Source: Eubacteriales bacterium
Lineage (GTDB): Bacteria; Bacillota; Clostridia; Lachnospirales; Lachnospiraceae
NCBI GenBank assembly: GCA_030536575.1
Contig: JAUNPS010000014.1
Coordinates: 45,014 to 109,013 of the forward strand
Direction: 5' to 3'
Length of the DNA stretch: 64,000 nt
Both the position numbers and the translations under genes were made by a program. The notes under the pieces were generated by a model that saw nothing but the letters and a program-made list of their open reading frames with translations, made no database searches and was not told the DNA's origin. This document shows positions 1-64,000 of the stretch, in pieces (within the stretch, counting starts at the first letter, position 1; each line of letters opens with the position of its first letter).

Positions 1-193
1 AATGGCGGGTCGTGATGTAGCCGATATGGGAGTGGACGGCAAAGATTTCTTTACGGCAGACCGCCATTGGGTCACGGGGAAGGTTCGCCTGGGAATAGAA
101 AAAAATAAGCTCCTCTTTTTCGAAAATCCGGACAGGAACACCGGAAAGATTTCCAATCGTTGTGCAAAGATAGCAAATATCAGGTTCTTTCAT
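1..193 (-). CDS. AraC-family transcriptional regulator, N-terminal fragment cut by window edge
   Basis: The minus strand reads 64 codons from ATG at 193 to the window edge without a stop, preceded by a good ribosome site (GGGAGGTG). The visible residues look like the N-terminal sensory half of Firmicutes AraC regulators that sit beside sugar transporters (a segment with VPVRIFEKEELIFFYSQ). The HTH half lies outside the window. The gene is divergent from a GPH symporter and rhamnosidase, exactly as the complete AraC gene at 10186-11403 is, which supports the call. It probably activates the symporter operon in response to a rhamnoside-derived ligand; that is inference. Confidence 0.6.
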   Translation of the reverse strand, partial: MKEPDICYLCTTIGNLSGVPVRIFEKEELIFFYSQANLPRDPMAVCRKEIFAVHSHIGYITTRH

Positions 194-373
194 ACCGCAC
201 CTCCCCATTTTGGTTACAATTATATAGAATAAGATACAAAAATGCAAGAGGAAAACGAGAGCTTTTGCTATACTTAATAACAGAAAAGGTATTCGAAACT
301 GGAATTTCGGTAAATTGTAAGAATCACCGCAGTCCAAAAAAGACTGACGAACCCAAAAAGGAGGAAGCAAAAG
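194..373. promoter_or_regulatory. Divergent control region between AraC fragment and GPH symporter
   Basis: This AT-rich 180-base gap separates two divergent genes. A TATACT at 269-274 is a plausible -10 for the rightward operon, without a convincing -35, as is common at AraC-activated promoters. The ribosome site AAAAGGAGG lies just before ATG 374. No terminator is seen. Confidence 0.35.
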
Positions 374-1840
374 ATGCCGCAGAAGAACCGAATGGAGCGC
401 AAAGCGTTCCATACAAGAATCAACTCCCAGGATGTCCAACCAGCCGAAAAATGGCTGGGCTACCTGCTTGGCCCCGCCGGGGCGCTGCTGCTCAACGCCG
501 TGCTGGCGACCTATCTGAATGTTTACTATACGGATGTTCTGAAACTGACCGCTGTTTGGGGCGGAGCATTTTTGGTGGTCTTTCCCATCGTTTCCAAGGT
601 CATCGACGCTGTCACGAACGTGATCATGGGATACGTGATTGACCGAACCCACACGGCGGAAGGAAAAGCCCGTCCCTGGCTGCTGGCATCTGCGCCGCTG
701 CTGACCATTACGGGAATCTTGCTGTTTATTGTTCCGGACGCTTCCGAAACGGTGCAGGTAATCTGGGTCATGGTGTCCTACAACCTGTATTATTCCTTTG
801 CTTACACGATTTTTAACATGAGCCACAATCTGATGGTGCCTTTATCCACCCGTGACACCACCCAGAGGGGAGGACTGTCTGTCTTTAATCAGATTGCAAC
901 GATCATGATGAGCGGCATTTTGGTTGCCCTTGTGTTTCCGATGGTCATCATGCCCAGGATTGGCGTGGATAAGAGTAAGTGGATCACACTTATGAGCATT
1001 CTGTCCATTCTGGCCCTGCCGCTGACGCTTTTGGAATATTATTTTACAAAAGAGCGGGTTACGGAGGAAACGCAGGCCGGCAAAGAAGCGCAGGTTCCCT
1101 TTGCAAAACAGCTCAAGGCCATTTTTACGGATAAATACATGCTCATAATCTATGCCTATTTTTTGATTTACACCTGTGGTTCTTCGATCAAGAACCTGAG
1201 CCTGGTCTATTTCTGCAACTATGTGCTTGGTACATACAATGATGGATTTACGCAGACCATGCTTTCTGTTATCGGCGGCATTCCGATGGGCATCGGGATC
1301 TTTGCCGTATGGCCTCTGGCAAAAAAGTTCGGTAAAAGGAATGTAACGCTTGCAGGTTTCCTTCTCTATGCCATAGGCGGTGCGATCTGCTGGATGTTCC
1401 CGACAAACATGACGATTATGCTGGTTGGCCAGTTTATTAAAAATGTTGGCGGCCTGCCTTGTTCCTATGTATTTATGGCCTTGTTTGCGGACGTGCTGGA
1501 TCATTTGGAATGGAAAACAGGGTTCCGCAGCGATGGCATCGCCATGTCGGTCTATAATATCATTGCGGTGGCTATGGTCGGGATCTGTACAGGAATCTTC
1601 AATGGGCTGCTCAGCAGCGCGGGGTATCTTGCACCGGAGATTGTGGACGGCGTGACGGTTGCCGCCGCACAGTCTGAGGCTGTAAAAAGCGCAATAACCT
1701 TCGGATTTGTGGGATTTGAGGTGTTCACCGGCGTTATTTTGGCAATCCTGCTGATTTTCCTGAATGTGGAGAAGGATATTGGGAAAAAGCAGGCGGAGAT
1801 TCGGGCCCGGCGGGAGAAGACGGATGGAGGTGCAAAATGA
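374..1840 (+). CDS. GPH-family sugar:cation symporter (MelB-like MFS)
   Basis: A 488-residue membrane protein of about 12 segments that would import a glycoside by sodium or proton symport. The GPH hallmark is visible near residues 70-100: an aspartate-rich segment ([13 protein letters not shown]), then a DRT turn and KARPW. The start has a strong AAAAGGAGG site. Its stop overlaps the rhamnosidase start by four bases (ATGA), so the two are translationally coupled and the likely cargo is a rhamnose-containing glycoside. A paralogue sits at 11559. Exact substrate cannot be read from sequence. Confidence 0.88.
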
Positions 1841-4383
1841 TTGCGGCGAGATTGAAAACAGAGTATTTGATAAATCCAATCGGGATTGACGCAGCGACGC
1901 CCCGGCTGTTTTGGAACTGTCAGGATGGCAGGAACCAGACCGCTTACCAGATTATAGCCGTTACCGATGACGGCAAGGTTCTCTGGGACAGCGAAAGGGT
2001 GGAAAGCAGCTCTATGCAGGCAGCATGGGGAGGCTTGCCGATAAAGCCCAAAACGAAGGTACTGTGGAAAATCCGGCTTTGGGATGAAAACAATACACCC
2101 GGCGACTGGCAGGAAGCCAGTTTTGAAACCGGAATCGACGCATGGACGGCGAAGTGGATCACCGGGAATTATAAGGTAAACAAAAAGAAACGGTATCCCG
2201 TCGACTGTTTCCGCAGGCAATTCACGGTGCCCGACAGGAAAAAGGCAAGACTGTATATCACGGCCTGCGGCTTGTATGAAGCGAAGCTGAATGGCACGCG
2301 GGTGGGAAATTTCATTTTGGCTCCGGGTATTACCGACTACCGCAAGCGCGTGCAATATCAGACCTATGACGTGACAGAACTATTATGCAAAGGGAAAAAC
2401 ACCCTGACCGTGCAGCTTGCCGATGGTTGGTACAGGGGGAGCTGCGGAGCATGGGCGCTGAAAAATCAATATGGTACGGAAACGAAGCTGTTGGCACAGC
2501 TTGAGATTACTCATGCGGATGGTTCTGTCCAGGTGATCGGCACGGATGAAAACTGGGATTGGAGCAACGATGGCCCGATTCGTTTTGCCGACAATAAAGA
2601 CGGGGAGCGATACGACGCCAACGCCGTTCCCGGATACTGCGGTAAGGCAAAAGTGACGGCCCACCCGGTTACGCCCGCCGCTTCCAATAACGTGCCGGTG
2701 ACCGAACACGAGCACCTTTCTGCCCGGCTCCTGAGAACGCCCGCCGGAAAAACGGTTCTGGATTTTGGGCAGAACATTGCGGGGTATGTGTCCTTCTCCC
2801 TAATGGCAGGGAGCGGGCAGACGATTCGTCTCCGTTTCGGAGAACTGCTGGATGAACAGGGAGAGTTTACCCAGAAAAATATTCAGTGCTCCAATAAAAA
2901 GATCACGACGCCTTTGCAGCAGGTGATTTATACCTGTAAGGAGGGGCTGAACGAGTATCAGACGACCTTCGCCATTTTCGGATTCCAGTATGTGCTGGTA
3001 GAAACGGATGTGGAAATCTGCCCGGCGGACTTTACCGCCATTGCAGTTTATTCGGACATGGAACGTACCGGCTGGTTTGAAAGCTCCAATGCGCTTCTGA
3101 ACCGGTTTGTGGAGAATACCGTTTGGAGCGCTAAAAATAACCACGCCGACCTGCCTACCGACTGCCCCACAAGAGAACGCCATGGATGGAGCGGCGACGC
3201 CCAGATTTTTTGTCCCACGGCGAGCTTTCTGTTCGATTACAGGAGTTTTGCCAGGAAATATCTCAATGACCTTTACGACTGGCAAAGGCCGGATGGAAAG
3301 CTGCCCCAGATTGCCCCGGAGGGAGGGACGGACGCTTATATGAAATTCATGGATGGCAGCGTGGGCTGGGCGGATGCCGGGGTGCTGATGCCATACGCTC
3401 TGTGGAAACAGTATGGAGATACGGAAATCCTGAGAAGGTTTCTTCCCGGAATGCGCAGGTATGCCAGGTTTATGCAGAACCGCTGCGGGAAATGGTATCC
3501 TGGGGCGAAACGGACGGGACTGAAGGGGGAGGAAAGGGCCTACCTTTCCAACTACGGACAAGCCTATGGCGAATGGGCGGAGCCGGATGAGGTGCATCAC
3601 ATGACCTGGAAGGACTGCGCAGTCCCCCATCCGGAGGTGGCTACTGCCTATACCGCCCATGTCATGGATTGCATGGCGGAAATCGAGAGAGCGCTTGGAA
3701 ATGTGAAAGCAGCGGAGGAGTACCGTGCTTTTGCAGACGGATGCAGGAAATCCTATCAGGCATTGCGGAAAACGCAGGCGTATTGTTTGGATACGGACCG
3801 GCAGGCCTGGCTGGTACGGCCTTTGGCTTTTGGGCTGCTGGATGAGGAACAGAAGGAATTTGCAGAAAAAAGGCTGCTGGAAGCACTGGAACACTACGGC
3901 TGGCGGATTGGTACGGGCTTTTTGTCCACACCGCTGATCCTGGATGTGCTGGCGGAGATCGATTTGGATGCAGCTTACCGGCTGCTGGAGAATGAAGAAA
4001 TGCCGGGCTGGCTGTTCATGCCGAAAAACGGGGCGACTACGGTGTGGGAAGCATGGGAAGGCAGCTCTGCCCCAAACGGCGGGATTGCTTCCCTGGATCA
4101 TTACTCCAAAGGCGCGGTCTGCCGGTGGCTTTTTGATACCATGTGCGGTATCCGGGTGGATGGCGAGAACCATTTTGTGATTGCGCCCCGTCCCGGCGGT
4201 CATTTCACCCACGCAAGGGCAGTCTATGTAAGCGTTTACGGAAAGGTGGAAAGCGGATGGGAAAAGGAGAACAATGGAGCCGTCTACAGGGTCGTAATTC
4301 CGGCGAACTGTACCGCCGCGCTGCTGCTGCCGGGCAGGGAAGCGATTTCCTTAAGCACGGGGATCTATACATTCAGGGGGTAA
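1837..4383 (+). CDS. Alpha-L-rhamnosidase, GH78
   Basis: An 848-residue cytoplasmic enzyme (no signal peptide) releasing terminal alpha-L-rhamnose by inversion. The N-terminal half holds beta-sandwich domains including the GLYEAKLNG and [12 protein letters not shown] motifs. The (alpha/alpha)6 catalytic domain carries [10 protein letters not shown] around D442-E447 (general acid region) and [11 protein letters not shown] with E738 as likely base, matching GH78 enzymes such as BsRhaB. The usual RDER is RER here, so the first acidic residue of that pair is lost, while D442, E447 and D454 are kept. Coupled to the symporter upstream and 3 bases from the GH3 gene downstream. Confidence 0.9.
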
Positions 4384-4386
4384 GAA

Positions 4387-6723
4387 ATGGAGATTGAAAA
4401 GATTTTGAAGCAGATGACCCTGGAGGATAAGATCGCCCTTTGTTCCGGGGCTTCCTTCTGGGAGACAAAAAACTATGAGAAATATGGAATCCCGTCGATG
4501 TTTCTGTGCGACGGCCCCCACGGCCTGCGCAAGCAGGAGCGGGAAGACGGCGCGGATATGTTAGGCGTGGGCGGTTCCAGGCCTTCCACCTGTTTTCCGG
4601 CAGAAGTTACCACTGCCGGGAGCTGGGACATAGAGCTGCTGAAAGAAATCGGAGCAGCCATTGGTGAAGAAGCGAAGGAGCAGGGCGTTGGCCTTGTCCT
4701 TGGGCCAGGCGCAAACATAAAGAGGAATCCTCTGTGCGGGCGCAATTTTGAGTATTTCAGTGAGGACCCGTATCTGGCAGGAAAGCTGGCCGCGGGTTTT
4801 ATCCGGGGAGCAGAGGGTCAGGGAGTGGGAACCAGCCTGAAACATTTTGCCGCAAATTCTCAGGAAAAATGCCGTTTCCATTCGGACAGCGTTATGGACG
4901 GGCGCACCTTGCGGGAGCTTTACTTACCTGCTTTTGAGATTGCTGTGAAGGAGGGAAAACCGTCTTCTGTCATGTGCGCCTATCCGAAGCTGAATGGAAT
5001 CCATTGCAGCGATCATCAGGAACTGTTGACCGGTATTCTCCGGGATGAATGGGGGTTTGACGGCATGGTGGTTACGGATTGGGGGGCAATGAACGACCGG
5101 ATTGAAGGATTCCGGGCCGGGTGTGACCTGAACATGCCCGGCGGCAGCGATTACATGGAGAAAGCGGTGCGGCAGGCAGTACGGGACGGCACGCTTCCGG
5201 AAAGCTGTATCGACGCTTCTGCCCGCCGTGTGCTGAAGCTGGTATTTCGTGCCGCTGAGACTTTGCGGGAAAAATCGGAATGCGATTACGATGCGCACCA
5301 TGCGCTGGCCTGCAGGGCGGCGGAGCAGGGAGCGGTGCTGCTGAAAAACGATGAAAAGATTCTGCCTCTGAAGCAAGGCGCGAAGATTGCGGTAATTGGA
5401 GAGATGGCGAAGAACATGCGTTTTCAAGGGGCAGGTTCCAGCCACATCAATCCGATCCGGATCAGTCAGCCGCTGGATTTTCTACCTGGCGTATCTTATG
5501 CCTCCGGCTGCGATGACAGGGGCAATACTACGGATGCGCTGCTTGCCGAGGCGGCGGAGGCAGCGAAAAACGCAGAAATTGCCGTGGTGTTTGCCGGGCT
5601 GCCAGACCGGTATGAATCGGAGGGATTTGACCGGGAAAGTATGCAGATGCCGGAAGGGCATATCCGTATGATTGAGACGGCAGCAGATGCGAATCCTAAT
5701 ACCGTGGTGGTTCTGCTGTGCGGCTGCGTGGTGGAATGCCCCTGGGCGGATCAGGTGAAAGCCATTCTTTACATGGGGCTGCCAGGTCAGGCAGGCGGCG
5801 AGGCTATTGCCAATCTGCTCTATGGGAAAGCGAATCCCTGCGGCAAAACAGGGGAGAGCTGGCCCATTGCCTACGGGGATGTCCCTTCTTCGGAGATTTA
5901 CGGAAAGACAAAGGATGCGTTGTATCAGGAAGGAATCTATGTGGGTTATCGGTATTATGACAAAGCGGGAGCGGCGGTTCGCTGGCCTTTTGGTTACGGA
6001 TTGAGTTATACCAGCTTTGCTTATTCTGATTTGGAGATCTGTGGAAATACGGTTTCGGTGACAGTGAAAAATACAGGGAAATATTTTGGCGCTGAGATTA
6101 TTCAGCTTTATCTTGCGCCGCCGCAGGAGGGTCTGCATCGTCCGGTACGGGAAATGAAGGGGTTTCGGAAGGTATTTTTGCAGCCAGGAGAGAGCCGGAG
6201 GGCTGCTTTTGAGCTGGATGACCGCGCGTTTGCTCTGTGGAAAGACGGATGGAAGGTTTCTGAGGGCAGTTATACGATCCATGTTGGCGGGTTGTCTGCG
6301 GTGATTGAAAAGAAGGGGGAGGAAATTCCTGCTCCGGCGTGGCAGGAGGGAAGCTGGTATGAAACCTGTCAGGGTAAGCCTTCTAAAAAGCAATGGGAGG
6401 CTATGCTGGGCAGAGCCTATGTACCGCCAAAGCTGCGCAAAGGTCAGTTTACGATGGACAATACCGTGGAAGAAATGAAGGAGTTTTCTTTCATAATGAA
6501 GATCATGTATAAGGCGGTGGAGAAAACGGTTGCCAGGGGATTTGGCGGGAAGGCCGATTATGAGAACCCGGAATTCCGGATGATGATGGCTTCCTCGGCC
6601 GGGGCGCCCCTGCGCAGTATGCAGATTTCCGGGGGCATGAAAGGCGGCGTGATGACAGGGCTTCTGGAAATGGCAAATGGGCATTTCCTGAGGGGAATCG
6701 GAAAAATCCTGTATGAGAAATAG
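4387..6723 (+). CDS. Beta-glucosidase-type glycoside hydrolase, GH3
   Basis: A 778-residue cytoplasmic GH3 enzyme. Catalytic nucleophile is D231 in VVTDWGAMND; the second domain has ESEGFDRE with E412 as likely acid/base; KHF and RNFEYFSEDP motifs lie between. A fibronectin III-like domain follows (about 575-645). The last 110 or so residues form an extra helical tail with a Met/Gly-rich stretch, of a kind I recall from clostridial GH3 proteins. It starts 3 bases after the rhamnosidase stop and should finish de-rhamnosylated glucosides. Beta-xylosidase or another specificity cannot be excluded. Confidence 0.88.
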   Translation: MEIEKILKQMTLEDKIALCSGASFWETKNYEKYGIPSMFLCDGPHGLRKQEREDGADMLGVGGSRPSTCFPAEVTTAGSWDIELLKEIGAAIGEEAKEQGVGLVLGPGANIKRNPLCGRNFEYFSEDPYLAGKLAAGFIRGAEGQGVGTSLKHFAANSQEKCRFHSDSVMDGRTLRELYLPAFEIAVKEGKPSSVMCAYPKLNGIHCSDHQELLTGILRDEWGFDGMVVTDWGAMNDRIEGFRAGCDLNMPGGSDYMEKAVRQAVRDGTLPESCIDASARRVLKLVFRAAETLREKSECDYDAHHALACRAAEQGAVLLKNDEKILPLKQGAKIAVIGEMAKNMRFQGAGSSHINPIRISQPLDFLPGVSYASGCDDRGNTTDALLAEAAEAAKNAEIAVVFAGLPDRYESEGFDRESMQMPEGHIRMIETAADANPNTVVVLLCGCVVECPWADQVKAILYMGLPGQAGGEAIANLLYGKANPCGKTGESWPIAYGDVPSSEIYGKTKDALYQEGIYVGYRYYDKAGAAVRWPFGYGLSYTSFAYSDLEICGNTVSVTVKNTGKYFGAEIIQLYLAPPQEGLHRPVREMKGFRKVFLQPGESRRAAFELDDRAFALWKDGWKVSEGSYTIHVGGLSAVIEKKGEEIPAPAWQEGSWYETCQGKPSKKQWEAMLGRAYVPPKLRKGQFTMDNTVEEMKEFSFIMKIMYKAVEKTVARGFGGKADYENPEFRMMMASSAGAPLRSMQISGGMKGGVMTGLLEMANGHFLRGIGKILYEK

Positions 6724-6768
6724 CGGATTGCATCGATAGAAAAAGTCAAGAGATTGGAGAGAAAAGCA

Positions 6769-8301
6769 ATGAACGCAAAGGCTGAAAAATTAAATGTATT
6801 GATTACCGGAGCTACCGGCGGCATGGGCTTTGAAAGCCTGAAACAGCTTCTGGAGGAAACAGAGAAGCTGAACCTGATTATTCTGGCGAGGGATTCCGGG
6901 AAAAACCATGCTCTCTTAAAGAACTATGAAGGCAGAGAAGGGCTGACGATAAAGTGGGGCGACCTGCTGAACTATCCGGATGTTTTGGAATGTGTGCGGC
7001 AGGCGGATATTGTACTGCATATCGCGGCGTTTGTCTCTCCGGCCGCGGACTATTATCCGAAAAAAGCCATGCAGAATAACTACGGTTCAACGAGAAATCT
7101 TATTAACGCAATCAAAGAATCCGGAAGGGCGGACCGTACCAGGTTTGTTTATATTGGAACGGTTGCGGAAACGGGCGACCGGATGCCGCCGATTCACTGG
7201 GGACGCGTGGGCGATCCGATCAAACCAAGTATGTTTGATTATTACGCAGTTTCCAAGATTGCGGCGGAGCGTCTGGTCATTGAATCCGGATTAAAATATT
7301 GGGTGAGCCTCCGGCAGACCGGAATCATTGGGAAAGCAATGGCCGGTATTATGGATGCGATCATGTTCCACAACTGCCTGGATAATGTGCTGGAATATGT
7401 GTCTGACCGGGATTCCGGACGTGCAATGAAGAATCTGTGTAAGTTTGAGGCAGAAGGCACGCTGGACGCTTCTTTTTGGGGGCATATTTATAATATCGGC
7501 GGCGGGGAATCCTGCCGTGTCAGCACTTATGAAATGTATCAGCGCCTGTATGGGGATATTGGTTTTACGGATCTTTCCAAAATAGTTGATCCCAAATGGT
7601 ACGCAACCAGAAATTTCCACGGGCATTTTTATCTGGATTCCGATAAACTGGAAAATTATCTGCATTTCAGAAGCGACAGTATGGAATATTTTTATGATGC
7701 GTATAAAAAGAACCTTGGAGCTACCGTTACCGTTTCTAAAATTCTCTGTAAGATTCCAGGCGGCCAGAAGCTGATGGGCAGCATTATGAAGAAGATGTTC
7801 CTTAAGCAGGCGCTGACTGAGCATGGGACGGTACGTTTTATCAGAGAGCATGTGGAAGACCACATTGACGCTTACTGGGGCAGCGAAAAAGCGTGGGAAG
7901 AAATTCCGGATAATATAAATGATATGAAGCATTTTACAGACTGGGATAAGGTGATCAGACTGGATCACGGATATGATGAAGAAAAACCGGAAACGGAGCT
8001 TTCGCTTTCGGATATGAAGGGCGCGGCCAGGTTTCGGGGAGGTGTCTGCCTGTCGGAGCAGATGGAGACAGGAAATTGGCGGAATAAGCTGAAATTTCGC
8101 TGTGCATTCGGACATGAGTTTGAGGCAAGCCCAAGGCTGATCCTGGAGGGCGGGCACTGGTGTCCGGAATGCGAGCGAAGGAGCTGGAATTACGGAAGAC
8201 GTGCGAAAGTAGATCCGTTTTTTGCGCAGGTGTGGAACCCATTGCATGGGCCGGAGGAACTGCGGGAATATCCTAAGGAAGTTTCGGAACTGGATGTATA
8301 G
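6769..8301 (+). CDS. NAD-dependent epimerase/dehydratase-type SDR with C-terminal zinc ribbon
   Basis: A 510-residue extended short-chain dehydrogenase. The NAD loop GATGGMG lies near residues 15-21 and the catalytic YYAVSK Tyr/Lys pair near 160. ATG 6769 is chosen over the in-frame TTG at 6754 because GGAGAG lies at the right distance. Unusually, residues about 443-472 hold CAFGHEFEASP followed by GGHWCPEC, a treble-clef or zinc-ribbon pattern (two Cys/His pairs) resembling ribbons attached to nucleic-acid proteins. Its place in a rhamnoside operon suggests sugar or aglycone modification, but the substrate is unknown. Confidence 0.75.
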   Translation: MNAKAEKLNVLITGATGGMGFESLKQLLEETEKLNLIILARDSGKNHALLKNYEGREGLTIKWGDLLNYPDVLECVRQADIVLHIAAFVSPAADYYPKKAMQNNYGSTRNLINAIKESGRADRTRFVYIGTVAETGDRMPPIHWGRVGDPIKPSMFDYYAVSKIAAERLVIESGLKYWVSLRQTGIIGKAMAGIMDAIMFHNCLDNVLEYVSDRDSGRAMKNLCKFEAEGTLDASFWGHIYNIGGGESCRVSTYEMYQRLYGDIGFTDLSKIVDPKWYATRNFHGHFYLDSDKLENYLHFRSDSMEYFYDAYKKNLGATVTVSKILCKIPGGQKLMGSIMKKMFLKQALTEHGTVRFIREHVEDHIDAYWGSEKAWEEIPDNINDMKHFTDWDKVIRLDHGYDEEKPETELSLSDMKGAARFRGGVCLSEQMETGNWRNKLKFRCAFGHEFEASPRLILEGGHWCPECERRSWNYGRRAKVDPFFAQVWNPLHGPEELREYPKEVSELDV

Positions 8302-8359
8302 AAAAGAATGGATTGAGGAATTGGAAAAAGTAAGAGTAGGATTTGCACCGGGTTTCTGC

Positions 8360-8365
8360 TATAAT
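8360..8365 (+). promoter_or_regulatory. -10 element (TATAAT) of AAA/PD-(D/E)XK gene, copy 1
   Basis: A perfect TATAAT lies 78 bases before the GTG start. The same box occurs at 19536-19541 in the otherwise diverged leader of copy 2, so it is conserved. No clear -35 is present. Confidence 0.5.
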
Positions 8366-8443
8366 GAAGAAAATGGATTGCGAAGAGAGCAGTAACGGCG
8401 AATGCGCTGACATAGAAAGCAGGAATGGAAGGAGTGCGATGAA

Positions 8444-10162
8444 GTGGAAACCGGAAAAAAGAAACTTCCGATAGGGATTGAAAATTTTCAAGAGATACAG
8501 ACAGAAGATTTTTATTATGTGGATAAGACAAACCTCATTAAAGAGCTTTTGACAGGGTGGGCGAAGGTGAATCTTTTTACACGTCCGAGGCGTTTCGGCA
8601 AGTCTCTGAATATGAACATGCTGAAGTGCTTTTTTGAAATTGGCGGCGATAGAACATTGTTTGAAGGGCTGAAGATTTCGCGGGAAAAGGAACTGTGTGA
8701 AAAGTATATGGGACAGTTCCCGGTCATATCCATCAGTCTGAAAAGCGTAGAGGGAAGGAATTATCAGCAGGCATGCGCGGCGTTGCGGAGAGTGGTCGGA
8801 AATGAAGCGCTCCGGTTTTACTACTTGCTAGAGAGCGATAAACTGCTTTCCAGTGAAAAAGAAATGTACAGTGCCCTGACCAGTGTGAAAGACGGAGCGT
8901 TTGCGATGGCTGACGAAACCCTTGTGGACAGCCTGCGCACATTATCCCAGCTTCTGGAAAAGCATTATGGCCAGAAGGTAATTCTGCTCATTGACGAGTA
9001 TGATGTCCCACTGGATAAGTCGTTCCAGGCAGGTTACTATGATGAGATGGTTGCCCTCATCCGGGGGCTGCTTGGCAATGCCTTAAAAACGAATGACTAT
9101 CTGCAGTTCGCCGTCCTTACGGGATGCCTCCGCATTTCAAAGGAAAGCATTTTTACAGGACTGAATAACCTCAAGGTTTTGTCGGTCGCAGAAGTACAGT
9201 TTGACGAAGCTTTCGGTTTTACAGACGAGGAAGTGCGGGAAATTCTGGAATATTATGGCCTTTCCGATCATTATGAAGAGATGAAGGAATGGTATGACGG
9301 CTACCAGTTCGGAAACGTGGAAGTATACTGCCCCTGGGATGTGATCAATTACTGTGATACGCTGCGGGCAGACCCAGACGCACAGCCTAGGAATTACTGG
9401 ATTAATACCAGCAGCAATGAAGTAGTCAGGCGGTTCATCCGGAAATCGGACAACGCATCCGTAAGACGTGAGATCGAAAAACTGGTTGCGGGTGAGGTGA
9501 TCACAAAGGAAATCCATCAGGAACTGACCTACAAAGACATGTATGATTCCATCGACAATCTGTGGAGTGTCCTGTTCACGACGGGCTACCTTACCCAGCG
9601 TGGAAAGCCGGAAGGAGACCGTTTTAGGCTGGCAATTCCAAACATGGAAATCCGGAAAATATTTACCACCCAGATCATGGAATTTTTTAAGGAGAACGTA
9701 CCGAAGAATGGGGAAGCCCTGAAAGAATTTTGTGACGCGCTGATAAATGGGAATGCAGAAGGTGTGGAAAAACGGCTTGGCGAATATCTGAAGCGGACAA
9801 TCAGTATCCGGGACACTTTCGTAAAAAAACAGATGAAAGAAAACTTTTTCCACGGCATACTGCTAGGAATTTTAGGCTTCGAAGATTCCTGGAGCGTCTC
9901 GTCCAATAAAGAATCCGGAGACGGCTACAGCGATATTTTGGTAGAAACAGACGAGGGGGAAACCGGCATCATACTGGAAATAAAATATGCAGAGGATGGA
10001 AAACTGGATGCAGCCTGCCGGGAAGCCTTGGAGCAGATTGAGCGGAACCGGTATGAAGAGGTTCTTCTTGATGAAGGGGTTGACCATATTTTAAAATATG
10101 GGATTGCCTTTTATAAGAAGAGGTGTCGCGTGATGTTTGCTGGCGACGCGAGTCCTCAATGA
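8444..10162 (+). CDS. AAA-ATPase-like / PD-(D/E)XK nuclease-domain protein, copy 1
   Basis: A 572-residue protein of the AAA-ATPase_like plus PDDEXK_9 architecture, common in gut Firmicutes and Bacteroidetes and of unproven function. Near the N-terminus TRPRRFGKSLNM is the Walker A variant; ILLIDEYDVPLDK near 180-192 is Walker B; TGCLRISKESIFTGLNN is the conserved sensor-like segment. The C-terminal domain has SDILVET then GIILEIKY (nuclease D and ExK). The GTG start aligns with the ATG of the paralogue at 19620 and has GGAAGGAG before it. From about 9246 to 10122 the DNA is essentially identical to copy 2. Likely a selfish or conflict-related gene; this is inference. Confidence 0.8.
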   Translation: METGKKKLPIGIENFQEIQTEDFYYVDKTNLIKELLTGWAKVNLFTRPRRFGKSLNMNMLKCFFEIGGDRTLFEGLKISREKELCEKYMGQFPVISISLKSVEGRNYQQACAALRRVVGNEALRFYYLLESDKLLSSEKEMYSALTSVKDGAFAMADETLVDSLRTLSQLLEKHYGQKVILLIDEYDVPLDKSFQAGYYDEMVALIRGLLGNALKTNDYLQFAVLTGCLRISKESIFTGLNNLKVLSVAEVQFDEAFGFTDEEVREILEYYGLSDHYEEMKEWYDGYQFGNVEVYCPWDVINYCDTLRADPDAQPRNYWINTSSNEVVRRFIRKSDNASVRREIEKLVAGEVITKEIHQELTYKDMYDSIDNLWSVLFTTGYLTQRGKPEGDRFRLAIPNMEIRKIFTTQIMEFFKENVPKNGEALKEFCDALINGNAEGVEKRLGEYLKRTISIRDTFVKKQMKENFFHGILLGILGFEDSWSVSSNKESGDGYSDILVETDEGETGIILEIKYAEDGKLDAACREALEQIERNRYEEVLLDEGVDHILKYGIAFYKKRCRVMFAGDASPQ

Positions 10163-10167
10163 AAAGT

Positions 10168-10201
10168 GGGATAAGCTTGTCGAGCTTATCCCGCCGTCTT
10201 T
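10168..10201. terminator. Hairpin terminator shared by converging genes
   Basis: A 10-bp perfect stem (GGGATAAGCT, loop TGTCG, AGCTTATCCC) followed by GCCGTCTTTTT ends the rightward nuclease gene. It overlaps the stop codon of the leftward AraC gene. Confidence 0.8.
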
Positions 10202-11403
10202 TTCCGGTACTGCATAGGCGTCATTCCAAATTTTTTCTTAAACACATTCTGAAAATAAGCCTGGCTGGAAAAGCAAAGATAGCTGCTGATCTCGCTTAAC
10301 GGCTTGTCCGTATAGGTGAGAAGGCTTTTCGCCTCTTCCAGCTTACAGCGCATGATAAAGCTGCTGATATCGAAGCCCAGCTCTTCTTTAAATTTTTTGG
10401 TAATGTACGAACGGCTTCGTCCGATAAAGGCCGCTACGTCATCCACCAGAAGCTGCTCATTCGGACGTTGGGAAATGTACTGCACGCATTGAAAAATTTC
10501 TTTTGACATTCCTTCGAGAGGCAGCTTCCGGTTTTTCACGCGTGTGGTAAAATCGAGAACCATCGTATAAGTCAGGGAATTCAGCGTATCCACATTCTGT
10601 GTGCTTTCGCATTCCCGGATATACAGATCACTGAGCTGATAAGCCTGCTCCGTATCAAGGCCGCCCTGGATGGCGGCTCTGGTAGCAAGCGTGGCCGTCA
10701 CAATAAACAGATTCCGGGTATGCTGGAGGACATTGCGGGAAAGCGTACCGGTTTTGATCGGGAATTCCGAGGGCTGCTGCTTTAAGACCTTTTGGAGGCG
10801 GGAAAGATCCCCGCGGGAGATGCAGTCGGTCAGGCTTTGCTCAAATTCCCAGGTATTATGGGATTCTCCGGTTTCCCTGCTGTCGTAAACGCGCAGGGAA
10901 TACTGTCTGGAAATTTCTTTCTGTACAGAAGCGTCCATTTGGGTGTTAAAATGGCTGCTGATTTCTATTTTTTCTCCATTTATACAGAGATGAATAAACG
11001 ATAACATACTTAAAAACTGATGAAAGGTAACGTGGGGACTGTTCAGGAGTACGTGCGTCATTTCCTCCGCGCTTTCCCCAATAAGCTGGCACTCCCTGAG
11101 AAAGCTGCGCAGCGTTTCCTCAGAGATGGGTGTACTGTATACAGGGCCAAGCACAACGAAATCCATTTTTGAGGGGGAATCGTTGATATTGACAAAACCA
11201 AAATAAGCATAGGAATCTGTAATAAAATAGTCCGGATTTTTATGGAACCTGATCTTCTCCTCCAGAGCGGTATTCTGCGTACTCATTTCTTTCAGCACGG
11301 AAGGGCAGGACCACTGGATGGCGTGCGGCCACTGGAAATACAGGATGGGAATGAAGGTGGAAGCATAAAACTGCTGGCAAAAATCAATGATGTTTGAAAT
11401 CAT
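10186..11403 (-). CDS. AraC-family transcriptional regulator
   Basis: 405 residues. The N-terminal about 280 residues are a variable sensor region; the last about 100 form the double HTH, with VDDVAAFIGRSRSYITKKFK (first helix pair) and FSSQAYFQNVFKKKFGMTP (second, typical AraC signature). ATG 11403 has GGAGG eight bases upstream. It is divergent from the GPH symporter at 11559, and two direct repeats in the shared gap are candidate binding half-sites. It probably activates the second rhamnoside module. Confidence 0.88.
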   Translation of the reverse strand: MISNIIDFCQQFYASTFIPILYFQWPHAIQWSCPSVLKEMSTQNTALEEKIRFHKNPDYFITDSYAYFGFVNINDSPSKMDFVVLGPVYSTPISEETLRSFLRECQLIGESAEEMTHVLLNSPHVTFHQFLSMLSFIHLCINGEKIEISSHFNTQMDASVQKEISRQYSLRVYDSRETGESHNTWEFEQSLTDCISRGDLSRLQKVLKQQPSEFPIKTGTLSRNVLQHTRNLFIVTATLATRAAIQGGLDTEQAYQLSDLYIRECESTQNVDTLNSLTYTMVLDFTTRVKNRKLPLEGMSKEIFQCVQYISQRPNEQLLVDDVAAFIGRSRSYITKKFKEELGFDISSFIMRCKLEEAKSLLTYTDKPLSEISSYLCFSSQAYFQNVFKKKFGMTPMQYRKKTAG

Positions 11404-11445
11404 ATGCGCATCCTCCGGAAAAATTATTTTTACTATAAGCCTGAT

Positions 11446-11474
11446 TTTACAATAAAAAGGACATATTTACAATA
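11446..11474. promoter_or_regulatory. Direct repeat TTTACAATA x2, candidate AraC half-sites
   Basis: TTTACAATA occurs at 11446-11454 and 11466-11474, exactly 20 bases apart, two helical turns, in the gap between the divergent araC-like and symporter genes. AraC proteins bind such same-face direct repeats. Function is inferred from spacing and position. Confidence 0.45.
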
Positions 11475-11558
11475 CATATCCGGCGTTTGGTGATATTTTA
11501 AACCCATCAAACAGTTCCGGGCAGGAAAGCCTGGGAGAAAGAAAAGGAGAAAGCCATT

Positions 11559-12998
11559 ATGAGGAAAAGAAACAAACATGCGCTCCGCCTTGACAGAGAC
11601 GGAATCCAAAAGGTCATGCGCACACGGGACTATTTCGCGGACTCACTTGGAATGTTCGCATTGAACGCGATCAGCGGGCTGGTCGGACAGCTCACCTATT
11701 TTTACACCGATAAAGTAGGCGTAGCGGCGGGCGCCGTGGGTACAATGTTCCTGATCTGCAAGATCGTGGACGCATTTACAGACATTATCATGGGGAACAT
11801 TGTCGATAATACGAAGCCGGGAAAAGAAAAATACCGCCCATGGCTGATAAAAGCCGGTATTCCCGCGGGTATCCTGCTGGCACTGATGTTTACCGTTCCG
11901 TCGGCAGGGCAGGGCGTGCAGATCGCATACGCGATGGTTACGAATATCCTTCTGACCGCGGTGCTTTATACGGCAATCTGCATTCCGTATAATTCGCTGA
12001 TCATCGTGCGGACAAACAGTCAGGAAGAGCGCGGCTTTATGGGAACCTGGAGGGCAGCCGCAGGGTATTTGTCCGGTATGGTGATTGCCATTGGCACGAT
12101 TCCGATTACCAATATGCTGGGAGGAACCCAGAACGCGTATATCAAGTTTGGCGTTATTTTTGGCGCTTTGATTATCCTTTGTATGCTGATCTGCTATAAG
12201 TTTTCAAGGGAAACAGCCGATGCAGCGGGAATGGAAAGTGCTGCAGTTCAGGATGAAGATGAAAATATGACCATGAAAGAGGCTCTTGGTTATCTGGTAA
12301 AGAATAAATACTGGATCATTATTCTGGTTGTAAACTTTATGGCGCAGGTATCCTACGGCCTGTCCAATTCTTCCGGTACATATTATGCAAAATGGATTTA
12401 TGGAAATGATAATTTAGTGGCGATTCTGGGCGCGGCCGGGCTGATTCCTACCATTTTGGGATTTGCGTTAATTGCGCCGATGGTGAAGAACCTTGGTACG
12501 GTAAAAACATTAAAAATGTCCTTTGCAATGGGGATGATCGCATGCGCGATCCGTCTTGTGAATCCGTATGATTTTATGCTGAACACAATCATGGGATGCA
12601 TTGTAACGTTTGCAAATATCCCAATGATGTGTCTGAGCGGCGTGCTGATGGCTATGACGGTGGATTATAACGAATACAAGTTCGGTAAGAAAATGGTTGG
12701 CCGTTCCGGCAGCGCGATCAGCTTTGGCTGTAAGGTGGGAAGCGGTATTGGCGCGGCCATGGTAAGCTGGTGCCTGGCGGCGGCAAATTACAGCTCAGAG
12801 GTGGAAACGGCAAGGGTAGCTGCCGGGGAAGCCGTGTCGCTGGCGACAAGACAGGCAATCTTTGCCTTTTCGATTTATGTGCCGCTGATCCTGTTTGTTG
12901 TGATGTTTGTAATGACCTGCCGGTTTGATCTGGAAAAGAAAATCGGTGAGATCAGAGGGGAATTGAACCGAAGAAACGCGGCGAAGCAGAAGGCGTGA
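11559..12998 (+). CDS. GPH-family sugar:cation symporter (MelB-like MFS)
   Basis: A 479-residue transporter with about 12 membrane segments. The GPH signature is visible near residues 65-95: KIVDAFTDIIMGNIVD, then KYRPW. An AAAAGGAG ribosome site precedes ATG 11559. The rhamnosidase ribosome site lies across its stop codon and translation restarts 11 bases later, so the pair form an operon. It parallels the symporter at 374 but is clearly diverged, suggesting a different rhamnose-containing substrate. Confidence 0.88.
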   Translation: MRKRNKHALRLDRDGIQKVMRTRDYFADSLGMFALNAISGLVGQLTYFYTDKVGVAAGAVGTMFLICKIVDAFTDIIMGNIVDNTKPGKEKYRPWLIKAGIPAGILLALMFTVPSAGQGVQIAYAMVTNILLTAVLYTAICIPYNSLIIVRTNSQEERGFMGTWRAAAGYLSGMVIAIGTIPITNMLGGTQNAYIKFGVIFGALIILCMLICYKFSRETADAAGMESAAVQDEDENMTMKEALGYLVKNKYWIIILVVNFMAQVSYGLSNSSGTYYAKWIYGNDNLVAILGAAGLIPTILGFALIAPMVKNLGTVKTLKMSFAMGMIACAIRLVNPYDFMLNTIMGCIVTFANIPMMCLSGVLMAMTVDYNEYKFGKKMVGRSGSAISFGCKVGSGIGAAMVSWCLAAANYSSEVETARVAAGEAVSLATRQAIFAFSIYVPLILFVVMFVMTCRFDLEKKIGEIRGELNRRNAAKQKA

Positions 12999-13009
12999 GG
13001 AAGGTAAGT

Positions 13010-15739
13010 ATGAAGATTTATGATTTTCGCATTGAGTATCAGAAGAACCCGCGCGGGCTTTCCGTGAGAAAGCCCCGGTTTTCCTGGAAAATGGAAGCGG
13101 CAGAGCGGGATACCGTCCAGAAATCTTACTGTCTTCAGGTGATAAAGGACGGGAAAACGGCATGGGACAGCGGGATTATTCCGTCGCACCAGTCGGTTCT
13201 TGTTCCTTACGGCGGGGAAGAATTGCAGGAGGAAACGGAGTACAGGGTAAAGCTGGTAGTGGAAGACAACCATGGGACGATCGCAGAGTGCCGTTCCTCG
13301 TTCTGCACGGGTATTTTTGACGGGAAAGAATTGAAAGCGGAAATGATTACCCACGATTTCCCGGAAGAGGAAACCGCGTGCCCCATTTTTTACCGCAGAT
13401 TCCGTATGGAAAAAAAGGCGGCAAAGGCGTACCTGTATGCAACGGCTCATGGCGTTTATGAGGCCGCGGTAAACGGATGGCGCGTCGAAAACGATTTTAT
13501 GGCGCCTGGTTGGACAAGCTACCGGAAACGTCTCCAGTATCAGTTCTATGACATTACAGATTTTTTGCGGGAAGAAAATGAAGTGGCCATTACGGTGGGG
13601 AATGGCTGGTATAAAGGCATCCTGGGCTTTGACTGTAAGCCGAACCGTTACGGCGACCGGGTGGCGGCGCTGGCGGAAATTCATATTCTTTATGAAGACG
13701 GCAGCCGGGATGTGGTCGCCACGGACGAGAGCTGGAAGGTGCGGACAGGGGAAATCCGTTACAGTGAAATCTACATGGGAGAAACCATCGATACGGATGA
13801 ACCGGAGATCCGGGAAGGAACGGTAACGGCCGTTCCCTTTGACAAAGGAATCCTGGAAGTGCAGGAGAGCGAGCCGGTGCGTATCACACAGCGCATCGAG
13901 CCGCAGAAGATTTTTACCGATCCGCAGGGGAGAAAGCTTGTAGACTTCGGGCAGAACCTGACCGGTCTTGTGGAAGTGAAGATAAAGGGAGTAAAAGGAC
14001 AGAAAATTGTGGTACGCCACGCGGAAACGCTGGATAAGGACGGCAATTTTTATCCGGACACGCTGCGGTCGGCAAAATCGACGGATACTTATATCTGTAA
14101 CGGAACGAAGCAGACCTTCCTTGCGCATTTCACTTTCCATGGCTTCCGTTATATTGCGGTAGAAGGAATTTCAGAGCTGAAACCGGAGATGTTTACCGCT
14201 TGTGTCATGCATTCCGACATGGAAAAAATCGGGGATTTCCATTGCTCTAACGAGAAGGTAAACCAGCTTCAGAGCAATATTTCCTGGGGACTGCGGGATA
14301 ACTTTTTTGATATCCCTACGGACTGCCCGCAGAGAGACGAGCGTCTCGGCTGGATGGGAGACGCGCAGGTATTTTCCTGGACGGCGGCGTTTAACCGGAA
14401 TACGGCCCGGTTCTTTTCGAAATGGATGCGGGATATTGCGGCGGATTCCTCCCTGGAAAAGGGCGTGCCCCATGTTGTCCCGGATATTATGGAAACGTAC
14501 AGTTCTTCCGCGTGGAGCGATGCGGCGGTTATTATCCCGTGGGTGGTCTATCAGAGCTACGGCGACGAACGGATTCTGGAGGAATCCTGGCAATGTATGC
14601 ATGAATGGGTGGACTATATCAAAAACCATACAAATGAAAACGGACTCTGGATGTCAGGCTATCAGTACGGCGACTGGCTTGCACTGGATAAGGAAGAGAC
14701 GGCGGACCGTACCGGAGCTACCGATAAATACCTGATCGCAAACGCATATTATCTTTATGTGACAGATTTGGTAAGACAGACCGCGGAGATCCTGGAAAAG
14801 CATCAGGAAGCGGAATACTATCAAAAATTGTATGAGTTGACGCTGCACTCCTTCCAGGAGGAATATTTTACGCCGCGGGGAAGAATTGTCAGCGAGACGC
14901 AGACCGGATGCGTGCTGGCGCTGTATTTCCATCTGGCAAAGGGAAAAGACCGGGATAAAATCCTGGAGACGCTGCTTACCAACATTGGAAACCATAAGAA
15001 CCATCTGACCACAGGGTTTGTGGGAACCCCGTATCTGTGCCATGCATTGTCGGAGAATGGGGCGCATGAGACGGCGGCAACGCTGTTTATGCGGGAAGAT
15101 TATCCTTCCTGGCTGTATGCGGTGAACCGAGGGGCAACGACGATCTGGGAACGCTGGAATTCGATCATGCCGGACGGTTCTTTTGAGGAATCGGGGATGA
15201 ACTCGCTGAATCATTATGCATATGGTTCAATCGGAGACTGGATGTACCGGAAAATTGCGGGAATTAACCAGATCGAACCGGGATATCACAGTTTTTCCAT
15301 ACGGCCGATGTTTGTAAAGGGCATTGAGGAAGCGGAAGGTTCGCTGGAATCTCCCTACGGGAAAATCGTATCCGCGTGGAGCTGCAAAAATAAAAAAATT
15401 CATATCAGGGTACAGGTGCCGCCAAATACGACCGCGGTGATCTACCTGCCGGAAAAAGCAGGCATTTTGGAAGTCGGTTCCGGGATTCATGAGTATGAAT
15501 ATGATACGGATACCTGTCTGAAAACAGAACGGTACAGCATGGACAGTAACCTGGGCGAGATCACGGAACAGCCGCTTGCGGTAGCGATGATCAACCAGTT
15601 TGCGCCTGGAATGCTGGACAATCCCATGATCGAGTATGCTTACGGCATGACGATTGCCGAGCTTCTCGGCACGGCGCCGGAAGGAAGGCCGCTGTTTGAA
15701 ATGGTAATTAAGGCTTTAAATGAACAGGAAGAGCAGTAA
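13010..15739 (+). CDS. Alpha-L-rhamnosidase, GH78, with extra C-terminal helical tail
   Basis: A 909-residue cytoplasmic GH78 enzyme. ATG 13010 follows GAGGAAGG; the in-frame GTG at 12995 has no ribosome site. The N-terminal beta domains contain GVYEAAVNGW and VDFGQNLTGLV. The catalytic domain has DCPQRDERLGW with D438 and E444 (intact RDER, unlike the enzyme at 1837), and GATTIWERW with E714 as likely base. After residue 830 an extra tail of about 75 residues includes DNPMIEYAYGMTIAELL, a small helical module I recall from the ends of other clostridial glycosidases. A hairpin follows the gene. Confidence 0.92.
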   Translation: MKIYDFRIEYQKNPRGLSVRKPRFSWKMEAAERDTVQKSYCLQVIKDGKTAWDSGIIPSHQSVLVPYGGEELQEETEYRVKLVVEDNHGTIAECRSSFCTGIFDGKELKAEMITHDFPEEETACPIFYRRFRMEKKAAKAYLYATAHGVYEAAVNGWRVENDFMAPGWTSYRKRLQYQFYDITDFLREENEVAITVGNGWYKGILGFDCKPNRYGDRVAALAEIHILYEDGSRDVVATDESWKVRTGEIRYSEIYMGETIDTDEPEIREGTVTAVPFDKGILEVQESEPVRITQRIEPQKIFTDPQGRKLVDFGQNLTGLVEVKIKGVKGQKIVVRHAETLDKDGNFYPDTLRSAKSTDTYICNGTKQTFLAHFTFHGFRYIAVEGISELKPEMFTACVMHSDMEKIGDFHCSNEKVNQLQSNISWGLRDNFFDIPTDCPQRDERLGWMGDAQVFSWTAAFNRNTARFFSKWMRDIAADSSLEKGVPHVVPDIMETYSSSAWSDAAVIIPWVVYQSYGDERILEESWQCMHEWVDYIKNHTNENGLWMSGYQYGDWLALDKEETADRTGATDKYLIANAYYLYVTDLVRQTAEILEKHQEAEYYQKLYELTLHSFQEEYFTPRGRIVSETQTGCVLALYFHLAKGKDRDKILETLLTNIGNHKNHLTTGFVGTPYLCHALSENGAHETAATLFMREDYPSWLYAVNRGATTIWERWNSIMPDGSFEESGMNSLNHYAYGSIGDWMYRKIAGINQIEPGYHSFSIRPMFVKGIEEAEGSLESPYGKIVSAWSCKNKKIHIRVQVPPNTTAVIYLPEKAGILEVGSGIHEYEYDTDTCLKTERYSMDSNLGEITEQPLAVAMINQFAPGMLDNPMIEYAYGMTIAELLGTAPEGRPLFEMVIKALNEQEEQ

Positions 15740-15744
15740 ATGCA

Positions 15745-15774
15745 AAAAGGGCGTCAGAAAAACTGGCGCCTTTT
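15745..15774 (+). terminator. Weak terminator or attenuator between GH78 and GH5
   Basis: AAAAGGGCGTCAG pairs with CTGGCGCCTTTT across an AAAAA loop (about 12 pairs, one bulge and one G-U). Only four Ts follow, so it may attenuate rather than end the operon transcript. Confidence 0.5.
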
Positions 15775-15802
15775 CGAAAAAAGACGAGTAGGAGGCAGAA
15801 GG

Positions 15803-17206
15803 ATGGAAAAACTGCGGGTAGAAGGGAAAAAATTTATAAATGAACCTGGCAGGGAAGTGCTGCTGCAGGGGATTAATTTTGTATGTAAGGAAAAGGAGCA
15901 GGGTTATCTGTTCCCGGAGCATAAAAAGCTGTTCGCCTGGTTTGCCGGATGCGGATTTAATCTGGTGAGGCTGGGGATTTTCTGGGATGCCGCAGAACCG
16001 AAGCCGGGAATTTATGACGAAGCGTATCTTGAAAAAATCCGCCGTGTGATCCAGGATGCGGAAAAGGAAAATCTGTATGTGATGGTGGATATGCATCAGG
16101 ATCTTTGGTCTGTGAAGTACGGGGACGGAGCGCCGGAATGGGCGACGATTACGGACGGCGGGGAACATCCGTCAGACTGTGCGATGTGGTTTGACGCCTA
16201 TTTGCGGAGCGAGGCGATTATCAACGCCGCGGAGCATTTCTGGAAGAACGATAAGGCGGAGGACGGCGTTGGCCTGATGGATCATTATGCCCTTATGTGG
16301 GAGCATATCGCAGAGAAGCTGTGCGGCTGCCGGAATGTGATCGGGTTTGAGCCGATGAATGAACCGTTTATGGGAAATCTTGCGCGGGTGACTTTTGGAA
16401 TCGCTTCTGCAAAGACGACAGAAAAGTATCCGGAATTCAATATGGCGACGATGCAGGGGATCACGCCGGAGAGTCAGGCATATATGAGCCGGATCATTGG
16501 CGAGGCGTTTATGGAGTTTGACCGGAATACGCTGATGCCGTTCTATCAGAAAATGAATGACGCGATCCGGAAGAAAACGGGCCTTGCGTTGATTACCGGC
16601 GGGAATATTTATTGCAGCGCCAATTTTCCAACCGGGATCGGCCGGGTGGCAGGAGCAGATGGGCAGCCGGAAAGTCAGCAGATTTATGCGCCCCATGGCT
16701 ATGATTCTGTGGTAGACAGCGACCGCTATGAGAATTTCAGTAAAGAAAATGTGGAAAATCTTTTTGCGGATAAGAAGGCGACGCAGGAACAACTGGGGAT
16801 GCCGGTGATCGTGGGGGAATGGGGAGCTTTTCCAAGCAAAGATTTTACCAAAACGCTGCTTGAGCATATGAATCAAATTCTGGAAAAGTATCTTTGGAGC
16901 TCCGCATATTGGCAGTATCTTCCGGGGATGGAGGAGGATTCCAATTATGACGCGCTGAAACGGGCGTATCCGGTAGAAACGGAAGGAAAATTAATTGCCT
17001 ATCATTATGACAGCGGGGAAAAGGAACTGGAAGTGACCTGGACAGGCACGCAGGTTCTGTGTTTTGTACCGTTTGAAAAGCCGCAGGCGGTCGGGGGAAA
17101 CGGAATAGAAGCTGAGATTGTACGGGAGGTGGAAAACGGAGTTTATGTGAAGCTGACTGCGGGAGACGCGAAAGAGAGAACTGTGCGGGTGAAAGAGGAG
17201 AAATAA
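15803..17206 (+). CDS. GH5-family glycoside hydrolase (endoglycosylceramidase-like)
   Basis: 467 residues, no signal peptide. It is a TIM-barrel retaining glycosidase: GFEPMNEPF gives acid/base E187, and PVIVGEWGAF gives nucleophile E339. The beta-strand motif NLVRLGIFWDAAEP and VMVDMHQDLW are typical of the GH5 branch that includes endoglycosylceramidases. A C-terminal beta domain follows residue 400. ATG 15803 is chosen because GTAGGAGG precedes it; an upstream in-frame ATG at 15740 lies before the intergenic hairpin. In this operon it may act on beta-glucosides or rutinosides rather than ceramides; that is inference. Confidence 0.82.
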   Translation: MEKLRVEGKKFINEPGREVLLQGINFVCKEKEQGYLFPEHKKLFAWFAGCGFNLVRLGIFWDAAEPKPGIYDEAYLEKIRRVIQDAEKENLYVMVDMHQDLWSVKYGDGAPEWATITDGGEHPSDCAMWFDAYLRSEAIINAAEHFWKNDKAEDGVGLMDHYALMWEHIAEKLCGCRNVIGFEPMNEPFMGNLARVTFGIASAKTTEKYPEFNMATMQGITPESQAYMSRIIGEAFMEFDRNTLMPFYQKMNDAIRKKTGLALITGGNIYCSANFPTGIGRVAGADGQPESQQIYAPHGYDSVVDSDRYENFSKENVENLFADKKATQEQLGMPVIVGEWGAFPSKDFTKTLLEHMNQILEKYLWSSAYWQYLPGMEEDSNYDALKRAYPVETEGKLIAYHYDSGEKELEVTWTGTQVLCFVPFEKPQAVGGNGIEAEIVREVENGVYVKLTAGDAKERTVRVKEEK

Positions 17207-17238
17207 AAAACGCAGAAGGGAAGAATGGAGGGGCGTTG

Positions 17239-18216
17239 ATGCAAAAAGAACAGTTTGCTTTGTGGAAAGAAGGAGAATATCATTATCGGATGGCTTTTGG
17301 GTTTGTGCCGAATCTGACAGCTTTGCTTCACGAAGAGAAAGAAAAAAGGCCGGCGGTGATTGTTGTTCCGGGCGGCGGATACCGTATCGTGTCGCCGAGT
17401 GAGGGGGAAATTGTGGCAAAGGCATTTTATGAGAAAGGCTATCAGGTATTTGTGTGTACGTATACGACAAACCTTCTGGGCCTCGCGCCGCTTAAAACCC
17501 AGCCGATGCAGGATCTGTCCCGTGCGGTGCGTATGATACGGAAAAATGCCGGGAAATTCCGTGTAAGGACAGACAGGGTCATTCTGTGCGGCTTTTCAGC
17601 GGGGGCCCATTTGTGCGGCAGCCTTTGCGTGCATTTTGAAGACATTGAAGACACGAATGCGGAATTTGCCGGTATTTCCAACCGCCCGGACGCGGCCGTT
17701 TTATCTTATCCGGTTATTACGGCCGGAAATTACGCGCACAGAGATTCTTTTACGGCGCTGCTGGGGGAAGACGCGTCGGAGGAAGAGCTGGATTATATGT
17801 CTCTGGAACGGCATGTGAAAAAGAATACGCCGCCCTGCTTTTTGTGGCAGACGGCTACCGATGAACTGGTTCCGGTGGAAAACAGCGGCCTGATGGCGAA
17901 GGCCCTGAAGGAACAGGGGATTCCTTTTGCCTGCCATGTGTTTTCCGGCGGGAAGCATGGCCTGTCGCTGGCAAACGAAGCGTGGGCGAACGGAGAATAC
18001 GGAATTGCGGATACGATGCAGCAGACGGCAAATCTTGTGCAGGCAGTGAAAGACGGCAGCTTTTTCCTGCCGGAGCCGGGCAGGCAGCAGGTATTGGATT
18101 CCTTTGATTATGATGAAGAAGCGGGAAAAGAGCTGCTGAAAGGGAATATTCCGAACAAGGAGGCGGCGGTGTGGCCTGCATTGGCGGATGTGTGGGTGAA
18201 TACGGTTCTGAAATGA
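17239..18216 (+). CDS. Alpha/beta-hydrolase, acetyl-esterase type
   Basis: 325 residues with the serine-esterase fold of carbohydrate acetyl/feruloyl esterases. Oxyanion loop VVPGGGYRIV lies near residue 40; nucleophile S120 is in CGFSAGAH; the acid is in TATDELVPVENS; the histidine is in GGKHGLSLA. No signal peptide, so it acts on imported acylated sugars. ATG 17239 has GGAGGGGC upstream, 32 bases after the GH5 stop, the same operon. A degraded copy of its last 34 bases is found at 19197-19230. Confidence 0.82.
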   Translation: MQKEQFALWKEGEYHYRMAFGFVPNLTALLHEEKEKRPAVIVVPGGGYRIVSPSEGEIVAKAFYEKGYQVFVCTYTTNLLGLAPLKTQPMQDLSRAVRMIRKNAGKFRVRTDRVILCGFSAGAHLCGSLCVHFEDIEDTNAEFAGISNRPDAAVLSYPVITAGNYAHRDSFTALLGEDASEEELDYMSLERHVKKNTPPCFLWQTATDELVPVENSGLMAKALKEQGIPFACHVFSGGKHGLSLANEAWANGEYGIADTMQQTANLVQAVKDGSFFLPEPGRQQVLDSFDYDEEAGKELLKGNIPNKEAAVWPALADVWVNTVLK

Positions 18217-18342
18217 TCATGTACGGGTGAAAGTTTACCGGAATTTTACAGGCCGATGATAGTATATTTTACAGAAACCGCGTTATGCTTTTCTATAGGA
18301 TAACAGAAAGCTGAATCATCATTTCGGCAGAAAGCAGGTTAA

Positions 18343-19116
18343 ATGGAAAGTTTAAGAAAGAAAAAGGGATTTATCTGTGATATGGATGGCGTCATCTATC
18401 ATGGAAATCAGGTACTGCCTGGTGTCAAAGAGTTTATTGAGTGGCTTTACAGGGAGGAAAAGCAGTTTTTGTTTCTGACAAATTCCAGCTATCGTTCTCC
18501 GAAAGAGCTGCAGAAGAAGCTGGAGCGTATGGGGCTGGAGGTCAGCGAGGAACACTTCTATACCAGTGCTCTCGCGACGGCAAAATTTTTACAGAGCCAG
18601 TCTCCGGGATGCACGGCTTATGTGATCGGAGAACATGGGCTGTACAATGCGTTGTATGATGTCGGCGTTACGATCAATGAAGTGGACCCGGAATATGTGG
18701 TGGTAGGGGAAACCGAACGTTACTGCTATGAGCATATTTTAAAGGCGATGACTTTTGTGAACCGGGGAGCAAAGCTGATCGCGACCAATACGGATCTGAC
18801 CGGGCCTGTGGAAGGCGGGATTGCTCCCGCATGCAGGGCGTTTGTAGCGCCCATCGAGGCAACCACCGGGAAGAAGGCGTACTATGTCGGGAAACCGAAT
18901 CCGTTGATGATGCGGACGGGATTAAAGATGCTTGGAACCCATTCGTCTGAAACGGCGATGATTGGCGACCGGATGGATACGGACATTGTCGCGGGAATTG
19001 AGACGGGCATGGACCCGATCCTGGTACTCAGCGGAGTGTCTTCGAGGGAAACGATCGAAGAATTTCCTTACAGGCCGAGGCTGGTTATTCAGGGCGTAGG
19101 AGAGATTCCGGAATGA
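18343..19116 (+). CDS. HAD-superfamily phosphatase, NagD-like (class IIA)
   Basis: 257 residues. Motif I is DMDGV with D13 and D15, followed by IYHGN; motif II is FLTNSSY near residue 45; GKPNPLMM and GDRMDTDI near 180-210 supply the lysine and the Mg-binding aspartates. NagD-type enzymes dephosphorylate sugar phosphates and nucleotides in the cytoplasm. It lies 126 bases after the esterase, so it may have its own promoter. Substrate is not predictable. Confidence 0.85.
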   Translation: MESLRKKKGFICDMDGVIYHGNQVLPGVKEFIEWLYREEKQFLFLTNSSYRSPKELQKKLERMGLEVSEEHFYTSALATAKFLQSQSPGCTAYVIGEHGLYNALYDVGVTINEVDPEYVVVGETERYCYEHILKAMTFVNRGAKLIATNTDLTGPVEGGIAPACRAFVAPIEATTGKKAYYVGKPNPLMMRTGLKMLGTHSSETAMIGDRMDTDIVAGIETGMDPILVLSGVSSRETIEEFPYRPRLVIQGVGEIPE

Positions 19117-19149
19117 TAAAACGTTTCTCTGATGCTCTCGCCGCGGGCG

Positions 19150-19193
19150 CGAACCGGGCCGCGCGGGACTGGAAAAATATGTGATCAGGATGA
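19150..19193 (-). pseudogene. Fragment of an rpiR-like regulator gene
   Basis: 44 bases match 32658-32702 inside the RpiR regulator gene at about 40 of 45 positions, with a one-base deletion that would shift the frame. Read on the minus strand it encodes the SIS-domain segment around ILIT-FS. It is a remnant; the rest of the gene is absent here. Confidence 0.6.
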
Positions 19194-19196
19194 AAC

Positions 19197-19230
19197 GGCG
19201 GATGTGTGAGTGAATACGGTTCAAAAATAG
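19197..19230 (+). pseudogene. Fragment of the esterase 3' end
   Basis: 34 bases match the last 34 bases of the esterase gene (18183-18216) at about 29 positions, ending in TAG instead of TGA. This is duplicated coding debris directly following the rpiR fragment, with no upstream esterase body. Confidence 0.6.
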
Positions 19231-19234
19231 AGAG

Positions 19235-19280
19235 CCCTGGCGCTTGGGGAGGTGGGAACCCTGAGCGCCGGGGATTTTTT
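19235..19280 (+). terminator. Rho-independent terminator
   Basis: CCCTGGCGCT pairs with AGCGCCGGGG over a 19-base loop and is followed by ATTTTTT. It lies after the esterase fragment and probably ended that lost gene; it now ends readthrough from the HAD gene. Confidence 0.7.
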
Positions 19281-19290
19281 GTTTTATAGG

Positions 19291-19480
19291 GTGCGCCCAG
19301 CTAAGGGATTGAAATTCGGTGGGTGAAAGCCCCACGGTGTAAGGTATAAGCCATACCGCACCAAGCGAGCCCTGGGTGGACAGCAGAGATGCTGCTCACT
19401 AAGCGTAGACAGCGAGATTACAGGGAACAACTGTAAAAGGAAGAGCCGTAAAAAAATACGGATTATCAGCATTGTCGGGA
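19291..19480 (+). mobile_element. Possible internally deleted group II intron remnant
   Basis: The stretch starts GTGCGCCCAG, the usual group II 5' boundary. It continues with GGGTGAAAGCCCC and CCAAGCGAGCCCTGG, arrangements recalled from domain I of bacterial group II introns. Near the other end GGAAGAGCCGTA with a TACGG partner resembles the start of domain V. No reverse-transcriptase reading frame remains. Recognition is from memory of the family, not a search. The right boundary is uncertain; homology to the nuclease-gene leader begins at about 19484. Confidence 0.45.
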
Positions 19481-19535
19481 GAAATGGATTGAGAAATTGG
19501 AAAAAGTAATAGTAGGATTTGCATATGATTTCTGC

Positions 19536-19541
19536 TATAAT
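19536..19541 (+). promoter_or_regulatory. -10 element (TATAAT) of AAA/PD-(D/E)XK gene, copy 2
   Basis: Perfect TATAAT, 78 bases before ATG 19620. The leader from about 19484 to the start codon is homologous to 8308-8443, so the duplicated unit included its promoter. Confidence 0.5.
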
Positions 19542-19619
19542 GAAGAAAACGGTTTACGAAGAGAGAAGAAAAGGCGAATGCGCTGACATAGAAAGCAGGA
19601 ATGAAAGGAGTGAGATGAA

Positions 19620-21431
19620 ATGGGAACAGGAAAAAAGAGACCTCCGATCGGAATTGAGAATTTTGAAAAATTGCAGACAGAAGATTTTTATTATGTGGAT
19701 AAAACAAACCTCATTAAAGAACTTTTGACGGGGTGGGCAGAAGTGAATCTTTTTACACGCCCAAGGCGGTTTGGCAAGTCTTTGAATATGAATATGCTGA
19801 GGTGCTTCTTTGAAATTGGTTGCGATAAAACGCTGTTTGACGGGCTGAAGATCTCGCAGGAACAGGAGCTGTGCGAAATGTATATGGGGCAGTTCCCGGT
19901 CATATCCATCAGCCTGAAAAGCGTAGAAGGAAGGAATTATCAGCAGGCATGCGCAGCATTACGCTCTGTTATCGGGATAGAGGCAATGCGTTTCCACTTC
20001 CTGTCAGAAAGCGAAAGACTGTCTGCGGAAGAAAGGGCAATGTACGATCAGTTAATTCAGATTGGAAATGCGCAGAATGCCGTATTTGCAATGACAGATG
20101 CAGTTATGCTGACAAGCCTGAAGGTTCTTTCCCAACTTCTGGCAAAGCATTATGGTCGGAAGGTAATCCTTCTCATTGACGAGTATGATGTTCCATTGGA
20201 TAAGTCGTTCCAGGCAGGTTACTATGAGGAGATGGTTGCCCTCATCCGGGGGCTGCTTGGCAATGCCTTAAAAACGAATGACTATCTGCAGTTCGCCGTC
20301 CTTACGGGATGTCTGCATGTAGCACCATCGTCACTAGGCTCGAAAATACCTCGCCAAGTGAACGAGGTGGGCTTTCCTACTAAGCTCGAAAATACCTCGC
20401 TAAGTAGTCAATGCCAAAGCATTTTTATAGGACTGAACAACCTCAAGGTTTTGACGGTCGCAGAGATCCAGTTTGACGAAGCTTTCGGTTTTACGGACGG
20501 AGAAGTGCGGGAAATGCTGGAATATTATGGCCTTTCCGATCATTATGAAGAGATGAAGGAATGGTATGACGGCTACCAGTTCGGAAACGTGGAAGTATAC
20601 TGCCCCTGGGATGTGATCAATTACTGTGATACGCTGCGGGCAGACCCAGACGCACAGCCTAGGAATTACTGGATTAATACCAGCAGCAATGAAGTAGTCA
20701 GGCGGTTCATCCGGAAATCGGACAACGCATCCGTAAGACGTGAGATCGAAAAACTGGTTGCGGGTGAGGTGATCACAAAGGAAATCCATCAGGAACTGAC
20801 CTACAAAGACATGTATGATTCCATCGACAATCTGTGGAGTGTCCTGTTCACGACGGGCTACCTTACCCAGCGTGGAAAGCCGGAAGGAGACCGTTTTAGG
20901 CTGGCAATTCCAAACATGGAAATCCGGAAAATATTTACCACCCAGATCATGGAATTTTTTAAGGAGAACGTACCGAAGAATGGGGAAGCCCTGAAAGAAT
21001 TTTGTGACGCGCTGATAAATGGGAATGCAGAAGGTGTGGAAAAACGGCTTGGCGAATATCTGAAGCGGACAATCAGTATCCGGGACACTTTCGTAAAAAA
21101 ACAGATGAAAGAAAACTTTTTCCACGGCATACTGCTAGGAATTTTAGGCTTCGAAGATTCCTGGAGCGTCTCGTCCAATAAAGAATCCGGAGACGGCTAC
21201 AGCGATATTTTGGTAGAAACAGACGAGGGGGAAACCGGCATCATACTGGAAATAAAATATGCAGAGGATGGAAAACTGGATGCAGCCTGCCGGGAAGCCT
21301 TGGAGCAGATTGAGCGGAACCGGTATGAAGAGGTTCTTCTTGATGAAGGGGTTGACCATATTTTAAAATATGGGATTGCCTTTTATAAGAAGAGATGTCG
21401 TGTGATGTTTGTTGGCGATGCGAATCATTAA
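19620..21431 (+). CDS. AAA-ATPase-like / PD-(D/E)XK nuclease-domain protein, copy 2, with in-frame insertion
   Basis: 603 residues, same architecture as the gene at 8444: Walker A TRPRRFGKSLNM, Walker B ILLIDEYDVPLDK, C-terminal nuclease with SDILVET and ILEIKY. Relative to copy 1 it gains 29 residues between TGCL and SIF, replacing RISKE of the conserved sensor-like segment with a stretch encoded by two hairpin repeats (20332-20406). The frame is kept, but the conserved K-x-S is lost, so ATPase function may be damaged. The first 600 bases are diverged from copy 1 while the last about 875 are essentially identical, a sign of gene conversion or recent partial duplication. Confidence 0.8.
   Translation: MGTGKKRPPIGIENFEKLQTEDFYYVDKTNLIKELLTGWAEVNLFTRPRRFGKSLNMNMLRCFFEIGCDKTLFDGLKISQEQELCEMYMGQFPVISISLKSVEGRNYQQACAALRSVIGIEAMRFHFLSESERLSAEERAMYDQLIQIGNAQNAVFAMTDAVMLTSLKVLSQLLAKHYGRKVILLIDEYDVPLDKSFQAGYYEEMVALIRGLLGNALKTNDYLQFAVLTGCLHVAPSSLGSKIPRQVNEVGFPTKLENTSLSSQCQSIFIGLNNLKVLTVAEIQFDEAFGFTDGEVREMLEYYGLSDHYEEMKEWYDGYQFGNVEVYCPWDVINYCDTLRADPDAQPRNYWINTSSNEVVRRFIRKSDNASVRREIEKLVAGEVITKEIHQELTYKDMYDSIDNLWSVLFTTGYLTQRGKPEGDRFRLAIPNMEIRKIFTTQIMEFFKENVPKNGEALKEFCDALINGNAEGVEKRLGEYLKRTISIRDTFVKKQMKENFFHGILLGILGFEDSWSVSSNKESGDGYSDILVETDEGETGIILEIKYAEDGKLDAACREALEQIERNRYEEVLLDEGVDHILKYGIAFYKKRCRVMFVGDANH
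20332..20406. repeat. Two tandem 29-nt hairpin repeats inside the copy 2 coding region
   Basis: Unit A is 20332-20360 and unit B 20378-20406, 17 bases apart. Both follow the pattern YACTARGCTCG, AAAATAC, CTCGCYAAGTR. The four differences between units fall in paired positions and are compensatory: C-G versus T-A at the stem end and G-C versus A-T inside. Stem arms pair at 8 of 11 positions. Copy 1 of the gene lacks both. They behave like a palindromic element inserted in frame. Confidence 0.75.
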
Positions 21432-21442
21432 TAAAAATTGAA

Positions 21443-21492
21443 AGAATCCCTTTGAGTGGTCTGGTTTCCGGACTGCTCAAAGGGATTTTTAA
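21443..21492 (+). terminator. Rho-independent terminator of copy 2
   Basis: AATCCCTTTGAG pairs with CTCAAAGGGATT and is followed by TTTTAAT. The inner part (TGGTCTGG with CCGGACTG) can extend the stem. Confidence 0.75.
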
Positions 21493-21602
21493 TATAGATT
21501 GTCTGACCGCCAATTCCAGCCAGCGGCCCACGTTCCACACGGAGCGGTTCGAAACGCGATATCGCAAGAAAGCGCGTTTTATTCCCGCGAGAAGCGAGCC
21601 GA

Positions 21603-21690
21603 GCAGCCGCATGGATATTTGACGGCATCTTGTGCCCCGCAGCCGGAGCAGGGACTAACATGCCGGGCAGCCGCACGGGTATTTGGCGAC
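21603..21690. repeat. Imperfect 24-bp direct repeat in a non-coding gap
   Basis: GCAGCCGCATGGATATTTGA at 21603 recurs, as GCAGCCGCACGGGTATTTGG, at 21667 (about 20 of 24 bases over the full repeat). The surrounding 21493-21730 is GC-rich and holds no supported gene. Confidence 0.4.
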
Positions 21691-21733
21691 TGCCGCGGGA
21701 GCTTTGACTTCCTTAGGTAAAACTGCATAAAAA

Positions 21734-21748
21734 ATGAACCGATTTAAC
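21734..21748. promoter_or_regulatory. Upstream LacI-type operator (auxiliary)
   Basis: ATGAACCGATTTAAC matches the main operator at 21854 (TTAAACCGGTTTAA plus C) at 12 of 15 positions, centred about 120 bases upstream. The pair could be bridged by a tetrameric or looping LacI protein. Inferred. Confidence 0.45.
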
Positions 21749-21810
21749 AAAGAATAAATCGACAAAATTGGCCGAAACTCCCAAAACTAACGAAATTAAC
21801 CAAAACACTA

Positions 21811-21839
21811 TTGACAGAATACCGAAGAAATGCTATAAA
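21811..21839 (+). promoter_or_regulatory. Sigma-A promoter of the fucoside/galactoside operon
   Basis: TTGACA at 21811-21816, a 17-base spacer and TATAAA at 21834-21839 form a near-consensus promoter; transcription should begin near 21846, just before the operator. Confidence 0.8.
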
Positions 21840-21853
21840 TAAATCAACAAACA

Positions 21854-21867
21854 TTAAACCGGTTTAA
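21854..21867. promoter_or_regulatory. LacI-family operator
   Basis: TTAAACCGGTTTAA is a perfect 14-base palindrome with the central CG typical of LacI-family sites. It lies just downstream of the predicted start point, a repressing position. The likely ligand-bound regulator is the LacI protein at 30920, in the same cluster. Confidence 0.7.
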
Positions 21868-21890
21868 CAAAAAAGAAAAGGAGGGACTCC

Positions 21891-24029
21891 ATGAACAACA
21901 ACTGGTATCAAAACGGCCGCCGCCGCTACTTCCTGGACTTCCACATCGACGACTGGAACGAAGAATTCCTCTCCCAATACGACCCGGAACACTACGCCAA
22001 ATGCTGTCAGGAAAGCGGCGCCACCGCCGCCACCTTCATGGCCAACACCCACTCCGGCCTGGTAAACTGGCCCTCCAAAGCGGGCGGCCGGATGCACCGG
22101 ACCTTCGAAGGCCGCGACATGCTTCAGGAAACCATCGACGCCCTGCACCGCAGGGGCCTGGACGCAGTCGTCTATTACGTCTTCATCTACGTCATCGATT
22201 ATTGGGAAAAACACCCGGAAGCACGGACAGTCCGGGAAGACGGCCGGATGGTAAAACAGCGGGTCGGAGCGAAAAACGGCGAATCCCGCTTCGCCACCTG
22301 CTGCATCAACGATCCGGGCTACCGCCATTACGCCTTAGCCGAACTCACCGAAATCTGCGAAAACTACGACTTCGAAGGCATCTGGCCGGATATGACTTTC
22401 TGGCCTACGGTCTGCTATTGCGCCAACTGCCAGAAGCGTTATAAAGCCGAGACAGGAAAAGAAATGCCCCGCATCATCGACTGGAAAAATCCGGATTTCG
22501 TAGAAATGGTTAATATCCGGAAACGCTGGCTTCTGGAATTTTGCCAGGAAGCCGCCGCCATCATCCGTCGCCTGAAACCTGGCATGAAATTCGCCATGCA
22601 GTCCCAGGCCCTGAACATGGACTGGGTTTCCGGCACCTCCGCAGAGCTGGCGGACTGCTGGGACTGGATGTCCGCGGATATTTACGCAGACCGCTACGGA
22701 CTGTCCTATTCGAGCAAACTGTTTTACGCCCTCAGCAGCATCCGCCCGTTCGAGCGGGTCAACTGCTGGAACTACCCGAACATCCATGAACACGTGCTCA
22801 CCCGGACAGAAGACGAACTCGCGATGATTGCATACAATACGATCATGCACGACGGCGCATTAACCGTGATCGACCAGATCGACCCGGTGGGAACGGTTCA
22901 TGAACAGAATTACCGCACCATGAAACGGGTCTTTGACCGAATCCGCCGCTACGAACCCTACCTGGGCGGGGAACTTCTGGCAGACGTAGGCCTGTATGTC
23001 AGCCACCTGTCGAACTTCGATAAAGAAATGGACGGCAAACAGGTGAGAGAAGCCGGACTGGTCTTCGAGTGGACGCAGGCCAGCAGCCTCCTGCACAGCC
23101 CGGAAGCCCATATGAAGAGCGTTTTGCAGGCATCCCGAACCCTGACGCGGTATCACGTACCCTATAACATCGTGACGAAAAAGAACCTGTCCCAGCTTGG
23201 AAACTATAAAGTCCTGATCCTTTCCAATGTGGTGATGATGGATCAGGAGGAGATCGAAGCGGTTCGCCGGTTCGTCGCAGAGGGCGGCAGCCTGTATGCG
23301 AGCAAGGAGACAGCTACGATTCTGAATGATGGGACGACGAACGGAAAAAGCATGCTGGAAGACGTGTTCGGCGTGACACTTAAAGGGGAGACGAAGTGGA
23401 ATTTCACATATGTTTCGCCCGTGCGGGAAGGACAGGAAGAATATCCGGAGAGCTTTTCCGCTGCCTATCCGGTAACCGTATCCGGAAGCCAGATGCTGGT
23501 GGAGCCCATCGACGAGGTGGAAACCATCGGAACCGTGACGCTTCCTTACGATTGCCCGAATGAAGACCGCTACTCGGCCCTGTTTACCTACCCGCCGGGA
23601 CAGTATACAAAATACCCGGCAGTCACCGAACACACCTATGGAAAAGGAAAAGCCTTATACAGTTCCGCGGTTCTGGAAATGGGAGAACACAGTACCCAAA
23701 GGGAAGTCTTTTATCGGATGATCCGCCGTATTTCGCCAGAATACTGTATACAATTCGAAGGCTATCCCTCTTTAGAGGCGGTGCGGTTCGAAAAAGAAGA
23801 CCGGAGTATCGTGCATATTTTAAACTATCAGGAAGAACTTCCGAACATCCCGGTTTACGGGCTTTCCCTGAAATGGAAGCGTTACGGAAAAACGCTGAAA
23901 AAAGTGGTTTTACAGCCGGAAGGGACGGAACTTCCCGCAAAGACCGAAGGCGACCTGGTTTCCGTAACGATTCCGGAGATCAAGGACTACGTATTACTGG
24001 AATTTTATTATTATTCAGACAGTCCCTGA
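21891..24029 (+). CDS. Glycoside hydrolase with beta-galactosidase-trimerisation-like domain (GH151/GHL6-like, alpha-L-fucosidase candidate)
   Basis: 712 residues, cytoplasmic. Residues 1-350 form a TIM barrel with FHIDDWNEEF near the start and GIWPDMTFWP, where D167 is a nucleophile candidate as in fucosidase-type barrels. Residues about 430-560 resemble the class-I amidotransferase-like fold of GH42 enzymes (YKVLILSNVVMMD, FVAEGGSLYASKETA), and a small beta domain ends the protein. This order matches GH151 alpha-L-fucosidases and hypothetical GHL6 proteins. The strong site AAAAGGAGGG precedes ATG. The first 1.2 kb uses C-ending codons far more than most neighbours. It is the first gene of a LacI-controlled operon with a GH42 enzyme. 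The fucosidase activity is inference. Confidence 0.65.
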   Translation: MNNNWYQNGRRRYFLDFHIDDWNEEFLSQYDPEHYAKCCQESGATAATFMANTHSGLVNWPSKAGGRMHRTFEGRDMLQETIDALHRRGLDAVVYYVFIYVIDYWEKHPEARTVREDGRMVKQRVGAKNGESRFATCCINDPGYRHYALAELTEICENYDFEGIWPDMTFWPTVCYCANCQKRYKAETGKEMPRIIDWKNPDFVEMVNIRKRWLLEFCQEAAAIIRRLKPGMKFAMQSQALNMDWVSGTSAELADCWDWMSADIYADRYGLSYSSKLFYALSSIRPFERVNCWNYPNIHEHVLTRTEDELAMIAYNTIMHDGALTVIDQIDPVGTVHEQNYRTMKRVFDRIRRYEPYLGGELLADVGLYVSHLSNFDKEMDGKQVREAGLVFEWTQASSLLHSPEAHMKSVLQASRTLTRYHVPYNIVTKKNLSQLGNYKVLILSNVVMMDQEEIEAVRRFVAEGGSLYASKETATILNDGTTNGKSMLEDVFGVTLKGETKWNFTYVSPVREGQEEYPESFSAAYPVTVSGSQMLVEPIDEVETIGTVTLPYDCPNEDRYSALFTYPPGQYTKYPAVTEHTYGKGKALYSSAVLEMGEHSTQREVFYRMIRRISPEYCIQFEGYPSLEAVRFEKEDRSIVHILNYQEELPNIPVYGLSLKWKRYGKTLKKVVLQPEGTELPAKTEGDLVSVTIPEIKDYVLLEFYYYSDSP

Positions 24030-24169
24030 GCACTTAGCTGCTCAGGAACGTAAGATAGTGATGAAATTTTTCTACGAAGCACCAGGTTCCCGGCAGCCAA
24101 ACGCCGCCGCCGCGAACTGAGGGGCGAGGAGATATCGATACAAACGAAACAAGGAGGAACAGACACTTT

Positions 24170-25366
24170 ATGAGCAACCTGATTCGAGACACCTTCGAAG
24201 CCGGAAACGGCATTTTCCGGATGATTCCCAACTTCATCCCGATCAAATTCGGGAAACCCGGCCGGAGACTGAAGCTCCATCCGGACGACTACTTTAAACT
24301 GGGCGCCGACTCCGGCACCATCATGGAGCGCTGGATCTGCGCAATGAAAGGCGCGCGCGCAAAGAATCCGAAAATCCCCGATCTGGGATACAGTTACGTC
24401 CTGGCAGAAAACGGAGAAAAATTTTTACTGTGCGACGCGGTAAAAGAATTAAAAGAAACGCTGATCGGCGAAGAACTGCAAAAAACTTACGGCGCATTCC
24501 CCGTGTATGCAAAATTCTTTGACTACGAGACGCCGCTGTATTTCCACTTCCATCCCCGGACAGAAATCGCCGGAAAAGTGGGATGCGAGGCAAAGCCGGA
24601 ATGCTACTACTTCCCGCCTCAGTTAAATCCCCACGGCGGAGAACGGCCGTCCACCTATTTCGGCTTCCACGCCGGGGTGACAAAAGAAGAAGTGCGAGAC
24701 TGCATCGCCCATTTCGCAGACTATGACACCCATGTGACAAGCCTCTCCCAGGCCTTCGATCTGGAAGTAGGAACCGGATGGTACGTTCCGGCAGGCGTCC
24801 TCCATGCGCCGGGTTCCCTGCTGACCTACGAACCCCAGTGGTGCACCGACTTAAACTGCGTCCTGGAAAATGTGGTCTGCGGCGAAGTCTTCGGGGAACG
24901 CTATTTGACCGATATCGTACCGGAAGGGGAAGAAAACCCCGCCGATTACATCCTGAATGCCCTGGACTGGGAAGCGAACTTTGAACCGGATTTCAAGGAG
25001 AAATATTTCCGGAAACCGGTGGAACTGCCGAAGACCCAGGAAGGGCTTACCGAAAAATGGGTATGCTACGGGAACGAATACATTGCATCCAAAGAAGTGA
25101 CGATTCAGCCCGGAAAAGAAATTCTGCTGAAAGACCATGCCGCATACGGCTGCATCTGCGTCCAGGGCTTCGGCTCTTTTGGAACCTTCCACGCGGAAGC
25201 CGTGAACATGATGCGGGTAGGCGACCAGACCTGCGATGAGTTTTTCGTAGGAAAAGCACGGGCCCAGGAGGGCGTCCGCATCCGAAACGACAGCGCGGTG
25301 GAGCCGATGGTATTTTTACAGCATTTCGGGCCGGATAATACCTTTTATACAGAACAGGAAAAATAG
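24170..25366 (+). CDS. Mannose-6-phosphate isomerase-like cupin protein
   Basis: 398 residues. The central cupin has HFHPRTE and KPECYYF for metal binding and GTGWYVPAGVLHAPG, the pattern of class I phosphomannose isomerases. It is probably a cytoplasmic zinc-dependent sugar or sugar-phosphate isomerase. The ribosome site AAGGAGG precedes ATG 24170. Upstream, at 24024-24045, a hairpin (CCTGAGCA with TGCTCAGG) has no T tract. Placed between two glycosidases, it likely handles a monosaccharide they release; substrate unknown. Confidence 0.68.
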   Translation: MSNLIRDTFEAGNGIFRMIPNFIPIKFGKPGRRLKLHPDDYFKLGADSGTIMERWICAMKGARAKNPKIPDLGYSYVLAENGEKFLLCDAVKELKETLIGEELQKTYGAFPVYAKFFDYETPLYFHFHPRTEIAGKVGCEAKPECYYFPPQLNPHGGERPSTYFGFHAGVTKEEVRDCIAHFADYDTHVTSLSQAFDLEVGTGWYVPAGVLHAPGSLLTYEPQWCTDLNCVLENVVCGEVFGERYLTDIVPEGEENPADYILNALDWEANFEPDFKEKYFRKPVELPKTQEGLTEKWVCYGNEYIASKEVTIQPGKEILLKDHAAYGCICVQGFGSFGTFHAEAVNMMRVGDQTCDEFFVGKARAQEGVRIRNDSAVEPMVFLQHFGPDNTFYTEQEK

Positions 25367-25465
25367 GAAACAGAGCAGAATTGCGGCGCGGCAAGGCTGG
25401 GAAGCGGACAAGCAGACGCGCAGAAACCAGAAGCCTTGCTTCGCGGGAAGAGAAAGGAGGATGAA

Positions 25466-27667
25466 ATGAACCAAAAAGACTATTTAGCAGGCAGTTTTCC
25501 CATCGGCGTCAAATACGCCCAGCACCGGGACATGCAGGAACCCTGCTGGGACATGGACTTTGAAAACATGAAAAACTGCGGCATCGACGCCCTGCGTGTA
25601 CATGCATTCTGGGCGCCCATCGAACCCCAGGAAGGCGTGTTCGATTTTGGCCAGTACGACCGCATTACGGAAAAGGCAGGCGCTTACGGGATCAAGATCA
25701 TGTTTACTCTGTATCTGATGGCGTCTCCGGAGTGGATTTTCCAGAAACATCCGGACAGCCGGTTCCAGTCCGCGGCCGGAACCGTATGGAACTCGAACCA
25801 GAACGGCGACAACGCCCACGGCGGCTGGCCGGGCCTCTGCTTCGACAGCCAGCCCTTCCGCCAGACCGTGGAACATTTCGTGGGAACCTTCGTGGAACAT
25901 TACAAAGGGAACCCGAATGTGCTGGCCATCGACATCTGGCACGAACCCACCGACGAGGCGGCCACCCACGGCCCGGAAAACGACTGGAAAGAGGTCATGT
26001 TCTGCTACTGTCCCCATTCCATTGCAGGATTTAAGGAATGGCTGAAGAAAAAATACGGGACACTGGAAGAAGTGAACCGGGTGTGGACAAGGCACTACAA
26101 CTCCTGGGAGGAACTGGAACCGCCGCGCAATATGGGAACCTACACCGACTGGCTGGACTGGAAGAACTACCGCCTGGACGCCGTCACCGATTCCGTCCGC
26201 TGGCTGGGACAGATCGTGAAAAAATACGACCCGGATCGGGCCACCAGCGTCCACACCGGCATCCTGGAAATGGGGCACCCGATTACCCATGCGGACGACC
26301 ATTTCCGGCTGGCGGATACCACCGACATGTTCGCCTGTTCCCTGTACGAGTCGAAGAAGGCCGAGCTTGGGGGCCTAACCGCGGATCTGATGCGTTCCGC
26401 CTGTGACAACGGCCCGTACTGGATCGGGGAGACGGGAACCGGTTCCGGCCCGATCTTCAATTTCCTGGGGGCGGACCCGGAGGACTTCCACTGCTTTTCC
26501 AGAGCTTTGGAGCCGGAAGAAATCTTCCGCCTGACCTGGAGCCACATTGCCAGAGGGGCGAAGGGAATTTTCTTCTGGGCGTGGCGGCCTGACCGGAGCA
26601 CCATCGAGCAGCTCTCCTTAGGCTTTACCGAGCGGGACGGCGGGCTTACCGACCGGACGGAGGCGCTCACCGCCTTTACAGGGGTATTCCGGCAATACCG
26701 GGAACGGCTTGCACACGTGTATGCACCGGAAAGCGACGTCTGTATTTTGTATAACATGGATTCCATGATTATCGAAGGAATCGTATCCGTTGCAAAAACG
26801 GCCAGCGGTTTCGTCAATTTTAAGGAAAATGCCTATAAGGACATGATTTCCTTCGTGGGATGCTACCAGCTCTGTATGAAAAACGGCATTCAGCCGGATT
26901 TCATCAGCAAAGAGCGGACGGAGCAGGGCGGCCTGGCGAAATACAAGGTTCTGATCCTGCCCTACAGCGTGAGCATCACTTCCGAGTTGGCGAAAGCAAT
27001 TGAAGATTTTGTGAAAAACGGCGGAACCGTTATCAGCGACGCCATGCTGGGATTCTTTACGGACGACGGCTGGGGCTCGGAGGTCTGCCCGCCGGGCGGA
27101 CTGGATCGGGTTTTCGGGTTATCCACGTCGGGAAGCTATGATCTGATTCGCACCTGTGAAATCGACCTGGGCCAAAAACGCTATGAAAAAGTCGGGCGGT
27201 ACGTCAGCGAGCGAATCCGTGTGCAGGAGGGCGCGCAGGTGGAAGCCAGTTTCCCAAGCGGAAGGCCGGCCATTGTCACGAACCGCTTCGGGGAAGGAAA
27301 GACGGTCTATGTCGGCACCCTGTTTTTCGCGGCGGCGTTGAAGGAAGGGCTTTCTTATACGAACGAGCTGTTTGGGGAACTGCTTGCACTGGCAGAGTAT
27401 GAAGGCGATAAACGCATCGAAAACATTGCCCCGGAAGAGGTGGTGGAAGTGCGGCGGCTTCTGGATGAAAAGAACGAATTCGTCTTTGTCATCAACCAGA
27501 CGGAAAACACCGTAAGGCCCCGCATCCGGGTGCAGGTATCCGGAAACGGCCCGGTGACGGAAATCCTGACCGGCAGGACGGAAAAACCGGTAACAGAAAA
27601 GGAACTGTTGTGGGAAGGGGAATTAAAGCCGATGGAGACGGCGGTTTTCCTGATTGAAAAGCAGTAA
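25466..27667 (+). CDS. Beta-galactosidase-type glycoside hydrolase, GH42
   Basis: 733 residues, cytoplasmic. The TIM barrel shows LRVHAFWAPIEP near residue 45, AIDIWHEPTDE with acid/base E160, and YWIGETGTGSG with nucleophile E322. The usual WNE is WHE here, a notable substitution beside the acid/base. The trimerisation domain follows (YKVLILPYSVSIT, FVKNGGTVISDAM), then a C-terminal beta domain. ATG 25466 has AAAGGAGG; the in-frame TTG at 25436 is rejected. With the GH151-like gene upstream, the pair could strip fucose then galactose. Confidence 0.85.
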   Translation: MNQKDYLAGSFPIGVKYAQHRDMQEPCWDMDFENMKNCGIDALRVHAFWAPIEPQEGVFDFGQYDRITEKAGAYGIKIMFTLYLMASPEWIFQKHPDSRFQSAAGTVWNSNQNGDNAHGGWPGLCFDSQPFRQTVEHFVGTFVEHYKGNPNVLAIDIWHEPTDEAATHGPENDWKEVMFCYCPHSIAGFKEWLKKKYGTLEEVNRVWTRHYNSWEELEPPRNMGTYTDWLDWKNYRLDAVTDSVRWLGQIVKKYDPDRATSVHTGILEMGHPITHADDHFRLADTTDMFACSLYESKKAELGGLTADLMRSACDNGPYWIGETGTGSGPIFNFLGADPEDFHCFSRALEPEEIFRLTWSHIARGAKGIFFWAWRPDRSTIEQLSLGFTERDGGLTDRTEALTAFTGVFRQYRERLAHVYAPESDVCILYNMDSMIIEGIVSVAKTASGFVNFKENAYKDMISFVGCYQLCMKNGIQPDFISKERTEQGGLAKYKVLILPYSVSITSELAKAIEDFVKNGGTVISDAMLGFFTDDGWGSEVCPPGGLDRVFGLSTSGSYDLIRTCEIDLGQKRYEKVGRYVSERIRVQEGAQVEASFPSGRPAIVTNRFGEGKTVYVGTLFFAAALKEGLSYTNELFGELLALAEYEGDKRIENIAPEEVVEVRRLLDEKNEFVFVINQTENTVRPRIRVQVSGNGPVTEILTGRTEKPVTEKELLWEGELKPMETAVFLIEKQ

Positions 27668-27689
27668 GCAAAAACGAAAGGAGTTACAA

Positions 27690-28940
27690 ATGATGAGAAG
27701 GAATTTCAAAAGAGCAGGGATCATGCTGGCGGCTATGGGAATGCTGATGAGCGGAAGCACGGCCTTCGCGGAGGAGCAGGTAACGCTGGAAATGTTTAAT
27801 ATGAAGACGGAGATCGTGGACATTTTAAACGGTCTGATCGAAGAGTATGAGGCGGAGAACCCGAACGTGACCATTTCGCTGAATACGCCGTCGGATGCGC
27901 CTACCGTCCTGTCCACGCGTATGGCGAGCGACGACACGCCGGATATCTTTACCGTATGGCCGAAGGCTTCCTTCTTCGAGCAGGTTGACGCGGGCTATGT
28001 GATGAATCTGGCTGACACCGGATGTATGGATAATATCAATGAGACCGCCAGAGAACAGTGGCTTTACAACGGCGGAGAGTACGCCGCGACCATCAGCTAC
28101 AATTTTGCAGGAATCTGGTACAACAAGGCCATCTTTGAGGAATGCGGCATCACAGAATTCCCGAATACGATGGAAGGGTTAAAAGAAGTCTGCGCGACCT
28201 TAACGGAAAAAGGATATACACCGTTCGTAGTGGGGGCACAGAAGACGGATCAGACCGTTCAGCATTGCTATCTGAGCATGGCATCCTACTTTAACGATGA
28301 AGAATATGCGGCTTATCTGGAAGATTTGAATGCAAAACAGGTAAATCTGGAAGATTCCGTTTATGCACAGTGCTTCGCGGAAGTGGGGACGGTTCTGAGC
28401 GAAATCGCGGCGAACAGCCAGGATGACATTCTGGGCTATGACGACAGCGCGGCGGTTGCAGATTTTGCAAACGGCAAGGCGGCGATGATGATTGACGGAA
28501 CCTGGAAGCTTCCGGCTATTCTGGCGGCGAATCCGGAAATGGACTGCGGCATTGCGGCGATTCCTGGGGAAACGGCGGAAGACACACGCGTTGCGGCATA
28601 TCCCGGCGACTTCTCCCTGTGCGCATCGGCCAGCCTGGAAGGTGCGGAAAAAGAAGCGGCTTTAGATTTCATCAAATGGATGACCTCTACGGAAACTGCT
28701 ACGAAATATGCGGAAGCAGACGGAAGCCCCTCCTGCATCATCGGAGTGGATTACGTGGCAGATCAGTTCCGGGAGATTTATGACACGTACCTGGCGGCAG
28801 GAAACTTTATCCTGAATCCGGACTGCAAGTGGAACAGCGCGCAGATCACAGCGGTAGGCGCGGCGGTACAGGAAGTGTACTATAACAAAGATGCAGAGAA
28901 CTTTACGGCGAATATCCAGGAAGCGTTAAACAATAACTGA
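27690..28940 (+). CDS. Sugar ABC transporter substrate-binding protein (family 1)
   Basis: 416 residues. A signal peptide (positive MRRNFKR, hydrophobic core, AFA cut near residue 27) has no lipobox cysteine, so the protein would be released or otherwise held, unusual for a Gram-positive binding protein. The mature part has the extracellular solute-binding family 1 fold (TLEMFNMKTE start, ANGKAAMMIDGTW late motif). The double ATG start is preceded by GAAAGGAG. It feeds the two permeases downstream and likely binds the oligosaccharide cut by the upstream glycosidases. Confidence 0.88.
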   Translation: MMRRNFKRAGIMLAAMGMLMSGSTAFAEEQVTLEMFNMKTEIVDILNGLIEEYEAENPNVTISLNTPSDAPTVLSTRMASDDTPDIFTVWPKASFFEQVDAGYVMNLADTGCMDNINETAREQWLYNGGEYAATISYNFAGIWYNKAIFEECGITEFPNTMEGLKEVCATLTEKGYTPFVVGAQKTDQTVQHCYLSMASYFNDEEYAAYLEDLNAKQVNLEDSVYAQCFAEVGTVLSEIAANSQDDILGYDDSAAVADFANGKAAMMIDGTWKLPAILAANPEMDCGIAAIPGETAEDTRVAAYPGDFSLCASASLEGAEKEAALDFIKWMTSTETATKYAEADGSPSCIIGVDYVADQFREIYDTYLAAGNFILNPDCKWNSAQITAVGAAVQEVYYNKDAENFTANIQEALNNN

Positions 28941-29039
28941 CGCATAGCCGTCGGATGGCGCGGCGGTTCACAGCAGGAACATAGCCGGGAACTGCCGCTG
29001 TCCCGCGAAAAGGACATGCGAAAAACAGAGAAACTCTGT

Positions 29040-29077
29040 GCCCGTATAATGGATTCCGAAATTATACGGGCATTTTC
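29040..29077 (+). terminator. Intra-operon hairpin between binding protein and permeases
   Basis: CCCGTATAAT at 29041 pairs perfectly with ATTATACGGG at 29061 and is followed by CATTTTCTTT. A smaller hairpin (ACAGAG, AAA, CTCTGT) precedes it. Likely partial termination that gives more binding protein than permease. Confidence 0.65.
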
Positions 29078-29100
29078 TTTCCATGGGGGTGACAAAAAAT

Positions 29101-29988
29101 ATGAAAAAACTTGGCGGTAAAACGGATTTGACTTATCTGGCATTGACGGTTCCGGCCACGGTACTGTTCTTGATCTTCTGGTTTGTCCCGCTGCTGATGG
29201 GGCTGCATTACAGCCTTACGGACTGGAACGGGCTTTCCTCGGACTTTAATTATGTGGGGCTTCAGAATTATCTGAGCGTCTTTACGCAGAAGCGGACGCG
29301 AAACGCCCTTCTGTTTACCGGGAAATATTCGCTGCTTCTCGTGATTTTTGTTATGGTGATTGCCATGCTCCTGACGCTGGGGCTGACGTATGTGGTGTCG
29401 GATAAAATGAGCACGTTTTTCCGCTCCATGTTTTTCTTCCCGGCGGTGCTGAGTATGATTACGGTTTCGCTGACCTGGAATCAGATTTACCTGCGGGTGC
29501 TGCCGGCCCTGGGGGAGATGCTGGGGATCGACGCCCTATCGAGGAGCGTGCTGGGGAGTCCAAAGACAGCCATGTGGGGCGTCCTGTTCGTGAATGTCTG
29601 GCAGGGGGTGGCCCAGCCCTTTGTAATCCTGCTGGCCGGGATTCAGAATGTGCCCCAGGATCAGTATGAGGCGGCGCGCATTGACGGGGCGAACTCCTGG
29701 CATCTGTTTACACATATCACGATTCCATATATGATTCCGACGATCAATGTGGCGTTTGTGATGGTTCTGAAAGCGGGCATCAATGTGTTCGATTACATTC
29801 AGGGCATGACCGGAGGCGGCCCCATGCAGTCCACGGAATCGGCGGGCATTGTGATCTACCAGATGGCGTTTTTCGAAAATAAGGCAGGGTTTGCTTCGGC
29901 GTTCAGTGTGATCCTGCTGCTGATTGTGGCGGTGATCTCCTTTGCGCAGCAGATGGTCAGCAAGAAATACGAGGTGGGACAGCTATGA
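29101..29988 (+). CDS. Sugar ABC transporter permease, MalF/UgpA type
   Basis: 295 residues, six membrane segments, with the ATPase-coupling EAA loop near residues 195-215 (YEAARIDGANSW). ATG 29101 is preferred over the in-frame ATG at 29083 because GGGGGTGA lies upstream of it. It overlaps the next permease by four bases. Together they form the transport channel for the binding protein at 27690. Confidence 0.9.
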   Translation: MKKLGGKTDLTYLALTVPATVLFLIFWFVPLLMGLHYSLTDWNGLSSDFNYVGLQNYLSVFTQKRTRNALLFTGKYSLLLVIFVMVIAMLLTLGLTYVVSDKMSTFFRSMFFFPAVLSMITVSLTWNQIYLRVLPALGEMLGIDALSRSVLGSPKTAMWGVLFVNVWQGVAQPFVILLAGIQNVPQDQYEAARIDGANSWHLFTHITIPYMIPTINVAFVMVLKAGINVFDYIQGMTGGGPMQSTESAGIVIYQMAFFENKAGFASAFSVILLLIVAVISFAQQMVSKKYEVGQL

Positions 29989-30821
29989 AGACGAAAAAAT
30001 TACCGATTAAAATCGTTACCTATGCGGTATTTATTGCAGTTGTAATCGTGATCCTGTTCCCGATCTATGTGACCGTGATCACGGCGTTTAAATCGCCGGA
30101 GCAGTCCGCGGGGAATTTCTTTTCCCTGCCGACATCCCTGTACCTGGAGAACTTTAAAGAGGTCATGTCGGATGAAAATTTCGGCTATTACGTCGTAAAT
30201 TCTCTTTTTGTTGCGATTTTTTCCGTGGGACTGACCACGCTGATGATCCCGATGGTGTCGTTTTCCATTGCGCGGAATAAGGAGCGGAAGCGTTACTACC
30301 AATTTTTGTATGCGTTTTTCGTGGCGGCCATTTTCTGTCCGTTTACGGTGCTGATGGTGCCGGTGGCGCAGCTCTGCGGAAAACTGGGGCTGATGAACCA
30401 GGGAGGGCTGATCCTGCTGTATGCGGCCTTCGCGCTGGGGCAGGGCGTGTTCCTGTTTACCGGATATTTTAAGTCGATTCCGCTGGAGCTGGAGGAAGCG
30501 TCGAAGATCGACGGGTGTACGCTGATGCGCACCTATTGGCGGATCGTGTTCCCGCTTGCGAAGCCGATGACGGCGACGCTGGCCATTCTGAATACCCTGT
30601 GGATCTGGAACGATTTCCAGCTCCCGTTGATCATCCTGAACAAATCGGCGAAAATGTGGACGCTGCCGATCTATCAGTACAATTTCAAGTCGGCCTATAC
30701 GTTTAATTATAACCTGGCATTTGCTTCGTTCCTGTTTTCGATCGTGCCGATGATGCTTATTTACGCATTTTTCCAGAAGTACATTATCCAGGGGCTGACG
30801 GCCGGGGCGGTGAAGTCATAA
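29985..30821 (+). CDS. Sugar ABC transporter permease, MalG/UgpE type
   Basis: 278 residues, six membrane segments, with the EAA loop LEEASKIDGCTLMRTY near residue 170. Translation is coupled to the upstream permease by the ATGA overlap. No ATP-binding subunit is encoded in this operon, so a shared MsmX/MsmK-type ATPase elsewhere in the genome must power it. Confidence 0.9.
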   Translation: MKTKKLPIKIVTYAVFIAVVIVILFPIYVTVITAFKSPEQSAGNFFSLPTSLYLENFKEVMSDENFGYYVVNSLFVAIFSVGLTTLMIPMVSFSIARNKERKRYYQFLYAFFVAAIFCPFTVLMVPVAQLCGKLGLMNQGGLILLYAAFALGQGVFLFTGYFKSIPLELEEASKIDGCTLMRTYWRIVFPLAKPMTATLAILNTLWIWNDFQLPLIILNKSAKMWTLPIYQYNFKSAYTFNYNLAFASFLFSIVPMMLIYAFFQKYIIQGLTAGAVKS

Positions 30822-30828
30822 GAATCCA

Positions 30829-30857
30829 TTGACAACGGCTCCCGCGTCTGAGATAAT
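30829..30857 (+). promoter_or_regulatory. Promoter of the lacI-like gene
   Basis: TTGACA at 30829-30834, a 17-base spacer and GATAAT at 30852-30857, immediately after the permease stop. The regulator can thus be expressed apart from the operon. The TTAAACCGGTTTAA operator is not present here. Confidence 0.65.
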
Positions 30858-30919
30858 AACACCAAGTTCGCTTTCCACGAAAGCAGACCCGAAACTATGC
30901 GCAGGACAAAGGAACCTTC

Positions 30920-31987
30920 ATGAAAAAGAAAGAACGAAATGTGACGATTTACGATATTGCGCGGGAAGCCGGGGTTTCCACCGGAACCGTCTCCCGCTAT
31001 ATCAACGGAGTTGGAAAATCAAAAGGCGATACGGAGGAGCGTATCCGCCAGGCCATCGAAAAACTGCACTACGTCCCGAACCGGAGCGCCAGAGCCTTAA
31101 AAAGCCAGAAGCGGAATATCCTCTGCCTGGCCTACCCCGAATCGGACAACCCCTTTTTCTTCGAAATGGTCAGCGTCATCGAAGACGAAGTGAAGAAAGC
31201 CGGGTACAGCATGATGATCAGCCACACCCACGGGGAAGTCCAGGAGGAGCTGAAGATCCTGGAGCTGACCAAGGAAGGCATCATCGACGGCCTGTTTCTG
31301 ATTAATTTTAACTATACCGACGCCCATTTCGCCGCGTTTAAGAGCGCGGGCTGCCCGGTTGTAGTCAGCTCCCTGTGCGTGTCTCCCTACGGCGGACAGG
31401 AGAATGACTGCTATGATTATGTTGGGATCGATGTGTTTAACGCGCTGTACATGAGCACGTCCCACCTGATCAAAAACGGGCATGAACGGATTGCCTATGT
31501 AGGCGGGCCGAACACGATGTGTGTGTTCCGGGAGCGTTTCGAAGGCTATTGCAGCGCCCTTTCCTGGGGGAAATTAAAGCTGGATGAGAACCTGGTCTTC
31601 GCGGAAGAACAGTTCGACGAAGAGGCCGGATACCGGGCGGGATGCGTCATCGCGAAGATGGAGGAGCGGCCCACGGCGGTCTGTGCGGCCAGCGACGTGA
31701 TCGCGATCGGGATCATCCGCGCCCTGAAAGAGCATGGCCTTCGGATTCCGGAGGACGTGGCGCTGGTGGGGCTGGACAATATCAGCTTCGACCGGGTACT
31801 GACTCCGCCCCTTTCTTCCGTGCGGATGATGCAGGGCGAGATCGGGCGGTGCGCGGTGGAGTTTCTGCTGGCCCGGTTAAACGGGGATGAGTCCAAAGCG
31901 AAGAAAATTATTTACCAGCCGGAGCTGGTGGTGCGGCAGAGCAGCGAAAACGCGGCCAGGCCGGACGCCGCAGCGCCGGAAACATGA
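30920..31987 (+). CDS. LacI-family transcriptional repressor
   Basis: 355 residues. The N-terminal HTH and hinge are classic (TIYDIAREAGVSTGTVSRYI; VPNRSARALKS), followed by a periplasmic-binding-protein-like sensor (SDNPFFFEMV, CAASDVIAIG, GLDNISFDRVLTPPL). It probably represses the 21891 operon through the palindromes at 21734 and 21854, lifting on binding a sugar. A YhcH gene starts 14 bases after its stop. Confidence 0.9.
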   Translation: MKKKERNVTIYDIAREAGVSTGTVSRYINGVGKSKGDTEERIRQAIEKLHYVPNRSARALKSQKRNILCLAYPESDNPFFFEMVSVIEDEVKKAGYSMMISHTHGEVQEELKILELTKEGIIDGLFLINFNYTDAHFAAFKSAGCPVVVSSLCVSPYGGQENDCYDYVGIDVFNALYMSTSHLIKNGHERIAYVGGPNTMCVFRERFEGYCSALSWGKLKLDENLVFAEEQFDEEAGYRAGCVIAKMEERPTAVCAASDVIAIGIIRALKEHGLRIPEDVALVGLDNISFDRVLTPPLSSVRMMQGEIGRCAVEFLLARLNGDESKAKKIIYQPELVVRQSSENAARPDAAAPET

Positions 31988-32001
31988 CAAGGAGGCCCTC
32001 T

Positions 32002-32439
32002 ATGGAAAAATACGAAGATATCAGGCAGACATCCGAAGCCGCTTACCGCTTTCTTCAGGAATTTGACCCGGAGAAGTATGCGGACGGCCGCTACGACCTG
32101 GAAGACGGCGTGTACGTAAACATCAGCACCTACACGACCAAATACCGGAAAGAATCCCTTTACGAAGCCCACAAGCGCTACACGGATATCCAGCTTATGA
32201 TCCGCGGAAGCGAGATCATCGGCGTAGAGCCGGCGGACGTGATGCACGCCTGCCCCTGTGTGACGCCCTATGACGAAGAGAAAGACCTGGAACTGTACGC
32301 GAATAACCTGGACGGCGTCGACCACGTGATCCGGGACGGAGAATATGTGATCCTGCCGCCGGAGGCGGCGCATATGCCCGGCGTCTGCGACGGCGGCCCG
32401 GCCACGGTGCGGAAGATGGTCATCAAAGTGCCGGTATAA
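32002..32439 (+). CDS. YhcH/YjgK/YiaL-family protein (NanQ-like, EbgC-like cupin)
   Basis: 145 residues, the DUF386 fold. Visible motifs are MEKYEDIRQ at the start, YDLEDGVYVNISTYTTK, YEAHKRYTDIQLMIRG, and a C-terminal VILPPEAAHMPG metal-site segment. Family members include E. coli YhcH/NanQ, which speeds opening of sialic acid rings, and EbgC in beta-galactosidase. ATG 32002 has AAGGAGG at 31989. It is co-oriented with LacI but converges on the nan-type locus, so it could serve either. A strong terminator follows. Confidence 0.82.
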   Translation: MEKYEDIRQTSEAAYRFLQEFDPEKYADGRYDLEDGVYVNISTYTTKYRKESLYEAHKRYTDIQLMIRGSEIIGVEPADVMHACPCVTPYDEEKDLELYANNLDGVDHVIRDGEYVILPPEAAHMPGVCDGGPATVRKMVIKVPV

Positions 32440-32457
32440 ATGTACGAAAAGAAAAAT

Positions 32458-32491
32458 GCTGTGAAACCTAATGTTTCACAGCAATTTTTTT
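32458..32491 (+). terminator. Rho-independent terminator
   Basis: GCTGTGAAAC, loop CTAAT, GTTTCACAGC, then AATTTTTTT: a perfect 10-bp stem with T tract. It ends the LacI-YhcH transcript and overlaps the 3' end of the converging RpiR gene. Confidence 0.9.
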
Positions 32492-33333
32492 GCAATCGCT
32501 TCCGCAGTCGCCGCCCTCGCCGCAGTCGCCGCCTCCGGATTCTTCCGGCAGAATCCGTAAAACAGACAGTCGATCAGGAAAAGCTGTCCCACCTTCGCGG
32601 CTACGGAGCCGGACTGCAGGGGACTCTCATTATACCCGCACAGAAGCACCACGTCCGCGAACTGGGCCGCGCGGGACTGGGAAAAATGCGTGATCAGGAT
32701 GACCGGGATCTTCCGCTCCGCGGCAATCTGCAGAATGTCCTCCATATCTCTGGTGGAACCGGAATAGGAGAAAAACAGGATCGCCTCCCGGGGGGTGGCC
32801 AGGGCTGTCGCCATGGTCTGCATATGGGTGTCTGCAATGTGGACAAACCGGGAGGAAGCGGTGGAGAAGCGCGCCCAGGCTTCCATCGCCATGACATTGC
32901 TTCCTCCATGACCGAAGCAGTACACCCGCTCGGCGTCCGAGAGAATGTCTACCGCCCGGCTGATGTGCCGCTCGTTTAACTGCTCCAGTGTCTCGTTCAG
33001 GGAGAGGACGTTCGACGCGTGGAGCTTCTGGAAGATGGTGTGCAGGCTGTCTTCAGAGGCAATGGTCTGGGGAGAATCGGAAGGTTCCCCCAGATCTGTG
33101 ACCCGGTCTGCCTTGGCAAGGGCCAGCTTAAAGTCATTGTAGCCGGAAAGGCCAAGGCCCCGGCAGAAGCGGGTGATGGTCGCCTCCGAGACGCCGCTTT
33201 GTTCCGCCAGTACGGAGATGGACAGGTACTGGGTGTCAGTGGCATGTTCAAAAATGTAGTCTGCCAGCTTTTTGCCGGAGCGGGTGAGGGTAGGATACTG
33301 TTCTGTAATGGACTCCAGGATATTACCGGCCAC
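32476..33333 (-). CDS. RpiR/MurR-family transcriptional regulator (HTH plus SIS)
   Basis: 285 residues. HTH_6 near residues 30-65 (LAEQSGVSEATITRFCRGLG) and a SIS phosphosugar-binding domain near 115-250 (YCFGHGGSNVMAMEAW, ILFFSYSGSTRDMEDIL). GTG start at 33333 with TAGGAGGTGG before it, 11 bases after the ROK kinase stop in the same leftward operon. Members of this family control sialic-acid and amino-sugar genes in response to phosphosugars such as ManNAc-6-P or GlcNAc-6-P, fitting the divergent nan-type operon. A fragment of a related gene lies at 19150-19193. Confidence 0.88.
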   Translation of the reverse strand: MAGNILESITEQYPTLTRSGKKLADYIFEHATDTQYLSISVLAEQSGVSEATITRFCRGLGLSGYNDFKLALAKADRVTDLGEPSDSPQTIASEDSLHTIFQKLHASNVLSLNETLEQLNERHISRAVDILSDAERVYCFGHGGSNVMAMEAWARFSTASSRFVHIADTHMQTMATALATPREAILFFSYSGSTRDMEDILQIAAERKIPVILITHFSQSRAAQFADVVLLCGYNESPLQSGSVAAKVGQLFLIDCLFYGFCRKNPEAATAARAATAEAIAKKLL

Positions 33334-33344
33334 AAAACCACCTC

Positions 33345-34232
33345 CTAGCTGGATCGTTCGGTGAGGACGGCTGCGCCCAGCATGCCGGCCTGGTTTCCGA
33401 GTTCTGCTTTGCGAATTTTTACGTGGCGGAAGCTTGGCATGATGTTTTCGTAGAGTTTTTCCTGAATGTGCTCCAGCACGTAGGGCTGTTCCATGACGCC
33501 GCCGCCCAAGACGATGCAGGAGGGATTCATCATATGGGTGATCGTGATCAGCCCGTAGACGATTTCCATGATCCAGTCGTCGATGATCCGGCGCACGGCG
33601 GGTTCTTCGATCCGCGAAAACAGGATGCGGCCGTTTACAAGCGTTTCGTCATAGGCCATGGCGCGCTTCACAAGGGCAGTGGTGGAGGCGTATTTCTCGT
33701 AGCAGCCGGAGAAGTAGTCCTCTTTCGCGTTCCGGGCTACGGGGTGGGTCACCATGGCGCCGAATTCCCCGGCGGAATAGCTGCTTCCGCTGTAGAGGCT
33801 TTCCCTAAGGAAGAGGGCGCCGCCCACGCCGGTGCCGTAGGTTAAGCAGGCGAAGTTCGCCTCGCCGCGCCCGGCTCCGAAGTACGCTTCTCCGATGGCG
33901 GCGGCATTCACGTCATTTTCCACGGAAACGGGGACGGAGAACGCCTCTTCCAGGATGGCCTTTATGGGGGTGCCGGTGTAGCCGGGGATGTTCGGATTCG
34001 CGTAGATGATGCTCCCGGTTACAGGGTTTACCTGGCCTGCGGTGCTGATGCCGATCCGGTCAAACATGCAGTCGGCCCGGTAGCCGGAAATGATTTCTTT
34101 CGCGCGTTCCATCACGTGGGCGCCGCCAAGGGAAGCCTCCGTCGGGGTTTCCTGGATGCGGGACAGCGCGCCGTTTTCATAGACGGCGGATTTGATCGCC
34201 GTGCCGCCGATATCAAGTACGACAGCTTTCAT
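33345..34232 (-). CDS. nanK: ROK-family sugar kinase, N-acetylmannosamine kinase candidate
   Basis: 295 residues. The N-terminal phosphate loop is DIGGTAIKSAVYENG; the catalytic ENDVNAAAIGE lies near residue 105; the adenosine loop is IVLGGGVMEQP near 245. The ROK zinc motif CxCGxxGCxE is reduced to YFSGCYEKYAS, so the zinc-binding cysteines are mostly lost, as in some Firmicutes NanK proteins. ATG 34232 has AAGGAGGG; the longer reading from 34274 lacks a ribosome site. Next to NanE and NanA, the expected reaction is ManNAc to ManNAc-6-P. Confidence 0.78.
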   Translation of the reverse strand: MKAVVLDIGGTAIKSAVYENGALSRIQETPTEASLGGAHVMERAKEIISGYRADCMFDRIGISTAGQVNPVTGSIIYANPNIPGYTGTPIKAILEEAFSVPVSVENDVNAAAIGEAYFGAGRGEANFACLTYGTGVGGALFLRESLYSGSSYSAGEFGAMVTHPVARNAKEDYFSGCYEKYASTTALVKRAMAYDETLVNGRILFSRIEEPAVRRIIDDWIMEIVYGLITITHMMNPSCIVLGGGVMEQPYVLEHIQEKLYENIMPSFRHVKIRKAELGNQAGMLGAAVLTERSS

Positions 34233-34320
34233 AATGAAATCCCTCCTTTTCGGAAATGCGGGATACCAGGACAAAATCCCGGATAACCAGTCATGATCTT
34301 CCGTGTTTTTTCATATGTAT

Positions 34321-34349
34321 AATATAACATACACAAATTTTCCTTTCAA
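34321..34349 (-). promoter_or_regulatory. Leftward promoter of the kinase-rpiR operon
   Basis: On the minus strand TTGAAA (34349-34344) is separated by 17 bases from TATATT (34326-34321). It lies within the 304-base AT-rich divergent gap. Confidence 0.6.
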
Positions 34350-34408
34350 TAGAATTATGTAAAAAAATTTCAAAATAAAATCCAAATGAAAATTTTTTGA
34401 AAAAATCA

Positions 34409-34437
34409 TTGACAAATATAACAATTAAATGTATGAT
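34409..34437 (+). promoter_or_regulatory. Rightward promoter of the nan-type transport operon
   Basis: TTGACA at 34409-34414, a 17-base spacer and TATGAT at 34432-34437, about 100 bases before the binding-protein start. The two divergent promoters, 60 bases apart, could both be controlled by the RpiR protein. No clear dyad was pinned down. Confidence 0.75.
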
Positions 34438-34536
34438 AAGACTATCAGATTTATCAATGATTGACATGTCCGGACGTCGAGGTCATTGTGCAAGTTGGAA
34501 GTATTGTAATTGAAAAAGAAAGAGAGGATGCGTTTT

Positions 34537-35799
34537 ATGAAGTATCGTAAGATTATGGCTTTAGCCCTGACGGCTTGTATGGTATTCCCGGTATCCGCTT
34601 TTGCAGAAAGCGAAACCACTGACATTACTCTTTGGACTTACCCGGTAGGAAGCTGGGGAGATTCCGCTGTCGTAGACGGCCTGATTGCAAACTTTAACGA
34701 AGTTTATCCGAATATTAACGTGACCGTAGAATATCTGGACTACACGAACGGCGACGACCAGGTGAACACCGCCATCGAAGGCGGACAGGCCCCGGATATC
34801 GTATTCGAAGGCCCGGAACGTCTGGTAGCGAACTGGGGAGCCAAAGGCCTGATGGTAGACCTAGCAGACCTCTGGACAGACGAAGCGAAAGAAGCGATCT
34901 ACGACTCCGTAGAAGCTGCCTGCCAGAATAACGAAGGCGTATTCTATGAGTATCCGCTGTGCATGACCGCTCACACCATGGCGATTAACCGCGAAATCTT
35001 CGAAGCGGCAGACGCCCTCCAGTATCTGGATGAAGAGACCCGTACCTGGACCACCGAGAATTTCGTAAAAGCGGTAGAAGCCGTTTACGCTTCCGGCCAG
35101 GAAAACGTGGCAGCCATCTACTGTAACGGCCAGGGCGGCGACCAGGGAACCCGTGCTCTGATCAATAACCTCTACGGCGGCACCTTTACGAACGCAGAAC
35201 ACACCGAATACACCGTAAACAGCGAAGAAAACATCAAAGCTCTTGAACTTCTGACCTCCATGGACGGCATTAACATCGACGCCTCCATCACCGGCGGCGA
35301 CGAAATCCAGCTCTTCTGCAACGGCACACTGGCCATGGCATTCTGCTGGAACATCGCACAGGAAGTAAATAACGCCGAATCCATCAGCTTCGACGTGCTC
35401 CCGATGGCCTTCCCGTCTGAAAACGGCGAACCGCAGCTCTGCGGCGGTATCTGGGGCTTCGGTATCTTCGATAACGGCGACGAAGCCAAGATCGAAGCAG
35501 CGAAAACCTTCATCGATTTCATGGCGAACGACGAGACCCAGGCTGTGGAAAGCGTAAAAGCTTCCAGCTACTGGCCGGTAAAAGATCTCGGAAACATCTA
35601 CGAAGGCGATGAGCTGAAGACCGAATATGCGCTGTTCACCGACTACATGGGCGATTACTATCAGGTAGTTGGCGGCTGGGCAGAAGCCCGTACCGCATGG
35701 TGGAACATGCTGCAGCAGATCGGTTCCGGCACAGACATTGCGACCGCAGTCGAAGAATTCGCGACCACGGCAAACGCAGCGGCAGCGGCGGCACAGTAA
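34537..35799 (+). CDS. Sugar ABC transporter substrate-binding protein (family 1), probable sialic-acid binder
   Basis: 420 residues. An N-terminal signal (MKYRKIMALALTAC, then AFA at 21-23) allows type I cleavage; LTAC at 11-14 is a short possible lipobox, so anchoring is uncertain. The mature part has the family 1 binding-protein pattern (DITLWTYPVGSW, EGGQAPDIVFEG). ATG 34537 is chosen because GAGAGG lies nine bases upstream. The downstream permeases, NanE and NanA argue for sialic acid or an anhydro derivative as ligand; that is inference from context. Confidence 0.82.
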   Translation: MKYRKIMALALTACMVFPVSAFAESETTDITLWTYPVGSWGDSAVVDGLIANFNEVYPNINVTVEYLDYTNGDDQVNTAIEGGQAPDIVFEGPERLVANWGAKGLMVDLADLWTDEAKEAIYDSVEAACQNNEGVFYEYPLCMTAHTMAINREIFEAADALQYLDEETRTWTTENFVKAVEAVYASGQENVAAIYCNGQGGDQGTRALINNLYGGTFTNAEHTEYTVNSEENIKALELLTSMDGINIDASITGGDEIQLFCNGTLAMAFCWNIAQEVNNAESISFDVLPMAFPSENGEPQLCGGIWGFGIFDNGDEAKIEAAKTFIDFMANDETQAVESVKASSYWPVKDLGNIYEGDELKTEYALFTDYMGDYYQVVGGWAEARTAWWNMLQQIGSGTDIATAVEEFATTANAAAAAAQ

Positions 35800-35879
35800 G
35801 TAATTTTTACAGTCAGTAATTTCAAGAGGAACGAGGCTTGATTTTGACAAAATCCGGACAGTCTCTGCATTGAAATCAC

Positions 35880-35918
35880 GCACCCTTCCTGTATTCTTGT
35901 GCGGGAAGGGTGCCTTTT
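35880..35918 (+). terminator. Intra-operon hairpin after binding-protein gene
   Basis: GCACCCTTCC pairs with GGAAGGGTGC (35904-35913) followed by CTTTT. The short T tract suggests partial readthrough into the permeases. Confidence 0.65.
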
Positions 35919-35972
35919 ACTGTAACGGAAAACACAGGATTCCGTTGTTTTAAAACGAAGGGAGGAGCTCTC

Positions 35973-36869
35973 ATGTCAAACAGCAACCGTATGAGCAAAG
36001 CACTTGTACGAAGAGAAACCATGGCCGGGTATGCGTTTATGATCCCCAGCCTGATCTTTTTCCTGGGATTTGTCATCTATCCCATGATCCAGTGCGTCAT
36101 CACCAGTTTCTTTGACTCTACGATGAACCGGGCGGATATTTTCGTCGGCATCGGGAACTACGTGGAGCTGTTCCAGGACTCGGTGTTCCTGGGCGCATTG
36201 AAAAATACTGTCATTATCGTGGTAGTATCCGTACCGGTTACCTGCATTTTCTCTTTGTGGGTAAGCTCCGTTATCTATAACCTGAAAGAGCCGTTCTGCT
36301 CCATCTTCCGCTGCATCTTCTACCTTCCGGTTGTAACCGGTTCCGTAGCCGTTACGGTCGTTTGGAAGTGGATGTTTAACAATTATTATGGTATATTTAA
36401 TTATGTCGGAAAAAGCCTGGGTATCCTGGATAAGAATATCAACTGGCTGGGCGACGAGCGGTTTGCCCTGGGCTGTATCATCCTGATCCTGCTGACCACC
36501 TCCGTAGGCCAGCCCATCGTCCTCTACGTCTCCGCGCTGAATAACGTGGATCAGTCCTTAGTAGAAGCGGCGGAAGTGGACGGCGCCACGAAATTCCAGT
36601 GTTTCTGGCGGATCAAATGGCCCCAGATCATGCCGACGACCCTTTACATCCTGGTCATCACCACGATCAACAGCTTCCAGTGCTTCGCGCTGATCCAGCT
36701 TCTGACCAGCGGCGGCCCGAACCACAGCACGGACACCATCATGTACTACATCTATTATAACGCATTTAAACTGTACCGTTATGGCTACGGAAATGCCATG
36801 GGCGTTGTCCTTGCCGTCATCATCGCGGTCCTGTCCGGTATCCAGTTTAAAGTGACCAAGTCAGACTGA
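35973..36869 (+). CDS. Sugar ABC transporter permease, MalF/UgpA type
   Basis: 298 residues, six membrane segments, EAA loop VEAAEVDGATKFQCFW near residue 205. ATG 35973 has GAAGGGAGG; an in-frame ATG at 35910 lies inside the upstream hairpin and is rejected. First channel subunit for the nan-type importer. Confidence 0.9.
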   Translation: MSNSNRMSKALVRRETMAGYAFMIPSLIFFLGFVIYPMIQCVITSFFDSTMNRADIFVGIGNYVELFQDSVFLGALKNTVIIVVVSVPVTCIFSLWVSSVIYNLKEPFCSIFRCIFYLPVVTGSVAVTVVWKWMFNNYYGIFNYVGKSLGILDKNINWLGDERFALGCIILILLTTSVGQPIVLYVSALNNVDQSLVEAAEVDGATKFQCFWRIKWPQIMPTTLYILVITTINSFQCFALIQLLTSGGPNHSTDTIMYYIYYNAFKLYRYGYGNAMGVVLAVIIAVLSGIQFKVTKSD

Positions 36870-36886
36870 GAAGGGAGGAAGCGAAG

Positions 36887-37789
36887 ATGAATAAAACCTT
36901 TAATCGTTCCAAATGTTACCGGATCGTATCCATCGTGATCATTACGATTTTAGCTATCGGATTTGCGTTCCCCCTTTACTGGATCGTCACGGGTTCCTTT
37001 AAAACGGCATCCGCGATCAATGCGACGACACCCCAGTGGTGGCCGGAAGAATTCGTTCTGGACAACTACCAGAAGCTGTTCAGCAGACAGACCGCCCCGC
37101 TCTGGGAGCTGCACATTCCGTTTACGAACATCAGCTTCGCAGGCCCGGTGGTTCCGGCGGCGATCCGCTGGCTGGTGAATACGGTCTTCATGGCCGTGGT
37201 TTCCATGCTCCTGACCTGTGCGACGGCGGCGATGGCAGGCTATGCCCTGGCGAAAAAGCGCTTCATCGGACGTACCTTGGTGTTTACCCTGATCGTGTGC
37301 GCGATGGCTCTGCCGAAACAGGTTATCCTGATCCCGCTGCTTCGGGAAATGTCGGCCCTGAACCTGTATAACACCCTCTGGGCGGCGATCCTGCCCATCG
37401 TAGGCTGGCCCTTCGGCGTCTTCCTGATCAAGCAGTTCGCGGAAGGCATCCCCGGAGAAATGATGGAAGCGGCCCGCATCGACGGCGCAAGCGAGTGGAA
37501 GACCTTTTCCGAGATCGCCCTGCCGATGTTAAAGCCCGGTATCGGCGCATTGGCCATTTTCACCTTCATTAATTCCTGGAACGACTACTTTATGCAGTTG
37601 ATCATGCTGACCAGTACCAGCAACCTGACGATTTCCCTTGGTATCGCCAAGCTCCAGGCGGAAAACGCCACAGACTTCGGTCTGATCATGGCGGGCGCGG
37701 CCCTGGCGGCGATTCCGATCATCATCGTATTCCTGATTTTCCAGAAGTATTTCACCAAGGGAATCACGATGGGCGCAGTTAAAGGCTGA
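36887..37789 (+). CDS. Sugar ABC transporter permease, MalG/UgpE type
   Basis: 300 residues, six membrane segments, EAA loop MMEAARIDGASEWKTF near residue 195, ribosome site GAAGGGAGG. Second channel subunit. As in the importer at 27690-30821, no ATP-binding gene follows, so a shared ATPase is needed. Confidence 0.9.
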   Translation: MNKTFNRSKCYRIVSIVIITILAIGFAFPLYWIVTGSFKTASAINATTPQWWPEEFVLDNYQKLFSRQTAPLWELHIPFTNISFAGPVVPAAIRWLVNTVFMAVVSMLLTCATAAMAGYALAKKRFIGRTLVFTLIVCAMALPKQVILIPLLREMSALNLYNTLWAAILPIVGWPFGVFLIKQFAEGIPGEMMEAARIDGASEWKTFSEIALPMLKPGIGALAIFTFINSWNDYFMQLIMLTSTSNLTISLGIAKLQAENATDFGLIMAGAALAAIPIIIVFLIFQKYFTKGITMGAVKG

Positions 37790-37833
37790 TCCGGCAAAGG
37801 AAAAGAGAATCATTATTTAAGGAGGATGAAGCA

Positions 37834-38532
37834 ATGAAAAAAGAAGAGATTTTTGAACAGATCAAAGGCAAAGTGATCGTATCCTGCCAGGCCCTTCCCA
37901 GCGAACCCCTGTATGTGGAAGAAAAATCCATCATGTACCTGATGGCGCGTGCGGCCAAGCAGGCGGGTTCTCCGGCGATCCGGACCAGCAGCATCCGGGA
38001 CGTGGTTGCGATCAAGGAGGAAACCGGGCTTCCGGTCATCGGCCTTGTAAAAGTAAACTATGAAGGCTTCGAGAGCTACATCACCCCGACGATGAAAGAG
38101 GTGGACGACCTCGTGGCCGTGAATACCGATATCATTGCTTTCGACTGCACGAATCTGAAGCGCGGCGACGGCAAGACCACCAGTGAATTCATCACCGAAG
38201 TGCGGACGAAATATCCGGACGCCATTCTGATGGCAGACATTTCCACATATGAAGAGGGCGTGAATGCCTGGAAGCTGGGGATGGATATGGTCGGCACCAC
38301 GATGAGCGGCTATACGCCATTCTCTCCGAAGACGGAAGGGCCGGATCTGGAGCTGGTGCGCCGTCTGTCTGAGACGGTGGACGTTCCGGTCATCGGCGAA
38401 GGAAGGATTCATTATCCGGAACAGGCCGTGGAAGTTTTGAACGCGGGTGCATTTGCGGTCGTAGTCGGCGGAGCCATTACGAGACCCCTGGAAATCGCGG
38501 CGAGATTTATTCAGGCAGTTGAAAAAAGATAA
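37834..38532 (+). CDS. nanE: N-acetylmannosamine-6-phosphate 2-epimerase
   Basis: 232 residues, a TIM barrel of the NanE family converting ManNAc-6-P to GlcNAc-6-P in the cytoplasm. Recognisable segments are VSCQALPSEPLY near residue 16, FDCTNLKRGDGKT near 105, MADISTYEEG near 133, TMSGYTP near 150 and VIGEGRIHYPEQA near 185. ATG 37834 has AAGGAGG. It sits between the importer and the lyase, giving the pathway order import, lyase, kinase (opposite strand), epimerase. Confidence 0.93.
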   Translation: MKKEEIFEQIKGKVIVSCQALPSEPLYVEEKSIMYLMARAAKQAGSPAIRTSSIRDVVAIKEETGLPVIGLVKVNYEGFESYITPTMKEVDDLVAVNTDIIAFDCTNLKRGDGKTTSEFITEVRTKYPDAILMADISTYEEGVNAWKLGMDMVGTTMSGYTPFSPKTEGPDLELVRRLSETVDVPVIGEGRIHYPEQAVEVLNAGAFAVVVGGAITRPLEIAARFIQAVEKR

Positions 38533-38549
38533 GACAGGGAGGCAGTAAC

Positions 38550-39467
38550 ATGTCAAAGTATGAGATCAATCAATTTAAGCATGTGACCGTGGCGCTGAAC
38601 ACGCCGTTCAAAGAGGACGGAAGCGTCGATGAGCAGGCCGTGCGCGCGGTTTCCAGATATTTCCGGGACAAAGGCGTAAAGCAGATGTATGTCTGCGGGA
38701 GCACCGGAGAGGGATTCCTGCTGGATACCGAGGAGCGCAAACTGGTTGCGGAAGCGGTGGTGAGCGAGGTCGGAAAAGACATGAATATCATTGTTCATGT
38801 GGGATGCGCGGATACCCGGCACGCCTGCATCCTGGCCGAGCATGCGGAAAAGATCGGTGCGGCGGCCACTTCCGCAGTCCCCTGCGTCTATTACCGTCCC
38901 AGCGAGGAGAGCGTATACCGGCACTGGACAGAGATCACGAAAGCGGCGGATCTTCCGTTCTTCATCTATAATATTCCGCAGCTCACCGGATTTAACCTGT
39001 CTATGAACCTGTTTCACCGGATGCTGGAAAATGAGCGCGTAGCGGGCGTGAAGTGTTCCTCTGACCCGGCACAGGATATCCTGCGCTTTAAACAGGCCGG
39101 CGGAAAAGATTTCATTGTCTTCAATGGGCCGGACGAGCAGTTCGTAGCCGGACGCCTGATGGGCGCGGACGCCGGAATCGGCGGGACATATGGGGCGATG
39201 CCGGAGCTGTACCTGAAGATGGAAGAGCTGATCAGACGCGGCGAATGGGAGAAAGCGGCCGAGGTTCAGGGCATTGTAACGCCGCTGATCTACCGTCTGT
39301 GTTCCTTTGCCTCCATGTACGGCGCGGTGAAGAGCATCATTACGTTGGACGGCTGCCCGATGGGTGACCCGCGGCTTCCGTTCCTTCCGGTTTCGAAGGA
39401 CGATCCGGAGCTGATCCAGCTCTACAAAGACATCAAACAGGCAATTGCCGATACAAAGGAATGGTAA
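38550..39467 (+). CDS. nanA: N-acetylneuraminate lyase-type aldolase (DapA/NanA family)
   Basis: 305 residues, class I aldolase of the dihydrodipicolinate synthase/NanA family. GSTGEGF near residue 50 is the NanA-style carbonyl-binding motif; Y140 in FFIYNIP and K168 in AGVKCSS are the catalytic tyrosine and Schiff-base lysine. It would cleave sialic acid to ManNAc and pyruvate. 17 bases after NanE with GGGAGG upstream. A DapA-like role is less likely given the neighbours. Confidence 0.9.
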   Translation: MSKYEINQFKHVTVALNTPFKEDGSVDEQAVRAVSRYFRDKGVKQMYVCGSTGEGFLLDTEERKLVAEAVVSEVGKDMNIIVHVGCADTRHACILAEHAEKIGAAATSAVPCVYYRPSEESVYRHWTEITKAADLPFFIYNIPQLTGFNLSMNLFHRMLENERVAGVKCSSDPAQDILRFKQAGGKDFIVFNGPDEQFVAGRLMGADAGIGGTYGAMPELYLKMEELIRRGEWEKAAEVQGIVTPLIYRLCSFASMYGAVKSIITLDGCPMGDPRLPFLPVSKDDPELIQLYKDIKQAIADTKEW

Positions 39468-39468
39468 A

Positions 39469-40113
39469 ATGAAAAAGCATATCGTATGTTTTGGAGATTC
39501 GAACACCCACGGATACTGTGCGGCGAACGGCGGCCGGTTCGATGAGAACGAGCGCTGGACGTGCCTTCTTCAGAAGAAGCTGGGAGAGGATTACCTGATC
39601 CTGGAGGAGGGATTAAGCGGCCGGACGACCAGTTTCCGGGACCCGTTATTTGAGGGGCTGGCCGGGCTGGACTATCTGTATCCGTGCCTGATGAGCCATG
39701 AACCGGTGGATCTGCTGGTGATTATGCTGGGGACGAACGATACGAAGGAGCGCTTCGGGGCGTCGGCGGCGTGCATTGCGCTGGGACTGAAGCGGCTGAT
39801 CGGGAAGGCCCTGGCCACTGCGGACTGCTGGCGGGACGGGAAGCCGAATATTCTGGTGGTGACGCCGCAGAATATCGGGCCGGAGTACGCGCAGTCGGAA
39901 GTCGGCGGCACGATGGGACGGGGCTGTGCCGAGAAGTCCCAGGGGCTGGCGGCGGAGTATGAGAAGATCGCCGAGATGATGGGCTGTCATTATCTGGATG
40001 CGAACAAGGTCGTGCAGGCGGGGCCGAATGACATTGATTTTATGCATCTGACGGCGGAAGGCCATAAGCAGTTGGCGGAGGCACTGGCGGAGAAGATCCC
40101 GCAGATATTATAA
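39469..40113 (+). CDS. SGNH/GDSL hydrolase, candidate sialate O-acetylesterase
   Basis: 214 residues, no signal peptide. Nucleophile S11 is in CFGDSNTHGY; LGTNDTK near residue 90 is block III; DFMHLTAEGHKQLAEAL near the end gives the Asp/His pair. ATG 39469 starts one base after the lyase stop. In this operon it would remove O-acetyl groups from imported sialic acids; that is inference from context, and other acyl sugars are possible. Confidence 0.8.
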   Translation: MKKHIVCFGDSNTHGYCAANGGRFDENERWTCLLQKKLGEDYLILEEGLSGRTTSFRDPLFEGLAGLDYLYPCLMSHEPVDLLVIMLGTNDTKERFGASAACIALGLKRLIGKALATADCWRDGKPNILVVTPQNIGPEYAQSEVGGTMGRGCAEKSQGLAAEYEKIAEMMGCHYLDANKVVQAGPNDIDFMHLTAEGHKQLAEALAEKIPQIL

Positions 40114-40134
40114 GACGGATTTGAAACAGGCAGA

Positions 40135-40144
40135 GGCTGCGCTC
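40135..40144. repeat. 10-bp direct repeat flanking the miniature element (left copy)
   Basis: GGCTGCGCTC here recurs at 40528-40537 directly on the other side of the element, consistent with a target-site duplication. The right copy is also the left arm of the operon terminator. Confidence 0.5.
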
Positions 40145-40527
40145 CGGCATTCACACCTACGCCAGCCTTTTGGTACGTCCAAGTCCATTATGTACAGCCG
40201 CCGGGAAGGCGGAAAGCTTGCGGGGACGTGTTTCGAGGGGCGGTTTTCACTGGAATCTCCGTTCCAGGCGGAGATGCAGGCGTGCCGTATACGGCAAGGA
40301 AGAATGTCGAAATCGCCTTTCTAAGACTTTCCGGTGAATCGGATACCATGCTCGCATGGCAAGGCGCATGAAATAAGAAGGCTCTCCTGAGCGTCTTAGT
40401 CGCAGTTAGGGGAAGTTTGACGATGACGTTGCCCCGTTCCCCGGAAGGTTTTCGACGGCACGGTGGTGTCCATCTAAGTCTACAGTGGTTAAAAAAATAG
40501 AAAAGCTGGCGTTGTGTGAATGGTAAT
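40145..40527 (+). mobile_element. MITE-like element, copy 1 (degenerate)
   Basis: A non-coding 383-base unit with imperfect terminal inverted repeats (ATTCACACCTACGCCAGC at 40149 against GCTGGCGTTGTGTGAAT at 40505). Its core matches the reverse complement of the 63587-63877 element in long blocks, for example the GGGAAGGCGGAAAGCTTGCG region at 40203, CTCCTGAGCG at 40384 and the run at 40401-40462. It carries about 90 bases absent from the other copy. No transposase is encoded, so movement would be in trans. Confidence 0.7.
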
Positions 40528-40558
40528 GGCTGCGCTCTACGGGGCGCGGCCTTTTTGG
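40528..40558 (+). terminator. Terminator of the nan-type operon
   Basis: GGCTGCGCTC, loop TACG, GGGCGCGGCC, then TTTTT. Ten pairs including two G-U. The left arm equals the putative target duplication of the miniature element, so the element seems to have inserted at this terminator and left it intact downstream. Confidence 0.75.
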
Positions 40559-40567
40559 CGCATTTTG

Positions 40568-40596
40568 TTGAAATTCCTCCCGGTTTATGCTACAGT
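40568..40596 (+). promoter_or_regulatory. Promoter of the IbrA-IbrB operon
   Basis: TTGAAA at 40568-40573, a 17-base spacer and TACAGT at 40591-40596. The start point would be near 40603, directly before a dyad. Confidence 0.65.
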
Positions 40597-40606
40597 AATT
40601 GGGAAA

Positions 40607-40632
40607 CCAATTTCCAGAAAATGGAAATTTGG
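40607..40632. promoter_or_regulatory. Dyad in the leader of the IbrA-like gene (operator candidate)
   Basis: CCAATTTCCA, then GAAAA, then TGGAAATTTGG: a near-perfect inverted repeat just after the predicted transcription start and before the ribosome site. It could bind a repressor, possibly an operon product; no protein is assigned. Confidence 0.5.
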
Positions 40633-40650
40633 GAAAAAGGGAGGGATTTT

Positions 40651-41982
40651 ATGAAACGGGAATATCTGGAACAGAACGTCTACGAAGCATTCCAGGACCG
40701 CCTAGGCCTGATCTTCGAAGAATTCGACAACATCTACGTCTCCTTCTCCGGCGGAAAAGACAGCGGCCTTCTCTTAAACATGGTTCTGGACTACCGGAAA
40801 AAGTACTTTCCACAGAAAACCATCGGCGTCTTCCACCAGGACTTCGAAGCCCAGTACACCGTGACCACCGAATACGTAGAGCGCACCTTCGAGCGCATCA
40901 AAGACGACGTGGAACCCTACTGGGTCTGCCTCCCAATGGCCACCCGGACGGCCCTAAGCAGCTACGAAATGTACTGGTATCCCTGGGACGACACGAAAGA
41001 AGAACTCTGGATTCGGAAAATGCCGGACAAAGAATACGTCATCAACCTGAATAACAACCCCATGACCACCTACCGCTACCGCATGCACCAGGAAGACCTG
41101 GCCAAACAATTCGGCCGCTGGTATCGCCTCTCCCACGGGAACGGAAAAACCGTCTGCCTCCTGGGAATGCGCGCCGACGAATCCCTACAGCGTTACAGCG
41201 GTTTTGTCAATAAAAAGTACGGCTACAAAGGCGAATGCTGGATCAGCAAGCAGTTCAAAGACGTCTGGTGCGCCTCCCCTCTGTACGACTGGACGTCGGA
41301 AGACATCTGGCATGCCAATTATCTGTTTAACTATGATTACAATCGGTTATACGACTTGTACTATATGGCCGGGCTGAAAGTCTCGCAGATGCGCGTGGCC
41401 TCCCCGTTTAACGACTATTCAAAAGACGCCCTGAACCTGTACCGGGTCATCGATCCGGAAATCTGGGTAAAACTGGTAGGCCGCGTCCAGGGCGCGAACT
41501 TCGCCAGCATTTACGGCCGGACAAAAGCCATGGGCTACCGGAACATCACCCTTCCCGAAGGCCATACCTGGAAGTCCTACACGATGTTCCTTCTGGACAC
41601 CCTTCCGGCCAGGCTTCGGAACAACTACGCGAAAAAGTTCAATACCTCCATCGAATTCTGGCACAAAACCGGAGGCGGCCTGGACGAAGAAACCATTGCC
41701 GAACTCGTGGATCACGGCTACAAAATCCGCCGCAACGGCGTTTCGAACTACACCCTGAGCAAAAAATCCAGAGTGGTCTTTCTGGAAAAAATCCCGGATC
41801 ACACGGACGATATCAAGTCCTCCAAAGATGTGCCGAGCTGGAAGCGGATGTGCTACTGCATTCTGAAAAACGACCACATCTGCCGGTTCATGGGCTTCGG
41901 GATGACCAGAGAGCAGCAGCGGCGGATCGACCTGATCAAAGAAAAGTACAAGAGTGTGGAGGAGATGGATTATGGAGTATAA
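40651..41982 (+). CDS. IbrA-like PAPS-reductase-family protein (N-type ATP pyrophosphatase, DUF3440)
   Basis: 443 residues, soluble. The PP-loop SGGKDS at residues 33-38 binds ATP; the domain (about 20-260) is that of phosphoadenosine phosphosulfate reductases and of DndC. The C-terminal part (about 280-443, with YKIRRNGVSNYTLSKKSR and KNDHICRFMGFG) is the DUF3440-type extension found in IbrA, a regulator of Ig-binding protein genes in some E. coli. Genuine reductase CxxC features are not obvious. ATG 40651 has GGGAGG; longer starts would read through the promoter. Overlaps the ParB gene by 11 bases. Codons are rich in C endings, unlike the gene before it. A sulfur-transfer or adenylation role is inference. 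Confidence 0.82.
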   Translation: MKREYLEQNVYEAFQDRLGLIFEEFDNIYVSFSGGKDSGLLLNMVLDYRKKYFPQKTIGVFHQDFEAQYTVTTEYVERTFERIKDDVEPYWVCLPMATRTALSSYEMYWYPWDDTKEELWIRKMPDKEYVINLNNNPMTTYRYRMHQEDLAKQFGRWYRLSHGNGKTVCLLGMRADESLQRYSGFVNKKYGYKGECWISKQFKDVWCASPLYDWTSEDIWHANYLFNYDYNRLYDLYYMAGLKVSQMRVASPFNDYSKDALNLYRVIDPEIWVKLVGRVQGANFASIYGRTKAMGYRNITLPEGHTWKSYTMFLLDTLPARLRNNYAKKFNTSIEFWHKTGGGLDEETIAELVDHGYKIRRNGVSNYTLSKKSRVVFLEKIPDHTDDIKSSKDVPSWKRMCYCILKNDHICRFMGFGMTREQQRRIDLIKEKYKSVEEMDYGV

Positions 41983-42517
41983 AAGCCCGGTTTACCATGT
42001 GATACCGGTTCCGATCGAAAAGATCAAACCAAACACCTACAATCCCAATGCGGTGGCCCCGCCGGAGATGCGCCTGCTCTATGACAGCATTAAGGCGGAC
42101 GGCTACACGATGCCGATTGTCTGTTATTATGATAAAGCGGAGGATACCTACATCATTGTAGACGGATTCCACCGCTACCGGATCATGCTGGAGCATGAAG
42201 ACATTTACGAGCGGGAGAAGGGGATGCTCCCGGTCTCGGTCATCAATAAACCTTTGGATCAGCGGATGGCCAGCACCATCCGGCACAACCGGGCCAGAGG
42301 AACCCACGACGTGGATCTGATGAGCAACATTGTGAAAGAACTCCACGACCTGGGACGCTCGGACGCCTGGATTTCGAAGCATCTTGGGATGGATCGGGAC
42401 GAGATCCTGCGGCTGAAGCAGATCACCGGGCTGGCGGAGCTGTTTAAGGACGTGAAGTTCGGAAAAGCCTGGCGTCCGGTGGAAGAACCCGGAGATGAGG
42501 AAGAACTAAATGAATAA
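41972..42517 (+). CDS. IbrB-like ParB/sulfiredoxin-fold protein
   Basis: 181 residues. The ParB N-domain shows KIKPNTYNPN near residue 20, VDGFHRYR at 63-70 (the nucleotide-binding GxxR-like loop) and RHNRARG at 104-110. A HTH-like segment follows (about 129-155, DAWISKHLGMDRDEILRLKQ), then a short acidic tail. It has the length and pairing expected of IbrB. ATG 41972, with GTGGAGG before it, overlaps the IbrA-like gene. It may bind DNA or CTP/ATP and guide its partner; function is not established. Confidence 0.82.
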   Translation: MEYKSPVYHVIPVPIEKIKPNTYNPNAVAPPEMRLLYDSIKADGYTMPIVCYYDKAEDTYIIVDGFHRYRIMLEHEDIYEREKGMLPVSVINKPLDQRMASTIRHNRARGTHDVDLMSNIVKELHDLGRSDAWISKHLGMDRDEILRLKQITGLAELFKDVKFGKAWRPVEEPGDEEELNE

Positions 42518-42530
42518 AGGAGGAAGAACT

Positions 42531-43676
42531 ATGCGTTATCGTGCACTGGGAAATACCGGGCTGAAGGTCAGCGAAATCGGCCTGGGCGGCGAATGGCTGG
42601 AGCGCCATAACACCGAAGAAGTAAAGGAAGTCATCGACTGTTGCGCGGCGAACGGGATCAATATCCTGGACTGCTGGATGTCTGAGCCGAATGTGCGCTC
42701 GAACATCGGAAAGGCGATCAAGGGCAGCCGGGAAAAGTGGATTATCCAGGGGCACATCGGGTCGACCTGGCAGAACGGCCAGTATGTGCGCACCCGTGAC
42801 CTGGAAAAGGTGAAGGAGGCTTTCGAAGACTTGCTGACCCGGATGCAGACGGATTACATCGACCTTGGCATGATCCATTTTGTGGATGAAGCGGCGGAAT
42901 TCGACCGGATCATGAACGGGGAGTTCCTGGCTTACGTCAAGGGGCTGAAGGAAAAAGGCGTGATCCGCCACATTGGCATGAGCACCCATAATCCGGCGGT
43001 GGGGAAGCTGGCGGCTTTAAGCGGAGAGATCGAAATGATTCTCTTCAGCGTGAACCCGGCCTTCGACCTGCTTCCGGCAAGCGAGGACATGAACCGCTAT
43101 TTTGCGGAGGATTCCTACGAGGCGCAGCTTGGCGGCATTGCGCCGGAGCGGGAAGAGCTGTACCGGATCTGCGAGCAGAGAGGCGTCGGGATCACGGTCA
43201 TGAAGGGATATGCCGGAGGACGGCTGTTTTCCGCGGAGACTTCGCCCTTTGGAGTGGCGCTGACGCCGGTACAGTGCCTGCACTACGCGCTGACGCGGCC
43301 CGCGGTGGCGAGTATCATGGTGGGTTATGATACGCCTGCCCATGTGGAGGCGGCTGTGGCCTACGAGACGGCTTCCGAAGAGGAGAAGGACTATGCCAGC
43401 GTCCTGGCCGGTGCGCCGCGCCACGCTTATTCCGGGCAATGTACCTACTGCGGCCACTGTGCGCCATGTCCGCAGAAGATTGACATCGCGATGGTGAATA
43501 AGCTGTATGACCTGGCGGTGATGCAGGAGGAGGTTCCGGCGACGGTGGCGGCGCATTATGCGCAGCTTGCGGCGAATGCGAAGGACTGTATCGGATGCGG
43601 GGGATGCGAGAAGCGCTGTCCATTTGGGGTTCCGGTGGTGGAGCGGATGGAGAAGGCGAAAAAGCTGTTTGTGTAA
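42531..43676 (+). CDS. Aldo/keto-reductase-like protein with two [4Fe-4S] clusters
   Basis: 381 residues. Residues 1-290 are an AKR barrel (RALGNTGLKVSEIGLGGEW; GVIRHIGMSTH). Of the usual tetrad, D47 and H116 are present, but the tyrosine and lysine positions appear replaced (ILDCWMSEPN, IIQGHIG), so normal NADPH-dependent carbonyl reduction is doubtful. Two ferredoxin motifs follow: C304, C307, C310, C313 and C353, C356, C359, C363. Starts 13 bases after the ParB gene with AAAGGAGG, and is followed by a terminator, making it the third gene of the IbrA-IbrB operon. Likely an electron carrier or radical-type enzyme; inference. Confidence 0.82.
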   Translation: MRYRALGNTGLKVSEIGLGGEWLERHNTEEVKEVIDCCAANGINILDCWMSEPNVRSNIGKAIKGSREKWIIQGHIGSTWQNGQYVRTRDLEKVKEAFEDLLTRMQTDYIDLGMIHFVDEAAEFDRIMNGEFLAYVKGLKEKGVIRHIGMSTHNPAVGKLAALSGEIEMILFSVNPAFDLLPASEDMNRYFAEDSYEAQLGGIAPEREELYRICEQRGVGITVMKGYAGGRLFSAETSPFGVALTPVQCLHYALTRPAVASIMVGYDTPAHVEAAVAYETASEEEKDYASVLAGAPRHAYSGQCTYCGHCAPCPQKIDIAMVNKLYDLAVMQEEVPATVAAHYAQLAANAKDCIGCGGCEKRCPFGVPVVERMEKAKKLFV

Positions 43677-43686
43677 ATTGCAGCAG

Positions 43687-43716
43687 AGGCTCTGGTTTTC
43701 GAACCAGGGCCTTTTG
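43687..43716 (+). terminator. Terminator of the IbrA-IbrB-AKR operon
   Basis: AGGCTCTGGTT, loop TTCG, AACCAGGGCCT, then TTTTG: an 11-bp stem with one G-U and a stable tetraloop. Confidence 0.85.
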
Positions 43717-43754
43717 TGTTATGAAATTTTCACAAAATAATCAGAAAGCGTTTA

Positions 43755-43783
43755 TTGCCAAAAAGGCGTGAAATTGTTACACT
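43755..43783 (+). promoter_or_regulatory. Promoter of the DUF1538-PII operon
   Basis: TTGCCA at 43755-43760, a 17-base spacer and TACACT at 43778-43783. Confidence 0.55.
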
Positions 43784-43855
43784 TTTCGTAGAACAAATAA
43801 AATGAAAGGAGAACGCACATGTGAACGAACAACGCAAAGAAAAGGTGGGAACTGC

Positions 43856-45385
43856 ATGAATCAAAAAATAAAAGAAAAAACCCAGGAAGCCTTCGCGGCA
43901 GTTCTCCCGATTACCATCATCGTGCTGGTGCTCAGCGTCCTTCTGGTGCCGATGGAGCTGGGAACGCTCGTGATGTTTCTGGCCGGAGCCGTGATGCTGG
44001 TGGTCGGGATGGGATTTTTCCAACTGGGCGCAGAGATGGCCATGACCCCTTTAGGAGAGGGCATTGGCGTGGCCATTTCCAAGAGCGGCAAAACCGTGAT
44101 CGCGGTGCTGGTGGGGTTTTTGATGGGAACGATCATCACGCTGGCGGAGCCGGACTTGCAGGTGCTGGCGAACCAGGTGCCCTCGATTCCGAACGAAGTC
44201 CTGACCTGGGCTGTGGCCGTGGGTGTCGGAATCTTCTTCTCCCTGGCCATCCTGCGAATTTTATTCCACGGAAACTTATCTACCCTGTTAATCATTCTGT
44301 ACGCAATTCTGCTTGTTGTATCCATTTTTACGCCGGAGGATTTCCTGGCGGTTTCCTTTGATGCCGGCGGCGTCACCACCGGGCCGATCACGGTTCCCTT
44401 TATCATGGCGATGGGTGTTGGTATGGCTTCCATCCGCGGCGACAAAGGCGCTTCGGACGACAGCTTCGGTCTGGTAGCGCTGTCCAGTATCGGGCCCGTG
44501 CTGGCCGTCCTGATCCTGGGATGCTTCTATCAGCCCACGGAAGCGGCCTATGAGGCGGCGGGCGTGGCCGAAGTGGTGACGACAAGAGATGTGGCGCGGG
44601 TCTTCCTGACCGGGATTCCCCACTATGCGAAGGAAGTCCTGATGTCGCTTCTGCCGATTCTGGGGGTCTTCCTGATTTTCCAGTTTGTCAGCCGCCGCTA
44701 TCGGAGACGGCAGATGAAACAGATTTTCGTAGGGTTTGGATATACGTATCTGGGACTGGTTTTATTTTTATGCGGGGTCAATGTGGGATTTTCGCCGGTG
44801 GGCTCTCTGATGGGAAGCGAGATTGCTTCCAAGGGCTGGAAATGGCTGCTGATTCCGGTAGGGATGCTGATCGGTTACTATATCGTAAAGGCGGAACCGG
44901 CGATCCAGATCCTGAACCGGCAGGTGGAGGACGTGACGGACGGCGTGGTTTCTTCCAGCCAGATGAACCGCTGCATGTCCGTCGGCGTTTCGGTCAGTGT
45001 GGGACTGGCCATGCTGCGGATTCTGACGGGATTCCCGATTTACTGGATCCTGATTCCGGGGTATGGGATTGCGCTTTTGCTCTCCAGGACCGTGCCGAAG
45101 ATTTTCGTCGGCATTGCCTTCGACTCCGGCGGCGTGGCCAGCGGGCCGATGACAAGCACCTTTTTGCTGCCCTTAAGCATCGGGGCCTGCGAAGCCCTGG
45201 GCGGAAATCTGATGACGGACGCCTTTGGGGTGGTGGCGCTGGTCGCAATGACGCCGCTCATTGCCGTCCAGCTTATGGGCCTGCAATACCGGTGGAAGAT
45301 GCGCAAGGCGGAGAAGGCAGCCCTGACCGCGGCGGTGAGCCTGGATGACGCGGATGTGATCGTAGAGATCGAGGAGGATGAGTAA
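43856..45385 (+). CDS. DUF1538 membrane protein, probable transporter
   Basis: 509 residues, very hydrophobic, about 12 membrane segments in two homologous halves. Each half carries a DxGGVxxGPxT motif (SFDAGGVTTGPITV near 180, AFDSGGVASGPMTS near 422), a clear internal repeat and the DUF1538 signature. The acidic tail ends the protein. ATG 43856 follows AAAGGTGGG. Directly abutting a PII-type gene suggests the transporter is gated or sensed like AmtB-GlnK, but the cargo is unknown. Confidence 0.85.
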   Translation: MNQKIKEKTQEAFAAVLPITIIVLVLSVLLVPMELGTLVMFLAGAVMLVVGMGFFQLGAEMAMTPLGEGIGVAISKSGKTVIAVLVGFLMGTIITLAEPDLQVLANQVPSIPNEVLTWAVAVGVGIFFSLAILRILFHGNLSTLLIILYAILLVVSIFTPEDFLAVSFDAGGVTTGPITVPFIMAMGVGMASIRGDKGASDDSFGLVALSSIGPVLAVLILGCFYQPTEAAYEAAGVAEVVTTRDVARVFLTGIPHYAKEVLMSLLPILGVFLIFQFVSRRYRRRQMKQIFVGFGYTYLGLVLFLCGVNVGFSPVGSLMGSEIASKGWKWLLIPVGMLIGYYIVKAEPAIQILNRQVEDVTDGVVSSSQMNRCMSVGVSVSVGLAMLRILTGFPIYWILIPGYGIALLLSRTVPKIFVGIAFDSGGVASGPMTSTFLLPLSIGACEALGGNLMTDAFGVVALVAMTPLIAVQLMGLQYRWKMRKAEKAALTAAVSLDDADVIVEIEEDE

Positions 45386-46081
45386 ATGAAAGCGGAAACG
45401 AGAAAGCCGGGCTTCCGGATGCTGGTGCTGATCACCACGCCGAAGCTGGCCCAAAAGGCGGGAACGATGTTCAAAGAAGGCGGCGTTCCGTCCTATTACA
45501 AGTTTTACGGCAAAGGAACAGCCACCAGTGAGATCATGGAAATCCTGGGGCTTGGAAGCATTGAAAAATGTATTCTCATAAGCTTTATGCCGAAAGTGTT
45601 TTCGGATGAAATGATGCGGAAAATGAAAACGGAGCTGCGGCTGTACAATCCAAACAGCGGGATCGCCTTCAGCGCCCCGGTGTCCGGCGGAAGCAGCCTG
45701 CTGATCAAACGCCTGAACCAGCTTCAGGAAGAATACGGTACTGCGCGATTGGAGGAACGAAAAATGGAAATACCGGAAATGAATTATGCGGCAATTTTGG
45801 CGGTGGTAAACCAGGGCTACAGCGGAGAAGTGATGGACGCCGCGCGGTCTGCCGGAGCTGCCGGCGGGACGGTGTTCCATGCGCGCCAGGCGGCGAATGA
45901 GGACACGCTGAAGTTCTGGGGGATTTCCATCCAGCCGGAGCGGGAGATGATCCTGATCCTGGCCAGGCAGGAGGAAAAACTGGCGATCATGAAGGCCATC
46001 GGGGAGAAATGCGGGGTGCACAGCGAGGCGCGGGGCGTTGTAGTCTCGATGCCGGTAGATCAGGTAATTGGTTTCGAATAA
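45386..46081 (+). CDS. Tandem PII-like (GlnB-superfamily) regulatory protein
   Basis: 231 residues holding two ferredoxin-like PII domains in tandem: about 10-108 (MLVLITTPKLAQKAGTMFKE, SAPVSGG) and about 128-229 (AAILAVVNQGYSGEVMDAA, GGTVFHAR). The second has the PII beta-strand GGTVFHA expected for nucleotide binding. ATG follows the upstream TAA with no gap. Such genes accompany DUF1538 transporters; it likely senses ATP/ADP or another nucleotide and controls the membrane protein. Classical PII is a single domain of about 112 residues. Confidence 0.8.
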   Translation: MKAETRKPGFRMLVLITTPKLAQKAGTMFKEGGVPSYYKFYGKGTATSEIMEILGLGSIEKCILISFMPKVFSDEMMRKMKTELRLYNPNSGIAFSAPVSGGSSLLIKRLNQLQEEYGTARLEERKMEIPEMNYAAILAVVNQGYSGEVMDAARSAGAAGGTVFHARQAANEDTLKFWGISIQPEREMILILARQEEKLAIMKAIGEKCGVHSEARGVVVSMPVDQVIGFE

Positions 46082-46130
46082 GGGAAGTTCTGCATAGTAT
46101 AGGATAACGAACCGAAAAAGAAGTGGAAGC

Positions 46131-46703
46131 ATGCAGAATCGATGTGACGCTGTCCGGATGACGGAGGATTATTTAAGCCGCTACCAGGAGATCCTGGACA
46201 ATATGATCTGCGGCATGACCCATGCCAGCCTGACGGACAGCATTTCCCATAATTTTATCGTGCAGATGATTCCCCACCATCTTGGGGCGATCGGCATGTC
46301 TTATAATATCCTGCGTTTCAGCCGCTGGGAGCCGGTGCGGGAGATCGCGGAAGGGATCATTTCGGCCCAGATGGCCAGTATCGGGGATATGATGGCGGTG
46401 CTGCCCTGCTGCAGCGGGTGGAAAAACCATCCGGCCCAGAACCGGTGCTATAACCGGAAGCAGCAGGAGATCAGCCGGACCATGTTTGCGGAAATGCGGC
46501 AGGCCTGCGCGGATGAAAACCTGAACGCGGATTTTATGCGGGAAATGATTCCCCACCACCAGGGAGCGGTGAAGATGTCGCAGAATGCGATGCGCTTCCC
46601 GATCTGCCGGGAGCTTTTGGGGATTCTGGATGAGATTATCCGGTCGCAGTGCGAGGGGATTCGGAGGATGGAGGAGCTGCTGGAGAACAGTGATTGTCAC
46701 TAA
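46131..46703 (+). CDS. DUF305-family protein with two MIPHH motifs
   Basis: 190 residues, no signal peptide. A ferritin-like helical fold is suggested by two repeats: QMIPHHLGAIGMS near 46-58 and EMIPHHQGAVKMS near 138-150. DUF305 proteins usually have one such pair and are often exported and linked to copper or metal handling. Here six of the seven cysteines lie outside the HH motifs. It sits 49 bases after the PII gene. Confidence 0.75.
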   Translation: MQNRCDAVRMTEDYLSRYQEILDNMICGMTHASLTDSISHNFIVQMIPHHLGAIGMSYNILRFSRWEPVREIAEGIISAQMASIGDMMAVLPCCSGWKNHPAQNRCYNRKQQEISRTMFAEMRQACADENLNADFMREMIPHHQGAVKMSQNAMRFPICRELLGILDEIIRSQCEGIRRMEELLENSDCH

Positions 46704-46711
46704 AGAAGAGG

Positions 46712-46748
46712 GACTGTTTTTTGCAGAAATGTGAAAAACAGTCTTTCT
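46712..46748 (+). terminator. Rho-independent terminator
   Basis: GACTGTTTT pairs with AAAACAGTC over a 14-base loop, followed by TTTCT. It separates the DUF305 gene from the lipase gene. Confidence 0.6.
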
Positions 46749-46800
46749 GCCGTTTGGGATTTGTGGTAGCATAGGAGACAGGAAACCGGACAGAAAGGGG

Positions 46801-47772
46801 ATGCGGCATTTGGTTATTGCAGAAGAACAATATCTGACACAGATTCAGAATACGGTGGAGCCTTATCTGAAGGCCCACGAGCGGGTGCTTTGGCTGGAAC
46901 GGGAGACCGGCAGGAAAATATATTGCCTGAATTATCGGGCGGACAGGCCCAGGGGCGTCGTGGTGATCGCCCACGGTTTTACGGAGACGGCGGAGAAATA
47001 CCGGGAAATCCTGTATTATTTTGTGAAGCGGGGATATCGGGTCTATATGCCGGAGCACTGCGGCCATGGGCGGAGTTACCGGATGACGGACGACCCGTCG
47101 CTGGTGCATATCGATCATTGGCAGAGATATGTGGATGATCTGCTTTATGTGGCGCATCGGGCGCGCAGGGAGAGCCGGGGACTGCCGCTGTATGTGTTTG
47201 GCCATTCGATGGGCGGCGGGATCGCGGCGGCCGCGGCGGCGGTGGAGCCGGGGCTGTTCCGGAAAGTGGTGCTGTCGTCGCCGATGATCCGGCCGCTGAC
47301 CGGGAAGGTGCCCTGGCGGACGGCACGGAGGATTGCGGCGTTTTTCTGTCTGACCGGGAAAAATCAGCGCTATGTGGCCGGGCAGCATCCCTATGAGGGG
47401 AAGGAGAATTTTGAGAAGAGCAGCAGCCTTTCCAAGGTGCGGTTTGATTATTATCAGGAGAAAAAGAAGAAGGAGCCGCTGTTTCAGACGAATGCGGCTT
47501 CTTACGGATGGCTTTATGAGGCCGCGAAGCTGAACCGCTATCTGCAGCGGACGGGGTGGAGGAAGATCCAGGCGCCGGTGCTGCTGTTTCAGGCGGAGAG
47601 GGAGAAGCTGGTCTCGAAGCGGGAGCAGGAGAAGTTTGCGCGGAAGCTGGCCAGGGGGAGGAAGGTGTATCTGATTAAGGTGCCGGGGTCGAAGCATGAG
47701 ATTTTTAATGCGGATGCGGGGACGGCAGAGCGGTACTGGAGGCGGATTTTTTATTTCCTGGAGAGGGAGTGA
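46801..47772 (+). CDS. Alpha/beta-hydrolase, monoacylglycerol-lipase/lysophospholipase type
   Basis: 323 residues. HGFTETAEKY near residue 57 is the oxyanion loop; GHSMGGGIA with S136 is the nucleophile elbow; the histidine is in PGSKHEIFN near 300. No signal peptide, but basic residues near 225 and 285 could hold it at the membrane. AGAAAGGGG precedes ATG 46801. It would release fatty acids from monoacylglycerols or lysophospholipids. Confidence 0.82.
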   Translation: MRHLVIAEEQYLTQIQNTVEPYLKAHERVLWLERETGRKIYCLNYRADRPRGVVVIAHGFTETAEKYREILYYFVKRGYRVYMPEHCGHGRSYRMTDDPSLVHIDHWQRYVDDLLYVAHRARRESRGLPLYVFGHSMGGGIAAAAAAVEPGLFRKVVLSSPMIRPLTGKVPWRTARRIAAFFCLTGKNQRYVAGQHPYEGKENFEKSSSLSKVRFDYYQEKKKKEPLFQTNAASYGWLYEAAKLNRYLQRTGWRKIQAPVLLFQAEREKLVSKREQEKFARKLARGRKVYLIKVPGSKHEIFNADAGTAERYWRRIFYFLERE

Positions 47773-47776
47773 CCGC

Positions 47777-47850
47777 GCCCGGATTTACGCGCCGCGTCTG
47801 GCGCTGACCCGCATTATGCCCGGATTCACGCGCCGCGCCCGGCCCTGACC
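47777..47850. repeat. 33-bp direct repeat at the 3' end of the MerR gene
   Basis: The block starting GCCCGGATTTACGCGCCGCG at 47777-47809 recurs with few changes at 47818-47850. The second copy contains the MerR gene's last codons; the first is a partial duplication just beyond its stop. Confidence 0.55.
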
Positions 47851-48662
47851 GGGAGCTGAATCTCGGTCACAAATTTCGAAACATCTTTCGTCAGCCCATA
47901 ATCGATCATCGTGATCTCTTTCGAAAAACCATGGATTTCCCATCCGTGGTTTTTTGCATAGTCCAAAAGCATTTCATAATACCGCGGCGCCCGCTCATGG
48001 CTCCCCTGGAACCGCACCGTCAGACAAGTCTCCTTCGGCAGCAGAAACGTCTCCCCATGAAACGCATCCTCCTCATCCAACAGAAGAAACACCAGATCAT
48101 AAGGCAGAAACTGCCGCTTCTCCAGTTTTTCCTTCGAAAGCCCAATCCCCACCTTCCCTAAAAAAGTCACGGACTGCGGCGCTTCCTGCTCCAGCTCCCG
48201 GATCGAAAATTCCAGATCCAGATAATTCGCCGGCGTCAGGTCTTTATTTAAGGCTGCGATTTTCCGGGCGGGACTGGAAACCAGCGTAACCTCATCGAGC
48301 CTTGAAGAAACCGCATCCGCGAGCTGCGCCAGCCTCTTGTCGATTTTCCGCTCGATCCGCGCAAGCTCCACCTGCCGGCGGCGCACCTCCTCCTTTTGCT
48401 GCTTTAACAGCTCCTGGATACTGTCCAGGTTCCGATCCTGCAAAAAGAGCGCAATATTCTCCAAAGGCATATCCAGCGCCCGCAGATACCGGATCGTATT
48501 CAGGCACTCGAACTGTCTCGTACTGTAATAGCGGTAGCCGGTGGCCGGATCTGTGTATTCCGGCGTCACCAGCCCGATTTTGTCGTAATAACGGAGAATG
48601 CTGACGCTGATGTGGAACAGCTTCGACACTTCCCCGATGGAAAAGTAACCGTTGTTTTTCAT
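47826..48662 (-). CDS. MerR-family regulator with GyrI-like effector domain
   Basis: 278 residues. The winged HTH is at the N-terminus (YFSIGEVSKLFHISVSILRYYDKIGLV), followed by a coiled coil near 80-120 (RRQVELARIERKIDK) and a C-terminal effector-binding domain of the BmrR/GyrI type. ATG 48662 has AAGGAAAA upstream. It is divergent from the LytTR gene, so it may control that operon or the lipase. Ligand unknown. Confidence 0.85.
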   Translation of the reverse strand: MKNNGYFSIGEVSKLFHISVSILRYYDKIGLVTPEYTDPATGYRYYSTRQFECLNTIRYLRALDMPLENIALFLQDRNLDSIQELLKQQKEEVRRRQVELARIERKIDKRLAQLADAVSSRLDEVTLVSSPARKIAALNKDLTPANYLDLEFSIRELEQEAPQSVTFLGKVGIGLSKEKLEKRQFLPYDLVFLLLDEEDAFHGETFLLPKETCLTVRFQGSHERAPRYYEMLLDYAKNHGWEIHGFSKEITMIDYGLTKDVSKFVTEIQLPVRAGRGA

Positions 48663-48855
48663 GATGATTTTCCTTAATCAGGTTTCTGTATTTTAAGGCA
48701 GAAAAACTGCATCCTGTCCCCGCGGCTATTGCAGGAACGCCCAAATATGATAAAATGGGCATGAATGAGCCGTTAGGAAGAGCGGCGAATGGCGCTCATG
48801 ACGAAGCCATGATATCATAGAAACCGCTCACGATGCAAGGAAAGGATGTGACCCC

Positions 48856-49308
48856 TTGAAGCTTACCCTGACCCAAATCAACGAAGGCGAAGAAGAAGTC
48901 CGGATCCGCTACCGCCGCATGAATGAAACCGTAGAGGCCATCGCCTCCATTGTCCGGGGCACCGAACCGAAAATCGCCGCCCTCTGGGAGGGACAGACCA
49001 TTTTTCTGCCGCCGGAGAAAATCTATTATCTGGAAAACGTGGACGGCGTCACATATGCCTACCTGGAAGACAGGGTAGCGAAGGTGCCGGAAAGCCTGCG
49101 GGCGCTGGAAATGCGGTTCGGGAGCCGGGGCTTTTTCCGGTGCTCGAAATCCATGATCCTGAACCTTTATAAGATCGGCTACCTGAAGAGCGAGCCGGAA
49201 AGCCGCATCCGCGCTACCATGGAAAATGGCGAACAGGTCATCATTTCCCGGAAATACGCGAAGGAGCTTAGACGGACACTGAAAGGAGGGGTGGAGGATG
49301 AAACGTAA
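48856..49308 (+). CDS. LytTR-family DNA-binding regulator
   Basis: 150 residues, mostly a LytTR domain (about 50-145: FLPPEKIYYLENVDGVTYAY, FFRCSKSMILNLYKI). No receiver domain, so it acts as a stand-alone regulator, as usual for LytTR-DUF3021 pairs. Start is TTG at 48856 preceded by AAAGGA; no ATG or GTG fits. Overlaps the DUF3021 gene by 11 bases. Confidence 0.83.
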   Translation: MKLTLTQINEGEEEVRIRYRRMNETVEAIASIVRGTEPKIAALWEGQTIFLPPEKIYYLENVDGVTYAYLEDRVAKVPESLRALEMRFGSRGFFRCSKSMILNLYKIGYLKSEPESRIRATMENGEQVIISRKYAKELRRTLKGGVEDET

Positions 49309-49747
49309 ATTTCGCGATATCCTGAGCAGGGAGATTGCCATTGAATACAAGGCGTGCCTGTATTTTTGCTGTATTCTGGCTTTTTATTTCCTGTGGCTGG
49401 TGTGCCGGGGCATTTACGAAGCACACATTCTGTATATGTTTGAAATGGTTATGACAGCTTACGCGGCCGGATACCTCCAGGTCTACGCCCTGCGCAATTT
49501 TGACGAAGCGGAACAGATTGGGAGGAGAGAGGTCTTCAGCGCCCTTTTGTGCACCTGCCTTTATGCGGCGGCCTCCTACGGGATGGGCTGGTTCGGGAAA
49601 ACGCCCTGGCTCACCGCGGCATTTGGCGGCTACATCTTTTTCTGCTATTTTTGCGTGTATTTATGCAATAAGGTGAAACGCCGCATTGACACGGAAAAAC
49701 TGAACGATTTACTGGCAATGTACAAGAAAGGAGAACCTCATGAGTAA
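49298..49747 (+). CDS. DUF3021 membrane protein
   Basis: 149 residues with four predicted membrane segments (for example YFCCILAFYFLWLV and FGGYIFFCYFCVYLC) and a charged tail. DUF3021 proteins pair with LytTR regulators and commonly restrain them at the membrane. It overlaps genes on both sides (11 bases and 8 bases), so the four genes 48856-51366 are one operon. Confidence 0.8.
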   Translation: MKRKFRDILSREIAIEYKACLYFCCILAFYFLWLVCRGIYEAHILYMFEMVMTAYAAGYLQVYALRNFDEAEQIGRREVFSALLCTCLYAAASYGMGWFGKTPWLTAAFGGYIFFCYFCVYLCNKVKRRIDTEKLNDLLAMYKKGEPHE

Positions 49748-50576
49748 AGGCAGACCGGCGGTGGAAATCCGAAACCTGACGAAATCTTACGGAAAACACC
49801 GGGGAGTCTCAGACATTTCCCTGAAAATCCCGGAGGGCGACATCTTCGGATTTCTGGGGCCAAACGGCGCGGGAAAGTCCACGACGATACGCTGTATGTT
49901 AGGAATGCTGCGGTTCCAGAAAGGAGAAATCCGTCTCCTGGGAATGGACGTCCGCAGGCAGACGGAGGAAATCCTGCGAAAAGTGGGCTATATGCCTTCG
50001 GAAGCCATGTTTTATCCCAACATGAAAGTGAAAGAGGTCATCCGGTTTGCGCAGAAGGCCCGGGGGATGGACTGCGGGCGGGAAGCCCGGAAAATCTGCG
50101 ATCTGCTGGATGTGGATCTGGAAAAGAAAATCGGGGAACTCTCCCTGGGGAACCGGAAAAAGGTCAGCATTGTATGCGCAATGCAGCACCGTCCGGAACT
50201 TCTGATCCTGGACGAACCCACGTCCGGCCTGGACCCGTTGATGCAGGAGGCGTTTTTCAGACTGCTGCTGGAATACAACCGGGAAGGGACGACGGTCTTT
50301 TTCTCCTCCCACGTGCTTCCGGAAGTGAAGCGTTTCTGCCGCCACGCCGGTATGATCCGGGAAGGGGAACTGATCCGGACGGATTCCGTGGAAAATCTTC
50401 TGAAATCTCCGGTCAGACAGGTACGCTACTGGAAAGATGGGAAAGAGGAAGCGTTTTCCTATTCGGGCGAGATGAAGGAGCTGGTGCGCAGGCTGAATGG
50501 GCTGGAGGTGGAAGACTTATTGATTGAGGAGCCGTCTCTGGAAGAGAGTTTCCGGCACTATTATGAGGAGGGATGA
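49740..50576 (+). CDS. ABC transporter ATP-binding protein (exporter type)
   Basis: 278 residues. Walker A GPNGAGKSTT near 40, signature LSLGNRKKV near 133 (degenerate for LSGGQ), Walker B LLILDEPTSGLD near 160. The sequence fits the BcrA/ABC-2 exporter class. It partners the permease that begins 1 base after its stop. Possible roles are peptide-antibiotic resistance or export; unspecified. Confidence 0.9.
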   Translation: MSKGRPAVEIRNLTKSYGKHRGVSDISLKIPEGDIFGFLGPNGAGKSTTIRCMLGMLRFQKGEIRLLGMDVRRQTEEILRKVGYMPSEAMFYPNMKVKEVIRFAQKARGMDCGREARKICDLLDVDLEKKIGELSLGNRKKVSIVCAMQHRPELLILDEPTSGLDPLMQEAFFRLLLEYNREGTTVFFSSHVLPEVKRFCRHAGMIREGELIRTDSVENLLKSPVRQVRYWKDGKEEAFSYSGEMKELVRRLNGLEVEDLLIEEPSLEESFRHYYEEG

Positions 50577-50577
50577 C

Positions 50578-51366
50578 ATGATTCTTTTTCGGCATGAAGT
50601 AAAACAAAACGGGAAATCCCTGCTGATCTGGGCGGTCTGCATCGGCCTGATCAGTTTTGGCTGCCTGCTCCTGTTTGAAAATCTGGCGGATACGATTGGA
50701 CAAATGGCAAAAGCCTACGCAAGTATGGGAAAATTTTCTGAGGCCCTGGGTATGGACCGTCTGAACATTAGTACCATCGAAGGCTTTTATGCCACCGAAA
50801 TTGCCCTGATCCATGCCATCGGCGGCGCGATGTTCGCCGCTATGACCGGGGCGTCCCTCCTTTCGAAAGAGGAGGAAGGGCATACTGCGGAATTTCTGCA
50901 TGCCCTTCCATTGGGGAGGAGCCGCATTGTCCGGCAGAAATATACCGCGCTGGCAGCGCTGGTCTTTCTGTTTCAGATCATCACTGTTTTGGCGGAACTG
51001 GCCGGCTTCGCGGCGGCGGGGGAAATGCCGGATAAAAATGCGTATGCCTGGTATCACGGCGCGCAGTTTTTGATGCAGCTCGAAGTGGGGAGCGTCTGCT
51101 TCCTGATTTCCGCGGCCTGTAAGCGGAAACAGATCGGAACGGCCCTTGGCCTGGCTTTGGTTCTGTATTTTGCGGATATGATCTGCCGGATTCTGCCGGG
51201 CACCGAAAGCCTGAAATATGTGACGCCTTATTACTTTTCCAATGCGACGGACATTTTTCTGGCCGGGAAAATGGACGGGATTCTGGCTGGAATCGGCCTG
51301 GCTGTGACGGCGGCATCCACAGCGGCGGCCTGTTTCGTGTATAAAAACCGCGATTTGGCGGCGTAG
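50578..51366 (+). CDS. ABC-2 type permease
   Basis: 262 residues with about six membrane segments (first at LIWAVCIGLISFGCLLL) and a large loop after the first, typical of ABC-2 permeases. ATG 50578 directly follows the ATPase stop; the GAGGAGGG site overlaps that stop. Final gene of the LytTR operon. Confidence 0.82.
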   Translation: MILFRHEVKQNGKSLLIWAVCIGLISFGCLLLFENLADTIGQMAKAYASMGKFSEALGMDRLNISTIEGFYATEIALIHAIGGAMFAAMTGASLLSKEEEGHTAEFLHALPLGRSRIVRQKYTALAALVFLFQIITVLAELAGFAAAGEMPDKNAYAWYHGAQFLMQLEVGSVCFLISAACKRKQIGTALGLALVLYFADMICRILPGTESLKYVTPYYFSNATDIFLAGKMDGILAGIGLAVTAASTAAACFVYKNRDLAA

Positions 51367-51481
51367 AGTGAAAAAAGAAGTTTTTAGTTCAGAAATCACG
51401 ATAATTATGCGGAAAATTAGGTTTCTTTTGTTCAGAATGACTGATAAACTAGACCTATCAAAAAAGATCGGAGGTTTATCT

Positions 51482-52570
51482 ATGAAAAAGAAATTATCCC
51501 TTGCCCTTGCATGTACGATGGCTTTTAGCCTGCTTTCTTTCGCTCCCGCGGCCGCCGAAGAATCCGCCGGGATGGACGAACTGATCGAAGCCGCAAAAGC
51601 CGAAGGCGAGCTGACCGTGTACGGATCGTGCGAAGAAGAATATCTCGCGGCAGCCTGCCAGAAGTTCGAGAGTACCTACGATATTAAAGTCAGCTACCAG
51701 CGCCTTTCCACCTCGGAAGTTTACACGAAGATTTCCGAAGAGGCCGGGAATCCCTCCGGCGACGTATGGTTCGGCGGCACCACCGATCCCTATAATGAAG
51801 CGGTGGCAGCAGACCTTCTGGAGCCCTACGAGGCGATAAATGCTGTGAACCTGATTTCCGAAGATTACAAAGATTCCACGAATTGCTGGTACGGCATTTA
51901 TAAAGGAATCCTGGGCTTCATGGTAAACAGCGAAGAACTGGAGCGTTTAGGCCTGGAAGCGCCCAAGACCTGGGACGACCTGATCAAAGAAGAGTACAAA
52001 GACCTGATCATGCTTTCGAACCCGAACACCGCCGGTACGGCGAAACTGGTCATCAACACGATGGTGCAGATGAAGGGCCACGACGAAGCGATGGAATACT
52101 TCAAGGCTCTGGACGCCAATGTTTCCCAGTACACGAAATCCGGTTCCGGCCCGTCCAAGATGGTAGGCCCCGGCGAGTGTGTCATCGGAATCGGCTTCCT
52201 GCATGACGGCATTTACCAGATCCTGCAGGGCTATGACAACATCGAGCTGATCGTTCCGGAAGACGGCACCTCCTATGAGATCGGCGCGACCGCCATTTTC
52301 AAAGGCTGCGAGCATCCCAACGCTGCGAAACTGTGGATTGAATACGCGCTCAGCCCGGATTGTGTGGACATTGCTAAAGAAAACGGTTCCTACCAGTTCC
52401 TGGTAATCTCCAACGCGACCCAGCCGGAAGAAGCGACCGCATTCGGCCTGGATATGAACAACACCATCGACTATGACTTTGAGGATGCCAAGAATAACAT
52501 CGCACAGTATGTAGAAGACTTCTTCGCAGCTCTGGGCGATTCCGCAGACGATCGTTTCAAGACCGAATAA
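51482..52570 (+). CDS. ABC transporter substrate-binding protein, FbpA-like
   Basis: 362 residues with a signal peptide (MKKKLSLALACTMAF, cut near AAA at 23-25). The mature chain has the FbpA/AfuA-type fold (ELTVYGSCEEEYLAAACQKF, GDVWFGGTTDPY). This class binds ferric ion or small anions such as 2-aminoethylphosphonate or phosphoglycerate, and the ligand cannot be fixed here. The ribosome site GGAGG precedes ATG 51482. A hairpin separates it from the permease. Confidence 0.83.
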   Translation: MKKKLSLALACTMAFSLLSFAPAAAEESAGMDELIEAAKAEGELTVYGSCEEEYLAAACQKFESTYDIKVSYQRLSTSEVYTKISEEAGNPSGDVWFGGTTDPYNEAVAADLLEPYEAINAVNLISEDYKDSTNCWYGIYKGILGFMVNSEELERLGLEAPKTWDDLIKEEYKDLIMLSNPNTAGTAKLVINTMVQMKGHDEAMEYFKALDANVSQYTKSGSGPSKMVGPGECVIGIGFLHDGIYQILQGYDNIELIVPEDGTSYEIGATAIFKGCEHPNAAKLWIEYALSPDCVDIAKENGSYQFLVISNATQPEEATAFGLDMNNTIDYDFEDAKNNIAQYVEDFFAALGDSADDRFKTE

Positions 52571-52589
52571 CAGAAACCACAAACACTGG

Positions 52590-52625
52590 TCAGGGGGATG
52601 GGAAAATCCATTCCCCTGATTTTTT
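52590..52625 (+). terminator. Intra-operon hairpin after the FbpA-like gene
   Basis: TCAGGGGGATGG pairs with CCATTCCCCTGA over a short A-rich loop, followed by TTTTTT. Partial termination should favour binding protein over permease. Confidence 0.7.
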
Positions 52626-52652
52626 ACCATTACGCGACAAGGAGGAATCAAC

Positions 52653-54362
52653 ATGGCGAAAACGCAAAATGCCCGCCTGGAGCGGAAAAAATTTTTCTCC
52701 GACCCGATTCTCGTCAGTATGATCGTGGTTCTGCTTCTCTTTCTGCTGCTGTTTATCCTGTATCCCCTGCTGATGCTGCTTGTAGACAGCATTTATGTGG
52801 ACGGAAAAGTGACGCTGGAAGTTTTTCAGCGGGTTTTAAGCATGGAACGGTTCCGCACGGCCTTTAAAAATACGCTGGTGCTGGGGATCATTACCGGTCT
52901 GGCTTCGACGCTGATCGGCCTGCTGTTTGCCTACGTGGAAGTGTATGTGCGGGTGCGTTCCCGGATTCTGAAGAAATTATTCGCGCTGGTTTCCATGCTT
53001 CCGGTGGTGTCGCCGCCCTTTGTGCTTTCATTGTCAATGATTATGCTGTTTGGGCGGAGCGGCCTGATCACCCGTTCCCTTTTAAAGATTTACGATTCGA
53101 ATGTCTACGGGCTGAAGGGGATTGCCATCGTGCAGACCCTGACCTTTTTCCCGGTGTGCTACCTGATGCTGAAGGGGCTTTTGAAAAACATTGACCCCTC
53201 GCTGGAGGAGGCCACGCGGGATATGGGGGCGAGCCGCTGGAAGGTCTTCACCAGCGTGACCCTGCCGCTGATGCTTCCGGGCCTTGGCAATGCGTTTCTA
53301 GTGACGTTCATCGAGTCGGTGGCGGATTTCGCGAACCCGATGCTGATCGGCGGCTCGTATGACACCCTGGCAACGACGATTTATTTGCAGGTGACGGGGG
53401 CCTACGACTCCACCGGCGCGGCGGCCATGTCCGTTGTGCTGCTGTCCCTGACGCTGATTTTGTTCCTGATTCAGAAATATTACCTGGAAAAGAAGACGGC
53501 CGCGACCCTGACCGGAAAGGCGTCCCGGGCCAGGATGCCCATTGAAGACAAGAGCGTGACGGTTCCGCTGACGGTGTTCTGCGGGCTGGCGGCGGCTTTT
53601 GTCGTTCTGATGTATATTATGGTGCCGTTTGGGGCGCTGTTTACGCTGTGGGGGCGGGATTATTCCCTGAGCCTGAAATGGTTCCAGTACATGTTTAAGA
53701 CCAGCGGCCTGAAAGCGTTTAAGGATTCCCTTGTGCTGTCGCTGATCGCGGCGCCGCTGACCGCATTGCTCTCCATGATCATTTCCTATCTGGTCGTGAA
53801 GCGGAAGTTCCGCTCGAAAGGCTTTATCGAATTCGTCTCCATGCTGGCGATGGCGGTTCCGGGAACCGTTCTGGGTATCGGCTACATCCGCGGATTCGCA
53901 AACGGCCTGTTCCGCACCGGCATCATGAGCAATCTTTACGGCACCGGCCTGATCCTGATTATTGTGTTCATTGTGCGGAGCCTTCCCACCGGAACCCGAA
54001 GCGGCATTTCCGCCCTGCGCCAGATCGACCCGTCCATCGAAGAATCGGCCTACGATATGGGGGCCAATTCCGCGAAAGTCTTTTTCACGGTAACGCTCCC
54101 GCTGATCAAGGATTCCTTCTTCAGCGGCCTGGTGACGGCCTTCGTGCGCAGCATCACGGCGATCTCGGCGGTGATCCTGCTGGTGACGCCGCAGTATCTG
54201 CTGATTACCTGTCAGATCAATGAACAGGCCGAGAAAGGAAATTACGGCGTGGCCTGCGCCTATGCGACCGTTCTGATTCTCATCACTTATGGAATGGTGC
54301 TGATCATGAATGCATTGATAAAACTGTTCGGCACAAGCCGGAAGATCAAGGAGGATGAATAG
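52653..54362 (+). CDS. ABC transporter permease, FbpB-type with two fused channel domains
   Basis: 569 residues, about 12 membrane segments. Two EAA loops show it is a fused double permease: LEEATRDMGASRWKVF near 190 and IEESAYDMGANSAKVF near 465. This layout is usual for iron and related importers. AAGGAGG precedes ATG 52653. Stop is directly followed by the ATPase ATG. Confidence 0.88.
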   Translation: MAKTQNARLERKKFFSDPILVSMIVVLLLFLLLFILYPLLMLLVDSIYVDGKVTLEVFQRVLSMERFRTAFKNTLVLGIITGLASTLIGLLFAYVEVYVRVRSRILKKLFALVSMLPVVSPPFVLSLSMIMLFGRSGLITRSLLKIYDSNVYGLKGIAIVQTLTFFPVCYLMLKGLLKNIDPSLEEATRDMGASRWKVFTSVTLPLMLPGLGNAFLVTFIESVADFANPMLIGGSYDTLATTIYLQVTGAYDSTGAAAMSVVLLSLTLILFLIQKYYLEKKTAATLTGKASRARMPIEDKSVTVPLTVFCGLAAAFVVLMYIMVPFGALFTLWGRDYSLSLKWFQYMFKTSGLKAFKDSLVLSLIAAPLTALLSMIISYLVVKRKFRSKGFIEFVSMLAMAVPGTVLGIGYIRGFANGLFRTGIMSNLYGTGLILIIVFIVRSLPTGTRSGISALRQIDPSIEESAYDMGANSAKVFFTVTLPLIKDSFFSGLVTAFVRSITAISAVILLVTPQYLLITCQINEQAEKGNYGVACAYATVLILITYGMVLIMNALIKLFGTSRKIKEDE

Positions 54363-55439
54363 ATGGCAAAAGAAAAGAAAGGCGTAAGGCTGGAACATAT
54401 CTCCAAAATCTATCAGGACCCGAAGACGAAGAAGGATTTTTATGCGGTGCGTGACGCGAATCTGGACATTGAGCCGGGCACCTTTGTGACACTTTTAGGG
54501 CCCTCCGGCTGCGGGAAGACCACGACCCTGCGGATGATTGCAGGGTTCGAAAGCCCGGACGAGGGGGAAATTTACCTGGGCAATGAGGCGATCAATGCGC
54601 TGACGCCGAATAAGCGGGATACGGCAATGGTTTTCCAGAGCTACGCATTGCTCCCGCATTATAATGTGTTTGACAATGTGGCCTATGGCCTGAAAATTCG
54701 CAAGCTCCCAAAGGACGAGATCCGCAGGCGGGTCATGAGCATCCTGGAACTGGTGGAATTAAGCGGGATGGAATCCCGGATGACGAACCAGCTTTCCGGC
54801 GGGCAGCAGCAGCGGGTAGCCCTGGCGCGGGCGCTTGTCCTGGAGCCGGGGGTGCTTCTGTTCGACGAGCCGCTCAGTAACCTGGATGCGAAGCTGCGCG
54901 TAACCATGCGCACCGAGATCCGGAAAATCCAGCAGAAAGTCGGCATTACGGCCATTTATGTGACCCATGACCAGTCCGAGGCCATGAGCATTTCCGATAA
55001 AATCATTATCATGAGTAAGGGGAAGGTGGAGCAGATCGGGACGCCAAGAGAGGTCTACTATCATCCCTCTTCGAAGTTCGTGGCGGATTTCATCGGGGAG
55101 GCGAATTTCCTGGATGCGAAGGTGGACGCGGTGCGCGGCGATAAGGCGGCGATTACGGTCAGCGGGCAAAAGCTTGAGGTCAATAATTTCGCCGGAGCGA
55201 AGCCGGGAGATGCCGCTTCTTTGGTGATCCGGCCGGAAGCGGCGGGGCTGTCCGAGGAGGGACTGCTGGACTGCGTGGTAACATTGTCCACATTCATGGG
55301 TTCGTACCAGTATTACCAGGCCAAAGTCGGGGATGTGACCGTGCAGATCACGGATTATAACCCGATCAATAAAAAAGTTTATGAGGCCGGGGAGCGGGTA
55401 AAGCTTGCTTTTGACCCGAAAGGGGTTTATATTTTATAG
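54363..55439 (+). CDS. ABC transporter ATP-binding protein, FbpC/PotA-type
   Basis: 358 residues. Walker A GPSGCGKTTT near 45, signature LSGGQQQRVALARAL near 142, Walker B LLFDEPLSNLD near 165, and a C-terminal TOBE-like domain (about 245-355) with PEAAGLSEEG. Unlike the two sugar importers in this window, this system carries its own ATPase. Stop lies 55 bases before the histidine kinase start. Confidence 0.92.
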   Translation: MAKEKKGVRLEHISKIYQDPKTKKDFYAVRDANLDIEPGTFVTLLGPSGCGKTTTLRMIAGFESPDEGEIYLGNEAINALTPNKRDTAMVFQSYALLPHYNVFDNVAYGLKIRKLPKDEIRRRVMSILELVELSGMESRMTNQLSGGQQQRVALARALVLEPGVLLFDEPLSNLDAKLRVTMRTEIRKIQQKVGITAIYVTHDQSEAMSISDKIIIMSKGKVEQIGTPREVYYHPSSKFVADFIGEANFLDAKVDAVRGDKAAITVSGQKLEVNNFAGAKPGDAASLVIRPEAAGLSEEGLLDCVVTLSTFMGSYQYYQAKVGDVTVQITDYNPINKKVYEAGERVKLAFDPKGVYIL

Positions 55440-55494
55440 GGAAAAGGGAAGGCAGCCCCGGTATGGCTGCTTTGGAAAAGAGCCGAAAGGGAAT

Positions 55495-56538
55495 ATGGAG
55501 AGAAAAGATGAGACACGGCGCCAGCTTTGGCGGTATCTGATCAGCCCGGCAGCGGTGGTGACGGCCGTGTGCCTGGCGGTCTTTGGGGGCATGATTTTTT
55601 TGATCCGGCGCTTGGGGATTGGCCAGGACGCGGTACGGATCGTGGCTTTTTGCGGGCTTGTGGTGCTGGCGGCCATGGCGGTCATGGTTTTCTGGATCTG
55701 GCGCGGGGCGCGGAAAATCACGGGGAAGCGAACCCAGGATTTTGATACGATCCTGGAAGCGATGAAAAAGGCCAGGGAAGGAGATCTGGACAGCTTTCTG
55801 CGGCTGGATCCGGACAATGAATTCCTGGAAATCGGGGAGGCCTACAACGGCATGATCCGAAGCCTGAAAAGCCAGATGGAAAAGAACCGGAAGATGTCGG
55901 AGCTGGTGGCGGTCTCCCAGATGCGGCAGCTCGAATCCCAGTTCAAGCCCCATTTCCTGTTCAATACCCTGGAGAATATCCGGTACATGTACAAGATCGA
56001 TCCGGCAGGGGCGGAGCAGATGATCCTGTCCCTGTCGAACCTTCTGCGCTACAGCCAGGAGAATGGAGAAAGTCAGGTTCCGCTGAAAAAGGATTTGGTC
56101 TATCTGGAAAATTATCTTTCTATTTTGAAATACCGCTACGGGCGCAGGCTCGTCTATGAAGTAGACGTGACGGAGGAGGCCAGAAGCTGTCTGATTCCAA
56201 GGCTTATGGTGCAGCCTCTGATCGAGAATGCGGTGAAATACGGATTCGGAAATAAAGAAAATCTGCGGATCGAGCTGAAAGCGTACTGCCATGAAGGGAA
56301 GCTGGTTATGATCTGCCGGGACGACGGCACCGGCATGTCGGCCGGGACGCTGGCGGAGGTGACGGCATCCCTGGAGCAGGAGGAGAACCGCAGCGGCCAT
56401 CTGGGCCTGTATAACATTCACCGCCGCATTTACCTGCTTTACGGCGCGCCCTACGGGGTGGAAATCAGGAGCCAGGAGGATCACGGGACGACGGTGGTGG
56501 TGAGTTTTCCGGCCCGGAGGGAGGATGGGTTATGCTGA
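55495..56538 (+). CDS. Sensor histidine kinase, YesM/LytS-like
   Basis: 347 residues: two N-terminal membrane segments (about 15-70), a HAMP-like linker, then the His_kinase domain with QFKPHFLFNTLENIR (phospho-accepting His near 150) and a C-terminal ATPase lid (GTGMSAG, HLGLYNIHRR). The extracellular part is almost absent, so it may sense through the membrane or through the adjacent binding protein. ATG 55495 chosen for the upstream GAAAGGGA. It overlaps the response regulator by 7 bases. Confidence 0.85.
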   Translation: MERKDETRRQLWRYLISPAAVVTAVCLAVFGGMIFLIRRLGIGQDAVRIVAFCGLVVLAAMAVMVFWIWRGARKITGKRTQDFDTILEAMKKAREGDLDSFLRLDPDNEFLEIGEAYNGMIRSLKSQMEKNRKMSELVAVSQMRQLESQFKPHFLFNTLENIRYMYKIDPAGAEQMILSLSNLLRYSQENGESQVPLKKDLVYLENYLSILKYRYGRRLVYEVDVTEEARSCLIPRLMVQPLIENAVKYGFGNKENLRIELKAYCHEGKLVMICRDDGTGMSAGTLAEVTASLEQEENRSGHLGLYNIHRRIYLLYGAPYGVEIRSQEDHGTTVVVSFPARREDGLC

Positions 56539-57314
56539 GAATCTTGATTGCGGAGGATGAGGATATCATCCGGAAGGGGCTGGTCTACACGATTGACTGG
56601 CTCAGTATGGGGTGCGTGGTGGTTGCGGAGGCGGCCAACGGGCGGGAGGGCCTGGAGAAGATCCTGGAAGTCCGGCCGGATGTGGTGCTGACGGATATCT
56701 GTATGCCGCTTCTGGACGGGATTGAGATGATTCAGGAGGCTTCGAAGACGTACCGGTTCAGGAGCATCCTGCTGACGAGTTACGCGGATTTTAATTTTGC
56801 GAAGCGGGCGATTACGTCCCATGTGGATGAGTATCTGTTAAAACCGGTGGATGAGCAGATCTTGAAGGAGCTTTTGCTTCGGCTTGCCGGGGAGATTGCC
56901 AGCGAGCGGAAAGTGGATCTGGCGCTGGAGCAGAAGGGCGGATTTGAGGGGATGAATCTGGAGGCGTATATCCAGCGGGATCTTTCGGAGAATCATTATG
57001 TGGCGAAGGCCATTGAGAAAATCCAAAGCGGCTATGCGGAAAAGCTCAGTATCGAATCCATTTCGGAGGAGCTGGGAGTCAGCGCCAGTTATCTGAGCAG
57101 GAAGTTTAAGGAGGTAACGGAGCAGACGTTTCTGGATTTCCTGAATAAGTACCGGGTGCAGGTGGCGATTTCGATGCTGAATACGGGGCGGTATCGGGTG
57201 TATGAGATTTCGGAGGCCACGGGGTTCAGCGATTATAAGCATTTTTGTGCGGTGTTTAAGAAGTATACGCTGAGGTCGCCGACGAATTTTGTGAAAAATC
57301 TTCCAGGGATGTAA
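56532..57314 (+). CDS. Response regulator with AraC-type HTH, YesN-like
   Basis: 260 residues. Receiver domain with acidic pocket EDED near residue 10, phospho-acceptor Asp in VVLTDICMP near 56 and K near 105. AraC HTH at 160-255 (ISEELGVSASYLSRKFKEVT; FSDYKHFCAVFKKYTLRSP). Paired with the kinase, and likely controls the FbpABC-like importer just upstream. Confidence 0.9.
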   Translation: MLRILIAEDEDIIRKGLVYTIDWLSMGCVVVAEAANGREGLEKILEVRPDVVLTDICMPLLDGIEMIQEASKTYRFRSILLTSYADFNFAKRAITSHVDEYLLKPVDEQILKELLLRLAGEIASERKVDLALEQKGGFEGMNLEAYIQRDLSENHYVAKAIEKIQSGYAEKLSIESISEELGVSASYLSRKFKEVTEQTFLDFLNKYRVQVAISMLNTGRYRVYEISEATGFSDYKHFCAVFKKYTLRSPTNFVKNLPGM

Positions 57315-57374
57315 CAAATGAGGGTTCTCCGTCGTTTTTATGGTAACAGAGAAAATGATAAAGGAGGAATTCAT

Positions 57375-57938
57375 ATGAAACGGAAATGGAAACGGATTTT
57401 GTGGGCGGCGCTGGCGCTGTGTATGCTGCTTGGAGGGATGACGGCGTCTGCGCAGACTTCGCAGGCGGCGGAAAGCACGAAGAAGGAAACCAAGTACGGG
57501 TGGTTTCAGAAAGGGAAATACCGGTATTACCGGAAGGAAAACGGGAAGCTTTATAAAAATACGACCGCGCTGATCGGAAACTACATCTATCGGTTCGACC
57601 GGCAGGGCAGAATGGTGACCGGTACGGTAAAAGACGGGAAGGAGATTTCCTACTATAATAAAAAGACCGGGCGTTTTGAATACTGTACGACAACGGTCAA
57701 GATTGAGAAGAAAGAGAAGTTCGGAAGCATTTTAGTGAAGAACTGCTATGGGAAATACCGGAGTAAGTACCGGATCTATTCGGATTCCGGGGTGAAGATT
57801 TATGGGAAGAACGGGAAACGGATTTCCTTTTCGAAGCTGAAGAAGGGGCAGAAAATTCAGGTGTACTATGACGGTACCATCATGGAGTGCTATCCGGCGC
57901 TGTTTTCAGGGATTCGGAAAATTTGTGTGGTTTCGTAA
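57375..57938 (+). CDS. Small secreted protein with aromatic-rich repeats
   Basis: 187 residues: a signal peptide (MKRKWKRILWAALALCML, cut near ASA at 26), then a basic, Tyr/Lys-rich chain. GWFQKGKYRYYRKENGKLYK and the next segment (YIYRFDRQGRM) look like cell-wall-binding style beta-hairpin repeats, but fewer and less regular than choline-binding repeats. ATG 57375 follows AAAGGAGG. I do not recognise a family. Confidence 0.65.
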   Translation: MKRKWKRILWAALALCMLLGGMTASAQTSQAAESTKKETKYGWFQKGKYRYYRKENGKLYKNTTALIGNYIYRFDRQGRMVTGTVKDGKEISYYNKKTGRFEYCTTTVKIEKKEKFGSILVKNCYGKYRSKYRIYSDSGVKIYGKNGKRISFSKLKKGQKIQVYYDGTIMECYPALFSGIRKICVVS

Positions 57939-57940
57939 AA

Positions 57941-57967
57941 AACAGAGGGGCGGCCCTCTGTTTTTTT
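57941..57967 (+). terminator. Rho-independent terminator
   Basis: AACAGAGGG, loop GCGG, CCCTCTGTT followed by TTTTT. Confidence 0.9.
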
Positions 57968-58001
57968 GATGGAAAATTCAAAAATAGGTTCCTTCGGACG
58001 G

Positions 58002-58030
58002 TTGCTTTTTGTGTAAAATTAGGATATGAT
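58002..58030 (+). promoter_or_regulatory. Promoter of the MATE gene
   Basis: TTGCTT at 58002-58007, a 17-base spacer and TATGAT at 58025-58030, 38 bases before the start codon. Confidence 0.6.
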
Positions 58031-58067
58031 AGCAGAACAGGATTTTACACGAAGGAGAAAATTGGTT

Positions 58068-59447
58068 ATGCGAAAGTTTATTGGAGACCGGAAGTTTTAC
58101 CGGATGGTTCTTGCTATTCTGATTCCGATTGTCATCCAGAATGGGATCACGAATTTTGTCAGTCTTTTGGACAACATCATGGTGGGGCAGGTAGGCACGG
58201 AACAGATGTCGGGCGTCGCCATTGCCAACCAGCTCGTATTTGTCTTTAACCTCTGTATTTTCGGGGCCGTTTCCGGCGCCGGTATTTTTGGCGCGCAGTA
58301 TTACGGAAGCGGGGATCACAAAGGCGTGCGGGACACCCTGCGTTTTAAACTGGTGGTTTCGCTGCTGCTGTTTCTGGCCGGAGCCCTGGTCTTCCTGGTG
58401 GGAGGCGAAGCCCTGATTTCCCTTTTCCTCCAGGGCGAGAGCACGGGAGACAGCGCGGGCAGAACCCTTCAGTACGGCCAGACTTATCTGCGGATTATGT
58501 TAGTGGGGCTGCTTCCTTTTGCAATTTTGCAGTCCTATTCGAGCACGTTAAGAGAAACCGGGGAAACGCTTCTGCCGATGAAGGCGGGAATTGTCTCTGT
58601 ATTGGTCAATCTGGCGCTGAATTATGTGCTGATTTTTGGAAAGTTCGGTTTTCCGGCTATGGGAGCTTCCGGCGCGGCGGTTGCGACGGTGGTGGCGCGC
58701 TATACGGAGTGCACGATCATCGTGGTCTGGACGCATCGGAATCCGAAACGGAACCGCTTTGTCCAGGGCCTTTACCGGGCATTTCGCATTCCGGTTTCGC
58801 TGGTGGTGCAGATTACGAAAAAAGGGCTGCCGCTGATGCTGAACGAGACGCTGTGGTCTGTGGGCGTGTCGATTCTGATGCAGTGCTATTCGGTCCGCGG
58901 GCTGGCAGTCGTGGCAGGACTGAACATTTCCAATACGATTTCGAATCTGTTCAGCGTTGTCTTCATGTCCATGGGAAGCGCGGTGGCGATCATCATCGGG
59001 CAGCTTCTGGGCGCCGGAAAAATCGAAGAGGCCAAGGAGACGGATACGAAGCTGATCTTCTTCTCTGTGGCGGGCAGCCTGATCGTGGCTGGGGTGATGG
59101 CGCTGTTTGCCCCGATTTTCCCGCAGATTTATAATACCACCGATGAGGTGCGCGTGCTTGCGCGGAATTTTATCTGGGTGGCGGCGGTCTGCATGCCGAT
59201 GAATGCGTTTACGAATGCCACTTATTTTACGCTGCGGTCGGGCGGGAAGACGCTGGTGACGTTTTTCTTTGACTGCGGGTATGTGTGGCTGGTGAATATT
59301 CCGTTGGCGTACTGCCTGAGCAGGTTTACGGAGATGCCGATTCTGCCGTTGTATTTTATTTGTCAGTTTGCGGATATTTTTAAGTGTGTGGTGGGGTTTG
59401 TGTTGGTGAAGAAGGGAGTTTGGGCGCAGAAGTTTGTGGAGGGGTGA
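58068..59447 (+). CDS. MATE-family efflux transporter
   Basis: 459 residues with about 12 membrane segments in two halves: SLLDNIMVGQVGTEQMSGVA near 37 and NETLWSVGVSILMQCYS near 260 are the MATE motifs. It exports cationic drugs or metabolites by ion antiport. ATG 58068 follows GAAGGAGA. Stands alone after a terminator. Confidence 0.9.
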   Translation: MRKFIGDRKFYRMVLAILIPIVIQNGITNFVSLLDNIMVGQVGTEQMSGVAIANQLVFVFNLCIFGAVSGAGIFGAQYYGSGDHKGVRDTLRFKLVVSLLLFLAGALVFLVGGEALISLFLQGESTGDSAGRTLQYGQTYLRIMLVGLLPFAILQSYSSTLRETGETLLPMKAGIVSVLVNLALNYVLIFGKFGFPAMGASGAAVATVVARYTECTIIVVWTHRNPKRNRFVQGLYRAFRIPVSLVVQITKKGLPLMLNETLWSVGVSILMQCYSVRGLAVVAGLNISNTISNLFSVVFMSMGSAVAIIIGQLLGAGKIEEAKETDTKLIFFSVAGSLIVAGVMALFAPIFPQIYNTTDEVRVLARNFIWVAAVCMPMNAFTNATYFTLRSGGKTLVTFFFDCGYVWLVNIPLAYCLSRFTEMPILPLYFICQFADIFKCVVGFVLVKKGVWAQKFVEG

Positions 59448-59461
59448 GAGAAGGAGTTGAT

Positions 59462-59484
59462 GGGGCCGTCCGGTGGACGGCCCC
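59462..59484. terminator. GC-rich hairpin between converging genes
   Basis: GGGGCCGTC, loop CGGTG, GACGGCCCC lies between the MATE stop and the stop of the leftward nuclease gene. No T tract follows on either strand, so it is a weak terminator at best. Confidence 0.4.
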
Positions 59485-59492
59485 TGGTTATG

Positions 59493-60467
59493 TTAGCTGT
59501 TTAGCATGCGGGTGTATTTTTCGCGGTCGGAATCGGGGATTTTTAAAGCGGCCATTGCCTGTTCGGCGGTTAATTTGAGGGTTTCCATCAGATTTTTTAT
59601 GGCCTGCAGGGTAGAGGTCTCCTTCCCGATTTCTTTCCCGATCGCAATTCCCTTTTCTTCGACGCCTTTGCTTAAATTACACATAGTTTGCACCTCGCTT
59701 TCGAATGTTTGAGTCATTGGAATCGAAAAATCCTCCCGGAGAATTTTCTTTTTTTCTCCCAGTTCCTTTTCCGAAGAAAGAAGTACATTCAACAGTTTCA
59801 GGATTCCGGTATCGTTTTTTGCTCCGTCATGTCCCAGGCAGATCATGACAGCCGTAAGTAAATCGTAGTGTTCTCTCTTCTCAACCACATTTCCAATCAG
59901 ATGTTCCTCCTGGATGAAATAGCGGTTAATCGTATTTTCGCGATATTTTGGCGGATTGGCACAGATCCAGATGGAGTAAACTTTTTTGATGCCTTCGTAA
60001 TGAGAATCGGTGAACTCGATCCCATACTGGGAGGAAACCATACGGCTGCAGTAGTAGATGCCCCGCTTGATGATGGGATACCCAGGATAAAAATCGTTTT
60101 GTGCTTCCACGTTGAGAATGAGTCGAATTGGTTCGTTCGTCCGGGGAGCGATCGCGTAAAAACGGATGTCGTAAGTAATCGTCCCCTCGTTTATCGTGCT
60201 GTCTTCTGTTTGGCTTCCTCTGATTTGTCCGCCTTTCCCGGCAATTTCCTCATCCGGATTTACCGCGGTTTCTGCAATGTGAGGTTCTCCTTCAATATAG
60301 CATTCCGCAATATCATTCACATCGCAGTCGCGGTATTCCTCTATGCAGCCTTTCAGAATCCATGCAAGGATATTCTTATTGGCCAGGAGCCGTTTACAGG
60401 ATGCATCGTAAGCGGCCTTGTCCGCGGCGGCAGTAATATTTTTCGCAAGTGTATTTTCTGTTTCCAT
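59493..60467 (-). CDS. Rpn/PD-(D/E)XK nuclease-family putative transposase
   Basis: 324 residues. The nuclease core is GTITYDIRFYAIAP followed by LILNVEAQNDF (D, then ExQ instead of ExK), typical of the Rpn/PDDEXK transposase-like family. GIYYCSRMVSSQYG and VYSIWICANPP are family landmarks. The C-terminal tail contains an IAIGKEIGKETS helix like other members. ATG 60467 with AGGAGGTGG is preferred over GTG 60482. Rpn proteins promote recombination in E. coli; role here is not known. Confidence 0.82.
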   Translation of the reverse strand: METENTLAKNITAAADKAAYDASCKRLLANKNILAWILKGCIEEYRDCDVNDIAECYIEGEPHIAETAVNPDEEIAGKGGQIRGSQTEDSTINEGTITYDIRFYAIAPRTNEPIRLILNVEAQNDFYPGYPIIKRGIYYCSRMVSSQYGIEFTDSHYEGIKKVYSIWICANPPKYRENTINRYFIQEEHLIGNVVEKREHYDLLTAVMICLGHDGAKNDTGILKLLNVLLSSEKELGEKKKILREDFSIPMTQTFESEVQTMCNLSKGVEEKGIAIGKEIGKETSTLQAIKNLMETLKLTAEQAMAALKIPDSDREKYTRMLNS

Positions 60468-60590
60468 CTTCTGTGATCCCACCTCCTGTCTGTTTGTATT
60501 GTTTCAAACCCATCTTACCATAAATCCGGCGAAGAATCTACCTGCGGATTCGTGTTTTTAAGAATATTAAACGAAATATATTTTTAAATG

Positions 60591-60626
60591 AAATACCTTG
60601 ACAGATGAGGTATATCATGCTAAGAT
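60591..60626 (+). promoter_or_regulatory. Promoter and overlapping dyad of the PadR gene
   Basis: TTGACA at 60598-60603, a 17-base spacer and TAAGAT at 60621-60626. The -35 lies inside an inverted repeat, ATACC-TTGACAGATGA-GGTAT, a plausible PadR binding site for self-repression. Confidence 0.65.
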
Positions 60627-60657
60627 GAGCCTATCAACGAGAGAAGGAGGAACGAAT

Positions 60658-61035
60658 TTGTCGATTTCAGCAGATACCCTGCGCGGCTACACCGACACGA
60701 TTATTCTGACCCAGCTCGCAGCGAAAGACAGCTACGGCTACGAGATCAATAAACAAGTCCAGCAGCGCACCGGCGGAAAGTATGAACTTAAAGAAGCAAC
60801 CCTCTACACAGCCTTCAAACGTCTCGGCCAAAACGGCCTGATCACCTCCTACTGGGGAGAAGAAGGCGCAGGCGCCAGACGGCGTTACTATAAAATCACC
60901 GAAGAGGGAAGAAAACAATGGGAAGAACGGATTCAGGAATGGCAGGAAATTCGCTCCCTTTTAGATGCCCTGCTCACCCTTGAGGACGGGCAGGAAAAGA
61001 CAGAACAAACGGAGGTGGAACATGAACCGGATTGA
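60658..61035 (+). CDS. PadR-family transcriptional regulator
   Basis: 125 residues. The N-terminal winged HTH reads GYTDTIILTQLAAKDSYGYE and LKEATLYTAFKRLGQNGLI, followed by GARRRYYKITEEGR wing and a short helix. TTG start with AAGGAGG seven bases upstream. Its end overlaps the DUF4097 gene by 14 bases. PadR proteins of this type control envelope-stress or membrane-protein operons; it probably represses its own promoter. Confidence 0.9.
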   Translation: MSISADTLRGYTDTIILTQLAAKDSYGYEINKQVQQRTGGKYELKEATLYTAFKRLGQNGLITSYWGEEGAGARRRYYKITEEGRKQWEERIQEWQEIRSLLDALLTLEDGQEKTEQTEVEHEPD

Positions 61036-62332
61036 AACGAAAATCATCATTATGGTAACGAACCGTCTGGCATCCGCGAAAGACAGCGACGCGAAGACGG
61101 AAATGATCGAAGAATTAAGCGAGAACCTGTACCAGCGCTACCTGGAACAGACCGCTGCGGGAAATACCGAAGAGGAAGCGCTCCAGCAGGCTTTCGAAAG
61201 CCTGGGAGACGTGGAAGAACTGCTGGCCTATCTGAAAGAAACCGAGCAGGAAGAAATCCCGGCGGCTCAGGCAGCTCCTGGCGAAGAAAGCCAGATACCT
61301 CACGAAGAGGAAACCTTCCAGGATGAAAACAAATCCTCCGCTTTCCGGGATGACCTGGAAAACGGGATCGAAGAGATTGTCAATGCGGCCCTTTCCACCG
61401 CGAAAGTCGCCGTAGACTGCGCCAAAGACGTGGCCCGCGACGTATCCGGCCAGATTAAAGAACGCTATCCGAACGGCGTCTGGACCCAGTTCACTACCCA
61501 GCGCGGGAAAAAAGTAGACTGCACAGCCGTCATGCCGGAAAATGTACATTCTCTGGAAATCCATCTGACAAACGGCGATGTCCGCCTCTGCTGTGCCGAG
61601 GAACCAGACGCTTTTATTGAAGTAACCGGAGACACGGAAGCCATCGAGACGATGCTGAAAGACGACGGAATCCTGTCCATCACCCAGGGAAATACCGCCA
61701 GCTCCGCCTTCCTATTCATGCGCGGGGTATGGCATTCGGATCTTGTGGTGCGTCTGCCGAAAAAGGTGTGGAACCGCTTGGACATTTCCACGGTAAATGG
61801 CGACATTGAGATCGAGGATACGCTGGAATGCCAGGAGCTGAATGTTTTCACCAGCAGCGGCGACCTGGACATGGACCGGGTTTCCTGCGAACACATGACG
61901 TTCCGGTCGAGCAGCGGCGACATCTGCGGCCAGGAGCTCTGCGGCGACCTGTATGCGGAGACGAAAAGCGGCGATATCGACATGCGCGGAAGCGCCGGAC
62001 AGTGCGAGCTGTACACCGCCAGCGGCGACGTAAGTTTTTCCGGGAAAAGCCGGGAGTTAAACTGCTCCAGCACCAGCGGGGACATTGACCTTTCTCTGGA
62101 GGTGCTTCCGGAGAAGACCAGGGCGAATTCCGTGTCAGGGGACTGCGAAGTGCAGGTTTCCACGGAACAGGGCTTTCGGGTTTCGTATCGGACGGTGAGC
62201 GGGGATTTCTGGACGAATCTGCCGCTGGCGGGGTCGATGGAGAAGAAGAAGGGGGAGGCGGTCTTTGGGGACGGGGCTTCCGGGGTGATTCAGATTTCCA
62301 GTGTGAGTGGGGATATTAGTTTGAAGAGGTAG
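61022..62332 (+). CDS. DUF4097-family beta-helix protein with N-terminal DUF1700-like helices
   Basis: 436 residues. Residues 1-80 are helical and match the PadR-partner prefix (EMIEELSENLYQRYLEQ, EEALQQAFESLGDV). Residues about 180-436 form a right-handed repeat region in which SGD recurs about every 16-20 residues (TSSGDLDM, SSSGDICG, KSGDIDM, ASGDVSF, TSGDIDL, VSGDCEV), the DUF4097 pattern. There is no clear membrane segment, unusual for the group. ATG 61022 has ACGGAGG. Co-transcribed with PadR; role unknown, perhaps envelope sensing or adhesion. Confidence 0.8.
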   Translation: MNRIETKIIIMVTNRLASAKDSDAKTEMIEELSENLYQRYLEQTAAGNTEEEALQQAFESLGDVEELLAYLKETEQEEIPAAQAAPGEESQIPHEEETFQDENKSSAFRDDLENGIEEIVNAALSTAKVAVDCAKDVARDVSGQIKERYPNGVWTQFTTQRGKKVDCTAVMPENVHSLEIHLTNGDVRLCCAEEPDAFIEVTGDTEAIETMLKDDGILSITQGNTASSAFLFMRGVWHSDLVVRLPKKVWNRLDISTVNGDIEIEDTLECQELNVFTSSGDLDMDRVSCEHMTFRSSSGDICGQELCGDLYAETKSGDIDMRGSAGQCELYTASGDVSFSGKSRELNCSSTSGDIDLSLEVLPEKTRANSVSGDCEVQVSTEQGFRVSYRTVSGDFWTNLPLAGSMEKKKGEAVFGDGASGVIQISSVSGDISLKR

Positions 62333-62343
62333 GAATGTGTTTG

Positions 62344-62371
62344 GAGCGCCGGGGAGCCGGCGCTCTTTTTT
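62344..62371 (+). terminator. Rho-independent terminator of the PadR-DUF4097 operon
   Basis: GAGCGCCGG, loop GGAG, CCGGCGCTC followed by TTTTTT. Confidence 0.9.
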
Positions 62372-62453
62372 GCGCAGATCGACGCGGGGCGCAGAAGCGC
62401 CCAGATGCGAGAAGAAGATTTTGCATTCGGCAAACGCACCTGGCGCATTAGTC

Positions 62454-63482
62454 TCAGCTTCTCTGCCTGCACGGGCCGCAGCTTTCCCGGTTCGCAATAT
62501 AGTAAGGCAGACAAATCTTCATAGGCAGCGTATGTCCCCCTTCAATCCGGTCAATCAAAGTCTTCGCCGTCATCTTCCCCATTTCCTCAATCGGGATATG
62601 TACCGTAGTAAGCATCGGCGTCAGATACTGGGCGGTATCGATATCGTCAATACTGATCACGGAAATATCCCCAGGAATGGAGAGCCCATGTTCCGCAACC
62701 GCACGCATAGCCCCAATTGCCGTACTGTCATTCGGGCAGAAGAAAGCCGACGGCCTCCGGCCTGCCTCCAAAAGCTTTCGGGCGCCCCGATAACCGCCCT
62801 CTGTGGAGAGCATTACATTCGACACCAGCTCCTGCTTAAAAGGTAAATGAAAACGGGCGAGGGCATCCCGGTAGCCCTGATAACGGTTCTCATTCTGCGT
62901 CTCCCCGATATAGGCAATCTCTGTGTGGCCAAGCTCGCGCAAATGGGAAACCGCGCTGATACTGGCCTGATAGCCGTCGCAGATAATCTGGTCATACTTG
63001 GCATCCAAAACATTTAAGCCGGAATAGGCCACATAGCGAAAATGCTGTTTTAAAAATTTCAGAAGAGGTTTGTCACAGCGGCCAAGCACCGCGACGCCGT
63101 CCACCTGATTATTCGAAATCAGGTGATAGACACTGGGATTATTCAGATCAAAGGCAGAAAAACTGTATTTTAAAATATAATTATGCCGGAAAGCCTCTTT
63201 TTCGATGCTTCTGGCAAGGGAAGAAAAGAACGAGTCCTTTTCCGCATCGGGGATGCGGGCAAAGAGGCAGGCAATGGAATGAGACAGCGTCTTGGACTGC
63301 CCGGAAGCGGCAGCTTTCAGTTCCCGCGCACTGGTATTCGGAGTGTAGCCGGTACGGCGGACAATTTCCCAGATACGATCCTGCACTTCCTTGCTTGCCG
63401 GACATTTGTCCGCCTGATTGATCACGCGTGAAACGGTGGAGATGGAAACGCCCGCTTCCGCGGCGATTTCTTTTAGCGTCAT
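62454..63482 (-). CDS. LacI-family transcriptional regulator
   Basis: 342 residues. HTH and hinge are classic (TLKEIAAEAGVSISTVSRVI, TGYTPNTSARELKAA), followed by a sugar-binding-like sensor (SNNQVDGVAVLG, GYRDALARF, FFCPNDSTAIGA, ISIDDIDTAQYLTP). ATG 63482 follows AAAGGAG. The -10 TATACT lies at 63523-63518. The gene has no sugar operon within the window on its left; its target is unknown. Confidence 0.9.
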   Translation of the reverse strand: MTLKEIAAEAGVSISTVSRVINQADKCPASKEVQDRIWEIVRRTGYTPNTSARELKAAASGQSKTLSHSIACLFARIPDAEKDSFFSSLARSIEKEAFRHNYILKYSFSAFDLNNPSVYHLISNNQVDGVAVLGRCDKPLLKFLKQHFRYVAYSGLNVLDAKYDQIICDGYQASISAVSHLRELGHTEIAYIGETQNENRYQGYRDALARFHLPFKQELVSNVMLSTEGGYRGARKLLEAGRRPSAFFCPNDSTAIGAMRAVAEHGLSIPGDISVISIDDIDTAQYLTPMLTTVHIPIEEMGKMTAKTLIDRIEGGHTLPMKICLPYYIANRESCGPCRQRS

Positions 63483-63586
63483 GGATGGGCTCCTTTCTGT
63501 ATGGCTTCTTGCTTACCAGTATAGCGGATACCGGACAAAAAATACAGAGCAAAATCAGAAATTCCTTCGGAAAAACGGCAGAGCAA

Positions 63587-63877
63587 GTTACAGTTCACAC
63601 ATCGCCAGCTTTCCCGTTTTTAACCACTGGAGCATAACCGGACGTTACCGTGCCGTCGAAAACCTTCCAGGGAACGGGGCAACGTCATCGTCAAACTTCC
63701 CCTAACTGCGACTAAGCCGCTCAGGAGAGCATTCGCGCCTAAGTCTTAGTAAGGGGCGATTTCGACTCTTCCTAAGTGCGCCCCTCGAAACACGTCCCCG
63801 TAAGCTTTCCGCCTTCCCGGTAACTGTCTATAGATGACTGGGAAATGCCAGGAGGCTGGCGATGTGTGAACTGTAAC
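63587..63877 (-). mobile_element. MITE-like element, copy 2 (intact ends)
   Basis: A 291-base non-coding unit with perfect 23-base terminal inverted repeats at 63587-63609 and 63855-63877 (GTTACAGTTCACACATCGCC and continuing). The reverse complement shares most of its length with the copy at 40145-40527. No transposase or sizeable gene lies inside. A target duplication is not evident here. Confidence 0.75.
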
Positions 63878-63917
63878 GGGAATGCTGCCGGAAGTGCGGC
63901 GCGGGGACAGAAGGGAC

Positions 63918-63948
63918 TTGACCTGGAGTGTACTTCAGGTGTTACAAC
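63918..63948 (+). promoter_or_regulatory. MerR-type promoter with 19-base spacer
   Basis: TTGACC at 63918-63923 and TACAAC at 63943-63948 are 19 bases apart, the stretched spacing of MerR-activated promoters. The spacer holds the dyad ACCTGGAGTG with TACTTCAGGT at 63921-63940. It drives a rightward gene outside the window. Confidence 0.7.
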
Positions 63949-64000
63949 CTGACTTTTACAGTTTACAGATTAAAAATCCCCGTAAAGCTTGAATTTAACG

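Follow-up and report, generated by a model that had tools for sequence, protein, structure and literature searches.

Do an ibrA-like gene for a PP-loop protein, an ibrB-like gene for a ParB-like protein and the Fe-S aldo/keto reductase (AKR)-like gene that follows them form one functional system, and what might their products do? The ibrA-ibrB pair is common in phages, plasmids and E. coli, yet the literature searched gives no biochemical activity for it, and the locus is of interest for this reason. We analysed a stretch of 64,000 nucleotides (the window) from the genome of a gut bacterium, 4.8 Mb in 100 contigs, that has one DUF3440 match.

Features of the ibrA-ibrB locus in window coordinates, with genes added to the pair in viral relatives
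Feature	Position or loci	Strand	Description
Promoter-like site of ibrAB	40568..40596	+	TTGAAA-17-TACAGT, extended -10
Operator-like inverted repeat TTTCCAGAAAATGGAAA	40611..40627	.	just 3' of -10
ibrA	40651..41982	+	ATG 40651 to TAA 41982; 443 aa; PP-loop (PAPS_reduct) and DUF3440
ibrB	41972..42517	+	ATG 41972; 181 aa; ParB-like N domain and KorB-like helix-turn-helix
Fe-S AKR-like gene	42531..43676	+	ATG 42531; 381 aa; neighbour, judged outside the ibrAB system
Terminator-like hairpin, 3' of AKR-like gene	43685..43714	+	not above chance by itself
Ectoine-synthase-like cupin, between the two genes or fused to IbrB	viral L187, L197, L194, L193, L195, L198, L203, L206 and 16 others; phage loci L230, L231		
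GNAT acetyltransferase between ibrA and ibrB	L173, L183, L185 and four others of 21 scanned viral ORFs		

The layout is as the earlier note had read it, with one promoter-like and one terminator-like site, an overlap of 11 bases between the first two genes and a gap of 13 bases before the third. The overlap is usual, being found in 67 of the 74 genome loci (among the best 80 of 466 relatives) in which our script placed both the ibrA and the ibrB start, and AGGAGG at 42518-42523 supports the start of the AKR-like gene. Promoter-like sites number 9 against 3.1 expected and terminator-like sites 7 against 5.8, a single match of either kind being weak by itself; the ibrAB promoter is backed by a related promoter pattern upstream of ibrA in relatives. 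Immediately upstream of this promoter lies what looks like a member of a MITE family, a non-coding near-palindromic repeat (40150-40531, and again at about 63588-63870) with terminal inverted repeats GTTCACACnTCGCCAGC ... GCTGGCGAnGTGTGAAC (consensus of 8 copies). It has 66 further matching pieces in its own genome, at 73-100% identity, and no match in the four relatives searched. Elsewhere in the window, two long ORFs (8444-10162 and 19620-21431) have C-terminal parts that are almost identical by eye, which suggests recent duplication or gene conversion, and a 122-base stretch (19326-19447) matches the group II intron model D1-D4-6 (RF02005) at 57.8 bits.

The earlier note took the AKR-like gene for a third partner, possibly supplying electrons to IbrA in a sulfur or redox module. 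The short gap, the gene's own ribosome-binding site and the lack of a terminator-like site between the genes all favor such a module. We compared 80 genome loci, the best of 466 relatives, and 80 viral loci, the best of 551, both sets leaning to close relatives. In neither set did an AKR-like gene lie behind ibrAB (0/80 and 0/80), and 131 of these 160 loci, 68 genome and 63 viral, extend at least 3 kb behind ibrA. The sole AKR-like match in the 160 was a 22% one lying upstream, in locus L145. Rarity of the AKR next to ibrAB elsewhere was the outcome that the earlier note itself had named as refuting its reading. Six genomes carry ibrA and a 68-84% AKR orthologue on different contigs (G283, G063, G042, G053, G008 and G159, with ibrA broken in G283 and cut by the contig end in G159), and the genus-mate G295 has the AKR-like gene (72% at the DNA level) and no ibrA match. 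Among 295 genomes of the order, IbrA found a match in 18, several of them weak, and the AKR-like protein in 70 at E <= 1e-60. Electron supply to IbrA also sits poorly with the lack of an invariant cysteine in eight diverse IbrA proteins. The three-gene module is thus very improbable and already largely refuted, and the AKR was rejected as a third partner. The gene looks like a bystander placed here by chance, one that may well be co-transcribed with ibrAB in the window's genome, given the 13-base gap and its own ribosome-binding site.

The AKR-like protein matches Aldo_ket_red (9e-18) and a 4Fe-4S dicluster domain, as a barrel with two C-terminal 4Fe-4S motifs. Aldo/keto reductases work with the catalytic tetrad Asp-Tyr-Lys-His. 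Aligned with L-galactose dehydrogenase, the protein keeps the Asp and the His, and E52 and H75 stand at the Tyr and Lys positions; H75 is invariant in 11 rows. Because the usual Tyr and Lys are absent by alignment, we are unsure of the protein's own activity.

ibrA and ibrB, for their part, stay together. Of the 80 genome loci (best 80 of 466), 79 have ibrB no more than 0.5 kb behind ibrA, and the remaining one ends with ibrA. Among the viral loci (best 80 of 551), ibrB lies downstream at a distance of up to 1.5 kb in 75 and upstream in 3; two contigs stop before it could be visible. The genes met first behind the pair in 75 genome loci (of the best 80 of 466) fall into 100 Pfam families, and among the 25 families listed the largest has 4 members, so the neighbor seen in the window is one among many that differ. 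A hidden common third gene in the genome loci was likewise rejected, as the neighbors mostly differ. In one locus (L035 7489-8645, genome G283), ibrA is in pieces matching residues 1-175 and about 401-443, and the ibrB match (87%) covers residues 1-172. Second ibrA copies (64%) are present at L031 8259-9620 and L032 3865-5379, in genomes G042 and G063, with no detectable ibrB nearby.

Loci with different neighbors have in common, upstream of ibrA, TTGAAt...TGTGnTAAATTA with an operator-like repeat immediately after it, either inverted (TTTCCA-N5-TGGAAA) or direct (TGGWAA-N4-6-TGGWAA). We counted both in 77 upstream regions, from the window and 76 of the 80 genome loci, the others lacking 130 b or a script-placed start. 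The inverted form, taken as TTWCCA-N5-TGGHAA, occurs in 21, the direct form in 24 and either in 44, against a mean of 0.06 in 200 shuffles that kept 2-base blocks and not the full dinucleotide content; 33 of the 77 have neither form. The related promoter pattern is found in 40 of the 77 (mean in shuffles, 0.3). Across the 80 genome loci, the exact TTWCCA-N5-TGGWAA occurs 18 times at most 130 b upstream of ibrA and nowhere else in 1,148,989 b. Since the ibrAB loci are related, this likeness partly reflects descent, but it shows the unit traveling with its own control region. Five exact operator-like sites are present in the window's own genome, against 2 for the reversed control; the four besides that of ibrA lie within ORFs, and a regulon was rejected, none being visible. 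In the best explanation only ibrA and ibrB form the functional unit, as a self-contained cassette of two genes that brings along a promoter and an operator-like site of its own.

IbrA matches PAPS_reduct (1.5e-10; 41.8 bits, cut-off 22.5) and DUF3440 (5.7e-88; 293.9 bits, Pfam cut-off 25), and the phage family phrog_2302 over nearly its full length (1e-99). Together with a ParB-like IbrB directly downstream, this bears out the names IbrA and IbrB given by the earlier note, whose link to nucleic acid we rate as plausible. In predicted fold, IbrA is most like FAD synthase, CysD and PAPS reductase; because PAPS reductase and FAD synthase are almost tied, the fold does not choose between them. An alignment of eight diverse IbrA proteins has an invariant PP-loop residue set and no invariant cysteine; in the closer part of the family C93 is kept in 67 and C411 in 65 of 69 proteins. 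PAPS reductase (CysH) carries its catalytic cysteine near the C-terminus, in an ECG motif. The window IbrA has no ECG, and the eight proteins have no invariant cysteine either, so that IbrA does not fit a PAPS reductase in this respect. The resemblance to DndC that had been remarked does exist but is faint: a weak PADLOC match of 27 bits, and 23.6 bits by the NCBIfam equivalog model against a cut-off of 290.4. On that score and the absence of an invariant cysteine we rejected phosphorothioation, and sulfur chemistry at large finds no support.

IbrB matches the phage family phrog_2159 nearly end to end (7.4e-81); its ParB_N match, at 22.4 bits, falls short of the Pfam cut-off of 26.3. Its predicted model (pLDDT 81.4, pTM 0.64) finds KorB, ParB and Noc as fold matches, then sulfiredoxin and free serine kinase, and the modeled helix-turn-helix (HTH) superimposes on the KorB DNA-binding domain at 1.2 A rmsd over 57 residues. 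The predicted protein thus has the ParB N domain and HTH fold of the ParB/KorB CTP switches. It lacks the GERR nucleotide motif; DGFHR stands where Noc has AGERR. Seven diverse rows have as invariant positions, among others, N21, NPN 24-26, G44-T46-P48, DG-HR 64-68, RHN 104-106, ARG 108-110 and H112. IbrB is nearer than IbrA to the window copy in all 78 viral loci compared (among the best 80 of 551); for the close genome loci (among the best 80 of 466) the figure is just 45 of 77. Of the two proteins, IbrB may be the one in contact with an invariant target.

The viral loci provide the most useful new lead, partners of cupin and GNAT type. An ectoine-synthase-family cupin accompanies ibrAB in 24 of the 80 viral loci (best 80 of 551), 19 times as a stand-alone protein and 5 times fused to IbrB, and in none of the 80 genome loci (best 80 of 466). 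Scans of three stand-alone cupins and one fusion all gave PF06339 matches of 1e-32 or better. Across 19 cupin rows E57 and Y85 never vary, and H93 is conserved in 90% or more. An IbrA tree of 68 viral rows, of which 21 have the cupin, needs 2 changes to account for it, so the cupin goes back to one or two old events that survived long divergence and not to many independent ones. In 50,697 phage records, tblastn found the cupin in 5, of which the 4 annotated ones (3 phages) have it on a PAPS-reductase/ParB pair; the fifth carries no annotation. Record KJ567043.1 already annotates an 'ectoine synthase/ParB multidomain protein', and a 393-base gene labeled 'ectoine synthase/ParB' encodes just the cupin. 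Pseudoalteromonas phage XCL1123 is among the cupin carriers, whereas in Lactobacillus phage CR28 no cupin was seen next to the pair. Literature searches, judged by listing, gave no relevant paper on a viral link between cupin and ibrAB, and the accessible passages of PMC6884629, on 7-deazaguanine in phage DNA, do not mention ParB.

The 21 other ORFs scanned between viral ibrA and ibrB (best 80 of 551 loci) include 7 GNAT, 2 GIY-YIG and 1 peroxiredoxin. The last is a 1-Cys peroxiredoxin gene on one viral contig (L200 3868-4614), and one of the 21 has a DUF3440 match at 9.4e-7. Small ORFs near ibrB in L210, L212, L215 and L217 resemble, by eye, the PSxKRxxxxILKND stretch of the IbrA C-terminus. 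An ORF labeled helicase-like from the annotation of phage counterparts lies within 6 kb in 49 of the 80 viral loci (best 80 of 551), against 0 of the 80 genome loci (best 80 of 466), and phage neighbors of ibrAB include helicase, methyltransferase and terminase genes.

How might such a pair work? Our leading explanation, to which we give about 40%, is that ibrAB is a two-gene cassette for an adenylating pair that marks DNA or a nucleotide, with the AKR-like gene as a bystander. It is built on the pairing, the differing neighbors, the upstream signals in common, the predicted folds and the conserved sites. IbrB would bind DNA through its HTH, would switch with a nucleotide bound in a DGFHR/RHNRARG pocket and could repress its own promoter through TTTCCA-N5-TGGAAA, its binding to that site being a guess. 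IbrA, docked on IbrB, would spend ATP to adenylate a group, passing through AMP or an activated intermediate as FAD synthase or CysD do and not through a persulfide. In phages the mark might protect or prepare phage DNA and be elaborated by the GNAT and ectoine-synthase-like enzymes; in hosts it might alter how strongly some genes are expressed, an effect reported for Eib of E. coli. The two products probably act together on DNA, and adenylyl transfer on or near DNA is our best guess at their chemistry. Against this explanation we count the near-tie with PAPS reductase, the strongly kept C93 and C411, the upstream regions with neither operator form, the second ibrA copies without detectable ibrB, the fact that IbrB is the nearer protein in just 45 of 77 close genome loci, the part of the upstream likeness that is due to descent, and the passages on E. 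coli in PMC7649339, which describe nothing beyond regulation.

Those passages, which have E. coli ibrB raising Eib expression and cite Sandt 2002, would also fit a purely regulatory pair, made up of a ParB/KorB-like transcription factor, IbrB, and a co-activator, IbrA, that senses ATP and makes no covalent product. The modeled match of IbrB to KorB, a repressor, and the operator-like site carried by ibrAB point the same way; the invariant PP-loop set, the enzyme genes (cupin, GNAT) that phages add and the absence of a visible regulon in the window's genome, where the four other exact sites are inside ORFs, make this reading unlikely. Alternatively, the pair could use adenylation and phosphorylation to make or modify a small molecule, either an amino acid or a nucleotide; IbrB would then act like the serine kinases SerK/SbnI, and the GNAT and ectoine-synthase-like enzymes would finish a product derived from a diamino acid. 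We think this improbable in view of the close predicted fit of the IbrB HTH to the KorB DNA-binding domain and of the helicase, methyltransferase and terminase genes among phage neighbors. A bolder proposal, which we regard as a long shot, puts the pair at the heart of a nucleic-acid hypermodification system of an undescribed kind. In it, IbrB would clamp DNA, and IbrA would activate a base or phosphate by adenylation so that an amine or amino acid could attack it; in viruses, a GNAT and an ectoine-synthase-like enzyme, the second of which is sometimes fused to IbrB, would acetylate the attached group and close it into a ring.

With the AKR dropped from the hypothesis, and with an operator-like site, an adenylyltransferase-like fold and viral partners of cupin and GNAT type taken into it, the proposed adenylating cassette can be tested directly. 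The target of IbrB, the adenylation substrate of IbrA and an unusual nucleoside in the DNA of cupin phages become testable questions. The system is widespread: tblastn with the IbrA-like protein matched 217 phage records (41 over at least 80% of the query) and 592 plasmid records (567 over at least 80%), and with IbrB 220 phage records (212 over at least 80%). A plasmid copy of the pair used in megablast matched 2120 of 5426 E. coli genomes, 2015 of them over at least 80% of its length.

Among known systems, DndB/DndC of DNA phosphorothioation likewise sets a ParB-superfamily protein alongside a PP-loop protein, according to passages of PMC10853773, but IbrA differs in its DndC score and in having no invariant cysteine. 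FAD synthase (FMN adenylyltransferase) and CysD are nearest to IbrA in fold, and FAD synthase also has in common with it the stretch P-x2-DW-x3-D-x-W; IbrA differs in its added DUF3440 half and its DNA-binding ParB-like partner. With KorB, Noc and ParB, IbrB has the N domain and HTH in common, yet it is just 181 aa long and carries DGFHR for the AGERR of Noc. The phage families phrog_2302 and phrog_2159 match the window proteins almost end to end, although in viral loci the pair is often joined by a helicase-like ORF and by a cupin or GNAT, neither of which lies alongside the window pair. E. coli IbrA/IbrB and the YbdN/YbdM of K-12, whose ybdN-ybdM genes are repressed by CitR in passages of PMC9068703, are the same kinds of protein in the same order with overlapping ends; the operator-like TTTCCA-N5-TGGAAA seen in Lachnospiraceae-type loci sets the latter apart from E. 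coli IbrA/IbrB. YbdM is 50% identical to the window IbrB, and YbdN, at 406 aa against the longer 443 aa, 32% to the window IbrA. The locus is a known pair, correctly read, beside an apparent chance neighbor.
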